Shown: positions 1 to 64,000 of the stretch, piece after piece
How the letters are laid out: every line of letters starts with the position of its first letter
Numbering within the stretch: position 1 is the stretch's first letter
Source: Porphyra umbilicalis
Lineage: Eukaryota > Rhodophyta > Bangiophyceae > Bangiales > Bangiaceae
Assembly: GCA_002049455.2 (NCBI GenBank)
Contig: KV918947.1
Location: 87,177-151,176, forward strand
Length of the DNA: 64,000 nt
Reading direction: 5' to 3'
Translations under genes and position numbers: made by a program
The notes under the pieces: model-generated
What the model saw: the letters and a program-made list of their open reading frames with translations, nothing else
Databases searched by the model: none
What the model was told of the DNA's origin: nothing

Positions 1-1465
1 GGACGACAGCCCGACAGTAGCGCCGTTCGCCACCCCAACCTGCGCGGACTACTAGCGGTTTGTGTCTAGACCAATCAGGAGAGCGCTTCCACGAAAGACA
101 CACTGCTGGCCACTCGCTCGTCTGCTGGAAGGCGATCTCCCTGCTCCACAGGCTACCTCCCTCAGAAAATTTGACAGAGTTTCACCAAACGACGATTGGT
201 GCGACGCTCTGGCAGCCAAACACGCAAACACGGCGGGCGACGGAGGCGCCCGAGCCGTGGATCAGCGTTAGGAACGTGAAAACCCACTGAGAAGTCCTCT
301 GACAATTCTCCGCACACGCACTTATTCGACTTGGCGACAGATTGTCGTCCGGCCCGTCGACGACGAAGCTTCAAAAAGCAGACGACATGAAGCACAGTCT
401 GAACTGGTGAGGGGTCGTCCGCCAGTCGTCTCCTCGCTCCACTTGATGCGGCTTTCATGTCCCGCTCTTTGACGACGTCGCTCCACTGTGGAGCGAGAAA
501 GAAAATGAGATCTGCCTCACGTCGTTCTTTGCCAGCGGTGCGCAGCTGTTCCGAAAACAGCGGACTGCGAAGCTGAGATAGGACAACCGGAATATGGCGA
601 CAAGCACAGCCTGGCGTGCCTTTCTCGCGCGACAGCCCACACGCCATAGCAGGGGGTTTTACACTTGGCGCGCTCGGTCGTGGCGCACATCCGATCGATC
701 GTTGGCCGTGCACGATGGAGGATGAAACAGTCGAACATCATTACTTGACAGCAGTCGGATCGGCAGAGTACATATGTGAGTGGTATTTGATGGCGGTACG
801 TGTAATGGAGCCGCAACCCCTCTAGACGGTCATGACGAACGTGCCGTACTCTCTCTCGTTCCTGCGGGGCGCTGCTGCGGCGGCCGCTCCCGACCGGGCC
901 TCGGACGATCGTCGTAGGGGTGAAATGCGTCGGACGCAACAACAGAGCTGCACTCGGATGCGATGCGTCCGGCGACCAAAGACGGCACCATGCCATAGCC
1001 GTGGTGCCCCGGATTGTTTCCCCGCTTCGCCGACGGCGGCTTCGCGCGTCGACTTGGACGCATTGGCTTGGCACGTCTGATGTACTGGAGACGCAGTCGC
1101 GGACTACACTGGGACGCCGGGGTACTGAGTATCATGCTTACAACACTCGCTCCTGACGCCATCGCCTCATTGGCCAACCCCGGAGAAAGACGTTGTGTAA
1201 TGCATCATTTCTGTCCTCAGAATGCAGAAAATCAAAGTAACTCCCAATTTGAGACGTAATCGTTTCGGGCCACAAAATGGGTCACAGTGTGCAACACCGG
1301 CAGTGGCGCGGCCGCCGAGGGTCCCGACTTTCTGTCGGGTGCGTTTCCAGCAATGCCTGTGTCCCTGTCTCCGTCGCACATCTCGTCGGTGGTCTTCCTT
1401 CCTGGTGTTGCAGCCGCTTGCTGCGCTGCTGCACCTTGCCCGCCCTTTCTGTGTTTTTTCACAAC
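1..1465. other. Intergenic, no supportable gene
   Basis: Open frames here are short, overlap each other on both strands and show no recognisable motif or consistent codon bias. The last part (about 1200-1465) lies directly upstream of the zinc-finger gene and probably carries its promoter and 5' leader, but I see no defined element. Confidence 0.5.
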
Positions 1466-2409
1466 ATGGCCGCCGCACCACCCCCCCCCCCCTACCCCCG
1501 CGGCCTGAGCCTTCTGGCTTTTACAAGTGTGAGACGTGCAACATCCTGATGACCGGGGCGGCAAGCTGGAATGAGCACGTCCGCGGGGCGCCACACAAGA
1601 AGAGGGCGTTCCGCGCCGCCGCGACGCACGGGCCCGGCAACGCCAGCCACTCTACTCGTTGGACATGCCCGACGTGCCTGGCGAGCAACGACGCCCCAAC
1701 AAGCCTCATCAGTCACGTGAGTGGCGCTGGCCACCGACGCGCCGTGGCTGTTCTGAAGGACAGCGGGCGGCGCGCCGAGCTCCATGTTCTGTTGCCTCGC
1801 CTGCGTGCAGCGGTGAGAGAAGTCAGGCGCGCTGGAGACGACGATGCTCGTTTGGCAGACGTGCTCCGTGAAGCTGAACACGACGCCGGCATCCTTGCGC
1901 CTGCGGCCGCCGTTCGCGATGCGGGCCGCACCGCTCATTCCCACGCTCGCGCGTTCGCGGCCGGCCACAGCGGGTCTTCTGGCGCTGGTGGGTCTGCTGG
2001 TGGAGCTGGGGCCGGGCCACCTCCTGCTGACGCCCGCCGACACAAGCGCCGACGCGACGACGACGCGTATGTATCGGGGTCTGAGAAGCTCGCGGACGCT
2101 GCTAAAGCGGGGAGGGGACGGCTGCCGACCTCGTCTGATGACTCTGGCTCGTCCGGCGCTTCTCCGCAGTCGACTGGTGTTGGCGATAACGCTTGGGCGG
2201 ATGGTTATTCGGCACGCACGAGACCGGGCGGCGCGTCGGCGTCACCGACGTCTGGGGCTGGCCGCGTCCCGGTGGCGGTAGTGGTCCCACCGGGCGCCCG
2301 TGTTTGGTTTGAGTGTCCGCGGTGCGGCTGCCACTACCGCTCTGGCGACGACTACGTGGCGCATGCGTGCCAGCCGTACAAGGGGAAGGGAAAGGGCCGT
2401 GCTGAGTGA
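1466..2409 (+). CDS. C2H2-type zinc-finger protein, frame broken at a C12 tract
   Basis: Three zinc fingers are visible in one frame. The first begins CETC, with spacing C-x2-C-x12-H-x5-H (about 1528-1600). The second begins CPTC with the same spacing (about 1665-1735). A C-terminal C-x2-C-x12-H-x-C finger begins CPRC (about 2315-2370). The long H spacing of the first two resembles the matrin/U1-like (zf-met) fingers of RNA- or dsRNA-binding nuclear proteins. The middle is Ala/Gly/Arg-rich and the C-terminus is basic (GKGKGKGR). The best start is the ATG at 1466, in a good context (acaacATGG) followed by Ala and Pro codons, but it is one frame away from the fingers across the C12 run 1481-1492. 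An upstream in-frame ATG at 1222 exists but its leader looks non-coding. The gene could be intact with a miscounted run, or a pseudogene. The target is unknown. Confidence 0.6.
1481..1492 (+). repeat. C12 homopolymer interrupting the zinc-finger gene
   Basis: Twelve consecutive C lie just after the codons Met-Ala-Ala-Ala-Pro. Thirteen or ten C would place the ATG at 1466 in frame with all three zinc fingers. Twelve leads to a stop after 27 codons. Confidence 0.85.
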
Positions 2410-2611
2410 GGAGGTTGTGCGCTGCTTTGCTGTGGTACACTTGTGTTTGCTTGCCTTGAGCCGCTACGTTTTACTTCAACTATTGATCGATGTGCCACTC
2501 TTCCAACGACCATGTACGCAACCAATACATATACACCAACCCACGAAGATATCCCCACCCCGATACCAACAGCACGCCCAACGCCATGCGAGCGGCATCT
2601 TGCAAGACGTC

Positions 2612-4380
2612 CCACATGACAAGCCGCACCACCCCCGCCACCGCCAGGCCGACAAAAAGCACCAGCTGCACACCCCACGCAAGCGCAACAACACGCCGTC
2701 CCACATGACAAGCCGCACCACCCCCGCCACCGCCAGGCCGACAAAAAGCACCAGCTGCACACCCCACGCAAGCGCAACGAACACGCCGTCCCACATGACA
2801 AGCCGCACCACCCCCGCCACCGCCAGACCGACAAAAAGCACCAGCTGCACACCCCACGCAAGCGCAACGAACACGCCGTCCCACATGACAAGCCGCACCA
2901 CCCCCGCCACCACCAGGCCGACAAAAAGCACCAGCTGCACACCCCACGCAAGCGACAACGTGGACGACGTCCAACATGTCAAACCGCACCACCTCCGCCG
3001 CCACGTCCAGCTCTACGTCCGCCACAGCCACGCCGGCAAGAAGCACCAGCTGCACACCCCACGCAAGCGCAACGAACACGCCGTCCCACATGACAATCCC
3101 CACCACCCCCGCCACCGCGTCCAGCTCCACGTCGGCCACAGCCACACAGACAAGAAGCACCAGCTGCACACCCCACGCAAGCAGCAATGTGCACGCCGTC
3201 GTTCACGACAAGCCCCATCGCCTCCGCCACCACGTCCAACTCCACGTCCGCCTCAGGCACGACGGCAAGAAGCATCAGCTGCACAACCCACGGCAAGAAG
3301 CACCAGCTGCACACCCCACGCAAGCGGCAACGTGGACGACGTCCAACATGTCAAACCGCACCACCTCCGCCGCCACGTCCAGCTCCACGTCCGCCACAGC
3401 CACGCCGGCAAGAAGCACTAGCTGCACACCCGACGCAAGCGGCAACGTGCACGCCGTCCCACATGAAAAGCCGCACCACCCCCACCACCACGTCCAGCTC
3501 CACGTCCGCCACAGTCACACCCACAAGAAGCACAAAGTGCACGCCCCACGCAAGCGCAACGAACACGCCGTCCCACACGACAAACCGCACAACCCCCGCC
3601 ACCATGTCCAGCGCCACGTCGGCCTCAGCCACGCCGACAAGAAGCACAAAGTGCACGCCCCACGCAAGCGCCAACGTGCACGCCGTCGTACACGACACGC
3701 CCCATCACCTCCGCCACCACGTCCAGCTCCACGTCCGCCACAGTCACGCCCACAAGAAGCACAAAGTGCGCGCCCCACGCAAGCGCAACGAACACACCGT
3801 CCCACACGACAAACCGCTCCACCCCCGCCACCATGTCCAGTGCCACGTCGGCCACAGCCCTGCCGACAAGAAGCACAAAGTGCACGCCCCACGCAAGCGG
3901 CAACGTGCACGCCGTCTTACACGACAAGCCGCAGCACCCCCGCCACCTCGTCGTCCGCGGCAACGTCGGCCGCCGTCACTCCGACAATGAGTACCAGCTG
4001 CACGCCGCGCGCATGCGGCAACTTGCACACCGTCCCTCTCGACAAGCCGCACCACCCCCTCCACCACGTCCAGCTCCACGTCCGCCGCAGCCGCGCCACC
4101 ATTAAGAACCAATGGCACACGGAACGCAAGCGGCAGCGTGCGAGCCGTGCCACACGACAAGCTGCACCAACCCCGACACCACGTCCAGCTCCACGTCCGC
4201 CGCCGCCACGCCGGCAAAAAGTACAAACTGCACGCCTACGGCAAGCGGCAACTTGCATGCCGTGCCACACGACAAGCTGCACCAACCCCGACACCACGTC
4301 CAGCTCAACGTCCGCCGCCGCCACGCCGGCAAAAAGCACAAACTGCACGCCTACGGCAAGCGGCAACTTGCATGCCGTCG
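2612..4380 (+). repeat. Tandem repeat array, 90-bp then about 114-bp units
   Basis: The first units are almost identical and exactly 90 bp apart (starts at 2701, 2791, 2881 and 2971, preceded by one 1 nt shorter from 2612). From about 3000 the unit grows to 114-115 bp through a 24-bp insert containing cgtccagctccacgtccgcc, with about eleven degenerate copies. The plus strand is C/A-rich and almost stop-free in several frames. One plus frame reads as a Ser/Thr/Pro-rich 30-residue repeat (for example TTPATARPTKSTSCTPHAS) that could be a mucin- or wall-like protein. Another frame is His/Lys/Pro-rich. Small indels switch frames between copies and the last units (115 bp) do not keep frame, so a functional protein is doubtful. 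No start codon with a signal peptide is evident. Confidence 0.8.
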
Positions 4381-6320
4381 TATACCTCCCGCGAGTTCTG
4401 CCTCCACCTCACCACTGCCTCACCGTGGCTAAGTCGACGAGACAGGAACATGCGGCGTCGGGCCGCTTGTCAGAGGTCGCCAGAATTTCCCCACAAGATT
4501 CCGCCCCAATCGACGCCAAGTCCGTGCGTTCCGGGACATTCTCGAGAGATAGGACGAGGCTTCCGTGACCAATGTATGAATTCAACCGGTCCACGAAGCC
4601 GCGCCTGCGATTGGGCGGCTGGCCGTGTCAGGTGTTGACAGCACGTTTGAACACGTTTACTTCAGGTCCGACCTGGAAACGGAGGGGGGTCCAAAGAACA
4701 GGGATCTGCCATAGTGATGCACACATATACTTAGATCAAGGGACTTGCTCTCCGTTTCAGAGGTGGCAGCCTGCATTTGCGTCCTCAGGGATCTGAGGGC
4801 GTGTCAGTGTTGGAAGGGTCGCGATGGCGCTAAAAGCGAATAGAGTTACGTGGCTGAGAAGGACTTTCCTGCCACAGGGGTCACTGGGCCCGGACGGCGC
4901 CTGCCCCCGTGCCCCCTCTACCGCCCCGAGTTGCGCGCGGTGACCGCGCGCAGCGACTTCCGGGGCTTGATGCGCCCACGATGACCCGCGGGTGATCGTG
5001 CCTGCGCGCCGTCTTCTGTTGCGGCGGCGCGTCGGCGGTCGCTGACGCCATCTAGCGGCGCGGTTTCAGGCGCCTCGTCGCGCGGCGATCAGTCCCATCC
5101 GCCCGCCCGTGCGCCGTCTTGGCCGCCCTGCCCGCCGTGCGCAGGTGCGCTGCGCGGCGGAGTGACGGCCTCGTTCGTGGGCGCCGCGCGACGCCGGCGG
5201 GCCGCCGCCGCTGCGGTGGCGGAGGCGGCACCTCTTTCCCCGCCCGACGCCCCCCCCACTACGGCAACGTGGCTGTACGTGCCCCCGTGCGCGCTCGCGG
5301 CCATAGAGCGGGCCGGCGTGCCCGGTGTCAATGCGTCGCCGAGCGCGCCACCGCCCTGAAGAGAGGGGGAAATTTTAAAAAACAAGAGCAACGATACGAC
5401 GAGACAAAACAGGGGATGTAAGAGATAGGAGGCAGAGAGCAGGGGACGGACGTAGGGAGGAGGGGGGAGAGAGACATCTAATCAGGAAGTGGGAGAAAGA
5501 CATACGCGATGCGCAGGGAAAAACATGCATGGAGGGTAGTACATGTAGTCACGGGTCAGATGCCAGCTACAATAGTTGGCAGTGGTCGAGAGCTCCCTGT
5601 ACGGTAGTGCAACATCCGGTGCAATGACCTCGATGTAAGACACCCAATGACAGACAAACGAACGATAGACAGGAGAGGATCCAACCACAAACAGTGCGCA
5701 ACATACCTGTTGGAAGACTGGCTCAAAGGCCCAGCATGGTAGGGGGGCGCCCAGTTGGGGAGGGGGACGTTGGTGCACGACAGCAAGAGCCGGGAGAGAT
5801 CGGCACGGGCGCTCTGATCTCGGCTGACGACTGCAGTGGTCCTGCTCGCGGTGGTGGAGGGTCAGGTCATCGGAGGTTCTGCCTGTCACTCTGTGTTGCC
5901 TCCAGTCGACCGGATAAGTTCGTTATATCCATGGAGACGTCCGTCCTACCACGAGGACTACGTATGGCATAGCTCACTTTGATTGGCCGGCCATTCTTAT
6001 ATATGCTTGAAATCATTCGTCGTCTCACGAAGTACACAAGTCGTCTGTCATCGATCGACTTTACAGAGCAACTTGGGGTACGTTCTGGAGCGGCGGCAGC
6101 GGTCTCGCGCGTGCACCTCAGGTCCGAGAAGACGTCTTGGCGTCGACTGTTCGTGCAGCGAATCATCGTGGGCAAGAGGCAGTCAGGCCCGTGCAGGACC
6201 CAGACCTGGACGGTTCACGTCTTCACAATCCATTGCAGGGATATCATTGGCTTGGATTAGTGCGACAGTTTGGCATGACATCGCGATCAGCGACGAGATC
6301 GTTCAGGGCCTGGCACAGCT
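4381..6320. other. Intergenic, no supportable gene
   Basis: Between the repeat array and the inverted-repeat cluster I see only short GC-driven open frames. A GA-rich stretch runs from about 5395 to 5480. No RNA gene or conserved domain is visible. Confidence 0.5.
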
Positions 6321-6322
6321 GC

Positions 6323-6437
6323 CCTGAACGGGAACTTTTCCAGTTCAGGCCTTCGCTACAGCACAGACGCCTGGACGGGAAACCTCCCGTTCAAGGGCTT
6401 CTTGAACGGGACTCCCGTTCAGGCTCCCGTTCAAGTG
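6323..6437. repeat. Cluster of inverted GAACGGGA / TCCCGTTC motifs
   Basis: The octamer GAACGGGA or its complement occurs at about 6326, 6385, 6404, 6413 and 6425 in both orientations. Arms such as TCCCGTTCAAG and CTTGAACGGGA sit 5 nt apart and can form hairpins. This may be the subterminal region of a non-autonomous DNA element or an operator-like array. No flanking duplication was found. Confidence 0.5.
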
Positions 6438-9233
6438 TCGACTGTTCTGACGATCTGTGCGGAGAGCATGACCGGAGATATAGTGAGTCACCTGTCACAG
6501 ATGCTCGTGCGGGTGGGCCCCCGCTCACACAATCACCGTACCAGGTGGCGGCGGACCGCGGTAACGCGCCCTAGCCGCCCATTGGTTCTGCATAGCTATC
6601 CAGCAGCGCAGAGGCAGCTATCCGCCAAGACAGGGTTGGAAACCCCCAAGAGCGTTGCTCGAATCTCGCTCTCGAATGCACCGACAAATGTGGGCCCCAC
6701 ACATATGTAAACTGCCACGACCGTTTGGGTGCAGCCAGTCCTGGCGGCGGAACGACACCAGCTTTACCACCCACGCGTGTGCCAACAGCAGGGTCGCACT
6801 GCTTCAGGTGGCAGGTTGACGAGACACTTCCCTCACCGTGGCGCTAGCGGGACGCCCTGCACACCTTCGTCTCCTAGCATGCTACTACGGCCATGCGTCG
6901 CTCTGACTCAGCGCCCTCTTCCGTGGCGTTTTCTGCTTGCACCCTCGCCCGCGTCACCCGAGTCGCTCCTCCCCTCCACGGGATGGCCGGCGGCGCGCAC
7001 CCATCGTCACTACCATGGACAGTCGCATGACTCGCGGCGGGACATTTTACGTATGCCGAGCCCTCGTGGCAAGTGCCGACGGCCTGCCACCGATGTTTCT
7101 GGCTGCGCTGGCCGTCGGCAGCGACTGTGGTGGCGCCAGTTGGCCGCAAATTTATGGGCGCCCGCCCCGCCCCTGCAGGATGGCGGGGCGGCCGGGGATC
7201 AGTGGACGAAGGCGTCCCATTTTTGGTTGCCGCCGTCGCGCCCGGCCGTCCAGGGTGGACTGGGCGGCAGAAGCCACGCCGCACGACCTAGGCCCCGGCG
7301 GCCGTTACCAGAGAGCCCGTCATTGCCGTGCGAGCGCTCTTCGACCACCACATGTTGTGGATCATTGCGGTCGCGCCGGGCTCCACGGCGGGGGATGAAG
7401 AAGAATAGGGGCAACGACGGCCGGCGCGTGACAGTCTTGACCGTGGTGCCAAGTGCCAATTTCTGTGGAAGTAGCGACTGCCGCAGGACAAGGTACAGAA
7501 TTCCGTCGCTGCAGGCTTGGTCCCTTCCCTACAGAGGCCCCTACAATGCTGCCACGGGCACAACCGATGCACGCGAGCCGTCTCAAGCATAGCAGGCGGC
7601 CTCCCAGACGCGGTCGGGGCTGGCGACGCCCAGGCGAGTGTGCCGACGGCACCAGATGTGGCTGTTCGACTCCTCGGTCAGGTGAGACCCACCTGACTCA
7701 GCCCACACAGGCGCTGATTTTTCAGCCCCCCTGCGGCGCCCACCAACATAGCTGCGGCTGGCGAGCCCCCCCCCATGCCCTGCAGCTGCGGTACGCGAGC
7801 ATGGCAGGTGCCATAGTGGGAGGGAAAACAGGGGACGCTATGTTCTCTGGCTAAGCGCGTCCCTCCCGGATGAGGGCCCTTTTCCACTTCGCGCAATTAT
7901 ACCTGAATCCCGACAGCGGGCCCATCCACGCGGCCGCGCTGACAGGCCCATAAAGTTAGCAGTGGAGACTGTACAGTGTTACTGTTACTGCGGGGTGCTC
8001 ATGGCGACCCGGACGCATGCAGTTGGCGCCCGCTCTACACCTGCAAGGCCACAGAACTGAAGAGCGGGGTTGACAGGTGGCAGCTGCCACAGAAGTTGTT
8101 TGGAGCCCCGGCCTTTGGGGGACACGCCCACGGGTGGCATCGGGCCTCTTTCATCTTGACACCGGACGACAACCGCTGTTTGTTAAACATAGGGTGGGCG
8201 CCGCCGACTGACCCGTCGGCTGAAGGCGCGGGGACGGCAACCGGCACCCCGCTTGTACTGACAGCAGCATCGACCGAGCCCGCGTGCAGTACGCCCTTTT
8301 CTCAACAAAGGTTCAACGGTATGGGCGGGCTGGGCGGTCTTGACGGCTCTCCGGGGCGCCATATCAAACTGTGTTAGTTTGCGCGGAAAGCAGGCCACAC
8401 AAAACGTCCGGGAGGAGAACTCGGCAGCCGCAGCGCGCGTGGCACGTCCTGCCGCCGCGGCAGCCCCCACCCTGCCCCGCTCCATCGAGTGGCGGCGGTC
8501 GCCGCGCGCCGCGGCACCGCCGCCACCGATCGTCGGCCGGCCCCGACGCCGCTACCTCGCCCGCTCGGCCGACGCGACGGCCGCGGCGCTGGCAGCCGTT
8601 CGTGGCGGCGACGCTGTGCGGCGAGGCCGCCGCCGCGGCGGCGACGGCGGCTACGGCGGCAGCGGCGGCACCCGCAGCGCCGCTGCGGACCGGGCGGCGT
8701 GTGGGGGGTGATGGCGGCAGGCCATCTCGTGCCTGCGTGTCCGGGGGTGGAAGGCGCCCACGAGCGCCACGGGCGTGTAGCCTGTGCCGCACACTGCTGT
8801 CCTTTGGGCCGCGGACCCGCTTCTGCACGGCGTCCACCAACGATGCGAGCACGTCGGCCGAAGCCGTGCACACCACCACGTTCGAGCGCATGGTCCCCGC
8901 CAGCGCCACTATCTCGCTCTCGAAGCGCCTCGTGGCCGGCAACACGAGTAGCAAGCGATCCGAATCTCCTTCAAACAGCCAAACTCACGAGCACGTTAGG
9001 TCCAGGGTGTGGCGTGTCCCCATGTGAGACGGAAAAACGTCGGTGTGAGTCGGAAAGTCGTTCGTGTGAGACAGAAAATCGTGCCGCCGCGCCGTTGTCG
9101 CGATGGCCATCGCCCCCTCGTCGCGATGGGCGGCACCGTTACCACAAGGAGTAAAGATGAAAGAGTCACAGTGCAGAGTGGTCAAAAGTTTGGTCATTTA
9201 TGAAAGCAACAAAATGGGTCCGAGACAAGAACA
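6438..9233. other. Intergenic, no supportable gene
   Basis: Long GC-rich open frames are present on both strands (for example 6729-7592 plus and 8364-8954 minus), but they overlap in several frames at once, are Arg/Pro/Ala-rich and show no domain. I regard them as composition artefacts. Confidence 0.5.
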
Positions 9234-9321
9234 GGCGCAATGGCTTAGGGGTAAAGCGTGTCACTCGTAATGATAAGGTCCTGGGTTCGAAGCGTAACGC
9301 ACGGACGTCCCGGTTGTGCCT
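9234..9321 (+). tRNA. tRNA-Thr(CGU) with a 16-nt intron inside the T-loop
   Basis: The acceptor stem GGCGCAA (9234-9240) pairs with TTGTGCC (9314-9320) through six Watson-Crick pairs and one G-T. The D-stem GCTT/AAGC (9243-9246 and 9254-9257) closes an AGGGGTA loop. The anticodon stem TGTCA/TGATA (9259-9263 and 9271-9275) closes loop CTCGTAA with anticodon CGT at 9266-9268. The T-stem CTGGG (9281-9285) pairs with CCCGG (9309-9313). The T-loop starts TTCGAA (9286-9291) but is followed by about 16 extra bases (9292-9307 or 9293-9308) before the 3' half of the stem. Removing them gives a normal 7-nt T-loop and a 72-nt tRNA body. The insert can form a GCG-TAA-CGC mini-hairpin. Ectopic introns of this kind are known from nuclear tRNA genes of the red alga Cyanidioschyzon. 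Discriminator base is T9321. CCA is not encoded. A disrupted pseudogene is the alternative. Confidence 0.8.
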
Positions 9322-9326
9322 TATAC

Positions 9327-9330
9327 TTTT
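9327..9330 (+). terminator. RNA polymerase III T4 terminator
   Basis: A TTTT run lies 6 nt after the last base of the tRNA-Thr, as expected for a Pol III gene. This supports the far T-stem/acceptor half being the true 3' end of the transcript. Confidence 0.7.
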
Positions 9331-9521
9331 GTCACCGCTTCATCGGCGACCACGAACGATGTTTTAACGGGGCCTCTTCCTGTGAAAGCGGCTTTTGCTG
9401 GAAGTCCCAGGAGTTGCTCTCCCTAAACACGAGACGCCTCAACATGCTATTCTCATATTAACGATCATTCCAGGAGAGTCGTTCGCGAGTCCAAAAATCA
9501 TTGAAGCATCAAAAATTGATA

Positions 9522-9959
9522 ACCTCCAAAAAATGGCGGTTGCAGAGAGAAGGGAGGCAGAGCCGATGACATAGCATAGAAATGAAGTCGGATTAACTGT
9601 TCGACAAGCCACGATCGAACTTTTGGCCTGAGAATAGCCGCCAGTAATCTTGCAAGCCAATCAGCGTGTCTTGCAGCAGTCACGCACAGCCATTGCAACC
9701 CACAATGAGATTTCCTGAGATTTTTGGGCCGCTTGCTTGGGCCAGAAGAGGGCATGGAGAGGGTTCTGGGCCAGATCTGTGATTTCGCATGAGATCAGCA
9801 AACTTCTGCAGATTTCTTGAGATCCTAATGTGCGTTTCCAGTGCGCAGAGCTGCATGAGGAGACTGTGTAAGGAACTCGCATGATTTCTAGGCTTTCCAT
9901 TGGTCCACGTACGCTGTTGAATGATTGCAACCACTCTGCAACCGCCATTTTTTGGAGGT
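9522..9959. mobile_element. Foldback/MITE-like element with 26-bp perfect terminal inverted repeats
   Basis: The left arm at 9522-9547, beginning ACCTCCAAAAAATGGCGG, is the exact reverse complement of 9934-9959. A further 5-7 bp outward match imperfectly (ATTGATA versus ATTGCTG). The interior is less GC-rich than the surroundings and holds no convincing ORF. I could not find a target-site duplication, so the superfamily is undetermined. Confidence 0.7.
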
Positions 9960-10111
9960 CAGCAATACTATGGTCCTCACGATGACACAAACCGAATCGT
10001 CTTGATTTTGAAGTTGTTTGAGGACGCACATACAGGGCGTCCTCCCAACACCCATGTGTGGCAGTTGGTGAGCGCTGCGTCGCCAATAATTGCGTTTTCC
10101 TCCGCGCCTAA

Positions 10112-11275
10112 CTGCAATCCGACCTGCTGCTCGAGCCCGTCTATGTCCGCATCCCGCCCGAAGCCGGCGAGCCCGATGACCACGTGTGGGCCTTCACCCG
10201 CGCCATCTACGGCAAAGTCGACGCGGGCCGCCACTTCCACTTTTCGACCCAAGCCCGCTACCTCGCCATCCCCGGCATCATCCACAGCGCCGCCTTTGAA
10301 ACCGTTTATCTCATCCCGTCCAAGGCGCCCTCTGCACCTGCGTCGACGGCACCTTCTCCGCCGGCTCCCCCACCTTCGACCTCGCCGTCACCGCCACCAT
10401 GCAAGACTACAACACGCTCCGACCCGACCGCGGCAACGTCACCTTCGCCAGCCTCACCGCCACCACCGACGACGCCGGCATCCACTGCTCCGACGGCCCC
10501 TACACCTCCACGCTACGCCCCGCCCCGACCTCCGACCGCCCCCAGGATCGCCTCGCCTCCCCGGCCGCCCTTCACTCCCTCGCCGCCCAACTGCTCTGGG
10601 TCGGTTGCTGCGCCCGCCCCGACGTCCTTATCAACCATGCCAACCTCGCCAACCTCCCCACCCCCACCTCCCTCGAAGCCCGGCACGCCAACGACACCTT
10701 GGCCATCCTCACTGGCCGACCCATCACCCTCCACTTCCCCCGCTTGCACGGCCCCTCGCTCCGGCTCAGCATCTATGCCGACAATCGGGCTCCGCCACAT
10801 CGCCGCCAGGCAAGCGCCATGTCAGCTACCTCGCCGCGCTCACGGACAACACGCACCGCTTCTCGCTCCTGCACTGGGCCTCGCACCGCCCCCGCGGCGT
10901 CAGCCGCGGCTCCACCGCCGGAGAACTGCTCGCGTTGGCCGACGCCTGCGCAGCCTCCCTCGACGTCCGCCCGCTCCTGCAGGAGCTCCTCAACCACCGC
11001 GTCCCCATCGACGCGTACACCGACTCCGCCACAACGTGCGAGCTCATCACGTCCTTTAAGGACCCTGCCGACATGTCCGGGAAGAACGACCTGTACCTCC
11101 TCCGCCGCGCCCTCCTCGACGGCGACCTCGCGGAGTTCAACCACATCCACGGCCGCGACAACCCAGCCGAAGCCCTCTCCAAGCCCTCGTTCTCCCGCTC
11201 CGCCCCCACTGCCGCTTTCTCCACCGCCCTAACCTCGGGCATTTTGACTACCCCGGTCGTCTCCCACACGACCAC
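10112..11275 (+). pseudogene. Decayed Ty1/copia-like reverse transcriptase-RNase H fragment
   Basis: Three consecutive segments in three different frames match the end of a copia polyprotein. About 10112-10330 holds the RT tail with AIYGKVDAGRHF, equivalent to the family's ALYGLKQAGR block. About 10340-10790 contains LLWVGCCARPDVLINHANLA, equivalent to the TRPD block. About 10790-11275 holds the RNase H part with STAGELLALADACAASLDV and AYTDSATTCELIT. At least two frameshifts separate them, and gag, protease, integrase and the RT catalytic YVDD region are absent. Codons are strongly C-ending, as in the host genes. No LTR was recognised on either side. It is a dead retrotransposon relic. Confidence 0.75.
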
Positions 11276-11529
11276 CGACGACCGCTGTGGACACACATCC
11301 GCACTTGTGCCCCAACCGCCCCCTTGTCCGCCGCCCCTCCCGACCTCTGGGTCCCCTCCCCCCCCCCCTTCCACGACTGGTCACAATCGTCTGCCTTTTT
11401 GTTAATGGGCGGCTTCCTTCCCCAATCCCCACTTTCGCCCCCGGTCGTGAGGTGGTCGATTCGGCCCTCCATGGCTGGTGACTCGAGCGCCGATTCCGCT
11501 GCAGTGCCACCACACCGCTCCCCGCCACC

Positions 11530-11606
11530 CCGCCTCCCCCCGCCTCCCTCATCCCCCCCCCCCGCCTCCCTCATCCCCCAACCCCCGCCTCCCTTATCCC
11601 CCCCCC
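11530..11606 (+). repeat. C-rich microsatellite, unit about CCCCCGCCTCCCTCAT
   Basis: Three to four imperfect copies of a CCCGCCTCCCTCAT-type unit occur with variable C-run length. They lie immediately 3' of the copia relic. Confidence 0.7.
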
Positions 11607-11770
11607 ACAGCACCTCGTGCCCCGCAAACCACCTCCCTCGCCAGCAACACCGTCACCGTCACATGCCGATAGGAAATGTGCCCTCGTTCCGTTTCTCCCT
11701 TCGACAACATGGCAACATATATTGATATCCACAGTGTCGGAGTTCATTGTACCACTTGGGAACATGCGCC

Positions 11771-12082
11771 AGTGCGGGGACCACCGCACTTGATAGCACT
11801 TGATATGATGATTCACAGCTGATCTGCGATCGAGTAATCTGTTATCTCAAGTCTGTTAGAATTTGTATGCCTACCCCCCCAGGAACACCTCGTGAAGAAC
11901 AGGGCACAAGTCTTGCCACGCCCTTCGGTGGCTCATTGCACCATTTATGATTCAAATCCGCGATCGAGCGTCATGAGCCCCTCGGGTGGTTGTCGTTTTG
12001 CAACAGATTGTCCAATCAGATGTAAATTAACACGTGGGCTACAAAGTGCTCCACCCCGCTTTACAAGCGCACAAAGACTGTA
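11771..12082 (+). mobile_element. MITE, copy A of a TA-flanked family
   Basis: About 310 bp align, in opposite orientation, with 19123-19438, sharing blocks such as GATCTGCGATCGAGTAATC, AGGAACACCTCGTGAAG and CTCCACCC-type ends. The right end GTGCGC-ACAAAGACTGTA mirrors the TACAGTCATTG terminus of copy B. The left terminus is degenerate and may begin near 11731. It has no coding capacity. It is probably a non-autonomous Tc1/mariner-type element. Confidence 0.65.
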
Positions 12083-14139
12083 TCCGTCGCCAGAAGATCG
12101 GTCCCCCCTCGGTCCACAGCTAGGATGCACGTCAACTACCAGTCCACACAGAGGGGCACTGAAGCACGGCAGAAGGCCGATTGGTACCGAGGAGGGGGTG
12201 CCCTGAAGCACGGCAGAAGGCAGGTACAGTCTTTCTCCATTCCTGTGCACCCCTTTTGTCGATCGTCCCGGGAGAACCAGGACGAGGAACCCAGCCCAAT
12301 TGCGTGCATCCGACGCCAGATCTCAGTTTGATCGACAAGAATCGAAGGGTCGATTGCTGTTTCCCGAGTTGAGATGCAATGATCGCAGGAGTTTCCCTGT
12401 AGTTGACTCCACACATGCGAAGAGTTTTGCGATTGGGCTGTTCCAATTGTCCACCCTTCGCGTCACAAGGTGCACGACTTCGCCATGTTCGTGAGGTCTT
12501 GGCCATAACAGCCAGAGCAGTGGCATGACGTCGCTACACATTCCCTCCCTTCAGCTTGAGTACGACGCGCCCACAAGCGTGAGGCGGCGATGCCACCCCC
12601 CCCCTCCCCCCTCTGTAGACGCTTTCTACATCGGTTGTGGCGTTTGGTAGGCCGCGACTGAGGAAATCTTCCACGCCGCATTCCTTTTTCCACCTCGAAC
12701 GCCCGTGCACGTACGCCACCACCCCACACCCTCCTTTCACGCCTCCGATAAGTTTTCTTGCATAGCTTTAGGGCTCTCTGGAACATCCTGATAGGACCCA
12801 CCTGTGGAAACTCTTGCATTTACCCCGTGCCAGCGAGTAGAAGAGCACCCCAAACCACCCGGAGCACCATCTTTCGAGAAGTCAACCGGAACAACAGAAA
12901 CATCAAGCAAATATTGTAATCCCGAGACGACACGGGGTGATACAACTGCTCGCAATGGAGCAGCAGGAGGGATGAGGAGGTATGGGGGGAGGAGGTAGCG
13001 AGCGAATAGGTCAGGATCGGACGTGGATCAGCAGGAGGGGGCGAGGGGTGCTGGCGTGGGGGTGGTGGGGGGATCAGCGGGGGATCGGAGGTGAAACAAG
13101 GGGGGGGGTGAAAGGAAAAAGAGGTGGGGGGCGGGGCGGAGATCGGCGGGGGATTGGGGTAGATCGGCGGGGCGGGGGCGGGGCGTGGACGGCAGGCGCG
13201 ACGACGATGGTGGATGCAGCGACGACGGCGGCTTGCGCGACGGCAGCGCGCTGTTTTTGAACGCATCCCTTCGACTTGTCGTGGTTCTCACTTTCAATTG
13301 CAAACTCCGAGGCACTGAGGACGATCGTCGTCGTGGGCCACGCTTGTCGGTCGACCTGCATCCGTTGCTATCCACCCCTGGATAAGAAAGGAACCTACAG
13401 GAATGGAGAAAGACTGTATGGTGCATGTCCCAACAAATGAGACATCGCGGTTTTTTCTTTTTTTCTCGGTCCACTGGCCTTCTGCAGCGGTCCGATGATG
13501 TAATGTGACCCACTCGGACCCTCTGCGTTGCCAGAACGGCCCCTGACACTGTTAGCAGAGGCGGTACATCCTCTCGTGCCATGGGGGGAAGTATCATTCA
13601 TTGCAGCTTCGACAGGTGACGATCACGCCCCCCAATCAAATGCACGGATATTAGGGCAGGCATGTGCTGACAGTTTGTGCACGAAGAAAAGGGCACCACC
13701 TTACCAATAAAAACGTGAAAAATACCGCCATGTCGCCCCCTGTGAAGAAAACACGATTTGGGACACCTCTCATCGAAGCTCCAGTTAGCACATGAGCTTA
13801 GGCGTTGGAAACCTGTAACCCCAAGAACCTGAAAAAGACTGGCTCCAAGTTTGGAGATAGCTGAGAGGTCCACAGAACAGGGCCCACAGGCAGTTACTAA
13901 GGAGTTGTCAGGCAAGAACGTCTCGGGAGAGGCTCTTTCCATGGAGGCTAGTTGAGAATTTTCTCGTACCCCACCCCGCCTGCCACCGTGCAGTGATGTG
14001 TCAGTCTTCCAGAAAACGCGCCTGTCTGATTTTTGGGACACGCACCATATACGTTACAGCTTGATCTTACGCGCCAAATCCTTCTTCACGAGCTGTGACG
14101 AAGGGGGAGCATTTCCTTGATCGTCAGTAACCTGGTGCC
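12083..14139. other. Intergenic, no supportable gene; contains small repeats
   Basis: The string ACTGAAGCACGGCAGAAGG and a near copy CCTGAAGCACGGCAGAAGG occur at about 12160 and 12210, a short direct duplication. From about 12955 to 13200 the plus strand is strongly G-rich and purine-biased. No domain or RNA gene was recognised. Confidence 0.45.
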
Positions 14140-14255
14140 CTCAGACGAAACCCGAACGGCCCCGGACGAACCCGAACGACACAGAGTCGTTCGGATTTCG
14201 TTCGGGTGTTCGTCCGGCGAACGAACGCCGGACGTTCCCGGGTTCTCGTCCGAAA
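14140..14255. repeat. Imperfect palindrome built from CGAACG/CGTTCG motifs
   Basis: Motifs CGAACGAC and GTCGTTCG face each other across a 5-nt loop near 14185. Flanking GGACGAAC/GTTCGTCC copies extend the symmetry outward to about 100 bp. A related motif cluster lies at 15525-15665. Both may belong to one foldback repeat family. Confidence 0.5.
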
Positions 14256-15007
14256 AAAATCACAATCCGCCCACAGCGTTCTGTCAGAAAGGTGCCTGTT
14301 CAGACCTCTGTGAGAGCCTTCAACACAGCCGGCCCGGATCGAAGCCGATTTCCATGACAGTCCCAGATCTTGACAGCGACGAACATGGCCAATCAGAGTC
14401 CCTCTAGCGGAAAGGTCACCAAGTCTCTGAGACAAGTCAAGCTTCGAGTGCCTGTACAGCTCCAAGTTCGAATGAGAAGGCGTTCCTGGAGCTTCATAAG
14501 AGCGTCCTGCCATCGTCGGCAGACAAGTTACAGTAAGTATTGGTGCAGACGTTCGGTGTTTGATTGTTCAAACATGGGGCACCCAACAGTGCCTGTCGTA
14601 CGGCCCTGCCGAGGAAAAGGAGAGGGGTGCAGGTCTGGAGTGGAAGCTACAGTACAGGAGAGGGGTGAGCTCTACGAGAGCAACCGCCACACCTCACAGA
14701 GCAGTCCTTGCCTTGGCTGACTCCTCCATGACGGTCATCCTCCCCTGGTCGACACACACGCACTCTGGTTATCGTGCTGCCGCGTGAGCCTTCCTGCATC
14801 TGGGACGGCAGCAGAAGACGAGAGGAAGGTATTATGGAGGCACACGTTTTACGACGGCGGGGAGCGGCGATGGCTGTGGATGTTGACAGCGGTGAACGCG
14901 GAGAAGGACAGCGGCGTCGGTGGAGAGGGGTGCAGCGGTGAGCGGGGGGCGGGAGGTCAGAACGGACGAGGCCTGGACGTGAGCGAGAAGAGGAAGGTGG
15001 GGAGAAG

Positions 15008-15420
15008 TGCGCGAAGTTGAGGGGTGGGGAGGGAGGGGCAAGGCGGGTCATCGCTAGGCGAGGCGGGGCAGAAGGGCGGGGAAAGACGGGGCGGGTCAAG
15101 ACGGGGCTGGGCAAGACGGGGAGGGGCAAAGCGGGGCGGGTCAAGGCGGGGCGGGTCAAGGCCGGGTGGGGCAAGGCGGGGCGGGGCAAGGCGGGGCGGG
15201 GAAATGCGGGGCTGCGCAAGGCGGGGCGGGGAAAGGCGGGGAGGGGCAAGGTGGGGAGGGGCAAGGTGGGGAGGGGCAAGGTGGGGAGGGGAAAGGTGGA
15301 GAGGGGCAAGGCGGAGAGCGAGAAGGTGGTGAGGGAGAAGATGATGAGGGAGAAGGTGGTGAGGAAGCAGGTGGTGACGGAGAATGTGGTGAGGGAGAAG
15401 GTGGTCAGGCAAGAGGACCG
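15008..15420 (+). repeat. G-rich tandem satellite, units about 15-20 bp (GGGGCAAGGCGGGGCGG)
   Basis: More than twenty degenerate units of the type GGCAAGGCGGGGCGGG run across 400 bp. They grade into GAGGGAGAAGGTGGT-type units at the 3' end. All plus-strand frames stay open because the unit lacks stop codons. There is no reason to call a protein. Confidence 0.8.
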
Positions 15421-15524
15421 GTGTCCTTAGCTTTACAGACTTAGTCATCAATAATATTAGAGAAACTATAGCAACCAAAAGAAGAACTGTCAGGATGGTG
15501 CCCAGCTGTATTTCGGGCCCCAAC

Positions 15525-15665
15525 GTCTGTCCGGACGAAAAGCCATTCGTTCGGCCGCTCGTCTGACCCGACGACTGCCGATCGCTGGGACAAACGAATG
15601 CCGATTCGTCCGGCCGATGCAATCCGAACGAGAAACGGACGAAGAAAGGCGTTCGTTCGAGGCCA
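15525..15665. repeat. Second CGTTCG/GGACGAA-rich inverted motif cluster
   Basis: Copies of CCGGACGAA, CGTTCGGCC, GATTCGTCCGGCC and CGTTCGTTCG alternate in both orientations, resembling 14140-14255. No terminal repeats or target duplications could be assigned. Confidence 0.45.
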
Positions 15666-15779
15666 CCTCCCCATGCCGTGGGGTCGTTATCGGCTCGAAT
15701 GATTGGTTCACATCGCCCGAGACAATAACTTATCGATACCAGCTGAGCCAATGTCATCGCTCTAATTCAAAATCGATTG

Positions 15780-17094
15780 GTTCTGGATGACACACGTGAC
15801 CAGTGAAGACCCACCCTGTCGAATCATTCAGGTACCAACTGGCCTATTGCACGCCTCCACGGGAAGGCATGGAATATCACCTCTTTCTCTGATGCGACTT
15901 CTCTGCACCAAGTCGATCGCACTCCACGGCACCGCCGGCCCCCCCGCTTTAAAGAAGACGCGAAGCGCAATGGGCACCTCGGAGCCTGCAACCCCAAAAT
16001 GCCGAGGCAAGGCAAGTGTCACAGAGAAGAAAAAACCACCAGACACGCCGGGACTGCCGACGCCCGACCGCCCGCCACCCGACGCGACTCGTGCCGTGCC
16101 CCGCGCCGCCGCCGCCGCCGCGCGGCGGTGCCAGCGGCCGCCACAATGGCGGTGACAGCGGCAGCGACGGCGGCGGCTCCGCCGCGGATGCAGCGACATT
16201 CATGGTGCGGGGGGGGGGGGGGGCGAGATTGAGCACCGGGCGAGTAGGGGGTGCAGAGGGCACCACCGCCACACACGGCGACGCGACGCCTGAGGGCGAG
16301 CGGCCACCGGGCGTCGCGTCACTTGACGACGAGCGCGGCACCACCGCCGCACAGGTTACCGCAGGTGCGGTGCGAGTTTTCGACGCCACCCCCCCGTGGC
16401 GCGGCCGTGGCCGCCCAGCGACGCCCAGGGGAGACAAGTTGTGCGCTGCGTCGGCGGCGTTGTCAGCGGCGGCACCCCAGGCCGCACGGTCGCCGGCCAG
16501 TGACCACCAACCGGCGGCCGCGGCAGCGGCGGCACCAGCGCCGGACGGCAGGTTTCCCGCGTCGTCACCCGCATGCCCGTGCCATCCGACGCGCCGCCGC
16601 CAGGCAGAAGCGCCGCTGTCGCCACGGATACACACGAACGGGCGCCCCCCCCCCCCCCCGCCTTCCCCCCCAAGTGGCCACCCGCCGCGGCGCCGCGCGC
16701 CGCCCTGGTATTGGCGGCGGTGTCGCCCGCGGGCGGGTGCCTCGCGCCCGTCGCAGTCGTCAGCCACAGCGGCGGGTGTGGCCAACAGCGGCCGCGTCGC
16801 CCCCGTCCGCCCCGACTCGCAGTGATCGCAACGGCGGCCACGACCCGCTGTGGTGCGCGCGTCCGTGCCGAGCGCGCGCCCACCACCAGTGGTGACACTC
16901 CCGCACGGCGCGGAGGCACGGCCAGTGCAGCCTCATGGCGGCGCGACGCGGCCGTGGCCGGCCGCCACGCCCCGCCCTGCGTACCCTGTCTGTGTGTCAC
17001 CCGACGCCGACCCGGGCGTGCGGCGGCGGCCGCGGCGGCCATCTCCCTGACCTTGAATTCACCGTCCCCATTACATTTTTTGCTCGTCTGCCTC
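15780..17094. other. GC-rich low-complexity DNA, no supportable gene
   Basis: The stretch carries GCC/CGG trinucleotide runs, a G13 run near 16208-16220 and a C12 run near 16647-16658. Long open frames exist on both strands, all Ala/Arg/Pro-rich, with no motif. I could not choose a real one. Confidence 0.45.
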
Positions 17095-18973
17095 TAGTGA
17101 GGCGTCGTCGGAAAATTGCGGATCTGGTCATAAATTTTCAATTGCCGAACAAGATACCGACCAAGAACACAAGACAGAAATAAACAAAACGGGCACCACA
17201 CGCTATACCTATTCGGACGACCCGCTAAAACCAGCAGAGCAGTTCTCCATGTGCGTCGCTATCAAACTAGACGTGGAAAACTCGTCCTTGCACTTGGGAC
17301 ACGCGCGCCAGTTGCCGCAAAGACACACCTTCCACTCCCCCCCGCCCCGGTGACGGCTGACGGCGCAAGCACGACAGGTCAGAAGCAACCGTGCCGCTGC
17401 GGCCTCCTCGACAGTCCTGACCTTGGCAGCCTTGTTCTCCATCCTTGCCATCTTGCGTGCACGGCGCTGAGCAGCCTCCTCCTCCTGCTCGGCGGTGCGC
17501 TTGCGGGCGGCAGCAAGCAGGGAGTACGGCGAGTGAAGAGCGGCCCGCTGCACTGAGACAGTGCCGCTGCTGACCCCCGCGCTGACCTTCGCCGACCTCT
17601 CTCGAGCCGCGGCAATGGGTTTGGCGGCCATCACGCGCGCCTCGTTGCGTGCGGTCTCCCCACCGGTCGCCACCCCCAGGTTGTCGTGCGCCCGGGCGAG
17701 TACCACCGGGATGTTGAGCGGCCAAAGCCCCGTCGTCTTGAACGCCTTGGTGACGACTCGGGGGGTGAAAGTGCGTCTCTCGGAGTGGTAGGCAGCCGCT
17801 AGCAGCGCATCGCGGGTGCTCTTGCCCACCATGATGGCGTCGAACACGTACGCCTCGTTTGTCCTGCGCAAAAAGCTATGAAATGCCGCAAAGGGCTCGG
17901 CGTCGAGCGGCTGCAGGAAGTGGGAGGCGTTGGCTACAAGGAAGAAGAGGTACAACTGCCGCTTCAGGGCCCGCTCAAGTGTGTCAATGCTCATATGAGC
18001 CGAGCACTGGTCGCCAAACAGGAGCAGGGGAAGCCCAGGATTGCGCACCTCCCACTCGTCGGCTACCAGGTCCATGACGCGCCCAAACAGCTCGGCGTTC
18101 AAGAAGCCGGTGTCTGTCCAACAAAAGTAGCGCGGCCACGACCGACGGGTGACCCTGGTAGCTGGTTGGAGCGTGAAGTTGACGTCTGACTGCCCGTCCT
18201 CGTCAAACTTGGCTTTCAGCACGTAAATGCTCATGAAGATAGACCCGTTGGCCGCCGCAAATGTCAGGAGGGAGGCGACAGTGCTGGTGCGTGTCGATGA
18301 AGCGTTGGCGCGCTCCTTGAAAGCGTGGATGACGCGCTAGGTGGTGAGGTTCCCGCCCTTGACTACAATCTTCGTCTCGTCGAAGTTCATCACCGACGCA
18401 GGCGTGAAGTGGTGCGTGCTGAGGAACTCCGTCAGCTCCTTGAGGAAGCCCTTGAAGTTCCCAATCATTTGCACCCCCACACGCTTGTCAGCAAGCGCTC
18501 TGCATGAGCGAGCGCGTAGGTGAAGATGGTGGCGGCGCAGGAAGCGACGCACCCACGACTCGGACACGTCCAGAGCCCAGCGGCGGCTCACCATCTCCCG
18601 AATTTGAAGCTTAGACAGCGGCAGGTTGTTTATAGAGAAGGCCTGGACCACCCCCACCACCACATCCTCTTGTTTAACGGTCAGACGGCGGTTGCCGTGG
18701 TCGGACGTAGGCTCCATAGCTCGCTAGTGGCGGGTGCTCGGGAGGCCGGCGGGGACGCACCGGTAGGGGGGGGTAGCTCAACAAACCTGGCACAAAGTCC
18801 GAGCAGACTCACCAGGAGTGCGTCCAAGTCGAAAAAATGAGTCCGTTGAGGCCACTGTTGGTGGGGGTGGGTAAGAAGCGCAGGCTACGAGGAGATACGG
18901 GAGGCGAAACCGCCACCCGAGATCGAAAATTAATGACCAGATCCGCAAATTTCCGACGTCGTCTCAGTGACTA
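17095..18973 (-). mobile_element. Pogo/Tc1-mariner-like DNA transposon with both ends
   Basis: The left end after a TA at 17095 reads GTGAGGCGTCGTCGG and continues with GCGGATCTGGTCAT. The right end, reverse-complemented from about 18971, reads CTGAGACGACGTCGG and continues with the same GCGGATCTGGTCAT block, giving terminal inverted repeats of roughly 45 bp with a few mismatches. TA dinucleotides lie at both outer edges (17095-17096 and 18972-18973), as expected for this superfamily. The element encloses one transposase reading frame on the minus strand. Size is about 1.9 kb, close to a full-length member. Confidence 0.75.
17209..18717 (-). pseudogene. Pogo-like transposase (HTH + DDE), one in-frame TAG
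   Basis: Reading begins at ATG 18717. An N-terminal helix-turn-helix/CENP-B-like DNA-binding region (about 18480-18700) is followed by a DDE-type catalytic domain. Visible acidic blocks are NFDETKIVV (first Asp), LFGDQCSAHMS (second Asp) and HFLQPLDAEPF (third). The C-terminus has a Cys/His-rich zinc-binding-like region beginning LTCRACAV. A single TAG at 18340-18342 splits the frame right after NFDETK, with the same frame continuing uninterrupted for another 377 codons to 17209. The rest is uncorrupted, so the nonsense change is recent, is read through, or is a sequencing error. It would move the surrounding element by cut-and-paste at TA sites. Confidence 0.75.
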
Positions 18974-19122
18974 GTCCACATCTGACAATCAACCCATCTC
19001 TACTACTCCCCCTCTTTCACCGTAGACGGTGCCCCACGGGGCCCCCTGCACAGCTCCACTCAGTACTCCGACGCGGCGCTTTCCCACGCATCGCCGCCGC
19101 AGCACACAAGGCGTTCCACGAC

Positions 19123-19510
19123 TACAGTCATTGTGCGCTTGTAAAGCAGGGTGGAGCACTTTGTAGCCCACGTGATAATTTACAGCTGATTGGACAATCT
19201 GTTCCGAAACGACAACCACCCGAGGTGCTGATGACGCTCGATCGTGAATTTGAATCATAAATGGTGCAATAAGACACGGAAGGGCGTGGCAAGACTTGTT
19301 CCCCGTCCTTCACGAGGTGTTCCTGGGGGGGTAGGCAGGCAAATTTTGACAGACTTGAGGCAGCGGATTACTCGATCGCAGATCAGCTTTGAATCATCAC
19401 TTCAAGTGCCATCAAGTGCGGTGGGCCCCGCACCGGAGCGATCGAGTTGCGCTCAGTTATAAAGCAGGGTACCTTATAAGCGGGACACATATAAATGCGC
19501 AATGACTGTA
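19123..19510 (-). mobile_element. MITE, copy B, with TA target duplication
   Basis: The element is bounded by TA at 19123-19124 and 19509-19510. Its termini CAGTCATTGTGCGC and, reverse-complemented from the right, CAGTCATTGCGC form terminal inverted repeats. The inner 315 bp match copy A (11771-12082) in inverted orientation. It has no ORF of note. Structure and TA flanks fit a Tc1/mariner-type non-autonomous element. Confidence 0.7.
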
Positions 19511-19785
19511 CCGCCGAGTGGTCGCGTCCGTACGGCGAGCGACGGACACCGCCGGTACGTTCGCTTCGAAGCAAACGAACAAGTCTGACCTTCTGAGATT
19601 CTACAGGAGCATTGTTATGGATTTCTTGAACACGTGTCAATTACACAAGTACACTAAAACCGCGCGGAAATCAAACTGAAGCCTGCCCTAGGTTATCAAA
19701 GAAAAAAAATCGCCCCATAGCATGGGGACCTGGCCTCGTTCGAGGGCACCAGATGTCCCACGATGCCACCAAGGGGGGTAATCGT

Positions 19786-19820
19786 AGGGTTGCCCAGAGT
19801 AGCCTGCTCTGGGCAACCCT
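19786..19820. repeat. Perfect 14-bp hairpin AGGGTTGCCCAGAG
   Basis: The arm AGGGTTGCCCAGAG (19786-19799) and its exact complement (19807-19820) flank a 7-nt loop. A partial third copy CTGGGCAACCCCTG follows near 19844. The arm resembles hAT-type termini such as the TAGGGTTGC ends of the element at 40519. Confidence 0.6.
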
Positions 19821-20100
19821 GAACATGGAAGTAGCATACGCCCTGGGCAACCCCTGAGACAGCGATCACATATATCAATTTTTTGGCAGGTCCTGATGCT
19901 CGACACTCGGCCCGATCGGGGCGAGGTCGCAAGCTCGGCGGGGTCAGCTCCGACCATTAGTGCTCGGGGGGATATCTGATTCAGGCGATAAAAGAGCCAG
20001 TCATGCCCTGGGTGCCGGCTGCCTGCATGCCGCCACCGGCGTGCCCACGAGCAGCCATGCCGCCGGCCCCACCCCATCGGCGGCCCAAGCGGCTGACTTG

Positions 20101-21120
20101 ATGGCTGCCGCCGCTCGCAGCGCGGCCGAAAGGCACGGGGACGTGTCGCCGCCGGCGGCCGTTCCGACAGCCGAACGGGCGGGGAACGCCGCCGCCGCCG
20201 CGGCCGCCGCCGCCACCACCGCTGCCGCGGGCTACCAAGCCACGCCGCGCGGCGCGCTTCCGGGGGGCGCCGCCCCGCCGGTGGGCGGGCGGGTGACGGC
20301 GGCGGCGAAGACGCCGCCGCCGCCGTCATCGACGGCGAGGCGGGGGTGGGGGTCAGCGTCCACCCCGCGGGCGGCGCCCGCACCGTGGGGGCGCCGGCCG
20401 CCCTCGCTCCTCCCTGACGTGGCAGTACACCCCGTCGCCAACCGCCTGCTGTCCCCGTGGGGCGTGGCCGCCGGGCGGCTCGGGGTGCTCGGCGCGGCCG
20501 TGGCGGCGCTCCCGCCGCCGGGCGGGGGGGAGGTGCTCGCCCTCGCCTCGTCGCATGGTCTTTACGACGTGCCGCTGACGGCGTTTCTGCTCTGCCACGC
20601 GGGCCACTGGCCGGCATTTGTGGGCGACGGGGGGGCGGCGGCGGCGGCGACGGCTGCGGTTGCCTCCGCGCTCGACCGCCTGCCGGCAGGTACGGCGGCG
20701 GCGGGGGTGCTGTCGCCGGCGGACCTACCCGCCCGCCATATGCCGCCCGCGGGCAGGGGGTGGGAGGGAAGGGTGCCCCCCGCCACCCGCCGCCAGCGCG
20801 CGTCTTCGACTTGTTGGGCGGCGGCTCCGGCGCGGTCGTCGCCACGCTGTGTGCATTCGCGCCCGGCGGGGTGCTGGTGCTCGCACCGCCCCGCGGGGGC
20901 GGTGCGCCGCCGTCTGGCAACCGAAAGCTGCCGGCGGCGCCGCTCCGCGCCAGTGGCCTGCACGTGGTAGTTATCCCCGCCGACGGCGGACAATTCGTCG
21001 CCGGCGTGGCGTCGGCCACCTTCTTGAGCGAGACCGTGCCCGTGGCCGCCGTCTGCGTGCGGCAGGTGCCGCTAGCCGCCACGCCGCCAGTGCTGGCCGC
21101 CGCCGCGGAGGGCAACGGAG
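20101..21120 (+). CDS. Hypothetical protein, unrecognised, apparently frame-disrupted
   Basis: An ATG at 20101 opens an Ala/Gly-rich frame. From about 20400 this gives non-repetitive, hydrophobic, globular-looking sequence (VLALASSHGLYDVPLTAF, TAFLLCHAGHWPAFVGD). The plausible continuation is in another frame from about 20805 (RVFDLLGGGSGAVVATL, GLHVVVIPADGGQFVAG), with alternating strand-helix character like an alpha/beta fold. The switch falls in a G/C-run region (about 20755-20780). The N-terminus could be a plastid or mitochondrial presequence. I recognise no family. It may be one gene with a miscounted run, an intron-containing gene, or chance open frames in GC-rich DNA. Neighbours give no clue. 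Confidence 0.25.
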
Positions 21121-24093
21121 AGGAGGGGAGGGATCGTTCTCGTACCCCCCCCGCTGGGGGGCGGGGGCGCCCGCCCGGCCCACCCGCGGGCGTCGGGGGG
21201 GGCGGCCACCGGCCTGGCGCCCGCTTCGGCGGCCGTGGCGGGCGCGTGCGCCCGCAACAACAGCGACGGGAGCAACGAGGGCGGGGCGGGCGAGTGGCTC
21301 GACGCGCCCGCGTCGCCCAAACAGTCTCCATGCGCGAGCCCGTCCTTCTTTCCGCCCTCGCTCGCTCTCTGAGGCGCCGTTCGGGTGCGTCGTGGCGGCC
21401 GGCCGGCGCGGCGGGGGCCGGGGCGACGGCCGCGGCGGAGCGGCGGCTCCGTAGGGGGTGTGGTGGTCACTGCGCGTGGCTGCCCGACGCGGCCCGTGCG
21501 GCGGCGGTTGTGCGTGCGTGAGCGTGCCACAGCTTCCCTTCTCTCTGCCTCCCCCCGTCTCACGTCTGTGCGCGTGCGCACGCGCGCGTGCCTCGTCTGT
21601 TTTTTGTGTGCTAATCAGGCGCGCCCGACCAATGTGCACGTCGCGGGGGGGTGGTACCGGCCTGCTGCCGCGCCGCCCTTCCCCCCGCCGCACGCGGGAG
21701 CCCGGCGTGGGCGGCCGGCCCCCCGGGGCTGACGCCGACCGCGTCAGCGACACGCGCGGTGGGGGCTCCCCTGGGCGGCGCACGCCACCACCGCTGGGGC
21801 GCGGGGCAGGGCCGCCCGACGGCGGGGGCGGTGCCGGCTGAGCCCCACCCCATCGCGGGGCAGTGTCACCACCACTGCCCCGGCCCCAGCGGGTGGCGGC
21901 ATGGTCGTCGCCCCCGCGGCGGGCTTCGCGGCCCCCGCCACCCCCACCGCGGCCACCAATCACGGATATAGAGCACCAGGCACACTGCCGGGGGTGGCCG
22001 CCCAGCCGGCGGAAGCCGGGCTGGGTGACCCAGGGGCGGCCATCGCCGCTCCGCAGAGCCGCCACTGCGCATCTGCGTTCTCGCGCGGCGCTGGGGCCCG
22101 TGAGGGGGCGGCAAGGAACGGTGCGTGCCCTGCCGCCGCCCTCACACCCGCCCCCCCCGGTGCCGTGGCACTAACAGCAGCGGTGGCGGTCGAATGCGGG
22201 ACCGCTCGCTGCGCCGCGACCACCGGCGCCGCCTGCAGAGGCGCAGGCTGCCGCGCCGCCGGCGCCGCCCCGCAGTCGGCCGCAGTCGCCAGCAGGCCAA
22301 CGGCGGCCGCGCCAGCCGCCGCCACGGAATAAGGGGGGATCGCGGCGCGGGCGGCTGTGTTGGCAACCGCAGGGGGCACCGCGACCACGCCGCGGCAGCA
22401 GGTGTCACTCAATGCTCGCATGTCCGGTAAGGCACTGTTGCCGGATACATATCGGTGCAAAACAGCATGATGTTATGGGTTTCAGCCCATTCTGACTGCA
22501 TAGGCGTGATCAGGGATGTCACTTTACCCAGACGGAATGATAGAGTCAAGCGCCGCACGACTTTTTTTTTTTTGGCTTACTACTGTCCCAAGACTGGTTG
22601 CTCTTCCTCACCGGGCATGCCCATGGCATCCTCCGCGTGTCAGCAACAGGTTCGACAAGAAAAAAACACCATGTCACAATAGCCCGTGGAGCTTAAGTAG
22701 GATAGAGGACAGTCCCTGGTCACGTCGGTGTGCTCCGCATGGTACAACAAGGCCTCCCTCGTGCTCATATGACACCCATCCTGCTGCCCTTCACGCGTGC
22801 CCCGCGATCGATGTGAGCTTGGAACGAAGTTGGTCCCAGTGAATCTTGTAGATTATTCTGGTTAGATGTCAAAAGTTTTCTGTTCAATGACTAGACGATA
22901 TGCAGCCTGAGTACAGCACGACACAACCGCAGCTCCTTGCATGAAACCACTATTGAGAGGCCTCAGAACGCCTGACGTTTGACTGACACGGCTCCCCAGA
23001 AGGCGACCATGCCACAAAATTCCAATAAAAACACGTCGCGGGAAAGCTTTCATCTGAGCAGTATCTGATTGTCTGCTGATGGCCGCTTTTCGGTCGGTTA
23101 GCCACAACCTCTGGCGCACGGTCTCCTCCATGGTCTATCTGAGACGAGGGTGGCTGCCCGCACCCCGCCATTGTCTCACAGCCCCCCCCTCCCGACCCAG
23201 TATTCGAGCAAGTGAGAGCTCATGCGTTGGCACTATGGGGGAAGGAGCTGGGCGACGTAGACGAGTGAGCCAATTGGCGCCCCCTGAGCCCCAGAGTTGC
23301 AGACTTGACCCGCCCCAGCGCCCCCATTCCGCACGCCGCTCACCTCTCCCCAACCCCCCCCGAACCCCCCACCCAGCACCCCCCCCAGCATTGCCCCAAT
23401 CCCCCCAAACCCCCCCCCCCACACCCCCCAGAGAGCCCCCACGATCTCTTGTAGCCCCACGCACGATCTCTTGTACGTTGCCAGCTGATCGTTGTGGGTC
23501 GTTATTTCGAGATACTACGCCCCCCAATCGATCGATGCAACTGAGGCGACCATATGAATTTTATTCCCCATGCAGTAGCCCCAGTTGCCCACATTGTAGC
23601 CCCGGTTGCCCACAGTAGCCCCGGTTGGCCACAGTAGCCTCCTTCTTACACCAACCCTACGATTACCAGGGTTCATGCCACCATCACCCGGCGGGTGCAT
23701 GGGTTGGCCCCGACGTCTCCCATGCCTGCGTTCGGGCGCATCGGCTTTCCATACGTCGAGGTGCAACCGACTGCAAATTGCTCTGGCACATGTATCCCGG
23801 CGGGTCTCTCGCGACAGTTGCCGGCCGCGGCGCCTGCTGCGCAAGTGCAGGCTGCGTGCGCGTGCGGGCCGCGGCCGGGATGCTGCACCCAAGAATCCGC
23901 GCACGGTTCTCAGCCACATCTGTGCCTCTCATGCAGCCCGATGTGTGCCAGGACCGCTGCTACCCACCGCTCGTAGCCATCGAGGGGCCGTGCACCTTGT
24001 CGACGCAACAAGTCGACGACGCTTTCATTGTCCGCCACCCGCGTGTCGACGCCGCCCCTCCCACTGCTCCCGCTCCCGCATCCACGCGACGTC
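21121..24093. other. Intergenic, no supportable gene
   Basis: GC-rich low-complexity sequence runs to about 22340 (poly-Ala/Arg/Pro frames on both strands). More balanced sequence follows, with a C-rich stretch of cccccc-a/g blocks at 23335-23450. An 89-codon minus-strand frame from ATG 23131 has no recognisable motif and I do not call it. Confidence 0.45.
23569..23640 (+). repeat. Short tandem repeat, unit about GTAGCCCCGGTTGCCCACA
   Basis: Three to four imperfect copies of a 19-20-nt unit occur in a row (GTAGCCCCAGTTGCCCACA and variants). They lie about 450 bp upstream of the F-box gene start. Confidence 0.7.
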
Positions 24094-25530
24094 ATGGCGC
24101 CGCCCGCGACACGTACACGGGGCGGGGGCGGCAAGCAGTCGACCAAGAAGATGGCCCTCTCCTGGCCGATGAAGCCGACGATGGGCGGCACTGGGACCCG
24201 GGCGGGGGTGAAGCGTGGCCGTGACGGGGCGGCAGCATCTGCCGAGCCGCCGGCGCGGCGCCGCAGTCTGCGACTTTGTCGCTCTGCTCCCGGTTTCGAG
24301 GGCGAGTCTCCCTCCCCAAGGCCCAAGTCGCGGGTGAAGCGGCGCGCGTCGGCGGCGTCGGGGGCTGTTGCGGTAGTGGCCGATCCAGAGCCGCGGATGG
24401 GCGAGCTGTCGCTCCTCCCTATGGACCTGCTGCTTCAAGTCGCCGGTAAGCTGCCTCCTGCTGACTTACTGGCTCTAGCCGCCACGTGCCGGGCCGCGCA
24501 GGCCATCCTGCGCCGCGCCGCGTGGGTCCGCGTCTTTGAGTGCGTTTGCCTTTCGACTGCCTGTCCCCGTCCTAAAAACAAGGCCAAGGTGTCCCCGGCG
24601 TCGCCAGATGGGGCAGTCGGCCCGCCCCGCCCGCTGGCCGGCGCAGCACGGGACCCCCGGATGTGGTACGTGGGCACTCATGGCTTTTCCGCAGCGGCCG
24701 CCGAGGCCGAGGCCCGCCGCATCACGAAGCTGATCACACATATCGCGGCGACGGCAGACCGTGGCACGCTGGTGGGGGTGGACATCCTTGCCGAGCTCCG
24801 AGTGGCGGTCAAGGTCGGGTGGGCGGTGTGGCGAGGCACGAGCAAGGCGCTGCCCGTCAACCTGCTGGGCACTCGCATGAACCGGCCGCTGGCGCGCGGG
24901 GCCGACACGGTCGTCTACCGGGTGTTTCCCCGCAGCGTGGCCTGCATGTTCTGGAGCGTGGGGGAGAGCGACTTTGCTGCGGCACCGGAGGGTGGGAGTG
25001 GGGTTCCCGACAACGCCGCCTTGTCAACCGAGATGCGGACAGTCGGCGGTCTGACGCGCGCGGCGGTGCGCAAGAGCGGCGGCATAAAAGAGTTGCTCCG
25101 CAAGGCGGAAGTGCGAGTCTCCCGCAAGCAGATGGCCGAAGATCGGGCAGCGGCGAACATGGAGGTGATGCAGCGGCTGGCAGAGGAGCGCCGCCTCGGC
25201 CGCTTCCCGGGCGCCTTGCAAGTAGCCATCCACTCGGTGTCGACTATACAGCGGTTTGTTGCCGGCGGGTCGTCGCACACCGACTTCCGAGAGAAGTCGA
25301 TGGCGGAGGCGTTGGACCGCGTGTCGGCTGCGTACGAGGCCCTCTCGCCAACCTTCTTGTACAAGGTCATGAAGCAGGACGGGGACGGACGATGGGTGTC
25401 GGTACGCCACTGGGGCTGGTACCGCTGCCTTGAACGGTGCGTGAATGCCGCCAGCGTCGCAGACGCAACCACGATGGCCATCGGCTATGAGCAGAGCAAT
25501 AGCGCTGGCCATGTTTACCATGGATGGTAG
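24094..25530 (+). CDS. F-box protein
   Basis: The product is about 478 residues from the ATG at 24094 (context gtcATGG). An in-frame GTG 66 bp upstream is less likely as a start. The N-terminus is basic and disordered, with nuclear-localisation-like KR clusters. Residues about 100-150 hold an F-box-like motif (LSLLPMDLLLQVAGKL, then PPADLLALAATCRAA), whose L-P, D/A-L and C-R pattern is typical of the Skp1-binding helix bundle. Downstream is a non-repetitive region without recognisable LRR, WD40 or Kelch units, containing a charged helix around residues 350-375 (KQMAEDRAAANMEVMQRLAEE). By family knowledge it would be a substrate receptor of an SCF ubiquitin ligase. The substrate is unknown. 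The frame is intact and codon use matches the neighbouring host genes. Confidence 0.65.
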   Translation: MAPPATRTRGGGGKQSTKKMALSWPMKPTMGGTGTRAGVKRGRDGAAASAEPPARRRSLRLCRSAPGFEGESPSPRPKSRVKRRASAASGAVAVVADPEPRMGELSLLPMDLLLQVAGKLPPADLLALAATCRAAQAILRRAAWVRVFECVCLSTACPRPKNKAKVSPASPDGAVGPPRPLAGAARDPRMWYVGTHGFSAAAAEAEARRITKLITHIAATADRGTLVGVDILAELRVAVKVGWAVWRGTSKALPVNLLGTRMNRPLARGADTVVYRVFPRSVACMFWSVGESDFAAAPEGGSGVPDNAALSTEMRTVGGLTRAAVRKSGGIKELLRKAEVRVSRKQMAEDRAAANMEVMQRLAEERRLGRFPGALQVAIHSVSTIQRFVAGGSSHTDFREKSMAEALDRVSAAYEALSPTFLYKVMKQDGDGRWVSVRHWGWYRCLERCVNAASVADATTMAIGYEQSNSAGHVYHGW

Positions 25531-27711
25531 GGTAGATTGTGGCATTTGGAAGAGCCCTTCCAGCAGGTGCCTAAAGTCTATCTCATCTTATTAGTCCTAT
25601 GGAAAAACGGCTCTGGTTTCGGCGCATGTACATCAATCGACCCCAAACTTCGTAGACGTATCAGAGGGTGGCCCTCGGGTTCTCAGAAGAAAAAACGGAG
25701 CACGAAGGGCAGCGCATCCCACCCGTTGATGCCCACTTCCGCATTCGTATTGATCAGGGGCATCCGATCCGCCCGATTCTCGACAGCACCCGATTTATGA
25801 CTGACCAAATCGGGAGGAACGCAAGGACAGGGAGGCTACGTTTTCAGCCTCGTGGGCGAGATCTCGTGATGCCGCACGGAGAAGGAGCAAGGACGGTGAC
25901 AGCTGACCAAAGGAAGAGAATTTTCGGTGAACAAGTATCTGAGAAGCGTCAGCAATATCAACTTACTGGCAGCGGCCTCCGACTGATGTGCACAGCTGGA
26001 CGCCCACCGGCGTGGGCGGCATGCTGCCCTGGCTGTCGGCGCCGGCTGCCACCGCCCCCGCACGCGCGCCGTCTGAGCGCAGTGCCGCCTCCGTCCCCTG
26101 CCCCCCCCCCCCCCCACCCGCCCACGCTCGGGCCCTTCTGGTGGTGGGCCGGCGCGGTTGGCCTGTGCGGGCTGTGGGGTCGGCAACGGGGCGGTGGATG
26201 TAGGCGCGGTGGCGGATACAATTGCGATCGCAGCGCCGCCGCCGGCAGTGGCGGGTGCAGCCGTGGCGCTGACGCCGCTTGCCACGGCGGGTGCGGCGCA
26301 CGCGACCACGTCGGCGGTTGGCGCACGCCCGTCGCCGGCGGCATCAGCCGCCGCGCTGAAGTGCAGTGCGGCGCTCGTCGCTTCCGGCGCGACGCTCGTC
26401 ACCGCCGACGCAAAGCAACTGTAGTTGCGGAGCAGCTGTTCCCCCAACCTCCCCCCCACCCCCCCACGCCCCCCCCCCACATAGCGCTCCCCGGCGGCGC
26501 CGTTGCTTTTCTGGAGCGAATAGTCCGCTTCGGCCACCGGTGCAGTGGCACACACACGCTGCTCCACGACGGCGACCGCCGAAGGCACGACAGTGACGGC
26601 GGGGGAAGGGTGGGGGTTAGGTGTGCAATGGCGCTTGAGCCACTCAGAGAGGCTTTCGATGGCATTTCTGGATTTAATTTGGGAGTTCCCATGCACAGGC
26701 GCTCATTGGCTACTGACGAAGCGCGCGACTCGATGGCCTGCTGGATCTCGTGAGATCGAATCTCAAAAGTCGCGCAAGAGATCACACTTCTGGATGAGCG
26801 AATTTTTAAGTAGCCTCCCAATGTCAGGGGATCGCTTCAACGAAGCGCTTACGCTTCTTCTTGACATACTCTTTACGGACGTCTACCTTCGGCCAGTGGG
26901 ATTGGAGCGCTGCGCAGAATAATGCACTCGAATGCACGAGGTATGTGAACATGGGACAAATGCGAGAAACGGTGCTGTGACCTCGTGCGGCTCGCCCAGT
27001 GTGCCGGAAGGCCTGAAAACGATGCGTCTGAGCCGTATCTTTTCGACATAGGTGTGCCGTTGAAGAGCTTCCTACAGAAGAATGCGTACCATTTCTTGCA
27101 GTAAAAAGGTTTGGGGGGTCTCTATCCCTTGTGTGAAGACCGCTTGTCATTTGCGGTCGTAGCGGCGGAGTTCTGGTCTCTCCAAAAAAAGTGCGGTTCT
27201 CAGAGGACTAATAGAGTGAGACAGACTTTAGGAGGGGGCCGAGGCGTGTCCGTTTCTTGATTCGGTTGCCATCTCTCATTGATTCTTGCCCAAGGTAGGC
27301 TGGCTCGTGGCGAATAGCTTTGCAGAACTGCCCGACGGTTTGCTTTGTTGACACAGCCCCATGGCAGCCTTTGCACGCGGCCAACTTGTTCCATGAGAGC
27401 GGCACGGACACGACAGGCGGCCAGCCTCGTCCACAGCTTGATGACCGACACTCGTGGAAGATCCCTCTGGATTCGCACGACACGTTGTTTCTGCCCTGCT
27501 CGGTTTGCCAATCATATTCGCGACGCGTGGCGGACGAGACAGGCGCACTCGAGCAAGGGATCACACCGCCTTGGCTCTCGCAACGCACACGCCATACCTC
27601 CGTCACCGCACATCCGAGTGCTCTGACCGCACAGCTGGTTTCACGAACGCAACGGCCTACTCCGCGACTCCACCTCTCCATAGTTTTCTCTCCGGCGACC
27701 CGGCGTCCATC
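25531..27711. other. Intergenic, no supportable gene
   Basis: The middle (about 26000-26600) is GC-rich with two overlapping open frames on opposite strands and no motif. The rest is of balanced composition. A 53-nt hairpin at 26723-26775 with an 8-bp stem is tRNA-like but too short. The last few hundred bases must carry the promoter and 5' leader of the phosphoglycerate mutase gene. Confidence 0.5.
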
Positions 27712-29511
27712 ATGGCAGAGGCACGCGGCTCCAGCTCCGGCTCTGGCTCCGACTCCGGCTCTGGCTCTGGCTCTGCGTGGAAGCTCAACCCGGCGGCCGG
27801 TTTCACCAAGCCCTCCGGTCCTGTGGCGCTGCTCATCCTGGACGGCGTCGGCCTCGGCCCCAAGGAGGAGTACAATGCCTTCCACACCGCCCGCACACCT
27901 TTCCTGGACAAGCTGATGGCGGGGACTGCGCCCGACGGCAGCCGCGTGCTCACCGGCCGCCTCGACGCTAGCGGCAAGTCGGTCGGCCTGCCCGACATGG
28001 GGGACATGGGCAACTCGGAGGTCGGCCACAACGCCATTGGTGCCGGCCGCGTCTTTGACCAGGGCGCCAAGCTAGTCAACAACGCCTTTGCCGACGGCTC
28101 CTACGCCAAGGGCGACGTGTGGAAGTGGCTCGTCGAGCCGTGTGCCGGCGACGACAGCGGCACGCTGCATCTGATCGGCCTCTACTCGGACGGAAACGTG
28201 CACTCGCACGTCAACCACGTGACGCAGATGATCGAGGGCGCCATTGAGAAGGGCGTCAAGCGCATTCGCCTGCACATCTTGGCTGACGGCCGTGACGTCG
28301 GCGAGAAGTCGGCGCTCGACTACATTGGGCCGCTCGAGAAGCGCCTCGACACCCTCCGCAAGGCCGGTACAGATGTGGAGGTGGCGTCGGGCGGTGGTCG
28401 GATGGTCGTCACCATGGACCGCTACGAGGCCGACTGGGCCATTGTCCAGCGCGGCTGGGCGGCGCACGTTCTCGGCGACACGGACAAGAACGCGACCTTC
28501 CCGTCCGCGTCGGCGGCGGTGCAGCACTTTTACAACTCGGACCCCAAGATGACCGACCAGTACCTGCCACCGTTCGTGCTCGTCGACGGGGATGGCAAGG
28601 CCAAGGGGCCGATCCAGGACGGGGACTCGGTGTTGTTTTGGAACTTCCGCGGTGACCGGGCGATTGAGATCTCGGTGGCGTTTGAGGCGCCGGAGGGGGA
28701 GTTCCCCCACTTTGACCGTGTCCGTGTGCCCGAGGTCCGCTACGCGGGGATGATGCAGTACGATGGGGACCGCGCGCTGCCCAAGCGCTTCCTCGTCGCG
28801 CCGCCCTCTATCGACCGCACGGTTGGGGAATACACGGTCAAGAACGGCTTCAAGCGATTCTCTATCTCCGAGACTCAAAAGTACGGCCACGTGACGTACT
28901 TTTACAACGGCAACCGGTCGTCCAAGTTTGACGAGTGCAAGGAGCTGTACGTGTGCATCCCGTCGTATCAGGAGCGGGAAGACACCCGCCCGTGGATGAA
29001 GTGCGCCGAGGTGACCGACGCGGCGATTGAGGGCCTCAAGACCTTCTCTCCTGACCTGATCGTGCTCAACTACCCCAACGGCGACATGTGCGGCCACACG
29101 GGCAGCACGACCGCCGCGCGGATGGGCATGGAAGCCATTGACCTGTGCCTCTCCCGCCTGGTGCCGGAGCTGCTCGCCGCGGGGGCGGTCATTATCATCT
29201 CGGCCGACCACGGCAACTGCGAGGGGATGGCCACCCTGGACAAGAAGACGGGCAAGCCCGTGCCCGGCACGCAGCCCGAGGGCTGGAAGCCCCTCACCTC
29301 CCACACCATGGAGCAGGTGCCGGTGTTGGTGTTCGGCGAGGGCGTCGACAAGCTCGAAATGAACGAGGAGGCTCGCTGGTCCGCGGACGCCCCGGAGTGC
29401 AAGGGGGCGGGTATCGTCAACCTGGGCGGGACGGTGCTCAACCTGCTCGGCTTGGAGGCGCCGCCGGATTTCCTGCCGAGCGTCGTCAAGCCGGCGGCCT
29501 CGTCGGCGTAG
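27712..29511 (+). CDS. gpmI: 2,3-bisphosphoglycerate-independent phosphoglycerate mutase
   Basis: The 599-residue product catalyses 3-phosphoglycerate/2-phosphoglycerate interconversion in glycolysis, using two metal ions and a serine phospho-intermediate. Family blocks appear in order. LDGVG (Asp44) and GDMGNSEVGHNAIGAG carry metal-binding Asp and catalytic Ser102. HILADGRD, GGGRMVVTMDRYEADW and FWNFRGDRAIE lie in the phosphotransfer lid. FSISETQKYGHVTYFYNG and LNYPNGDMCGHTG follow, and ISADHGNCE carries metal ligands Asp499 and His500. Length is slightly above the usual 510-560 because of a Ser/Gly repeat at residues 5-21. The start at 27712 (atcATGG) is the first ATG of the frame, as the frame extends upstream only from non-ATG codons. 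No transit peptide is obvious, so it is probably cytosolic. It is intronless and convergent with the SRPBCC gene. Confidence 0.95.
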   Translation: MAEARGSSSGSGSDSGSGSGSAWKLNPAAGFTKPSGPVALLILDGVGLGPKEEYNAFHTARTPFLDKLMAGTAPDGSRVLTGRLDASGKSVGLPDMGDMGNSEVGHNAIGAGRVFDQGAKLVNNAFADGSYAKGDVWKWLVEPCAGDDSGTLHLIGLYSDGNVHSHVNHVTQMIEGAIEKGVKRIRLHILADGRDVGEKSALDYIGPLEKRLDTLRKAGTDVEVASGGGRMVVTMDRYEADWAIVQRGWAAHVLGDTDKNATFPSASAAVQHFYNSDPKMTDQYLPPFVLVDGDGKAKGPIQDGDSVLFWNFRGDRAIEISVAFEAPEGEFPHFDRVRVPEVRYAGMMQYDGDRALPKRFLVAPPSIDRTVGEYTVKNGFKRFSISETQKYGHVTYFYNGNRSSKFDECKELYVCIPSYQEREDTRPWMKCAEVTDAAIEGLKTFSPDLIVLNYPNGDMCGHTGSTTAARMGMEAIDLCLSRLVPELLAAGAVIIISADHGNCEGMATLDKKTGKPVPGTQPEGWKPLTSHTMEQVPVLVFGEGVDKLEMNEEARWSADAPECKGAGIVNLGGTVLNLLGLEAPPDFLPSVVKPAASSA

Positions 29512-30126
29512 CTGCCCCCGCGCCGCTGCTGCCGTGTCCCGCCGCTTGCAGTGTGGTGTGGCGCTCGAGCGGACCGACCCGTTTGGTTGTTTGAAGGTGT
29601 CGCAGCGTCACCGTGCCATTGGCGCCGCGCGTTTCTCGTCCAATCTGCGTTTGTTTTCGTAGTGATTTCTGCGCCTTTGTCTTTCTCGCTGTTAGTTCCT
29701 CGTCCTTGATTGTAGACCCAGTGCATAGGGTTCTGTATCTTCTCTTGGACGCTGTAGCGGAAGCAGGCTCGAAGCCTCGGCACAAGCTAGGAAGGTGTGG
29801 CGATGACTGCGGCACAGCAAACAGGGGAACCTCCGGCTGCAGAGCCAGTGACTGCGGTTAGCTGGAAACAGCGGCGCTCGCCAGCCAGCCACGCGACATC
29901 CTCCACGGGTGGCAGAAAAGATTCAGAACAAGAAGCTGATCGTGTTCAAAAAAAAAAGCGCACACCACAGCGACACAACCCAACCAACGAGAAGAATGAC
30001 GAGGAAGCCGACAAGCCGGCACACAGATAAAAGATTGAAACAAAGAAGAAGAAAACACACACGTGGATAGAAACGCCCCCAGCGGCACGTACCTCGCGCC
30101 CCCCCCCCACCCCACACGACGGCCGC

Positions 30127-31124
30127 CTATGCCGTATCCAACCGCAGCACCGCATTGTCCAGCGCCTCCCGCCGGATGGCCGCCAGGATCTTTGGCATCT
30201 CCTTGACAATCTTGCGCTCGACGAGCGCAACGGGAAAAAACGCCATTGGCACCGCGTCGAGCGAGTAGTCGAGCTGACACCCCCCCGCGTCCGCCGCCTC
30301 CCGAAAGAGGTACACCCCCTCAAAGGCGGTAAAGTCCCGCCCCGTCACCCGCGAAAAGGTAATCGTCGATTGGGGCACCTCCGTGACGCGCATGACCATC
30401 CGCGACTTGAGCTGCAGCCGCCGCGAGATGATGCCCGTCTGGTCGAGGAGCGTCTCCCCCGCGGCACCCTCAGAGACGGCCGACGAGACAATGTTGGGGA
30501 GGAACTCGTGCATCCGCGCGTACTGCGTCAGCACCGCCCACACGCGGGGGAGGGGGGCTTCGATAAAGATGCCGCCGCTCATGCGGCGGCGGCGCCCGCC
30601 GAGTGCTTCCAACCGCAAGTGCACCTCGCCGCCGTCAATGGGGACGGAGAGCTCCTGGAGGACCGCCTCGACGGGGACGTTGGCGGCGAGCACCGAGCCG
30701 ATGGGGGAGGAGAAGGACCGGGGGGGGGGGGCGCCGCTGCCCGAGAGGCGGCAGTCGTGTCAGCGGCCGCAGCGGCGGCGGCGGCGGCGGCGGCGGCGCC
30801 ATTGCCATTGGCGGCGGGTGGGGGAGCGCCCGCCGCGCCGCCGGCGGCAGCGGCAGCGGCAACGCCGCCACCCTCCTCCTCGTCGGACAATGCCAACGAC
30901 GCTGCCGCTGCGAGCGCCGCTCGCCGGGCGTCTGCGTCAGCCGCCGCCGACTCGGACGGCTCGGCGGCGGCGACGAGCGTCGCCCGCCGCACCGCGGGCG
31001 CCCCCGACGCCCGCACCGACCGGCGGCGGCGGCAGCAGGGGAGGCACGCAGCGGCACCGGCAATGCCGCCAATGGCAGCGGCGCGCAAGCGCACGGGCGG
31101 AGCGCCGGCGGTGAATGCTGCCAT
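30127..31124 (-). CDS. Plastid-type SRPBCC (polyketide cyclase/dehydrase-like) protein, frame broken at a G12 tract
   Basis: The conserved part (30127-30719) reads as a START-like SRPBCC domain. It contains GGIFIEAPLPRVWAVLTQYA, FLPNIVSSAVSE, GIISRRLQLKSRMVMRVTE, SRVTGRDFTAFEGVYLF and DYSLDAVPMAFFPVALVE, the pattern of the Polyketide_cyc family found in algal and plant plastid proteins. There is no in-frame ATG for this part. A good ATG at 31124 (gcggccATGG) starts an Ala/Arg-rich, acid-poor leader typical of a plastid transit peptide, ending in an acidic Ala-rich linker. It is in another frame, and the switch falls at the run 30720-30731 (G on plus, C on coding strand), where 13 or 10 bases would join the two. 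The ligand is unknown. The gene is convergent with phosphoglycerate mutase and divergent from the helicase. Confidence 0.65.
30720..30731 (+). repeat. G12 homopolymer interrupting the SRPBCC gene
   Basis: Twelve G on the plus strand (C on the coding strand) separate the transit-peptide frame from the SRPBCC-domain frame. Run lengths of 13 or 10 would be in frame. Confidence 0.85.
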
Positions 31125-31189
31125 GGCCGCGGGGGGGGGCACAACGCTGCCGGCATGGCGGGGCGGGGGGGGGGGGGAGGGGGTCGGTG

Positions 31190-31350
31190 GTGGCAGCGGG
31201 GGCGGCAGAGGTGGTGGCGGTAGTGGTGGTGGGGGGGGGGGTGGCGGTGGTGGTGGTGGTGGTGGCGGTAGTGATGGTGATGGTGGTAGTGGCGGTGGCG
31301 GTGGCGGTGGTGGTGGTAGTGGTGGTGATGGGGGTGCTGACGGTGATGAT
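31190..31350 (+). repeat. GGT/GGC trinucleotide microsatellite
   Basis: About 160 bp are almost entirely GGN triplets (GGTGGTGGCGGTAGTGGT type). It sits in the divergent promoter space between the SRPBCC and helicase genes. The plus-strand frame would be polyglycine and is not considered coding. Confidence 0.8.
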
Positions 31351-32104
31351 GGGTGGAGCCGAGGGAGGAGGGAGGCCGGCAGTCGCGGGGGAGGTCTGCC
31401 GCACCCCGCCGCTCGACCGGCGATGACGGCCTTGGGGCTGGCGCTGGCCGACGCGAAGGAGGAGGTCACCCGAGGTGTGGAACGCGACCCACTGATCCAA
31501 TGCGTATTGTCGTCGGAGTTGAGCAGAGAAGGGCAAGGATCAATTGCGCTGGGTGTGACGGTGACGAGAATTGTGGATGGTGCCGCAAAGTCCAAGACCG
31601 TTTCTGTTTTGCCAAGTTTGGCTGAATGGCCAAAGTCCAGGCGAGGTCCAGGTCAACTTTCTATTGGTCAATGAGCTGCCTCCGGTTGAATGGATGGCGG
31701 TCAGACTGTTGACACACCTGGATCTTCTGACTAGACGGCATTCTCATCGGTCAAACTTGAAAAGAGACAGAAAAGTTCCATGAAACATGTTGGCTGACGA
31801 CACTTCTGGACGCTTGCGCACTCGCAAAGGTCAAGATACGCACGTGCGCTGGTCGGTCCGCTGCCAAACTATGTCCGCGGCGTCCATGTGCTTGGCGGCG
31901 GCACCTGCCACCCACCCACTGCTGCCTGCTCTCTTTCACCTGCCGCTGCCTCGTTCCACCGTCCCGCCTCTCTTTAGCTGGCTACACCGCACGCGGCAGG
32001 CTTCCCTGGCCGCGCTGGTGCGGCCGACTTGTTTTTGTTCATCCCCCGCTTCCCCCCGACCGCCGCCGTGCCTGCACCGCCAGTGGCGGCCCCACCCCCC
32101 CACC

Positions 32105-34755
32105 ATGGACAAGGCGGACCCCCCCCCCGATGGCGTCGACGACGCGGCCTCCTTGACCGACGCTCGCACGCGCTCCCGCCACGCGTACCTGCGCAAGCGG
32201 GAGGAGGCCAAACTCGCCGCCCTCAAAGCCGAACTCGACGACGAGCGGGAGCTGTTTGCGGGCGCCCGCCTCACCGCCCGGGAGCGGGCGGCGATTGCGC
32301 TCAAGGAGCAGACGTACGCGTTGGCCGTGGCGCGCGCCGCCGAGGAGGCGGGGGTGGGGGGGGGGCGCCACGGCCGCCGGGGAGGGCGGCGGCGACAGCG
32401 ACGGCGACGGCGACGGCGCGCGCGGCGGCGGCGGCGACCTGGTGGGGGGGGACGCCGTCGGCCTGCGCGCGTTTGGGGAGGGCACCGCCCCGGCGGGCGG
32501 GGGGGCGCCCGCCGAGCCGCCCGTCGTGCTGCCGACGCCCGCCGGCCTCGTCGGGGGGGCGGGGGGGGGGCTCCACGGGCTCGTGACGCCGGCGCCCGCG
32601 GGGGGGGGGTGGGGGCGGCCGCGCCGCCGCCCGTGGCGCGGCGGCGGCGGTCTCGGTTCGCGCCCGACCCCGGGCGGGCGGGGGCGGGGGGGGTCCCCCC
32701 CGGCGGTGGCGGCGGCGGCGGCGCCACTGCCGCCGCGGCGCCCCCCCCCCCCTGTCGGCCGCCGAGGCGATGCAAGCGGAACGCGCGGCACTCCCTATTG
32801 CGGCCTACAAGGAGGAGCTCCTCGCCGCCCTCCGCCAGTACCAGGTGCTCATTGTCGAGGGCGAAACGGGGTCGGGCAAAACGACGCAGCTCCCCCAGTA
32901 CCTCCTCGACGGCGGTTACCGCAGCATTTGCTGCACGCAGCCGCGGCGGGTGGCGGCCATGAGCGTCGCCGCCCGCGTGGCGGCCGAGCGGAGCGTCGCC
33001 CTCGGCTCCACGGTCGGCTACTCGATCCGCTTTGAGGATTGCACGTCAGAGGCGACGGTGCTCAAGTATTTGACCGACGGCATGCTCCTCCGCGAGTTCC
33101 TCTCCGAACCCGACCTCGCCTCGTACGACGTGATTATGGTTGACGAGGCGCACGAGCGGTCGTTGTCGACAGACGTGGTGATGGGCCTCGTCAAGGACAT
33201 TGCGCGCTTTCGGGGCGACGGCCTCCGCGTCATCATTGCGTCGGCGACGCTCAACGCGTCCAAGTTTTGTGACTACTTTGACGGTGCGCCGCTCTTCTCC
33301 ATCCCGGGCCGCCGCTTTCCCGTGGACATCCTCTACACGCGCGCGCCCGAGGCCAACTACCTCGACGCCGCCGCCGTGACGGTGTTGCAGGTGCACGCGT
33401 CGCAGCCGGCGGGGGACATCCTCGTCTTTCTTGCGGGGCAGGATGAGATTGAGGACCTGGAAGAGGCGCTGCGGGAGCGCACCCGCGGGCGGGGGTCGGA
33501 GCTCGGGGAGCTCCTCATTGCCCCCATCTACGCGTCGCTGCCGTCAGAGCAGCAGGCCGCCATCTTTACGCCGACGCCGGCGGGCGCGCGCAAGGTCGTC
33601 CTCGCGACCAACATTGCGGAAACGTCCGTGACCATCCCGGGGGTCGTCTACGTCATTGACCCGGGGTTTGCCAAGCAAAAGGCGTACAACGCGGCGACGG
33701 GGATGGAGAGCCTCCTCGTCGTGCCCATCTCCCGTGCGGCGGCGGTGCAGCGCGCGGGGCGCGCCGGCCGCACGCAGGCGGGCAAGTGCTTTCGGCTCTA
33801 CACCAAGTGGTCGTTCACGCACGAGATGGAGGACCAGCCAGTGCCCGAGCTCCTCCGCTCCAACCTCGCGCAGGTCGTGCTGCTGCTCATGTCGCTCGGC
33901 ATTGACAACCTCCTCGCCTTTGATTTTGTCGACGCGCCGCCGCCCGAGACGCTCCTCCGGTCGCTCGAACTCCTCTACGCCCTCGGCGCGCTGTCGCCCG
34001 CGGGGAAGCTGACCAAGCGGGGCCGGCGGATGGCGGAGCTGCCCCTCGAGCCCCTCATGGCCGCCGCCGTCGTGGCGTCAGAGACGTATGGCTGCACGGA
34101 GGAGGTCATCACCATTTGCGCGATGCTGTCGGTGGCCGGCGCCCTCTTTTACCGCCCCAAAGCCAAGGCCGTCCTCGCCGACGCGGCACGGGCGGCGTTT
34201 GCCCGCGCGTCGGCGGGCCGCGGCGGCGGCGGCGGCGGCGGGGGGGACCACCTGGCGCTCCTCGCGTGTTACAACCAGTGGCGCGACAGCGGCCACTCGA
34301 CGCAGTGGTGTTACGAGAATTTCGTGCAGGTGCGCTCCCTCCGCCGCGCGCGGGACGTGCGGGAGCAACTCGACGCGCTCCTCGACCGCGTCGACGTGCC
34401 GCGGGCGTCGGTGCTCGACGCGGGCGACGGCGACTTGACGCCGGTCGTCAAGGCGCTGACCGCTGGGTACTTTCCGCACGCGTGTCGGTTGACCAAGGCG
34501 GGCCTGTACCGCACCGTCAAGGGCGGCACAACCGTCCACGTGCACCCGTCATCGGCGCTGTATCGCTCCGAGCGGCTGCCGCGGTACGTCTTGTACCACG
34601 AGCTGGTGCTCACGTCCAAGGAGTTTATGCGGGCTGTGAGTGAAATCGAGCCGGGCTGGCTGCGGGAAGTCGCCCCGCACTATTATACGGAGCAAGACGT
34701 GGACGTGGCGGCGGCGTCGGCCAAGATGCCCCGCGCCGTTGGCCGCCGCTCCTAG
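32105..34755 (+). CDS. DHX16: DEAH-box RNA helicase of the Prp2/DHX16 type, with frame breaks in the N-terminal linker
   Basis: The uninterrupted frame from the ATG at 32770 (661 residues) carries the whole motor. It has Walker A GETGSGKT (31-38), [20 protein letters not shown] (125-128), [24 protein letters not shown] and QRAGRAGR (327-334), followed by HA2 and OB-fold regions with a poly-Gly insert. The real start is probably ATG 32105 (accATGG). It opens a charged segment, [20 protein letters not shown] followed by an acidic DDERELF block, that matches the conserved N-terminal region of Prp2/DHX16. The linker between 32350 and 32752 changes frame at G10 runs (32356-32365, 32600-32609) and at the C12 run 32741-32752. 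Prp2 activates the spliceosome before the first catalytic step. The gene is intronless and convergent with the TIR-kinase gene. Confidence 0.85.
32741..32752 (+). repeat. C12 homopolymer ahead of the helicase core
   Basis: Twelve C lie just before the codons for Leu-Ser-Ala-Ala-Glu-Ala-Met that lead into the helicase core. The ATG-32105 frame would join the core if the run were 13 or 10. Confidence 0.85.
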
Positions 34756-35235
34756 GCGGGGGGGGGGGGTGGGCGGGTTGGGTGGGGGTGGGAGGGGTGC
34801 ACCTTTGCCGTGGGCGTCGGCACCAGTGCCGGAGCGACGGCGGGGCGCCGCCGTGAGTGTGGCGACGCGACGAAACAATGCAAACACGGTTGGGAGCCGC
34901 CGCACGGGCGCTCCCGATCAAACCTCTGGTGCCGACGAGTCAACCAAGCGCGCGCAGGACGGGCCTGGCCGAGTGCACGTGCTTCTTACTTTGCTTGCTT
35001 GGCCTTCCTCCACACTACTCCCGCCCGGACCGCGCACCTGGCGGGTCTGGCACACAGGGGACAACGCACAACGTCGCATGGCAGACGGCTAGAAAGAAAA
35101 AGAAAAGAACAAAACTGGTAGACCCCCCCTGCGTACCCCAATGCCCCTCCACCCCCTCGGCCGCGCGCGAGGCGGCTGGACACCCGTGCGCCCCCCCTCC
35201 CCCCGTCGGCCGCGGCACCATCCACCGCTCCCCCC
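34756..35235. other. Convergent intergenic spacer
   Basis: These 480 bp separate the stop codons of the helicase (plus) and the TIR-kinase (minus). The spacer contains a G11 run just after the helicase stop and an A/G-rich stretch near 35088-35115. No gene or clear polyadenylation signal was recognised. Confidence 0.5.
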
Positions 35236-36306
35236 TCAATTGTGGTTGCCGACGCGGTGGCAGAGAAAGTCGAGCCGCCGCACCAGGTCTGGCGTCTTGG
35301 GTCGCCGCGACGGCTCGTCCCGCATGCATGCAATGATCATCTCGCGGAGCTCGGGGATGCACAACTCGGGGCTGGTTGGCGACGGCGGGGGGATTTGGAG
35401 CTTCTCCCCGCGGCTGCCCACACGAAAGACCACCTGCATGGGGTGGTCGTCCCGCCACGGCTTTTCGCACATGACCAGCTCCCAGAGGATGACGCCAAAC
35501 GAGAAGACGTCCGACTGCTCGTCAAACGGATCCTGCCGCAGCAGCTCTGGGGCCATCCACTCGGGCGTGCCGCCGGGCCCCGTGTTGACGTACGAGGAGA
35601 CGCGGAGGCGGGAGAGCCCAAAGTCAGTGATCTTGACCTCCCGCACGTTGGTGCCGAGGAGGATGTTTGGGGACTTGCAGTCCCGGTGGATCACCACCGG
35701 GTACTGCGAGTGGAGGTAGTCGAGGCCCTTGGCAACGCCAAATGCAATCCACAGCGTCTTGAGCAGCGGGAACGGCCCGAGGTTGTTCCGCCGCCGCCGG
35801 TGGATGGCCCGGTACAGGGAGCCGCCGGGCATAAACTCGAGGATGATGGCCAGGTTGGGGTGGTGGATGCACGCGCCGAGGAAGGTGACCACGTTGGGGT
35901 GTTCGAGCATGCTCATCAGCTTCATCTCAACCATGAATTCCGCCATGACCGCGTGCGGGTCGTCGTCCTCCACCTTTTGCAGCGTCTTGGCGGCGACCAT
36001 GGTGCGGTCGAGCTTGCACTTGTACACCTCCCCAAAGCCGCCGGCGCCAATGCGGGGGCCAAACACCAGGGACTTGAAGTCGACCGCCCACTGGTCCCGC
36101 CACGTGCGATCGAAAAACGTTTGGGAGACGGTCTCGTTGGGCGTCGGCTCATTCTCCGTGTCGGAGAAGAGCTCCCCTTGCTTCATACCATCCTTCTTCA
36201 TCAGCAGCGTGTCGGCCAACCGCAGCGGCGCCGGTGGCCGATGCGCACTGCCGTTGAGCCTCCTGCCGTGGCCGCCGCCGCCGCGGCCTTCACGACCACC
36301 GCCGCC

Positions 36307-36337
<31 letters not shown>

Positions 36338-38564
36338 CCATCGTCCCGACCACCACCGCCGTCGCGCCCGCCCGCGGCGGCCGCTCCGGCGCCACCCTTG
36401 CCCGGCACCGTGTTGCCGAGGTCCCGCTCCGCCCCCCCCCGCCCGTCCGCGCGCGATGCTTTGCCACCCGGGGGCACCCCCCCGCCCGACGAGCCGGCCC
36501 GCTCCCGCCCCGACCGCCCCGTCGTCGCGCCCGTTGCGCCCGGCCCCACCCGCACGGCGCTGCCCGACCCTCCATTGACCATGCCGAGGAGGTCGTCCCC
36601 ATCCTCGTCCGGGGGCCCCGTGTCCACGTCGTCCAGCCCCGCGAGCGCGAGGAGGATCTCGTCGAGGAGCATCCGCGCCGACTCAAACGCCGCCTCCCGG
36701 CAGTCAATGCCCTCGGTCGCAACCAGCCGCCGCGCGAGCGGCGTCAAGTCGCAAGAGCGCCAAAAGAGGGGGATGATAAAGTTGCCCTGCGAGTCGAAAT
36801 CTCGGCAGTAGGCCAACGAGAAGGCCTCTGTACACTCCACCGAGTGGAAATACTCGTCTGATAGCAGGGCGAGAAAGACGCGGGACTGGTTGATCGCCTC
36901 CATCACCGGCTCGTGCACAACGCCCCGCTTGCGCACCGACACCGACCGCGGCTCGGCATTGTACACCCGCATCCGCGTGCTGTCCTTCTCCCGCAAATAG
37001 TTGATCATGCGGAGCGCAGCGTCCGCGTCCGCCTGCGCGTAGGAGAAGAAAACGTCGTACGTGACGGGCGAACGAGGGGAGGAGGGCAGCGACGGGGCGG
37101 TGGAGGAGGTCATGGAGATGGCCGACGACGCTGCCGACTGCAGGCCGGAAGCCCCGAGCGCGCTCGGCGAGCGGGCCCCCGACGGGGCGCGTTGAAAGGA
37201 GGAGTTTTTGGGGCTCGGCAGCCCGAGCGGCGCCGCCACCGCCACCGCCGAGGTGGACGGTCCGAGGCCTGCCGACGGCACCGACGCGATCGGCGCGCCC
37301 GACGAGGTCAACAACCGCAGGCGCGCACGCGTAAACATCTCCACGTCCTTGGTGATGTCCGTGTCTGGGAGGAGGATTTTGACCGTCTTGAGCGGCAGCC
37401 CCATTTGCATCCACGCAAACGACACCTCCACGGCGGCTTGCACAAAGTGCTTCCGGCGGCTCGGGCTGAGCAGCGCCCCAGACAGGGGGATGAGCACCGA
37501 CGAAATTTGCACGTCGCCGCCAATGACCGTCGTCAAGCACTTCATAATGTCGAGGACGATGTTGTCGTCGCGGGTTAGCTCGTCGCCGGGGTCCTCGTAC
37601 ACGAGCAGCCGCTTGTACTCAAAGCCGGCCGGCCGCTGCGCGCGTTGGAGTTTGCGGCTGAGCCAACAGTGGTAGTGCCGCCGGTAGCTGGCTTGCGGCT
37701 TGGACTCCCGCTCCAGCTGCTCGAGGCTGATACCCGACCGGTTGAGCGCCGCGAGCGCCGAATCCCGGTTGCCCTTGTAGCTGCCCCGCTCCCGCAGGTA
37801 GACAATCAGCAGGTCCGTCTCGTCGACGGGGGCGAGGCCCTCCACAGAGCCCTGCATCAGCTCGATGCGGCCAGTGTAGTCCTTCCTAAGCACATTGATA
37901 AACGCCTGGCGAACGAGGCCGAGCTGCGCCGGCGGCCCGTAGCGGGAGCCCGTCGAGCACGCCGACGCGGAGCGCTCTGGGAGGTCGGGCGCGCTGCCGC
38001 TGCCGCCGCCGCCGCCGTCGCCGCCGCCGCCACCACCACCACCCGAGCTCGGCGGCGCAAACGGCTCCTTCCCCGACGACGTCCGCAGGGGCACCCCGCG
38101 GCCCGTCGAGCCCTCCCGCCCCCGCGGCGTGGACGGCAACGAGGCGGCCTCCGACGCCTCGCGCGACGGCGGCGCGGGCGCACTCGCCCCCACATCCGAC
38201 GCTGCCGACGGGAGCGGTCCCGGCGGGGGCGTCCCCCCCATGCCGGCGGCGCCCGGCGACGCGCCGACGCCCCCCCCGCCCCCCCCGCCGCCGCCGCCCC
38301 CACCCCCCCCCGCTCCCCATACGCCCCCGACGGGCTGGCCGCGTGCGCCGACGAGCGGCGGGTGGGGAGGCCGTGGCCCGCCCGGTCGTCGTCGCCCGCG
38401 CCCGCGGTGAGGCGCTTAAACGGGGGGGGACTGCCTTTGCGTCTCCTCCGCCCGCCGGGCGCAGCGTCGGCGTCGGCAACGACGGCGGCGACCGCCGCCG
38501 CCGACGCGCGCGTCCGCCGCCGCGTCGAGGAGCGGGTGCGGACGGTGGAGAGGACGGTGCCCAT
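35236..38564 (-). CDS. TIR-domain plus Raf-like (TKL) protein kinase, probably N-myristoylated
   Basis: The continuous frame from ATG 38241 encodes 1001 residues. Residues about 110-303 form an unrecognised alpha/beta region that may be macro-domain-like (VLIPLSGALLS, LPLKTVKILLPD). Residues about 394-530 are a TIR domain (TYDVFFSYAQAD, FLALLSDEYFHS, FIIPLFW). A Gly/Ser-rich linker follows, including a run of about 15 Gly. Residues about 725-990 are a TKL/Raf-type kinase with IGAGGFGEVY (from 731), Lys752, HRDCKSPN (Asp854), DFG (Asp873) and GGTPEWMAPELL, all catalytic residues present. A better start lies upstream at 38564 in a perfect Kozak context (gccaccATGG) encoding MGTVLS, an N-myristoylation consensus. 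It is in another frame and must join across the C-run region 38233-38309. The TIR acidic residue near VECTEA is shifted by one from the plant position, so NADase activity is uncertain. Confidence 0.85.
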
Positions 38565-38583
38565 GGTGGCGGGCGGGCGGGCC

Positions 38584-39976
38584 GGGGGGGGGGGGGGGGG
38601 GGGGGGGGATGCGTGCGTGGGCGCCGCGCCGCCGGTGGCGGTGGCGGCGGCGGCGGCGGTGGCGGTGGGTCGGCGGTGCCGACACGGGTGAGCCGCGGGC
38701 GGAGCGGGGCGCGCGCGTGGGCCCTCCCGCCACACACCACCGACCGGCCCGTCGACGGGGGGCCACCGCCACACCGACCCGCCCGTCGACGGGCGGGCGG
38801 CGATACGGGGGTGCGAAAAAAGAGACGGGGCGACCGAGCGCGGACGGTCGTGGCACCGCGGTGGCACCGCGGCGGTCAAGGGACGGCGCCCCGGATGGCA
38901 AACAGGCGCCGCGAGTGTCGGTCGATGGCCCGACTGGGGGGGTCGGTGGCACACACACAAACCGCCGCAGACGGGCGGCGGCGGGAAGACGGGGGGGGGG
39001 GTGGGGGGAGGGGGGGGGGGGGGGGGGGGGGGGGGGTCGTGACGGGCCGACTCGATTGCGACGCAGACACCGCGCGACGACCGGCGGTCGCGTCGGCGCC
39101 GCCGCCGCCGCCGCCCCGCTACCACCGCCCGCGGCGACGACTGTGCACGGACAGCGCTGCGGCCGCAGGCGGGCCAGGCGGGGTCGGCGCACCCGACACG
39201 CGCCGCCGGGCCGGTGGAGCGGCCGCCCCCCTCACGCCGACGCGGCGACGCCCGCGTCGACTGTCGTCCCCCAAAACGGGGTGCGTCCGCCGACCGCGCT
39301 GCGTGGGCGCCCGCCGCCGCCCGCCCACGGGCGTGCCACACGGCGAGCGGGCCGGCGCGACGGTGGCGGCACACGCCGACCGCCACGGGCGGCGGCAACT
39401 CAGCCGATGGGAGGGGGGGCGGGAGGGGAGGGGCAAGGCAAGGCCTGAGCAACAACGTAAGGCGCGGGCAGAGGCGTGTGGCGTGGGCGGCGGGGGGAGC
39501 GGGGGGGAAGGATGACAGCCGGGAACGAGGGGCGGCAGCATCAACGCACGCCACGTGCACGCGCCGGCCGCGCGCCGTGCCCCGCCGCGCGCCCGGGTCG
39601 CCCGCGACCCGACCGGCGGGGCCGCGGCGGGCGGCGGGCGGGGTGGCGCTGCCCCCGTGCACCCAAACGAGGGGGGGGGGGGGGGGGGGGGGGGAAAGGC
39701 AAGAAAATGGAAACAAGACGAAACGAGCGCGGCGGCCGGCAACGCAACGGAACGCGCGGGCCCGCGCGGCGGCGGCGTGCGGCGGCGCCCGCCACTCCAC
39801 CCCCGACGCGGGTGTGGGAGGTGGTGGGGGGGGGGGCGGGCCCGCGCCACCGTGGTTCCGGTTGTGGCCCTCGCGGCGTGGGCGTCGCCGCCGCCGCCGC
39901 CCCGCGGGCCGCGCCCGCAAAGCCGGATTGGCGCGCACTTCACTTGGCCTTTTGAGCAAAGGGGGGGGGGGGGGGG
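38584..39976 (+). repeat. Cluster of long poly-G runs upstream of the TIR-kinase
   Basis: G homopolymers of 25 (38584-38608), 27 (39010-39036), 24 (39671-39694) and 16 (39961-39976) nt, plus several of 8-11, lie in 1.4 kb. The intervening sequence is CG-rich low complexity with motifs such as CCCGTCGACGGGCGG. No gene is supportable. The four long runs have quadruplex potential on the plus strand, that is, the template side of the minus-strand kinase gene. Confidence 0.8.
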
Positions 39977-40510
39977 CCCCCGCCGGCCCCATCATCGCCG
40001 TGCGGCGCATCGTGCGCACGCTCTCGTGGGTGGGGTGGCGCGCCGGTGCCTGTGTTCCAAGATTTGCCCCTTGTTTTTTTTGGTTTCTCCCACTTGCGCC
40101 ACTGGATGCGCCCCCCACCCCCCCCCCCCCCACCGTCTTTCCGACGCACGTCGACGACGCGGGTCCTGTGGCGTCGCCTGTGGCGTCGTCGTCGCCGCAC
40201 AGACCCGTCGCTGCGGCAAGACCGTGGGTCCAGCTGAGCCATTCCACCAAGGATATGGTCCCCGCCACGCTGACGTTCTGACCGCAACGGCCCAAACGGG
40301 GGCAGTGGGAGGGACGCTGGCGGTGGGCGCACGGGGTCGCCGCAGAGCAAACACCCCTGGCTGACCTCGAGATCGCTCCAGCGGCCTTCTTCTGCACGGG
40401 CCTGAATACCAATCAACTGGACTGTCCGGCGAGGAGCACCGTTGACAGTGACACCCACAATACGGAATTGAATTTGAAATTGTGCTGCCAGACTGGCTGC
40501 CACTTCCATG

Positions 40511-40908
40511 CTCCACGGTAGGGTTGCACACGACGCCCCTATTTCGAGGGCGTCAGGGGCGTGCGACGGATAAGACGCCTTACTGGCGCCCCATTAGGCA
40601 GCCAAAACGCCCTCACGACGCCCAAAGTAGCACCCTCAATATTCACAATATGGATCAAGTGGCACCCATATTTTGCTTTCTTACGTCATTTTTGTGTCAA
40701 GACTGGGTGCCTGTCCCCAACCAAGGTGCACAGCCGCCACCTGCTGAAACATGTAGACCCCCCTGAAATCTTTCGCTTCGCGACGCCTTGCTGACGCCCT
40801 TTTGAGTTGGGACGTTAGGGGCGCGCGACGCCCAAATGACGCCCTGGTGACGCCCTTAACGACGCCCTTAACGACGCCCCGGGCGTTCTGAGCAACCCTA
40901 CTCCACGG
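40511..40908. mobile_element. hAT-type MITE with perfect 8-bp target-site duplication
   Basis: The element 40519-40900 (382 bp) starts TAGGGTTGC and ends GCAACCCTA. It is flanked by CTCCACGG at 40511-40518 and again at 40901-40908. Terminal sequence and 8-bp duplication are the signature of the hAT superfamily. The interior is rich in GACGCCC/GGGCGTC units in both orientations and has no transposase. Confidence 0.9.
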
Positions 40909-41762
40909 TGCTCTGCGGTGCAGGGGGCGCTCGCTGCCTGTGCCCCATCTTGCTACGGTATCCGCAGCATGGCGACCGACTACACCTTCGGGACTGCTGT
41001 GCAAAGGCACATCTAAATTTAGTGTGTTCCTAGCTGCCGCCGCTGCCTCACACAGCGAGAAAGGGGAGAATCCTGTTCGGCCCGTATGTCGGCCTGGACC
41101 ACACTGGGTGCTCAGAATCGTATAGTGCTGAGGCGCAAGCTTCTGCACAACACAAGAAAAACTCCGACGGTCTAAAACCAAAGTGAGAACGCTACGGGAT
41201 CTTCGAGTGCTTCTATGACACTGCGACATGTATCCTCCTGTGATGGGCGACCTCTTGGCGTTTTTTACGCAAGCTCGAGAACACTGACCAGAATAGGGCC
41301 ATGATGACATGGGAGGCGGACCACACAGCTCTCACCATGGTCCAGCGGATGGTCAGTTCTGAGGGGCTCTGCGTCGACTGATTCTCTGCGGCTCTGCGTT
41401 GACTGGTCTTCTGCGGCTCGCAACGAACATGCAGTGCCCCTACAGGGGCACTGGGCCCCGTAGCTATAGCCGCGCGGCCCCTCCGCGGCACCAATTCCCA
41501 GCGGGTGAGCGAGGCTCGGGTCCGCTAGAATTGATAGGATGTTCGCGGCTCACGTCTAAAATAATTGTTTATAATTGTACATTAGTGTGACGTCTAAATA
41601 TCATCAAGGTTAAGTGGGTCTGGATGCCACCGTTCAAGCTGCGAGCCCGTCTCCTACGCGGACCCTGCCCCGTGTCCCACTCTGCTGCGACACACCCAGC
41701 CATTGCCTCTCTACCCCTTTCCCCCCACTTGACCCTCAGCCCGCTCGTGAAGCCCCGCAACC
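40909..41762. other. Intergenic upstream of the NDUFA9-like gene
   Basis: A direct repeat TCTGCGGCTCTGCGT/TCTGCGGCTCGCAAC lies at 41384-41425. The sequence becomes AT-richer at 41555-41600 (ATAATTGTTTATAATTGTAC), a possible core-promoter region about 170 bp before the ATG. No gene is seen. Confidence 0.45.
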
Positions 41763-42818
41763 ATGTCTGGCTCCACTGCCATGCGGGCGCTGACGCGCGG
41801 CCACGGCGGCCGGGCGTCGGTGTCTGGCGTGACCGCGTCGGTCTTTGGCGGCACCGGCTTCCTCGGCCGCTACGTCGTCAACGCGCTCGGGCGGATCGGC
41901 TCGCAGGTCGTCACGCCTTACCGCGGGGATGAGCTTGAGTCGCGCCGCCTGCGGCTGATGGGCGACCTCGGCCAAATTGTGCCGATGCCGTTTGAGCTCC
42001 GCGACGCGGCGTCGGTCGGCCGCGCCGTTGCCCCCTCCTCGGTCGTCATCAACCTTATCGGCAAGGCCTACCCGACGCGGTACTACACCTTGGAGCAGGC
42101 GCACGTGGATGCGCCCCGGACGCTGGCGCGGGCGGCCGCCGAGGCCGGCGCCGCCCACTTTGTGCACGTCTCGACGGTCGCCCCGCCGCCGTCGGCGGTC
42201 GTTGGCCGCTCCGAGTGGTTCCGCACCAAGGCTGCCGGCGAGGCGGCGGTGCGGGAGGAGTTCCCCACCGCGACGATTGTGCGGGTCACGGAAATGTTTG
42301 GCGCCGAAGACCGCTTCCTGACCCGCATGGGCGAGTGGACCGCCAAGTACCGCGCGGTGTTTATGGCGGGCGACGGCACCGCGCCGGTGCAGCCGGTGCA
42401 CGTGCGGGATGTGGCGGCGGCGGTCGCCACCGCCGCGCGGGACGTGGAGGGCTTCCGCGGGCGGGACGTGGAGGTTGGTGGCGCGGACGTCGTGCCCCTC
42501 GCCGAAGTCGTTGAGTTTGTCAAGGCGGCGACTAAGCGGGACGTGCCGGCGGTGGCGGTGCCGACCATGGTCATGGAGGCGGCGGTCGGGCTAACGGGCA
42601 AGCGGCTGCCGTTTGTCAATGCCACGCCCCGGTGGTCCGTGGAGGACGTGCGGCGGGAGGCGGCGGGCGTGGCGCTATCGACGACGCCGGCGGAGGGGGT
42701 GCTGCGGTTGTCGGATATGGGCATCGTGCCGGTGACGTACGATGGGGAGTTTGGGGAGGAGGTGCTCCGCCGGTTCCACAAGGGCGGCGACCGGAGTGCG
42801 CTATTCTACACGCACTAG
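41763..42818 (+). CDS. NDUFA9: NADH dehydrogenase (ubiquinone) 1 alpha subcomplex subunit 9-like protein
   Basis: The 351-residue protein has the atypical short-chain dehydrogenase fold of the complex I 39-kDa accessory subunit. The nucleotide-binding motif GGTGFLGR is at residues 29-36. It is followed by the family-typical string VVTPYRGDELESRRLRLMGD, then VINLIGKAYPT, AAHFVHVSTVA, and PVHVRDVAAAVATAARD. Length fits the family (about 350-400). The N-terminus is short and contains Arg residues, compatible with a mitochondrial presequence (MSGSTAMRALTRGHGGRA). The start ATG 41763 is in a good context (caaccATGT) and no upstream in-frame ATG is compelling. In complex I this subunit binds NADPH structurally at the matrix side. 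The gene is intronless and convergent with the cap methyltransferase. Confidence 0.92.
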   Translation: MSGSTAMRALTRGHGGRASVSGVTASVFGGTGFLGRYVVNALGRIGSQVVTPYRGDELESRRLRLMGDLGQIVPMPFELRDAASVGRAVAPSSVVINLIGKAYPTRYYTLEQAHVDAPRTLARAAAEAGAAHFVHVSTVAPPPSAVVGRSEWFRTKAAGEAAVREEFPTATIVRVTEMFGAEDRFLTRMGEWTAKYRAVFMAGDGTAPVQPVHVRDVAAAVATAARDVEGFRGRDVEVGGADVVPLAEVVEFVKAATKRDVPAVAVPTMVMEAAVGLTGKRLPFVNATPRWSVEDVRREAAGVALSTTPAEGVLRLSDMGIVPVTYDGEFGEEVLRRFHKGGDRSALFYTH

Positions 42819-43119
42819 ACGTGATCCTCATGGTCACAGCGGCTCCACTTTTTCTTTTTGTTGCATCGCGTCCTCGCATCCCCGTTCTTGTACCAGCCAC
42901 CGCGCCATGTTGTTGTTTCTCTTCTCTTTTTCTTTTGTTTTGCTCCCCCTCGTGGCCGCTCCCACCACTGACACGGCCGTACGACCTCAGTCAGTTCCAC
43001 ATTCGTCCCGACGCTCGCCCTGGCGCTGCCCCGATGTCCGCATCGGCTGCCCCTTGTGGTCAACGCCGTGAGCCCCACCGCCCGCCACGGGTCCTGGCGC
43101 CCACCGCCTGCTGCCCGGC

Positions 43120-44124
43120 TCACGACATGAAGATGATGTCGTCCTCGTTGGCAGCCGGGTACCCCCCCATGGCCGCCGCCTCTGCCGCCGCCGCTGCCAA
43201 CCCCCCGTCCGTGCCGTCCCCCCCCTTCTTCCGGAACGCAAACACCGTGTACAGGTAGGCGGCGTCCCATTGGTCGGCCGACATGGTGCCCGTCTCGTCG
43301 AGGACCCTCATCCGCACCAGCAGGTCAGAGTAGGGGGAGCCCGACGCCGAGTACTCTTTGAAAAAGTGGTGGAAGTTTTGCAGGAGCAGCAGCTCCAAGC
43401 CGTATTCAACAGCCAGCTTTTCAAACGACGGGAAGTGCACCAGGTACTCCGGGCAATCCTCTACGCTCGTGTCCAGAGTGAACGTGTAGCGGATGCCATA
43501 CGGCGACTTGTCCCGGCTGAACGCCTTGTTCTTGTGCGGCGGGTCCGTGTCGTCAAAGACCACCTTGAAGACCGCGTTGGCAAAGCTCATGCCGGGGATG
43601 GCGCGGAGCTTGCGCACGAGCACCGACGAGTCGGGGGTGGTCCCGATGAAGAAGCCGCCGGGCTTGAGCGCCCCCGCCACGTTAGACAACATCCGCCGCA
43701 CGCGCTCCTCGTTCTCAAACGCATAGTGCACCGCAAACTGGCAGCTGACAACGTCAAACGTGCCGTGGCCATCTTCAAGGTGGGCCAAAACGTCGACCGC
43801 AAAGCAGTCGCCGACGAGGAAGACGGCCGGGAAGGGCCGCCGGCCGAGCTCATTGTACCGCCCCAGCGCTTGTCGTACGGACACCTCAGCCGTGTCGCAA
43901 GCAACGTACGAGGAAGCCGGCGCTCGCGCCCACTTTTGCAAGTCCCCGCCCTTACCCGAACATAGGTCCAGGACGCGAGCGCCGGGGCGCGTGTGGAGGT
44001 TGATGAGCACGGACTTCACCCAGTTGTTCAGGTTCCGTAACTGCAAGATGGGACTGGTCTGCCGCCCTTTGCGCCCTTCATCGCGGCGCTCGTTGTAGTG
44101 GTGGGAGATGGCCGCATTGTCCAT
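43120..44124 (-). CDS. RNMT: mRNA cap guanine-N7 methyltransferase
   Basis: The 334-residue product matches the Abd1/RNMT catalytic core throughout. It begins with an N-terminal ISHHYNERRDEGR, and LRNLNNWVKSVLI follows. The SAM-binding motif VLDLCSGKGGDLQKW is at residues 51-65 (Asp53). DVVSCQFAVHYAFENEERVR is the conserved FALHYAFE block. ALKPGGFFIGTTPDS, KSPYGIRYTFTLD and EYLVHFPSFEKLAVEYGLEL follow. It transfers a methyl group from SAM to the 5' cap guanine of nascent mRNA in the nucleus. It lacks the long N-terminal extension of the human enzyme. Start 44124 (gccgcaATGG) is preferred. An in-frame ATG 222 bp upstream would add an Ser/His-rich leader with no homology. The gene is co-directional with the RedCAP-like gene, 690 bp downstream of its stop. 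Confidence 0.93.
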   Translation of the reverse strand: MDNAAISHHYNERRDEGRKGRQTSPILQLRNLNNWVKSVLINLHTRPGARVLDLCSGKGGDLQKWARAPASSYVACDTAEVSVRQALGRYNELGRRPFPAVFLVGDCFAVDVLAHLEDGHGTFDVVSCQFAVHYAFENEERVRRMLSNVAGALKPGGFFIGTTPDSSVLVRKLRAIPGMSFANAVFKVVFDDTDPPHKNKAFSRDKSPYGIRYTFTLDTSVEDCPEYLVHFPSFEKLAVEYGLELLLLQNFHHFFKEYSASGSPYSDLLVRMRVLDETGTMSADQWDAAYLYTVFAFRKKGGDGTDGGLAAAAAEAAAMGGYPAANEDDIIFMS

Positions 44125-44339
44125 TGCGGCGGCGTGCGACAGGGAGCATGATAGTGGCGTCAACGTCCGATGCAGAAACGAAGACAGAACGCTGTGCACA
44201 TGCGCGTGACTGGTCCGATGCAGCCAACCTGGCATGCTCCATGTGGCGGAATTCGGCGTTCCATGACCAGACAGTGCTGTCAGAGTCATTCCTCCAATTC
44301 CAATCGTGAATTGACTGAGGCTCGAAATGTTCGAGTTTC

Positions 44340-44404
44340 GAGTCAAAACTGAGCTGCTCGTCGTAGACGATCATCGTCTACGACGAGCAGCTCAGTTTTG
44401 ACTC
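44340..44404. repeat. Perfect 65-nt palindrome (32-bp arms, 1-nt centre)
   Basis: The arm 44340-44371 begins GAGTCAAAACTGAGCTGC. It is the exact reverse complement of 44373-44404, with C44372 between, and beyond the arms similarity continues for a few bases after one mismatch. It lies 216 bp upstream of the RNMT start and about 410 bp downstream of the RedCAP-like stop. It can form a long hairpin in RNA or a cruciform in DNA. Confidence 0.95.
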
Positions 44405-44813
44405 AAAAGCGTTGATCGCTAGCGGGTCACCATGGAGCTGTTCGTTGCTGGTGTATCGCTTTTGTGGCCGCACCAATGTGTCTGCGCTTCGCCACGACGG
44501 GGTGTCGTGGACAACGCTCGACGCATGCGGTGCTGGCTGACCTGGTTTCATACCGTCGATGCTACAAGAGTCTGTGCTAGTACTGTATGGTCCGAGACCG
44601 CGATTCTTTGGAGCACACAACGAGCTGGTTGTGATGCGGCACACGGAAAAAAAACGGATACCAAAACGACAGAACCCAGCAGGGAAGAAAGAACCAGTAA
44701 AAAAGAACCACGCCGAACCAAAAAACAAATCGAGGGAAGAAAGAATGGGGGGGGGATCAATACACTCCAGCTTGACACGCTACGTCCCGAGAGCAGGTTG
44801 CCGGGGCTGCGGT

Positions 44814-46161
44814 CTAGAACAGCAGGTTGCCGAGCCCCGCGTTGAGCGTGTCCAGGATCGGCGTCTTAGTCGCCACCGACGTGCACACGAGCACCAGAAG
44901 GCCGAGCATGGCCACCCGCCCGTTCCACGTCTCGGCCGTCTTGTTTAGCCCAGGCGCCATCGGCGGGATGAGGCCCGCGGGCGCGTCGTCCTCCTCACCC
45001 GGCGCCAGCAGCAGCTTGTCCTGGAAGGGGAAGGGCGCGAGCGCTGCCGCCACAGACACAAACAGCAGGTGCACGTGCGCAATGAGGATGATGGCGCGCT
45101 CATTAGAGATCGGCTGCTGGTTGCCCAACGCCGCGAGGGTGCCCCACTGCTTGAGGTCGAGGAGGCTGCTGGCCTCGGGGATCAGGCCGTGGCCCTTGGC
45201 GTAGCCGGTGGCCACCAGGATGACCCACCCGGCCATGACGTGGCGCCCGTTCCAGCGCTGCAGTATGCAATGACGGGGTGACAGCGGCAAGTCAACAAGA
45301 GCACCAAGCAACAACCAAGGACCATGGCAGGAAAAAGAAATAGGGAAGCAACAAGTCAGAATACGGACTCCACGGTGTCGGACCGCAAGCACAGCAAGCG
45401 AGCCAGACCCAGACAAGCCGCCCACCGCACACTGCGTGTTGCCACCCGCCCACAACACCCACACTGACGCGTCGGCCTGTTCATCCCAACCACTCTTCCC
45501 ACGCAAGTAGTGTCCTTCTGCCACGCGTACCTCGGCCTTGACCGTCGCGCCCCATCCCCGCTTGGCAAAGTCAGGGTACTCCTTCTTGAATTCATCCATG
45601 GCCTGGGTGAAGACCGGCAGCTGCTGCATCCGGACGGTCGCCTTGGAGGCCACCACCGGCGCCGCAGCGGCGTGGCGGCCCATGAAGGCCGAGCGCGAGA
45701 TGGTGGCCCTGCTCGAGGAAACACAGGGACCACGAAGCACGCACAGATAAAACATATTCAAAGGAGCGAAGGAAGCTGAAAAGGTGCGTGGTTCAGACGG
45801 CATGTCCTGCATGAATGCCAGTGCCGGCACAGGCACTACGGAGAGGTCACAGAGAGCGCCCCACACCGAGTGCAGTGACGTTGAGAGCCCCGCCGAGACC
45901 CGACGGAAATCACCAAGCCGCGGCATTGACAGAGAGACGGCATCGCCCAGCCAGCCCATACCACCAATGACCCCCCCGAACGGCCAAAATCCAGCGCAAA
46001 TCCGCAGCTTCATCCAGTGCAAGCACTCCCTCGTAGTCTCCGCAGCAAAGGCATACGTCCGCCCCGCAGGGTCACCACCCCACACACAAACGGTTGAGGC
46101 TGCCAACGCACTTGGTGAGGCTCGCGCGGACGGGCACGGGGGTGGACACAAAGGCCGCCAT
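44814..46161 (-). CDS. RedCAP-like light-harvesting superfamily protein, three exons
   Basis: Exons are 46112-46161, 45531-45708 and 44814-45257. The two introns are GT-AG (45709-46111, donor AA|GTGCGT and acceptor GAGCAG; 45258-45530, donor GAG|GTACGC and acceptor CTGCAG), and phases join exactly. The 223-residue product has an Ala/Ser/Arg-rich leader (about 1-44) fitting a plastid transit peptide. Three predicted membrane helices follow. Helix 1 carries RWNGRHVMAGW (77-87), helix 2 is ERAIILIAHVHLLFVSVAAA (129-148), and helix 3 carries ETWNGRVAMLGLL (185-197). WNGR with a following Met/Leu-Gly is the chlorophyll-binding motif of LHC/ELIP/Hlip proteins. Chlorophyll motifs in helices 1 and 3 only, with a dissimilar helix 2, match RedCAP. 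It probably acts in thylakoid light harvesting or photoprotection. It is the only multi-exon gene I can support here. Confidence 0.85.
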
Positions 46162-48169
46162 GATGGGAGGGTGCAGCGCAACGATGCAGCCGACCGAAGA
46201 TGGGAGAGGGGGTACCGGTAGGCAGAGTGAAGCGGCAGTGAAGGTAGCGGACGAGCGGCTGCAGTGGGCACAAAAAGCGGCTCTGTCACGGCGCGGTGGC
46301 AGGGAGGCGGAGGTCAAGTGGCTGGTGGATACTGTCGACGCGGGCGGGCGTGACGGCGGGGCGGGCGTGTGGTCTCAGCGTGAGGGTCGATTGGGAGGCG
46401 GGGGGGCGTCCAGGCAATGCAGGGCGGTCCTCGGGCCACTGTCCACCGCCCTGGCGGCGGCACGTCGCGCTGAACCACGGCCGGGGGAGCTGGCGGGGGA
46501 CCTCGGGAGCGACACCTCAGCTGATCTCGCACCAAGCTCCGCCTGCGATCCAATCGCCTGGAGTGACGGTTCGCACGCCGCCTCACGAGCAAGACGCGCT
46601 GCATTGCACGTTCGAACCAACTACATTGCCATCAATTTATTCTGTAGGTGACAGATACAGGCGACTTTCCTCTTTGAGACTCACATGAAACAGCTGACTT
46701 TTCAATTCCGCGGGATCAAGCAACACCGCTGGTACAAACCCACACCTGCCCAGTGCTCCTTAAGAGCACACCCAACAACGTCTCCCCCAAGTTCTGAAAC
46801 CCCAAACGGAATATGCCACGTTCGCTTACGTGGAGGACGTTCAGCGGATCCCCATTTTTCTCATCCAAGAGGGCCGTCCGCGGGTCCTGGAGTTATCGAA
46901 AACAGGGGCTACATGGTCGAGAGATGGGTACAAGAAGATGGGGGAAGCGTGCCTAGCAACGTCGACCCCCAAGCGGACAGAAATCGAACATATATCCAAG
47001 CAGTCACGAGGTGAGGGAGGGAGGGACGAAAAGGCTGCGATCCCGACAAGAGCGCGTCGCCACTTTCCAATCGTCTGTGCAGACTTTTGTTATCTGAGTA
47101 AACATACCGAAGGTCAGGTTCACACGTCTAAAATAAAGCGCCACGAACTGACAGGAACTGGTCGCCCTGCTGGCACGACGCAGAAAAATCTCCCTTCGGG
47201 AAGACAGCTGGCGAACTAATGACAGATGGCGAGCCTCACGCGACAGCGCAGAGCCGCGGCTCTCGGTCGAGGACCCTGGGAATGGTGCGCTGTGCGACGC
47301 GCTGTCAAGACGCGGCCACGGCAGGCACCGCGCGGTCCAACAGATGCTTCGATTCGAATGCTTCCAGAACGAGAGGCGGACGGCGCCTTTGCTGGTGGCG
47401 GCGTTGGCTTGCTCAGAACGAGCACTGCCGCAAACGTCGAAACGGACAGTGTCGGTGGGCGCGCGCGGGAATATCGGTGCGGTCGCGCAATCAATCACGC
47501 GATCCGTTTGCATGCAATAAGAAATCTTTGAAAGTTTCCAATCTGATCCAAGCCATACCATTGGCTGCTGGAAATGTTCACAGATATGTTGGAAGGGAGG
47601 CGGATCCATCATCGCCAGGGGTCAGCCGGCCCGTGATCAGATTGCTCTGCTCCCTGTTGGCGCCAGGCCCGCCCCCCCCCCTCCAATCGGTCGTAGGCCA
47701 GCCTCACGTCAAGCGTGGCGCGGCGGGTGCCTCAGCCGCTGCCACGAGGCGGGGATCTCGTCGACACAGGGGCACGCACGAGGCCCCGTGCCAGTGTCGG
47801 TGTGGCCCGCCTCGTGGGCAGCGCTGCGTGGGGCCGTGTCGCAGAGAGGGCCGTTCGGGGAGCCTCAAATGCACCTCCCCGGGCGGTCTCGGGAACACCT
47901 CCCGCTCGGGCGTGCCCGCAGCACCCTGCGGCCCCCCATCCACACACGCGCACGAGGGGCCGCAGCGTGGGATGCCATCCGCGGCTCGTTGGGGCGCCCC
48001 CTGGGCCGCCATCGGCTGTACGGAGGGGCGCCCCCTGGGCTGCGGTCGCGCGCTCGTGCTCCGCGTGTGCGCGCTTCTCGTGTCGCGTGCTGTCGGCCGC
48101 CGGCGACGGCATATGAACACGCCGTCCGCCGGCGGCTCGTGCTCCCTCGCTCATTCATCCCAACGACCT
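46162..48169. other. Intergenic, no supportable gene
   Basis: The first few hundred bases are presumably the promoter of the RedCAP-like gene. The rest has scattered GC-rich open frames without motifs. A direct repeat of GGGGCGCCCCCTGGGC occurs at about 47991 and 48026. Confidence 0.45.
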
Positions 48170-48480
48170 CCCGCACGCATTCCCCTACCGTTGCGTTCAT
48201 CCCGCCCTCACCGCCGGCGTCGGACGCCGGCGGCTGCCCCCCCCCCTCTGCTACCACTGCATTTTTCCCGCTCTGCCGCCAGCGTGCGACGCCGGCGGCT
48301 GCCCCCCCCCCCTCTCTGCTACCGTTGCATTTTTCCCGCGCTTGCCGCCGGCGTGGCACGCCGGCGGCCATTTCCCCGACCCCCCCTTCTACCGTTGAGC
48401 TTCTACCACCCTTGCCGCCGGCGAGGCACGCTGGCGGCGGTTCCCCGCCCTCCCCCCCGCTTGTTTTTTTTTGCCGCCGG
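48170..48480 (+). repeat. Tandem repeats of 66-70 bp upstream of the 30-residue-repeat gene
   Basis: About four and a half units contain GCCGCCGGCG, a variable GACGCCGGCGGCTG block, a C-run and TCTGCTACC-TTGCATTTTTCCC. GCCGGCGGC anchors fall at about 48225, 48291, 48360 and 48430. Each unit can fold through GCCGGCG/CGCCGGC. It may be promoter-associated. Confidence 0.65.
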
Positions 48481-48639
48481 CCACCCGCGTGTGGCTCTTT
48501 GCCCGCGTGCGCCGCCGGTGCTGCGTGGGCGCCGGCGGTGTGCCGTGTGCGCAACGGTGCCTCGTCCCCTCCGCCCCCCCCCCCTCCCTGACCCTCGGCC
48601 AATCTGTTCAAGAGCCGCCGCTCTCCCCCGTCTCCAACC

Positions 48640-50198
48640 ATGGCCCGCAAGCCCGACCCAGAGCGCGACACGGAGCGGAGGAGGGACCAGCGTCGGCGGC
48701 ACCAAGAGCGTCTCTCCGTGCTCGCGCGGTGCACCTGTTCGTGCCACCTCGGAGGGTGCCCGCCGTGCTCCACATCGTCACTGTCGTGCGGCGGACGGGC
48801 GCCATCACCGCCGCGCAACAACTGGGCGCCGCCGGCTGGTCGGCACCCTCAACAAGCCGGCGGCAACTGGGGCGGGGGACAAGGGCGTGCACCGTCGGCA
48901 CCGCGCAACAAGTGGGCGCCGCCGGCTGGTCGACACCCTCAACAAGCCGGCGGCTACTGGGGCGGGGGACAAGGACGGGCGCCGTCGCCGCCGCGCGACA
49001 GCTGGTGCCGCCGGCTGACTTGAGCCAACACCAAGCCGGCGGCAACTGGGACGGGGGGCAAGGATGGGCGCCGTCGCCGCCGCGCAACAATTGGGCGCCG
49101 CCGGCTGTTCGGTACCCTCAACAAGCTGGCGGCAACTGGGGCGGGGGGCAAGGACGGGCGCCGTCGCCGCCGCGCAACAACTGGGCGCCACCAATTGATT
49201 CGCACCAACATCAAGCCGGCGGCAACTGGGGTGGGGGGCAAGGACGGGCGTCGTCGCCGCAGCGCAACAACTGGGGGCCGCCGGCATATCCGCACCCACA
49301 CCAAGCCGGCGGCAACTGGGACGGGGGACAAGGGGGGGCGCAGTCGTCACCGGGTAACAACTGGGCGCCGCCAGCTGGTAGGCATCCACAACAAGCCGGC
49401 GGCAACTGGGGCGGGGGGTAAGGACGGGCGCCGTCGCTGCCGCGCGACAGCTGGGCGCCGACGGCTGATCGACACGCACATCAAGCCGGCGGCAACTGGG
49501 GTGGGGGGCAAGGACGGGCGCCGTCGCCGCAGCGTAGCGACTGGGCGCCACCGGCTGATCCCCACCCACGCCAAGCCGGCGGCAACTCGGGGCCGTCGCC
49601 TGGAGGTCGGTCACCACAAGGGGACGGCCATTGGGGCGGCGGGCAAGGACGGGCGTCGTTGCCGCCGCGCAGCGACTGGGTGCCGCCGGCTGGGCGGATC
49701 CCTCGTCAAGCCGGCGGCGGCGACGGACGGCATCCGACAGGCGGGGGACCGCCGCCTGGAGGCGTTAACGGCGGCGGGCCGCGAGACCAAGGTCAACCTC
49801 TGCCGCAAGACGTGAGCGCACCGCCGGCTCGCGGCTGTCTGTTGCTCGCCGGCGGCAGGTGCGCGCCGACGCCAGACGGTGTGCCTCCTCAAGGCGGCGG
49901 CCAATCGCGTGGGGGCGAGGGACGGGCGGCGTTGCCACCGCCGGATAATCGTGTGTTGCCACAAGCCGGAGGCAACCCCACACCTTACGGGGCCACCCGC
50001 CGCGAAGGTGGTGGCTCGCAGGCGCCGCCGCCAGCCAACGGGCCGTCTGAAGCCGGCGGGGAGTCGGCACCGCCGGCTGCAGATCAACAGCAAGCCGGCG
50101 ACGCGCAGCCCTCACCCGCCGAATGCCGGCCGCCGGCAGCAACCGTGCACCCCCCGTCCGTCCCGACGTTGAGTCCAGGGCATGGTTGGCAAAAATGA
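48640..50198 (+). pseudogene. Gly/Gln/Trp/Pro-rich protein with 30-residue repeats, frame-damaged
   Basis: From ATG 48640 (accATGG) a basic N-terminus (MARKPDPERDTERRRDQRRR) with a CTCSCHLGGCPPC cysteine cluster leads into repeats such as NNWAPPAGRHPQQAGGNWGG followed by GQGRAPSPPR. The unit is 30 residues (90 bp). About eight to nine copies run from roughly 48810 to 49640, exactly 90 bp apart apart from one 89-bp step near 49010. That 1-nt loss shifts the frame. The repeats continue in the new frame to a TAA at 49419 (a CAA changed to TAA) and beyond it, with a Gly/Pro/Ala-rich tail to 50198. One frameshift and one stop suggest recent decay, or sequence errors. Function is unknown. The composition resembles low-complexity, condensate-forming or extracellular repeat proteins. 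Confidence 0.55.
48810..49640 (+). repeat. 90-bp tandem repeat array
   Basis: The anchor CAAGCCGGCGGCAACTGGGG recurs at about 48853, 48943, 49032, 49122, 49212, 49302, 49392, 49482 and 49572. Spacing is 90 bp with a single 89-bp step. It encodes the repeats of the preceding entry. Confidence 0.9.
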
Positions 50199-50505
50199 AA
50201 AATTCTCGCCGAGGACTTGCAATAATGCATAGATTAATCTATAAAAAGTGTAAAATTTGCATTAATTTATCATTTTATCTAATTTAATCAACGGTCCAAC
50301 AGCCACTGTGGCCGCCGACGTCGCGGCTGTTGCTGTCACGCCCACCAGCTTCCCCTCCACAGCGCGAAACCCCCCTTCTCTGCTGCGGCGTGCATGACGC
50401 TGCGGTTCTCCCACCCCCACCATCCCCGAAGTAGCGCCGGATCCCGTCGCGCTGCGGCTCCCCCTCCCCCTACCACCCTGCCTCCTCCAAGTCGGCCTTG
50501 GGGCC

Positions 50506-51740
50506 ATGCCTCCCGCCGGAGAAAGCTCCCACCGAACGGCCGCTGGCATTCCGGGAGACGAGGGCCCGATCGCCCCTCCAACCCGAGGGCGGAAAGGCGG
50601 ACGCAAGGCCAGCAACGCCAAGGCGGAGTTCACCACTGTTCCGGGTGTCGGCGGCACGTTCTCACACTGCAAAGTGATCGTCAAGACGAAGCAGCAGAGC
50701 GGCACGATTCTGCCCCAGCACCTCTTTGGCTGCCGGCTGGCGCCGCTGTCGGTGTGGCAAATGGCATGGGACGCTTGCTCCACTCTTAAAAAGTCCGATG
50801 CGCGCCCAATTGGTTCGACCGACGCGACAGCGAGGCCGACGTCTGAGGCGTCCGGATTTCATGGCGGCGCTGTCGCGTCGGGCTCGGTGGTGGTGGGACC
50901 TCGGCTTTCTGGTTTCCATCCGCCGGCTGGGGGCATCAGCTCTTTCCTGGACCGCGTCTGCCCCGCGCAGGCGAGCACGATTGAGGCGGCCATCATGCAC
51001 TTCTCTGTCACAAACCGTGTGCCTTTTCTGGTGGCGGAGAGCCCGACATTCATAGCGATGCTAAGGGCGCTGCGCCCTGCCTTTGTAGAGCGAAAACTCG
51101 TTCTGAGCCGCAAGAAGATTGCGGGGCCCGGGCTCACCACCTTGTATAACGATACGCGAAAAGAGGTGCTCGGCTTACTTGCCGCGTGGGTCGTGCGGCG
51201 CAAGGCCGTCTGCGTCCTCGACGCGTGTGAGAACGTCAAGCACCACCACATTGTCAACGTTCTGGCGGTGGTAGGCGACAAGGTCGTCTTTATGGACTCG
51301 GTCTTCTGCGGGGACGAGTGTCAGGATGCGTGCGGGCAGGCACGACTGGTGCAGGAGAAGCTGGACCAGTACGGCGGTATGAACACGTTCAATGCGTTGG
51401 CAACCGACAACACGGCATCCTGCGTGGAGATGCGGCGGCTGATGTCAGTGGCGAATCCAGGTTTCGTCTCCCTCAACGACCAGGCCCATGTGGCTAACCT
51501 CCTCGTCGGAGATTTGTGCAAGGTGTCGTGGATGAAGGGCCGTGTGTCGACGGCAACGGTGGTGTCGAAATTTGTGCGGCGGCACTACCGGCTCTTGGCG
51601 GCGTACGAGGTGGCCAAGGACTTGTACAACAAGTCGCTTCCGGCAGACGCGGCGGCAAAGAAGCAGACGGCAGTGTCGTATGTGACGCCCAGCGCGACGC
51701 GGCTCCTGTACAACTGTGGCAACAAAGAAGGCGCGAACAA
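50506..51740 (+). pseudogene. hAT-type transposase (DUF659 core), 3'-truncated
   Basis: From ATG 50506 (gccATGC) an open frame of about 410 residues shows a zinc-finger-like N-terminal block (GTFSHCKVIVKTKQQSGTIL) and then the DUF659/hAT catalytic half. VCVLDACENVKHHHIVNVL and FNALATDNTASCVEMRRL hold the expected acidic residues. ANPGFVSLNDQAHVANLLV and TATVVSKFVRRHYRLLAAYE follow. The C-terminal hAT dimerisation domain is missing. After about 51735 the frame runs 120 bp into unrelated sequence (stop at 51861) at the border of the DIRS-like element. A CAGGGCATGGTTGGCAA string at 50176 resembles a hAT 5' terminus and overlaps the end of the upstream repeat gene. It would be a source of enzyme for hAT MITEs if intact elsewhere in the genome. 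Confidence 0.7.
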
Positions 51741-52411
51741 ATACCCTAGAACCACACTGACAGTACAAAAGAGAAGGACCCAAAGGGTCAACCTACCGAG
51801 AGGACCTAGACGGCGCAAAGGCGCTCAAAGGCTCGGACTCGAGAGGGACGCCAAGATTTAGATGGCGAGCATGACGGGGCGGCGCGGGGCACGGCCGGCG
51901 CCGTAATAACAAGACGAAAACAAACGAAAAGGGGAGACGAAAGAGTAACCCCCGACCCAAATAGGGGGGGCTACTTAGGGAGGGACAGCCGTCCCACAGG
52001 CCGCAATCCGAAGTACGGAGAGACGGGCGCAAGTCCCGGTAGGGACATAAGTACTGGACTTAGCCCCTGCCGAATGCAACACCCCCCTCGGGCCAAGACC
52101 TGGCGGTCACCCGCCAGCAAGGACGGATGCGGGGCCGCGCGGGCCGAGCAGCCGCGGGGGGTTGCCAGCGCGAGGGCGCAGGGCGGGGCCACCAGGCGAC
52201 GCGGACCGCGTGGGGGCGCGCGCGCGGGCAGCACACGGCGGCGAGCGGCGGCGAGGCGGGCATACCGCCGTGCGGGGACCGGCGGGGGCAGCGTTGAAGA
52301 ACGCGGGGCGCCGGCGGCGGCCGACAACGACGGGGACGACGACGCGGTCGGCGGCGGCGGAGGCGGCACGCGTGGACGCCATCGGCGTGGGCGTGCTGCC
52401 GACTGTGGCGG

Positions 52412-54898
52412 ATGGCGGCGACCGGGGAAGTGGCGGCGATGGCCTACATCGCGCCTCCCTTACGGAACGCGTTGAGGGCGGGGCCGCGGCGGTACGCCGA
52501 GTGCGTATTGGCGGACCACGACGTGGTGCCGGACCAAGAGCGGGTGCCGGGGCCAGACCTGCGGAACCAGCCGGCGGTCGAGCGCATGCAGGCCGGCGTA
52601 CGCATGAGGTACTGGCACGGCGGCATCCACGAGGTGCACTCGCAGCGGTGCGATGGCGAGTTGGCCGTCCGCTTCAGCCGCGAGGTGGCGCGCTTCGGGA
52701 CGGCGTTGCCGTCGTGGTTCGTCCGGACGGCGTACGCCTTCGTGAGGGTGAACGAGAACGAGGCGGTCCTCCGCGAGTGCGTGCCGTGGGTGGCGCACTG
52801 CTGGGGCCGCCTCATGAGCCTCATGCCGGACGCGGTGACCCCGCCGTCGGAGTACCTGACGGAGTTGTCGCTTCCGTATCTACGGACGTCGGCGGACCTC
52901 GAGTACGTGCAGGCCGCCTAGGCGCAGCACCGGGAGGCGATGGACGCGGCGGCGTACTACGACGGGGAGGCCGCGGACAAGAACGCCCGTCTTGTGGACG
53001 CGGAAGCGGCGCCACGGGCGGTCCCGCCGTACGAGTGCCCGGACATCAGCTCCTGGCCGAAACCCGAGCGGGTTGGGCGGGATCTGACGCTCCTGTTGGC
53101 GGAGGGCGACCGCGTGGCGGTAAACCAAGCGCGGAAGGAGGTGGACGTCCGGGCGCGCAAGGGCGACGACGTCCCGTACCTGATGACGCCCGGCCACCAT
53201 GCCAAGGGCTTGAACAGCGCCGGCTGGCGGCGCGTGCCGGAGGCGCTGGGCGAGTTGGAGCTGCCGCAGGGGCTGCACGTGGCGTACCCCACCGTGCTGT
53301 CGTACTATTACGACCGCATGGTGGGGGACGACCGCAGCTGCCTGTGGGACATGTACGTGGTGGAGCGCGTGCAGCTCACCGCCATCGCGCTGCTGGCGGA
53401 CCTCGCCGGCGGGCGGGTCCACCGCATCTCCCCGGCCCCTCTCCACCGGCTGGAGCGCCTCCGGTTGGACGACATGGCGGAGGGGAGTGCGGACGAGCAC
53501 GCCCGGCTGCAGCGGCTGCTCCAAGGTATGGCGGTGCTGCTCCCCAAATGGGGAGACGTGGTGTCGGCTGCGGGTGTGCCGCTCGGGCAAACGCCGTTGC
53601 CGACGGAGGCGGACGACGCGGCGAACCCATACGGGTTTCGACTAGCGTTGGACGCTAAGGGCGTCGACTTCCCAAGTCGGGCCGAGCGCGCGACGTCGCG
53701 GAGCTCCACGGCGCGGGGGCCGCCGGGGGCGTCCGGGAACGTGGGGGCGGGGCCCACCCGGGGCGGGGGTAGCGACACGGCCCGGGAGGGCGCGGCGGCG
53801 GCAGGCTCGGGATCGCCGTCATGGCGGGCCGTGTCGCCGTCGCGGTCGTCGCCGAGGGGGCGTGCCCGGGACGACGCCCAGTGGGTGCCGTCGCGGTCCC
53901 CGTCGCGGTCGTCGCCGAGGGGGCGTGCCCGGGACGACGCCCAGTGGGTGCCGTCGCGGTCCCCGTCGGCGTCGGCGTCGACAACGCGGACACGGTCGCC
54001 CGGTCGGGGGTCGTCACGTCGGGCAACGGGGTCGCGCCGGGCACCGTCGCCTCAACGGCCGCGGGCGGGGCCGCGCCGGTCGCGGTCACCTACGCCCCCG
54101 CCGCGACGCACGTGGACACCGCTGCTGGGACGCGGGACGCCACGCCTTCGGCGCGGGCCGACGCCTGAACGGGCAACGCCACCGCCGGCGCCGTCGCAAC
54201 GGAGTGGCGCGGCGGCGATGGAGGAATCCGCGGGGGGTATCCAGCGGTCGTGGTCACCGCCAACGGCGTCGACACGCCGGCGGAAGCCGCCGGCGTCCGC
54301 TGGGGCGTCAGGGCGGGCGGACGGCGGCGCGGCGGCGCCCCGACCGGGCGACGCGCGGCGCGGCCGGTCGCCGGCCGGTGCCGATGGGGCGGTCCGGGCG
54401 ACGGCGGAGGCAACCGGGTCGCGGCGGAGCGGGGCGACCACGCGGGGGAAACGCCCGAGGCCGTCCGAGGGGCAGGAGGTGGAGCCCCCCTACGCGGCGC
54501 ACCACAAGTGGTACCGCGTGGGGTCCATTGCGCCTGAAGGCGACGCGCTCCGGGCGCACCTTTCGGCGGCGGCCGTGGAGCGCCTGGCCGCGGCGGGCGG
54601 CGCGCCGGCCGGCGCCGTGGGGCTGGCGATCAGCCGGGTGCTGCGCAGTGGCGTGGACCGGCTGCACGCGTCCCTGCGGACGTCCAGCGACCGCACGATG
54701 GGGGAGGCGATGGACGGCGTCGTCAAGGTCGTCAAAGAACTTCGCCGCGCGACGCACATGGAGGACGACATTGGTGGTATCCTGGACGAAGTGCGAGCGG
54801 CGGACCGCGTGGCCTCTGCCGACGAGCGGTTCGTCTATGACGACAGCGACGAGTCGGGGGGCAAGCGGCCCACGGGTCCTCGACAGCGGCACCGCTAA
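52412..54898 (+). CDS. Gag-like ORF of a DIRS-type element, one in-frame TAG
   Basis: ATG 52412 opens 169 codons ending at TAG 52919-52921. The same frame continues at once (next ATG 52940) for 652 more codons to TAA 54898. Codon bias and residue composition do not change across the stop, so the two halves were probably one protein of about 828 residues. The first half and positions 52940-53640 are globular. A Ser/Arg-rich tract follows, with a 21-residue duplication (SPSRSSPRGRARDDAQWVPSR, two copies). The C-terminus has a predicted helical region around VVKVVKELRRATHM. No zinc knuckle is seen. Gag assignment rests on position: its 3' end meets, tail to tail with a 4-bp overlap, a DIRS-type reverse-transcriptase tail on the other strand. 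I do not recognise the sequence itself. Confidence 0.5.
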
Positions 54899-55430
54899 GC
54901 GGTGGCGCAGGCGTTCACCCGTGTGGTGTGGGCCTTCTCAAAGCGGAAGATCACGACGCGCCATACGGGCGGCGGGGAGGAGGCGGTGCGGCCTGCCACC
55001 GTGAACTTAGGATATGGGGGGTTGCGTTGCACCCGAGCGGCGCAGTAGCGCGTCGCGAGCGTCCACCAGGACTGGTGTTGCCAGCGCGGGGCGACGAGGG
55101 TGATGTCACATGGATAGGAGGTGATGCGGGCGAGGACCTGCGGCAGGAAAGAAAAGGGGGGGTTGGCCCACCCGTTATCGACCGCCCAGTCGACCAAGAA
55201 CGCCGCGGCGCAGCCGCGCGCGGCGTCCGCGGGGGACAGGGGCAGGAACCGGGGTAGATGGGTGGCCGCGGCGGGGGTAAACAAGTTGACCGTATGGGGG
55301 CCCCAGACCGCGTCGAGTTTCTCAAAGGCGGGGCGGCCCAATGCCCAGTTGGCAGCCGGCGGGTCGTCGGGGAACTCTGCGAGGAGGGAGGATGCCCAAA
55401 CGGCAGGGACGGTCTCCTCGTCGCTTGCCG
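54895..55430 (-). pseudogene. DIRS-type retrotransposon RNase H/methylase-like C-terminal fragment
   Basis: The minus-strand frame contains NWALGRPAFEKLDAVWGPHT, then LPRFLPLSPADAA, WANPPFSFLPQVLARI and ITLVAPRWQHQSWW. This is the characteristic end of DIRS polyproteins (family pattern DW-L-F-LD-WGPHTVDLF, then LPRF, PPFSLI-RVL-I, LVAP-WP-Q-W). It ends at TAG 54897-54895, overlapping the TAA of the plus-strand gag-like ORF. The upstream part (RT core) is missing because the chromovirus sequence begins at about 55440. No tyrosine recombinase was found in the window. Confidence 0.7.
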
Positions 55431-55440
55431 CTGGGGACGC

Positions 55441-58400
55441 TCAGCGCACATCGACGAGCATGGCACCCGTCTCGTCGGTGTGCTGCTGGACCGCGACGCA
55501 GACCCAATCGGGTTGCCGCGGGGGCGGGGCGAGGACGACCGGCGTCGTCGGGAAGGCGTCGTCGGGAAGCGTAAACGTCTTCTGCTTTGCTAAGCGGATG
55601 ACGAGATGTTTCGGTAAACCCGAAATGGGTTCCCACGAATCATCGCCCCGGCCGTAAGTGGCCCACCGAACTTTCGCCACGATGCCGTTATCGGTGTCGT
55701 GCCGAATAGCCAACAGCCGGTCGATTTCCCAGGTCGGATCCTCATCGGAGGAATTCACGTCGGGGAGCGGGGTCTGTGTAAGCCGATGCGGCTGGGCATC
55801 CGGTCCCGGCACCGGGCGCGGTGCCGGTGTGACGTCGCTACTGATGACCCGTCCTTCGCCATCGCCTTGGTCGATTACGAAGTAGGTGCCGTCCGTATCG
55901 AGAATCTCGAACGGGCCAAGGGCCTTGGGCAGCAGCTTGTGCCCCCCGCGGTGGGAGCGGAGGTAGACGAATTCACCGACCACCAGGTCCTTGTTCTTCG
56001 GCCGTACCCGGCTGTCCCAGTCTCGCTTATAGCGAGCCTGGTACTTGTAGAGGGACGCGCGCACCGTCGGGATGAGCTTTTTCAAGCCCTGGATGATGGC
56101 GCGCTTCACCATGAGCGGGGAGCCATCGGCGGATGCCAGCGGGGACGAGCCAGCGAGGCCCTCAACCGTCAGGTTGGCCATACGGCGGGGGATCAGGAGG
56201 TCGAACGGCGCCATTCCGGTGGCCCTATGCGGGCAGGTGTTGTACGCCAGGCTCAGGGCGGGGAGAAGGCGATCCCACTGTCGCGGGTGCTCCTCACAAA
56301 AGGCCCGGATCTGGTTCAGCAGCGTACGGTTATACCGTTCTACCTGACCGTTGGTCTGCGACTGGTAAGGCGTCGTGTACTTGCACCTCGTGCCCAACAT
56401 CTTCATGACGGCGCGGAAGAACGAGTTGTCCATCTGTCGACCCTGGTCCAATAGGACGCAGTCGGGGGGCCCGTAGGCCGCGACCCATGCGGTCAGGAAC
56501 GCCGACGCGACCGTGACGGCGGTGATACGTCGGAGCGCAACCGTACGGGTTAGCTTCGAGAAGCGGTCGGACATGACGAACACATACCGGTTGCCGTCAA
56601 CCGTGTTGAGCAGCGGTCCGAGGATGTCAATGCCAACCTCGGTCAGAGGTTCCTTTGGCGGGAACAAGGTCATGGGGGACGTATGCCGTCGCTCCTGCAG
56701 CCGGTTCTTCCCGCACGGCGGGCACTGCCGGACGAAGTCGTACAGGTCGACGATCATCGACTCCCAATAGGAGCAACGCTTCATGGCGGCGTACATCCGC
56801 TGCACCCCAGGGTGACCTTTGGTCGTCGGGTAGTGCTCGAGGCCCATCACGCGGGAGCGTAGGGCCTCGGGGATGTATACTTGCATAACGTCCGTCGTTG
56901 GCTGATGGCGCACGAGGCGGCCTTCCTCATGGAGGACGAACCGCGTCGGCTTTCCCGAGTCGATCACGGCGCGTAGCTGCTGGCATCGGCCATCCGCGCC
57001 TTGTGCGCGAAGGAGCTCCTCCGCTGTGATCGGGAGAGACGGTACCGGCGCCGAGAAGTTGTTGGCGTCCGTGCCCCTTGCGGCCTGAGCCAGCAGGAAG
57101 CATGGGATGTCGTCGTCCAGCTCCTTCTTGTCCAGGCCCGTCGTGGGTACGCGGGACAGGGAATCGGGGAGGTGGTGGTTCGCTCCCTTCTTGTACTTCA
57201 CCTCGAAGTCGAACTCCGCTAGGCGGAGGCGCCAACGGAGCTGACGACCGGTGGCCGTCGTCAACCGGTAGATCCAACTGAGGCATTCGTGGTCGGTACC
57301 AGGGGTTGTCAGGATATGCATTTCGAGGCGAAATAGGATACGGGTACACGCCGATGCGGTGTATCTGATTACGGATAAATCGCTTCACTAAGATCCGGAT
57401 GCGGATATCTGCCTCCGAAACCGGATTATTACGTAGATTATATCCGTATCTGAGTACGATTATCGTATCGGATTATATTCCTACAAGTCCGTCAGGCCGC
57501 ACACTTAGGGTCAGAGAAAGACGCCATTCAGACACTTGTTGAGTGCTAAATGGACATCAAGTACGACGTGATATTCACATTTGATGTGTGCGCCCCAACG
57601 GGCGCGGTCCAGGCAGTTCCCCGCCGTTTTTGTAAACGGTCGTCAGATAGACCGTTCTGAAACTCGTGTCACACTTTGCTGATATCGCAAGCGGGCCGAG
57701 TCACGTGCTTGAACGGTTTCTTCCGGGTCGGGCCGGATTGCCGCTTGTCGCTGCAACATGACTGCACATGAATCTCCCGATGGTCGGATTGGGAAAAGAG
57801 AGGTGGACTGCGTTGTACCGGAATTCTGTCGGCCCGAGAAGTTTATTAATCTTGTATATCCCTGTATCCCGCCTCTCATATCTGGAATACGGATCTGATA
57901 TAATCTTGCAATTTTTGTCGGACAGGATAGATATATCCTCTCCTCTCTTTCTCATAATGCATTTAGAATATGCGTCCCCGGCGCGTATCCGAAGTGGATA
58001 CGGATATAATGCATGGATGTATTCCTCATTGATATATCCATGACAACCCCTGGTCGGTACGCACCGTGAACCGCGAGCCCTCCACATAGTGTCGGAGATA
58101 GAGCACGGCCCAGACGAGGCCCAGGCACTCCTTCTCGGTGGCCGAATAGTTGCGTTTCTCGGGCTGCAGGGCGCGGCTGTAGAACCCCACGGGTTTCAGC
58201 TGGCCGACCTGCTGCTCTTGGAGCATTGCGCAGCCCAACTGGGTGTCGCACGCATCGACGTCGATGGTGAAGGGCGCTCCGCGGCGGGGGAGCGCCAGGA
58301 CCGGTGGATGAAGCAGCGCGTCGCGTAGGCGCGTGAACGCTGCGGCCTGCGTCTCGGTGAGCGTCGGGAGCGTGTCGCCGTACGCCTTGGTTGTCAGCTG

Positions 58401-60311
58401 GTTTAGGGGCGCTGCGATCCGTGCGTAGTTGGCGACGAAGCGGCGGTACACGTTACACATGCCGAGGAAGCTACGCAATTGCGTCTTTGTTCGCGGGTGA
58501 CCTACCTTTGCGAGCGCCTCCAGGTTCTTGTTGTGCACCCGCATCTCCCCTGGGGATATGATGTGCCCGAGGTACTCGACGGACGTCTGGAAGAACTGGC
58601 ACTTCTTGGCCTTCAACGTGACACCGGCCCGACCCAAGCGGGTCAGGGCTTCGTCGAGCGCTTTCACGTGGTTCTCCGGGATGTCGGAGAAGACAATGAC
58701 ATCGTCAAGGTAGACAAGGCACGTTTGCCAGGTCATCCCGGACAGGATGATGTCGAGGGCACGTTGGAAGGTCGCGGGAGCGTTGGTGAGGCCGAAGGTC
58801 ATCTTCAAGTACTCGTACGTGCCCATGTGGCAGGTGAAAGCGGTCTTGTCGATGTCGTCCAGGGCCATGGGTATCTGGCAATACCCGGCATTGCAGTCGA
58901 GCGTTGAGAAGACGCGGGCGTCTCCCAGCGAGTCGATGCAATCCTCCATCCGCGGGATGGGATAGGAGTCCTTCTTGGTCACCGCATTGAGACGACGGTA
59001 GTCGACGCAAAAGCGTGGCGACCCGTCTTTCTTAGGGACGACTACGACAGGGCTTGCCCATTCACAGGTACTTGGTCGGACGACCTTGGCTTCCAGCATC
59101 CGATTGACCTCGTCACGGATCATGTCACGGGCATGGTGACCCGCGCGGTACGGTTGCTGCCGTATCGGCTTCGTCCCGGGTTGGACCTCCACGCGGTGGA
59201 CGGTGGCGTCGATGGAGCCGAGCGTCCCGTCTAGCATATACGCATGGCGGCGGATGAGAGCCTTGACATCCGGGAGTAGCCGGTCGGGTACGCCAGAGAG
59301 ATCGACTTGGTCTAGCACCGCTTTTGCAGCCACGGTGGGCGATGCCGCGTCGTCAGTGACGAGCAGGCAGTCGACATCGTCGACCGGGCTAACGGTAGCG
59401 AGGATAGTTCCCTTGCGGAGGCAGACCGGTTTGTCGCTGAGGTTAGCGACTTCATCGCTGAAGCGTTGCCCCGGGACAACGACGGCCAGGTCACGCGCCG
59501 TTTGACAGCGGTGATGCTTGTGAAGGCGGATGTACGGCGCGACTAGAACCTGACCAGCGAGGTCGGCGGTGACCAGCAGGGCCGTACGGGTTTGCGGGGG
59601 CAACACCCGCCGCTGCGCGAGGCGCACCGTCGCATCACTCGGGAATCGGCGGCGTTCTCTCTTGCCGCGTGCCGTGCACGATAAGATGGGCACCGAAGCA
59701 TCGGTGGACCATTTGACGCGTTGACGGCGCGGGTAGAGCGCCTCGACATCGCGGTTGATGAAACTGGTGCCGAGCAGCACGGGGACGGCGAGGCGCTGGA
59801 CGACGACAAAGTCGACGTCCGTGGCGAAGCCACCGGAGCGCAGGCGCAGGGTGATCATGCCTCGGGCGGAGATAGGGTTTTTATTTGCGTCCACAATGTG
59901 GGGCAAATGAGGGCGTCGTTGCAACCGCCGCTCCCAACCCTTGGGCAGGGCGTCCACCCGAATGATCGAGGGCCCGGCGCCTGTATCCAGGGTCGGTGTC
60001 ATCAGCCGCATCCGCGCCTCGTCAAAGCCGAGGGCCGCGGGGATGGTATACTGCCGGTATACCGGAGCCAAGACACGGTTGTGGCGGTCGGGGGTCCCCA
60101 GTTGGAAGGGGCGTGGCCCCTCAGCTGTGGACAGCACACCCCCGGGGGCCGCCCCAAAATATCCCGATCCGGGCCAGCAAGGGAATGACCTGTCCAGATC
60201 TCGGGGAGATTGGATTCGGTCGGGGGCGGGGCTTTTCCCAAGTGGTTTTCCCAGCCCCCCTACTACTTGTTTGAACTTTTCGCTTTGGAGGGATTTATCT
60301 GTTTGGCGCAT
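55441..60311 (-). mobile_element. Ty3/gypsy chromovirus pol region, interrupted by a hAT-type insertion
   Basis: Two minus-strand frames form one polyprotein. From ATG 60311 to 58060 come an aspartic protease (DTGAG near 59975), then reverse transcriptase (SPVVVVPKKDGSPRFCVDYR, YLDDVIVFS near 58700, [12 protein letters not shown]) and the first part of RNase H. From 57299 to 55441 come the rest of RNase H (KKGANHHLPDSLSR) and integrase with an HHCC zinc site (HPGVQRMYAAMKRCSYW, QCPPCGKN). The integrase has acidic blocks GIDILGP, LLDQGRQMDN and GQVERYN. A C-terminal chromodomain follows (EIDRLLAIRHDTDNG, VRWATYGRGDDSWEPISGLP). The halves are separated only by the insertion at 57300-58052, whose removal with one target copy restores the same frame. 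Gag and LTRs were not found. The left border abuts DIRS sequence and the right border abuts a divergent gypsy element. Confidence 0.9.
57292..58060. mobile_element. hAT-type non-autonomous element inserted in the chromovirus RNase H
   Basis: The element 57300-58052 (753 bp) begins CAGGGGTTGTCA and ends TGACAACCCCTG. It is flanked by GTCGGTAC at 57292-57299 and 58053-58060, a perfect 8-bp duplication. It is AT-rich relative to its surroundings and carries many GGATA/TATCC subterminal motifs near both ends, the usual layout of hAT transposase-binding sites. It has no transposase ORF. Terminal sequence differs from the element at 40519, so it is a second family. Confidence 0.92.
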
Positions 60312-60718
60312 TTGGGGTGGCTACTTTGGCCACCGGCGTTCGGTTTGGGAGGGGTTTATTGACAGCGGGGACGCCGTCCCCGTCGCCGTTTGATAAAACC
60401 AACTGTGCTTTGGACTACGATTCCCCCCTGGGCTTTGCCGTGATCCTCTCCTCCCGTTGGGGGAAGGCTGGGCTGTGGGTCGATTTCCGGGGCAGTTCCT
60501 TCGACGGACCGAGCTGATCAAGAGGTCACTTCGGCCAGACGACGAACCAACGTGGTGGTGCTTAGAACCGCTACAATTTCTGGTGGAGCAGCAGGGGATT
60601 CCGGCCGTTGCCACGCCCGTACCGGGTAGCCGGTTCCCCGATCGTCTGTTGGTTTGTCTGTTCAAGGCGACGTGGATCTCCGCGTCGGTCTGTAGTCGAT
60701 TACCGCCCGGCCACTACG
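60312..60718. other. Junction/leader between the two gypsy elements
   Basis: This spacer lies between the divergent chromovirus pol and gypsy-2 gag. It should contain the 5' LTR and leader of the gypsy-2 element, but the matching 3' LTR is outside the window, so the borders cannot be set. Confidence 0.4.
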
Positions 60719-62395
60719 ATGGCGTCGCCGTCCGACATCCCCAAGTCGAACGCGATCGCTAGCGGTATGCCGGCGGGTACATCCGCGGTGACCCCAGCGG
60801 TCGCTGCAACAGGGGGATCCGCGGCCGGATCAGGGATTCCCTTCACTCCGCCTCGGCCATTGGCGGACCTCGTGGGCGAAACTGTTCGTCGGGTCCCACC
60901 GGGGGCCGGTGCCTTCCTCCCTCGACGTCTCGACGAACGGACGGGATTGGTGGATCAAGATCGTGATCCGGCGACGCCTTTAGCAATGGCCGATCTGGAC
61001 ACGGCCCTGTCGACGTTCCGCGAGTCGTTATTGGCCGACGTTTCTCGGGTCATCGCGGCGAGCCCCGCGGGCTCGGCTCAAGATGCCCCCCGCCGAGGTT
61101 CTCCAGTGGACACGCGGAAGAGCCGCAGCAAAGGAAAGTCACGGCGTCACCGTAGTCCCTCGTCGTCATCGTCGTCTTCATCTTCCTCGCCGTCGCCGGC
61201 GACAACCGACAACGACGACGACCACGTGGGGCGCAAGGTGGGGTCCGGCAAGTTGGCGGTCCTCGAGTGCCCGGACGATCGCTTCGCGGGCGTCCTGGAC
61301 TACCGATCGTACCGCCTACGGAACCGTCACTCGACCTACGGGGCATCGCAGGCCCGCAAGATGGGACGGACGGCCAAGAATATGAAGTTCTCCTTCGGGG
61401 GGACCCCGATGTTCAACGGGAAGGAACCCCTCAAGGTCTTCTCGTGGCTCCGAAAGTTCGTCAAGGCCTGCGATGACAACGATGTGTCCGAGGGGATGGG
61501 TTTGTACCTAATTCCCAACTTCCTCGCGGGCGACGCTGAGACGCGGTTCACTCGAAACCTACCGGGGTCGGATATCGCGGGCGGACGGGGCTCGCTTGGA
61601 TCCTTCCCCGCGGCGGTCAATTGGCTGCTGTCGACCTACGCGGAGCCGCACGCTTTGGGGCTGGCGCAGGACAAGTTTAGCCGGGCGGCGCTCGTGGACA
61701 ACGAGGGGGTGGATGCCTCCGCGGCACGTCTACGGAGCCTCGCTGAGCTTTGCGGCAACATCCACTCCGAGGGGACGATGAAACAGCAGTTGATCCAAGG
61801 GCTACCGGAGTATCTGCGGACGGACGCCTTCGTGTACAACTCGGCGCAACGAAGCTACCAACAGTTGTCGACCTACGTGGCGGGGAAATATCGGGCCGCC
61901 AAGGACGTCATGGCGTTGGCAAACCGGGGGTCACCCGGGGGATCGTCGCGGAAGGGACAGACGTCGACGGGGCCCCGAGGCCTCGCGGTCAACCAACTCC
62001 ACTCCTCGTGGGAGGAGGATGACACGGCGACGTACGACACGGTCGCGGTGCTGCCGTCGGGTACCCCGGGGTTCCGCACGGCTGGGGGAGCGCCCTATGT
62101 TCGGCGGGAGGATCCGACGGGTCCCCCGCTGTGCTACATGTGTTGGACGCGTGGCCACCGAGTCCCTGATTGCAAGATTCTGACGGACAAACAGCGGGAC
62201 CTCGTGAAGGCCGCGCGGAGCACCTTCCTTCGACAGAGGAACGCGGGGGCGGGCGCCCACTCGGATCGCACCTCCGTCGTGGCCCTGGTGTGGGACGACC
62301 TGTTGGGCGGTGTGGAGTCAACGAGGACGGAGGGGGGGGATGTCCCGCCCGTGGCAACCCCGGCCAAGGGGCGCCGCGGGGCGGGAAACGCCTAG
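60719..62395 (+). CDS. Gag of a second Ty3/gypsy element
   Basis: The 558-residue frame from ATG 60719 (tacgATGG) has a Pro/Ala-rich N-terminus and a Ser/Lys/Arg-rich acidic linker with a run of ten Ser (61158-61187). A capsid-like helical region contains FSFGGTPMFNGKEPLKVFSW and GLYLIPNFLAGDAETRF, with the usual W-L and F-L pattern of gypsy Gag. It ends with a C-x2-C-x3-GH-x4-C zinc knuckle (CYMCWTRGHRVPDC). It would package the element's RNA in virus-like particles. The reading frame is intact. Pol follows in the -1 frame. Confidence 0.85.
   Translation: MASPSDIPKSNAIASGMPAGTSAVTPAVAATGGSAAGSGIPFTPPRPLADLVGETVRRVPPGAGAFLPRRLDERTGLVDQDRDPATPLAMADLDTALSTFRESLLADVSRVIAASPAGSAQDAPRRGSPVDTRKSRSKGKSRRHRSPSSSSSSSSSSPSPATTDNDDDHVGRKVGSGKLAVLECPDDRFAGVLDYRSYRLRNRHSTYGASQARKMGRTAKNMKFSFGGTPMFNGKEPLKVFSWLRKFVKACDDNDVSEGMGLYLIPNFLAGDAETRFTRNLPGSDIAGGRGSLGSFPAAVNWLLSTYAEPHALGLAQDKFSRAALVDNEGVDASAARLRSLAELCGNIHSEGTMKQQLIQGLPEYLRTDAFVYNSAQRSYQQLSTYVAGKYRAAKDVMALANRGSPGGSSRKGQTSTGPRGLAVNQLHSSWEEDDTATYDTVAVLPSGTPGFRTAGGAPYVRREDPTGPPLCYMCWTRGHRVPDCKILTDKQRDLVKAARSTFLRQRNAGAGAHSDRTSVVALVWDDLLGGVESTRTEGGDVPPVATPAKGRRGAGNA
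62332..62338 (+). promoter_or_regulatory. Candidate -1 ribosomal frameshift site G_GGG_GGG
   Basis: In the Gag frame the codons read GAG GGG GGG GAT, giving the X_XXY_YYZ heptamer G_GGG_GGG within the Gag/Pol overlap (about 62170-62395). Pol lies in the -1 frame, as required. The following sequence is GC-rich and can form structure, but no pseudoknot was proven. Confidence 0.4.
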
Positions 62396-64000
62396 GGGGG
62401 GTGGCATCGCCATCCCCCTCCATCCCCCCTGTCCGCCCCAACTCCCCGGTCGCCCCCCGCCACGTCACGTTTGCCTCCCCTGGGGTAACCGCGACGTGGC
62501 CTGTCCCGGCCCGCTGCCCCTGCCGTCGTGGGCGATATCGCCCGCGGTTCAAGGGGACGCTGTTGCTACTACGGAAGGAGAATTTTGAGATTAGTGCGTC
62601 GTACCAGTTGGCGCCGTGGCAGACCCCCGTCCCCACGAGGGCGGTGGTCGACACTGGCGCTGGGCCAAGTGTGATCCGCGCGGACATGTTGCCCGAAGGA
62701 TGGACAGAGTATGCATCGCGGGCGCCACCCCGGACGCAAGTGAGTGACGCCTCGGGGCAGCTGCTCAAGGTGAACGCGGAGGTGTCGCTGACGATCTACG
62801 TCGGGGGTGCCGCTATGGAGTACGAGTTCCTCGTGGTCAAGGCATTGTCGGTACCGCTCATCCTCGGGTGGGACTTACAGCGCAACTACGTGGACACCAT
62901 CTCCCCCAAGACGCAGACGATCAAGTGGGACGACGGCACGTCCACGATGGCGACGCGGAGCTGGACGGGGAACACGCGGCCCGCGCCCCCTCGCCGAGGA
63001 AACAAGCCGAAAGCCCAAGCTGGGGCTATCCGGCTTCGGCAAGGGGTAACCGTCGGCCCGCGGTGCATCCAGGCGGTCCAAGTGTGCTGCAACGTCAAGG
63101 GGGTCCACCTGGTACGGGAACGCCCCGTCAAAATGAGCCGACGTAAGGTACTGTTGCACAACGCGGTCGCGGAGTTCTCTCCCAACACCCCGCGGGCCCT
63201 CTACCTGACGAACATCGGGGACGTGCCGGTGCACCTAACGAAGGGGTATGTCATCGGAACCGCGACGGCCTACAATGGACCGCTGCACGTCGTCGAGGAG
63301 GAGGAGCCGGGGGCGGTCCTAACGATGGGGGCGGACCCCCGTGACAAGCCCGACGAGGAGTTCAAGACGGAGCGGCAAGCCGAAGAGAGGATCGACGAGG
63401 GGCAACCTCCACCTCACCCGCCGGACAAGACGTATCCCAAGCCGGAGGTCCACTGGGAGGGCGTCCCCGACCCTCTTCGCGGTGACGTGGACGACCTCCT
63501 CGAGGAGTACAAGGCGTTGTGGGCGGGGCAACTCGGCAAGGTCGACGTCACCCCGCACCGGATCAAGGTGACCCCCGGGCACGGCCACGGAGGGCCCAAC
63601 CCTATCGGGCGAGCCACGCTTCGAGGGACATCATCGCCAAGGAGGTGCAACGCCAGCGGGACCTCGGGGTTATCGAGCCCTCAAGCGCCGAGTGGGCCTT
63701 CCCTGTGGTTCTGGTTCCGAAACCCGACGGGACAGTGCGGTTCTGCGTGGATTACCGCCGACTTAACGAGGTCACGGTGCTGAAGGTACAAGACAAGAAC
63801 ATCCGCGGACTCAAGGAGGCGTCTCCCCCGCGGTGCAAGAAGGACCTACGTAGCTTCCTCGGGATGTGCAACGTGTATCGGAGGTTCGTCAAGGACTACG
63901 CCCAAGTGGCGCGGCCGTTGGCCGCCATGAAAAGTTCCAAGAGGCCCGACCGGTGGGGGACGCTGTCCGACGAGGCCCTGGGGGCATTCGAGGAACTCAA
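62340..64000 (+). pseudogene. Pol of the second gypsy element, frameshifted and RT-deleted, runs off the window
   Basis: The -1 frame after Gag holds an aspartic protease (DTGAGPSVIRADMLPEGW at about 62650) and spacer, related to the protease of the chromovirus element. Near 63600 the frame changes. The new frame (to 64000) continues with the first RT blocks ([33 protein letters not shown]) and then jumps at about 63780 to a block that in the neighbouring element lies after the catalytic YLDD ([20 protein letters not shown]). Roughly 150 codons including the catalytic Asp pair are absent. This copy cannot encode a working RT. The remainder of pol is beyond the right edge. Confidence 0.8.

Follow-up and report, generated by a model that had tools for sequence, protein, structure and literature searches.

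In the animal TLR pathway, represented by MyD88 and IRAK4, non-enzymatic assembly of TIR domains turns on a kinase of the TKL class. In another animal relay, the ASK (MAP3K5) signalosome, a component known from prokaryotic conflict systems, TPR-S, is joined to a MAP3K-type kinase. The link between TPR-S of these conflict systems and the ASK signalosome is drawn in PMC8195603. Cooperation of a TIR domain (in ThsB) with a TM-macro protein (ThsA) is described for type II Thoeris, where the macrodomain undergoes ligand-driven oligomerisation and the output is at the membrane (PMC11204291, PMC12847820). In plants the combination TIR-Pkinase is named among R-gene domain combinations of land plants (PMC4234491), and the accessible part of PMC9806590 gives no Chondrus crispus member for the four TIR groups common to land plants but mentions TIR-NBARC-WD40 proteins there. 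The closest published entry concerns the red alga Pyropia yezoensis, for which two TIR+Pkinase genes, py01330.t1 and py08661.t1, are tabulated (PMC6928737, Table 1); in red rot disease one of them was up 1.51- and 1.59-fold, the corresponding values of the other being 1 and 1.27 (PMC6928737).

A partial literature search, which included few subscription papers, found PMC6928737 alone to the point for TIR plus kinase in red algae, no mention of a macrodomain, of prokaryotic relatives or of replaced sites for a red algal TIR-kinase protein, and no publication under the name “macro-TIR” or “TIR-macro”. The remark of the first-pass annotation that no well-described algal pathway has this domain order agrees with the literature found, although TIR+Pkinase genes were already on record for Pyropia yezoensis. 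The mechanism of algal TIR signalling is an open question on which this family bears, and laver (Porphyra/Pyropia) is a farmed crop suffering from oomycete disease.

The gene considered here lies in a stretch of 64,000 nucleotides of Porphyra umbilicalis DNA (the window). Its product carries a macrodomain, a TIR domain and a kinase domain in one chain. With a probability of roughly 0.55 we take it for a lipid-anchored signalling kinase, the macro-TIR half of which would no longer be a standard maker or reader of ADP-ribose but would assemble to activate the kinase and, through it, a MAPK-type cascade in a stress or pathogen setting.

Domain architecture and conservation in red algae

The features of the gene are collected in Table 1. 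The single frame of 1001 residues on the minus strand, the TIR domain and the complete TKL/Raf-like kinase, all three of them named in the first-pass annotation, are borne out by the analysis. Pfam places TIR_2 at residues 397–518 with a score of 41.8 bits, above the curated cut-off of 28 (E 1.8e-10), and PK_Tyr_Ser-Thr at residues 727–990 (E 3.8e-54), while an NCBIfam scan yielded kinase models far under their cut-offs and a weak FxsC TIR-like match only. The kinase motifs agree with those given previously, with GAGGFG from 732, K752, HRDCKS at 852 and DFG at 873. They are retained throughout the red algal family (rows with a letter at the position): K752 in 93/93, the Asp of HRD in 88/88 and that of DFG in 87/88. 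Among the best 60 of 154 matches, CTR1 supplies the two nearest solved kinases (E 2.6e-61 and 1.3e-60); one 678-residue chain named EGFR (3.6e-52) ranks next, ahead of MLK, DLK and Raf kinases. With its Lys, HRD and DFG and with nearest relatives among TKL kinases, the domain belongs to the CTR1/Raf-like type.

Table 1 Features of the macrodomain-TIR-kinase gene (positions in the window)
Feature	Position	Strand	Basis
Macrodomain, TIR domain and TKL kinase in one 1001-residue frame	35236..38241	-	ORF, Pfam, 94-sequence alignment
Predicted exon 1 with N-myristoylation-type start MGTVLS	38261..38564	-	public model BU14_0289s0021; MG start frequent in family
59-base intron (public model) or indel in nearby G runs, linking MGTVLS to the long frame	38202..38260	-	public model
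Divergent macrodomain, residues 107–300	37342..37923	-	model, Foldseek, VIA, profile link via prokaryotic relatives
Ser132, place of the adenine-recognising Asp of macrodomains	37846..37848	-	alignments, hhalign
28 bases treated as intron in the public model, coding for YDVFFSYAQ, the first TIR strand	37033..37060	-	model reproduction; alignment
TIR domain, residues 395–533	36643..37059	-	Pfam, PDB profile search, model, Foldseek (VIA less clear)
Glu472, one residue before the catalytic place, invariant in 94/94	36826..36828	-	family alignment
Ala473, where TIR NADases have their catalytic Glu	36823..36825	-	PDB profile and family alignments
Gly-rich low-complexity linker from TIR to kinase, conserved in a stretch right before the kinase	36076..36642	-	alignment
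TKL (CTR1/Raf-like) protein kinase, residues 727–990, motifs intact	35272..36063	-	Pfam, PDB matches, alignment

Family members were collected by word-based searches, in each of which some 8000 candidates were scored. Residues 80–550 as a query retrieved 92 proteins, the weakest at E 2.5e-100; the TIR model matched all of them and kinase models matched 90 as well, P0005 and P0043 carrying the TIR only. A later profile search added ten further fragments or relatives (P0094–P0103). All named records of the family are from red algae, namely Chondrus (two), Porphyridium, Pyropia haitanensis, Gracilariopsis, Gracilaria, Porphyra, Rhodosorus, Purpureofilum, Madagascaria and Timspurckia, and in at least six records with transcriptome names (P0013, P0016, P0026, P0036, P0052, P0086) the TIR and the kinase share one ORF. 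No name from Cyanidiophyceae occurs among the named hits of these searches. The Porphyra genome holds two copies, the window gene and one on contig C71 with the same domain order. A quickly built, midpoint-rooted tree of 88 of the 94 rows (the six too-short rows excluded) falls into two groups of 44. Since each group contains one Porphyra and one Chondrus gene, the duplication seems to date back to the separation of these lineages or earlier. In six-frame translation of the draft assembly the two family members are the sole TIR_2 matches of Porphyra, so the family may be its main TIR pathway; a search of the same genome with PF01582 gave nothing at E 0.01.

The amino terminus adds a putative lipid anchor. 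The sequence MGTVLS has Gly at position 2 and Ser at position 6, in agreement with the Gly2 plus Ser/Thr/Cys6 pattern of N-myristoylation. Such starts are common in the family: 93 of 101 red records begin with Met, 40 of these with MG and 30 with MGxxx[STC], compared with 133 and 19, respectively, for 2142 internal Met residues used as a control. The paralogue (read with P0002) has an MG start within its own exon, eight further red records have MGN at a more internal place, and none of 49 prokaryotic proteins composed of a macrodomain and a TIR domain (see below) starts with MG. Because of this frequency the N-myristoylation signal proposed in the first-pass annotation is supported as a prediction, and a lipid-anchored signalling kinase is likely. 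The placing of this start in the earlier proposal stood only in part: the upstream ATG does exist at 38564, but it is out of frame with the 1001-residue ORF, which is reached only through a 59-base intron or an indel.

In the alignment of up to 94 sequences the columns that are at least 95% identical number 107/193 in the macrodomain, 57/138 in the TIR and 147/263 in the kinase, and 1/79, 0/8 and 7/81 in the linkers. As judged from the alignment, this pattern of three well-kept domains joined by poorly kept linkers exceeds chance. Such conservation is unlike that of an arms-race receptor and would be in keeping with a core signal in stress or growth. It also counts for a different explanation, which we regard as unlikely, namely that the protein is mainly a housekeeping regulator and not an immune one, built like CTR1, with the macro-TIR half autoinhibiting the kinase and sensing a metabolite. 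The retention of two paralogues in both Porphyra and Chondrus speaks for it as well, as does the rank of CTR1 as the closest solved kinase; CTR1 is a negative regulator of ethylene signalling. The named species, moreover, span unicellular and multicellular forms. Against a housekeeping role stand the conflict-type genes found beside relatives of the N-terminal half at no fewer than 2 of the 10 loci scanned (L013 and L016) and the induction of one of the two Pyropia yezoensis TIR+Pkinase genes in disease (PMC6928737).

Prokaryotic relatives and the two nucleotide sites

A profile of the macro-TIR half retrieved 27 proteins: 16 of the 92, P0094–P0103 and one outlier, P0104, a macro-TIR protein of 357 residues without a kinase (E 1.2e-20). 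P0104 as a query in turn led to 49 proteins including itself (290–522 residues), the named ones being from Zoogloea (P0124), Kofleriaceae (P0127) and Agriterribacter. To our knowledge there is no established name for these prokaryotic proteins. Among the best 80 loci in GTDB genomes at least 13 macro-TIR genes are found in 12 genomes, from Pseudomonadota, Cyanobacteriota, Chloroflexota, Actinomycetota and Bacteroidota, as well as in a Heimdallarchaeota MAG and, as two consecutive genes, in the complete genome of Candidatus Uabimicrobium amorphum. The 49 proteins align end to end with the algal ones (13 red rows) in the same domain order, and kinase models matched none of them, nor any of 18 proteins in a further scan. 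For 4 of the 49, PADLOC gave matches on the TIR part alone (best PDC-S66, E 2.4e-16) and no system for the whole.

The genomic surroundings of the prokaryotic genes were inspected at 10 of 12 loci, L011 being left aside and the scan at L014 covering the gene itself only. The Chitinophagaceae locus L016 reads patatin, TPR-S/MAP3K_TRAF_bd, macro-TIR, TIR; at L013 the macro-TIR comes after a DUF4062-NACHT-WD40 protein; at L009 (Uabimicrobium amorphum) it has a kinase-TPR gene two positions upstream and is followed by the second macro-TIR gene. The neighbours vary from locus to locus (methionine synthase, transposase and NACHT-WD40, for instance, besides TPR-S/patatin/TIR) and, apart from those just described, are ordinary or unnamed genes, so no single conserved partner emerges across these 10 loci. 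A role of the prokaryotic family in conflict is suggested. A tree of 41 rows sets the 12 red rows apart from all prokaryotic ones with full support and identifies no donor lineage among them.

The N-terminal domain of the algal protein is a divergent macrodomain. Pfam finds no family in this part in 7/7 red members examined, a comparison with the PDB gave just two matches, both at chance level (E 1.6 and 1.7), and direct hhalign comparison of the red profile with 14 macrodomains reached a probability of 0.5 over 11 columns. The predicted structure of residues 95–316 (pLDDT 85.1, pTM 0.84) nevertheless has the macro fold, its best Foldseek match being the macrodomain of macroH2A, and the prokaryotic relatives supply the missing step. 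In hhalign, one profile against one, the red N-domain matches the prokaryotic N-domain with a probability of 99.7 (E 1.1e-25), and the latter matches the 14 macrodomains with a probability of 95 (E 3.7e-8, 157 columns, GDLT opposite GDIT); with the first 4 macrodomains only, the values were 62 and E 7.4e-5. Because of this two-step chain the algal N-domain is tied to macrodomains by profile homology as well as by modelled fold. Thus, on profile and model evidence, the algal macro-TIR half is shown to be homologous to the prokaryotic two-domain family. With the canonical macrodomain of the Porphyra genome as query, viral contigs yielded no relative.

The macro-like nature guessed for this region in the first-pass annotation is hence confirmed at the level of the model, but the ADP-ribose readout coupled to it is not supported in its canonical form. 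Column 132, which corresponds to the Asp of the GD[IL] motif, contains Asp in 48/48 prokaryotic relatives, in 10/14 ordinary macrodomains and in 0/92 red sequences having the position. This Asp, D83 in EcThsA, is assigned a role with adenine in PMC11204291. In the phosphate loop, column 257 is Leu in 93/93 red sequences, whereas the 49 prokaryotic proteins have Gly (48) or His (1). The NAAN-type distal-ribose motif, the last N of which occurs in 13/14 macrodomains, is absent, being replaced by YLRER in the window protein and by SAFP in the prokaryotic relatives. With the Asp132 position, column 257 and the NAAN-type motif altered, a canonical ADP-ribose reader was rejected.

A similar situation is observed in the TIR domain. 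In the PDB, phmmer with this domain gave weak matches (E 0.02 and up), and the comparison was made with a 9-row profile instead; Foldseek was applied to the TIR model alongside, and VIA, which was less clear, did not rank TIRs at the top. The mark of a TIR NADase was taken to be the catalytic Glu three residues past the Cys of SxxYxxSxxC, which is required for TIR activity (PMC9806590). At this place, column 473, the red family has Ala (85), Thr (4), Ser (3) or Asn (2) and never Glu (0/94), in contrast to Glu 48 and Asp 1 in the 49 prokaryotic macro-TIR proteins and to Glu 76, Gln 1 and one gap in 78 other TIR domains, which come from 68 loci and were collected with a profile of Glu-bearing relatives. 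The PDB profile alignments place the Glu of Cat1 and of TLR2, as well as the residue mutated in RUN1 E100A (7s2z), opposite Ala473. A standard TIR NADase was rejected on these counts. The “TIR chemistry” of the earlier proposal is not supported; the oligomerisation named there as an alternative may take place.

Glu472, directly before this place, is nevertheless invariant, so an altered activity may persist; and in maize TNP-IIa two adjacent Glu residues are both reported to matter, which makes chemistry of a residual or changed kind a serious rival. It would have Glu472 stand in for the missing Glu, with the macrodomain of the same chain reading the NAD-derived signal and switching the kinase. 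A precedent for such a division of labour is TM-macro Thoeris, where the TIR makes the signal and the macrodomain reads it (PMC11204291), and Glu469 too is kept, in 92/94 red sequences. We consider this version improbable and rank it after the housekeeping regulator. The stretch around column 473 is ungapped and matches S461, Y464, S467, C470, F474, A477 and R480, which sets the catalytic Glu opposite Ala473 and not Glu472; a Glu at that very column is near-universal in the comparison sets (48/49 and 76/78); and positions 132 and 257 of the presumed reader are altered as well. In summary, the alignments show that the algal proteins have other residues in place of the TIR Glu, the mark of NAD+ cleavage, and of the macro Asp, the mark of adenine recognition, and have kept the kinase motifs intact.

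Public gene model

The public record of the window gene, BU14_0289s0021 (P0097), is identical to the window protein in its matched part. The model starts at 38564, enters the long frame through the 59-base intron (38260–38202) and then removes a second intron of 28 bases (37060–37033), by which the frame is shifted and the protein ends at 490 residues; a script applying both cuts yields the public protein. The second intron is almost surely spurious, since residues 396–402, which it interrupts, are free of gaps in 94/94 aligned rows and SY at 400–401 is kept in 92/94, and this explains why the record is without TIR and kinase. The junction at 38260–38202 could be an intron or an indel in the G runs with the same effect. 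An error of annotation or assembly as the source of the TIR-kinase fusion, which might be suspected because the public model ends before the TIR and the 5' end requires a splice or an indel, has a practically negligible probability and was rejected: the window has one continuous frame, the paralogue in the same genome has the same order, and both domains occur in 90/92 homologues, transcriptome-named records included.

Proposed mechanism and comparison with known systems

With both nucleotide sites of the algal proteins altered at their key residues, the data suggest a retired enzyme reused as a kinase switch. In the macro-TIR module, standard production and reading of ADP-ribose have likely ceased. 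The module would instead serve as a sensor and a self-assembly platform that would assemble or change shape on a signal at the membrane; assembly would gather the kinase domains, allowing their activation and the passing on of the signal. The downstream relay would most likely be a MAPK-type cascade and the setting most likely stress or pathogen signalling, for which the published expression data are weak. More tentatively, at somewhat short of an even chance, we propose the fusion of a prokaryotic-type macro-TIR module to a CTR1/Raf-like kinase at an early stage of red algal evolution and the disabling of both nucleotide sites, giving a membrane-anchored, one-protein counterpart of the animal relay from a TIR adaptor to a TKL kinase. 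If this is true, the retired macrodomain would offer, in its strongly conserved new surface, a new type of binding site. The prokaryotic relatives, with NAD sites intact, and the algal proteins, with both sites changed and a kinase gained, form a before-and-after pair, so the proposed transition from enzyme to scaffold can be put to a direct test with a handful of proteins. This touches the general question of how an immune-type enzyme becomes a signalling scaffold.

The nearest published counterpart, the pair of Pyropia yezoensis genes, likewise combines a TIR with a kinase within a single red algal protein and comes as two genes per genome; its entry in the accessible part of PMC6928737 lists two Pfam domains only and is silent on the macrodomain, the myristoylation start, the lost Glu and the spread over red algae. 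The prokaryotic macro-TIR proteins (P0104, those of Zoogloea and Kofleriaceae, L009) share both the macrodomain and the TIR, arranged in identical order, but differ in having no kinase, in retaining the catalytic Glu and the adenine Asp, and in the lack of the MG start. From the plant Raf-like kinases CTR1 and EDR1 comes the nearest solved kinase domain, that of CTR1 (among the best 60 of 154 matches). As far as we know, the N-terminal halves of these plant proteins are unrelated to the algal one and contain neither a TIR nor a macrodomain.

With type II Thoeris the algal protein putatively shares the cooperation of TIR and macrodomain and the output at the membrane. As described in the available parts of PMC11204291 and PMC12847820, the Thoeris components are separate proteins with an active TIR, a macrodomain binding ADPR and IAD, a proposed membrane perturbation and no kinase; here both domains and the kinase are in one chain and not in two genes, which places the algal protein outside this system. 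The likeness to the land-plant TIR-Pkinase combination (PMC4234491) is one of domain labels. The ASK signalosome is built on a TPR scaffold and not on a macro-TIR module, and among the loci scanned TPR-S and macro-TIR adjoin only in the one Chitinophagaceae cluster (L016). MyD88 and IRAK4, finally, are separate proteins joined by death domains and have no macrodomain; the parallel between the algal kinase and the animal passage from TIR adaptor to TKL kinase would be one of working and not of membership.

Gene model and 5' end of the macro-TIR-kinase gene

In the public model of the gene encoding the macrodomain, TIR and kinase (BU14_0289s0021) the 28 bases at window positions 37033-37060 are treated as an intron. 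Because they are spliced out, the first strand of the TIR domain is lost and the protein is cut to 490 residues. This part of the annotation needs correction. The G+C content within 38001-40000 of the window rises up to 81%, and the gene's 5' end and the sequence upstream of it contain long runs of G and of C. Assembly indels are likely in this region.

Other features of the window

The helicase ORF (see table) is of the DEAH type, as judged from its DEAH motif, and is convergent with the macro-TIR-kinase gene. The epimerase-family ORF may encode an NDUFA9-like subunit of complex I. The tRNA-His call sits within a G+C-rich stretch and is possibly false.

Features of the window and macrodomain loci elsewhere
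Feature	Positions	Strand	Content or basis
tRNA-His	window 32597-32675		ARAGORN
RNA helicase ORF	window 32770-34755	+	Helicase_C, HA2, OB_NTP_bind
NAD-dependent epimerase-family ORF	window 41763-42818
L004, Porphyra	G000:C430:6808-7164		YmdB-like domain, Pfam Macro match
L009, Candidatus Uabimicrobium amorphum	6970-9421		macro-TIR pair, two tandem genes
L014, MAG binned as Heimdallarchaeota (putative source)	5985-7277		macro-TIR gene
L016, Chitinophagaceae	4357-9405		patatin, TPR-S/MAP3K_TRAF_bd, macro-TIR, TIR

Macrodomains in Porphyra and prokaryotic macro-TIR loci

The YmdB-like domain is the sole Pfam Macro match found in the Porphyra umbilicalis genome. Among the prokaryotic relatives, a kinase-TPR gene is located close to the tandem pair of Candidatus Uabimicrobium amorphum, and the metagenomic protein P0138 combines an HSP70 match with macro-TIR in one chain. 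The Chitinophagaceae cluster looks like a conflict system centred on a macro-TIR.
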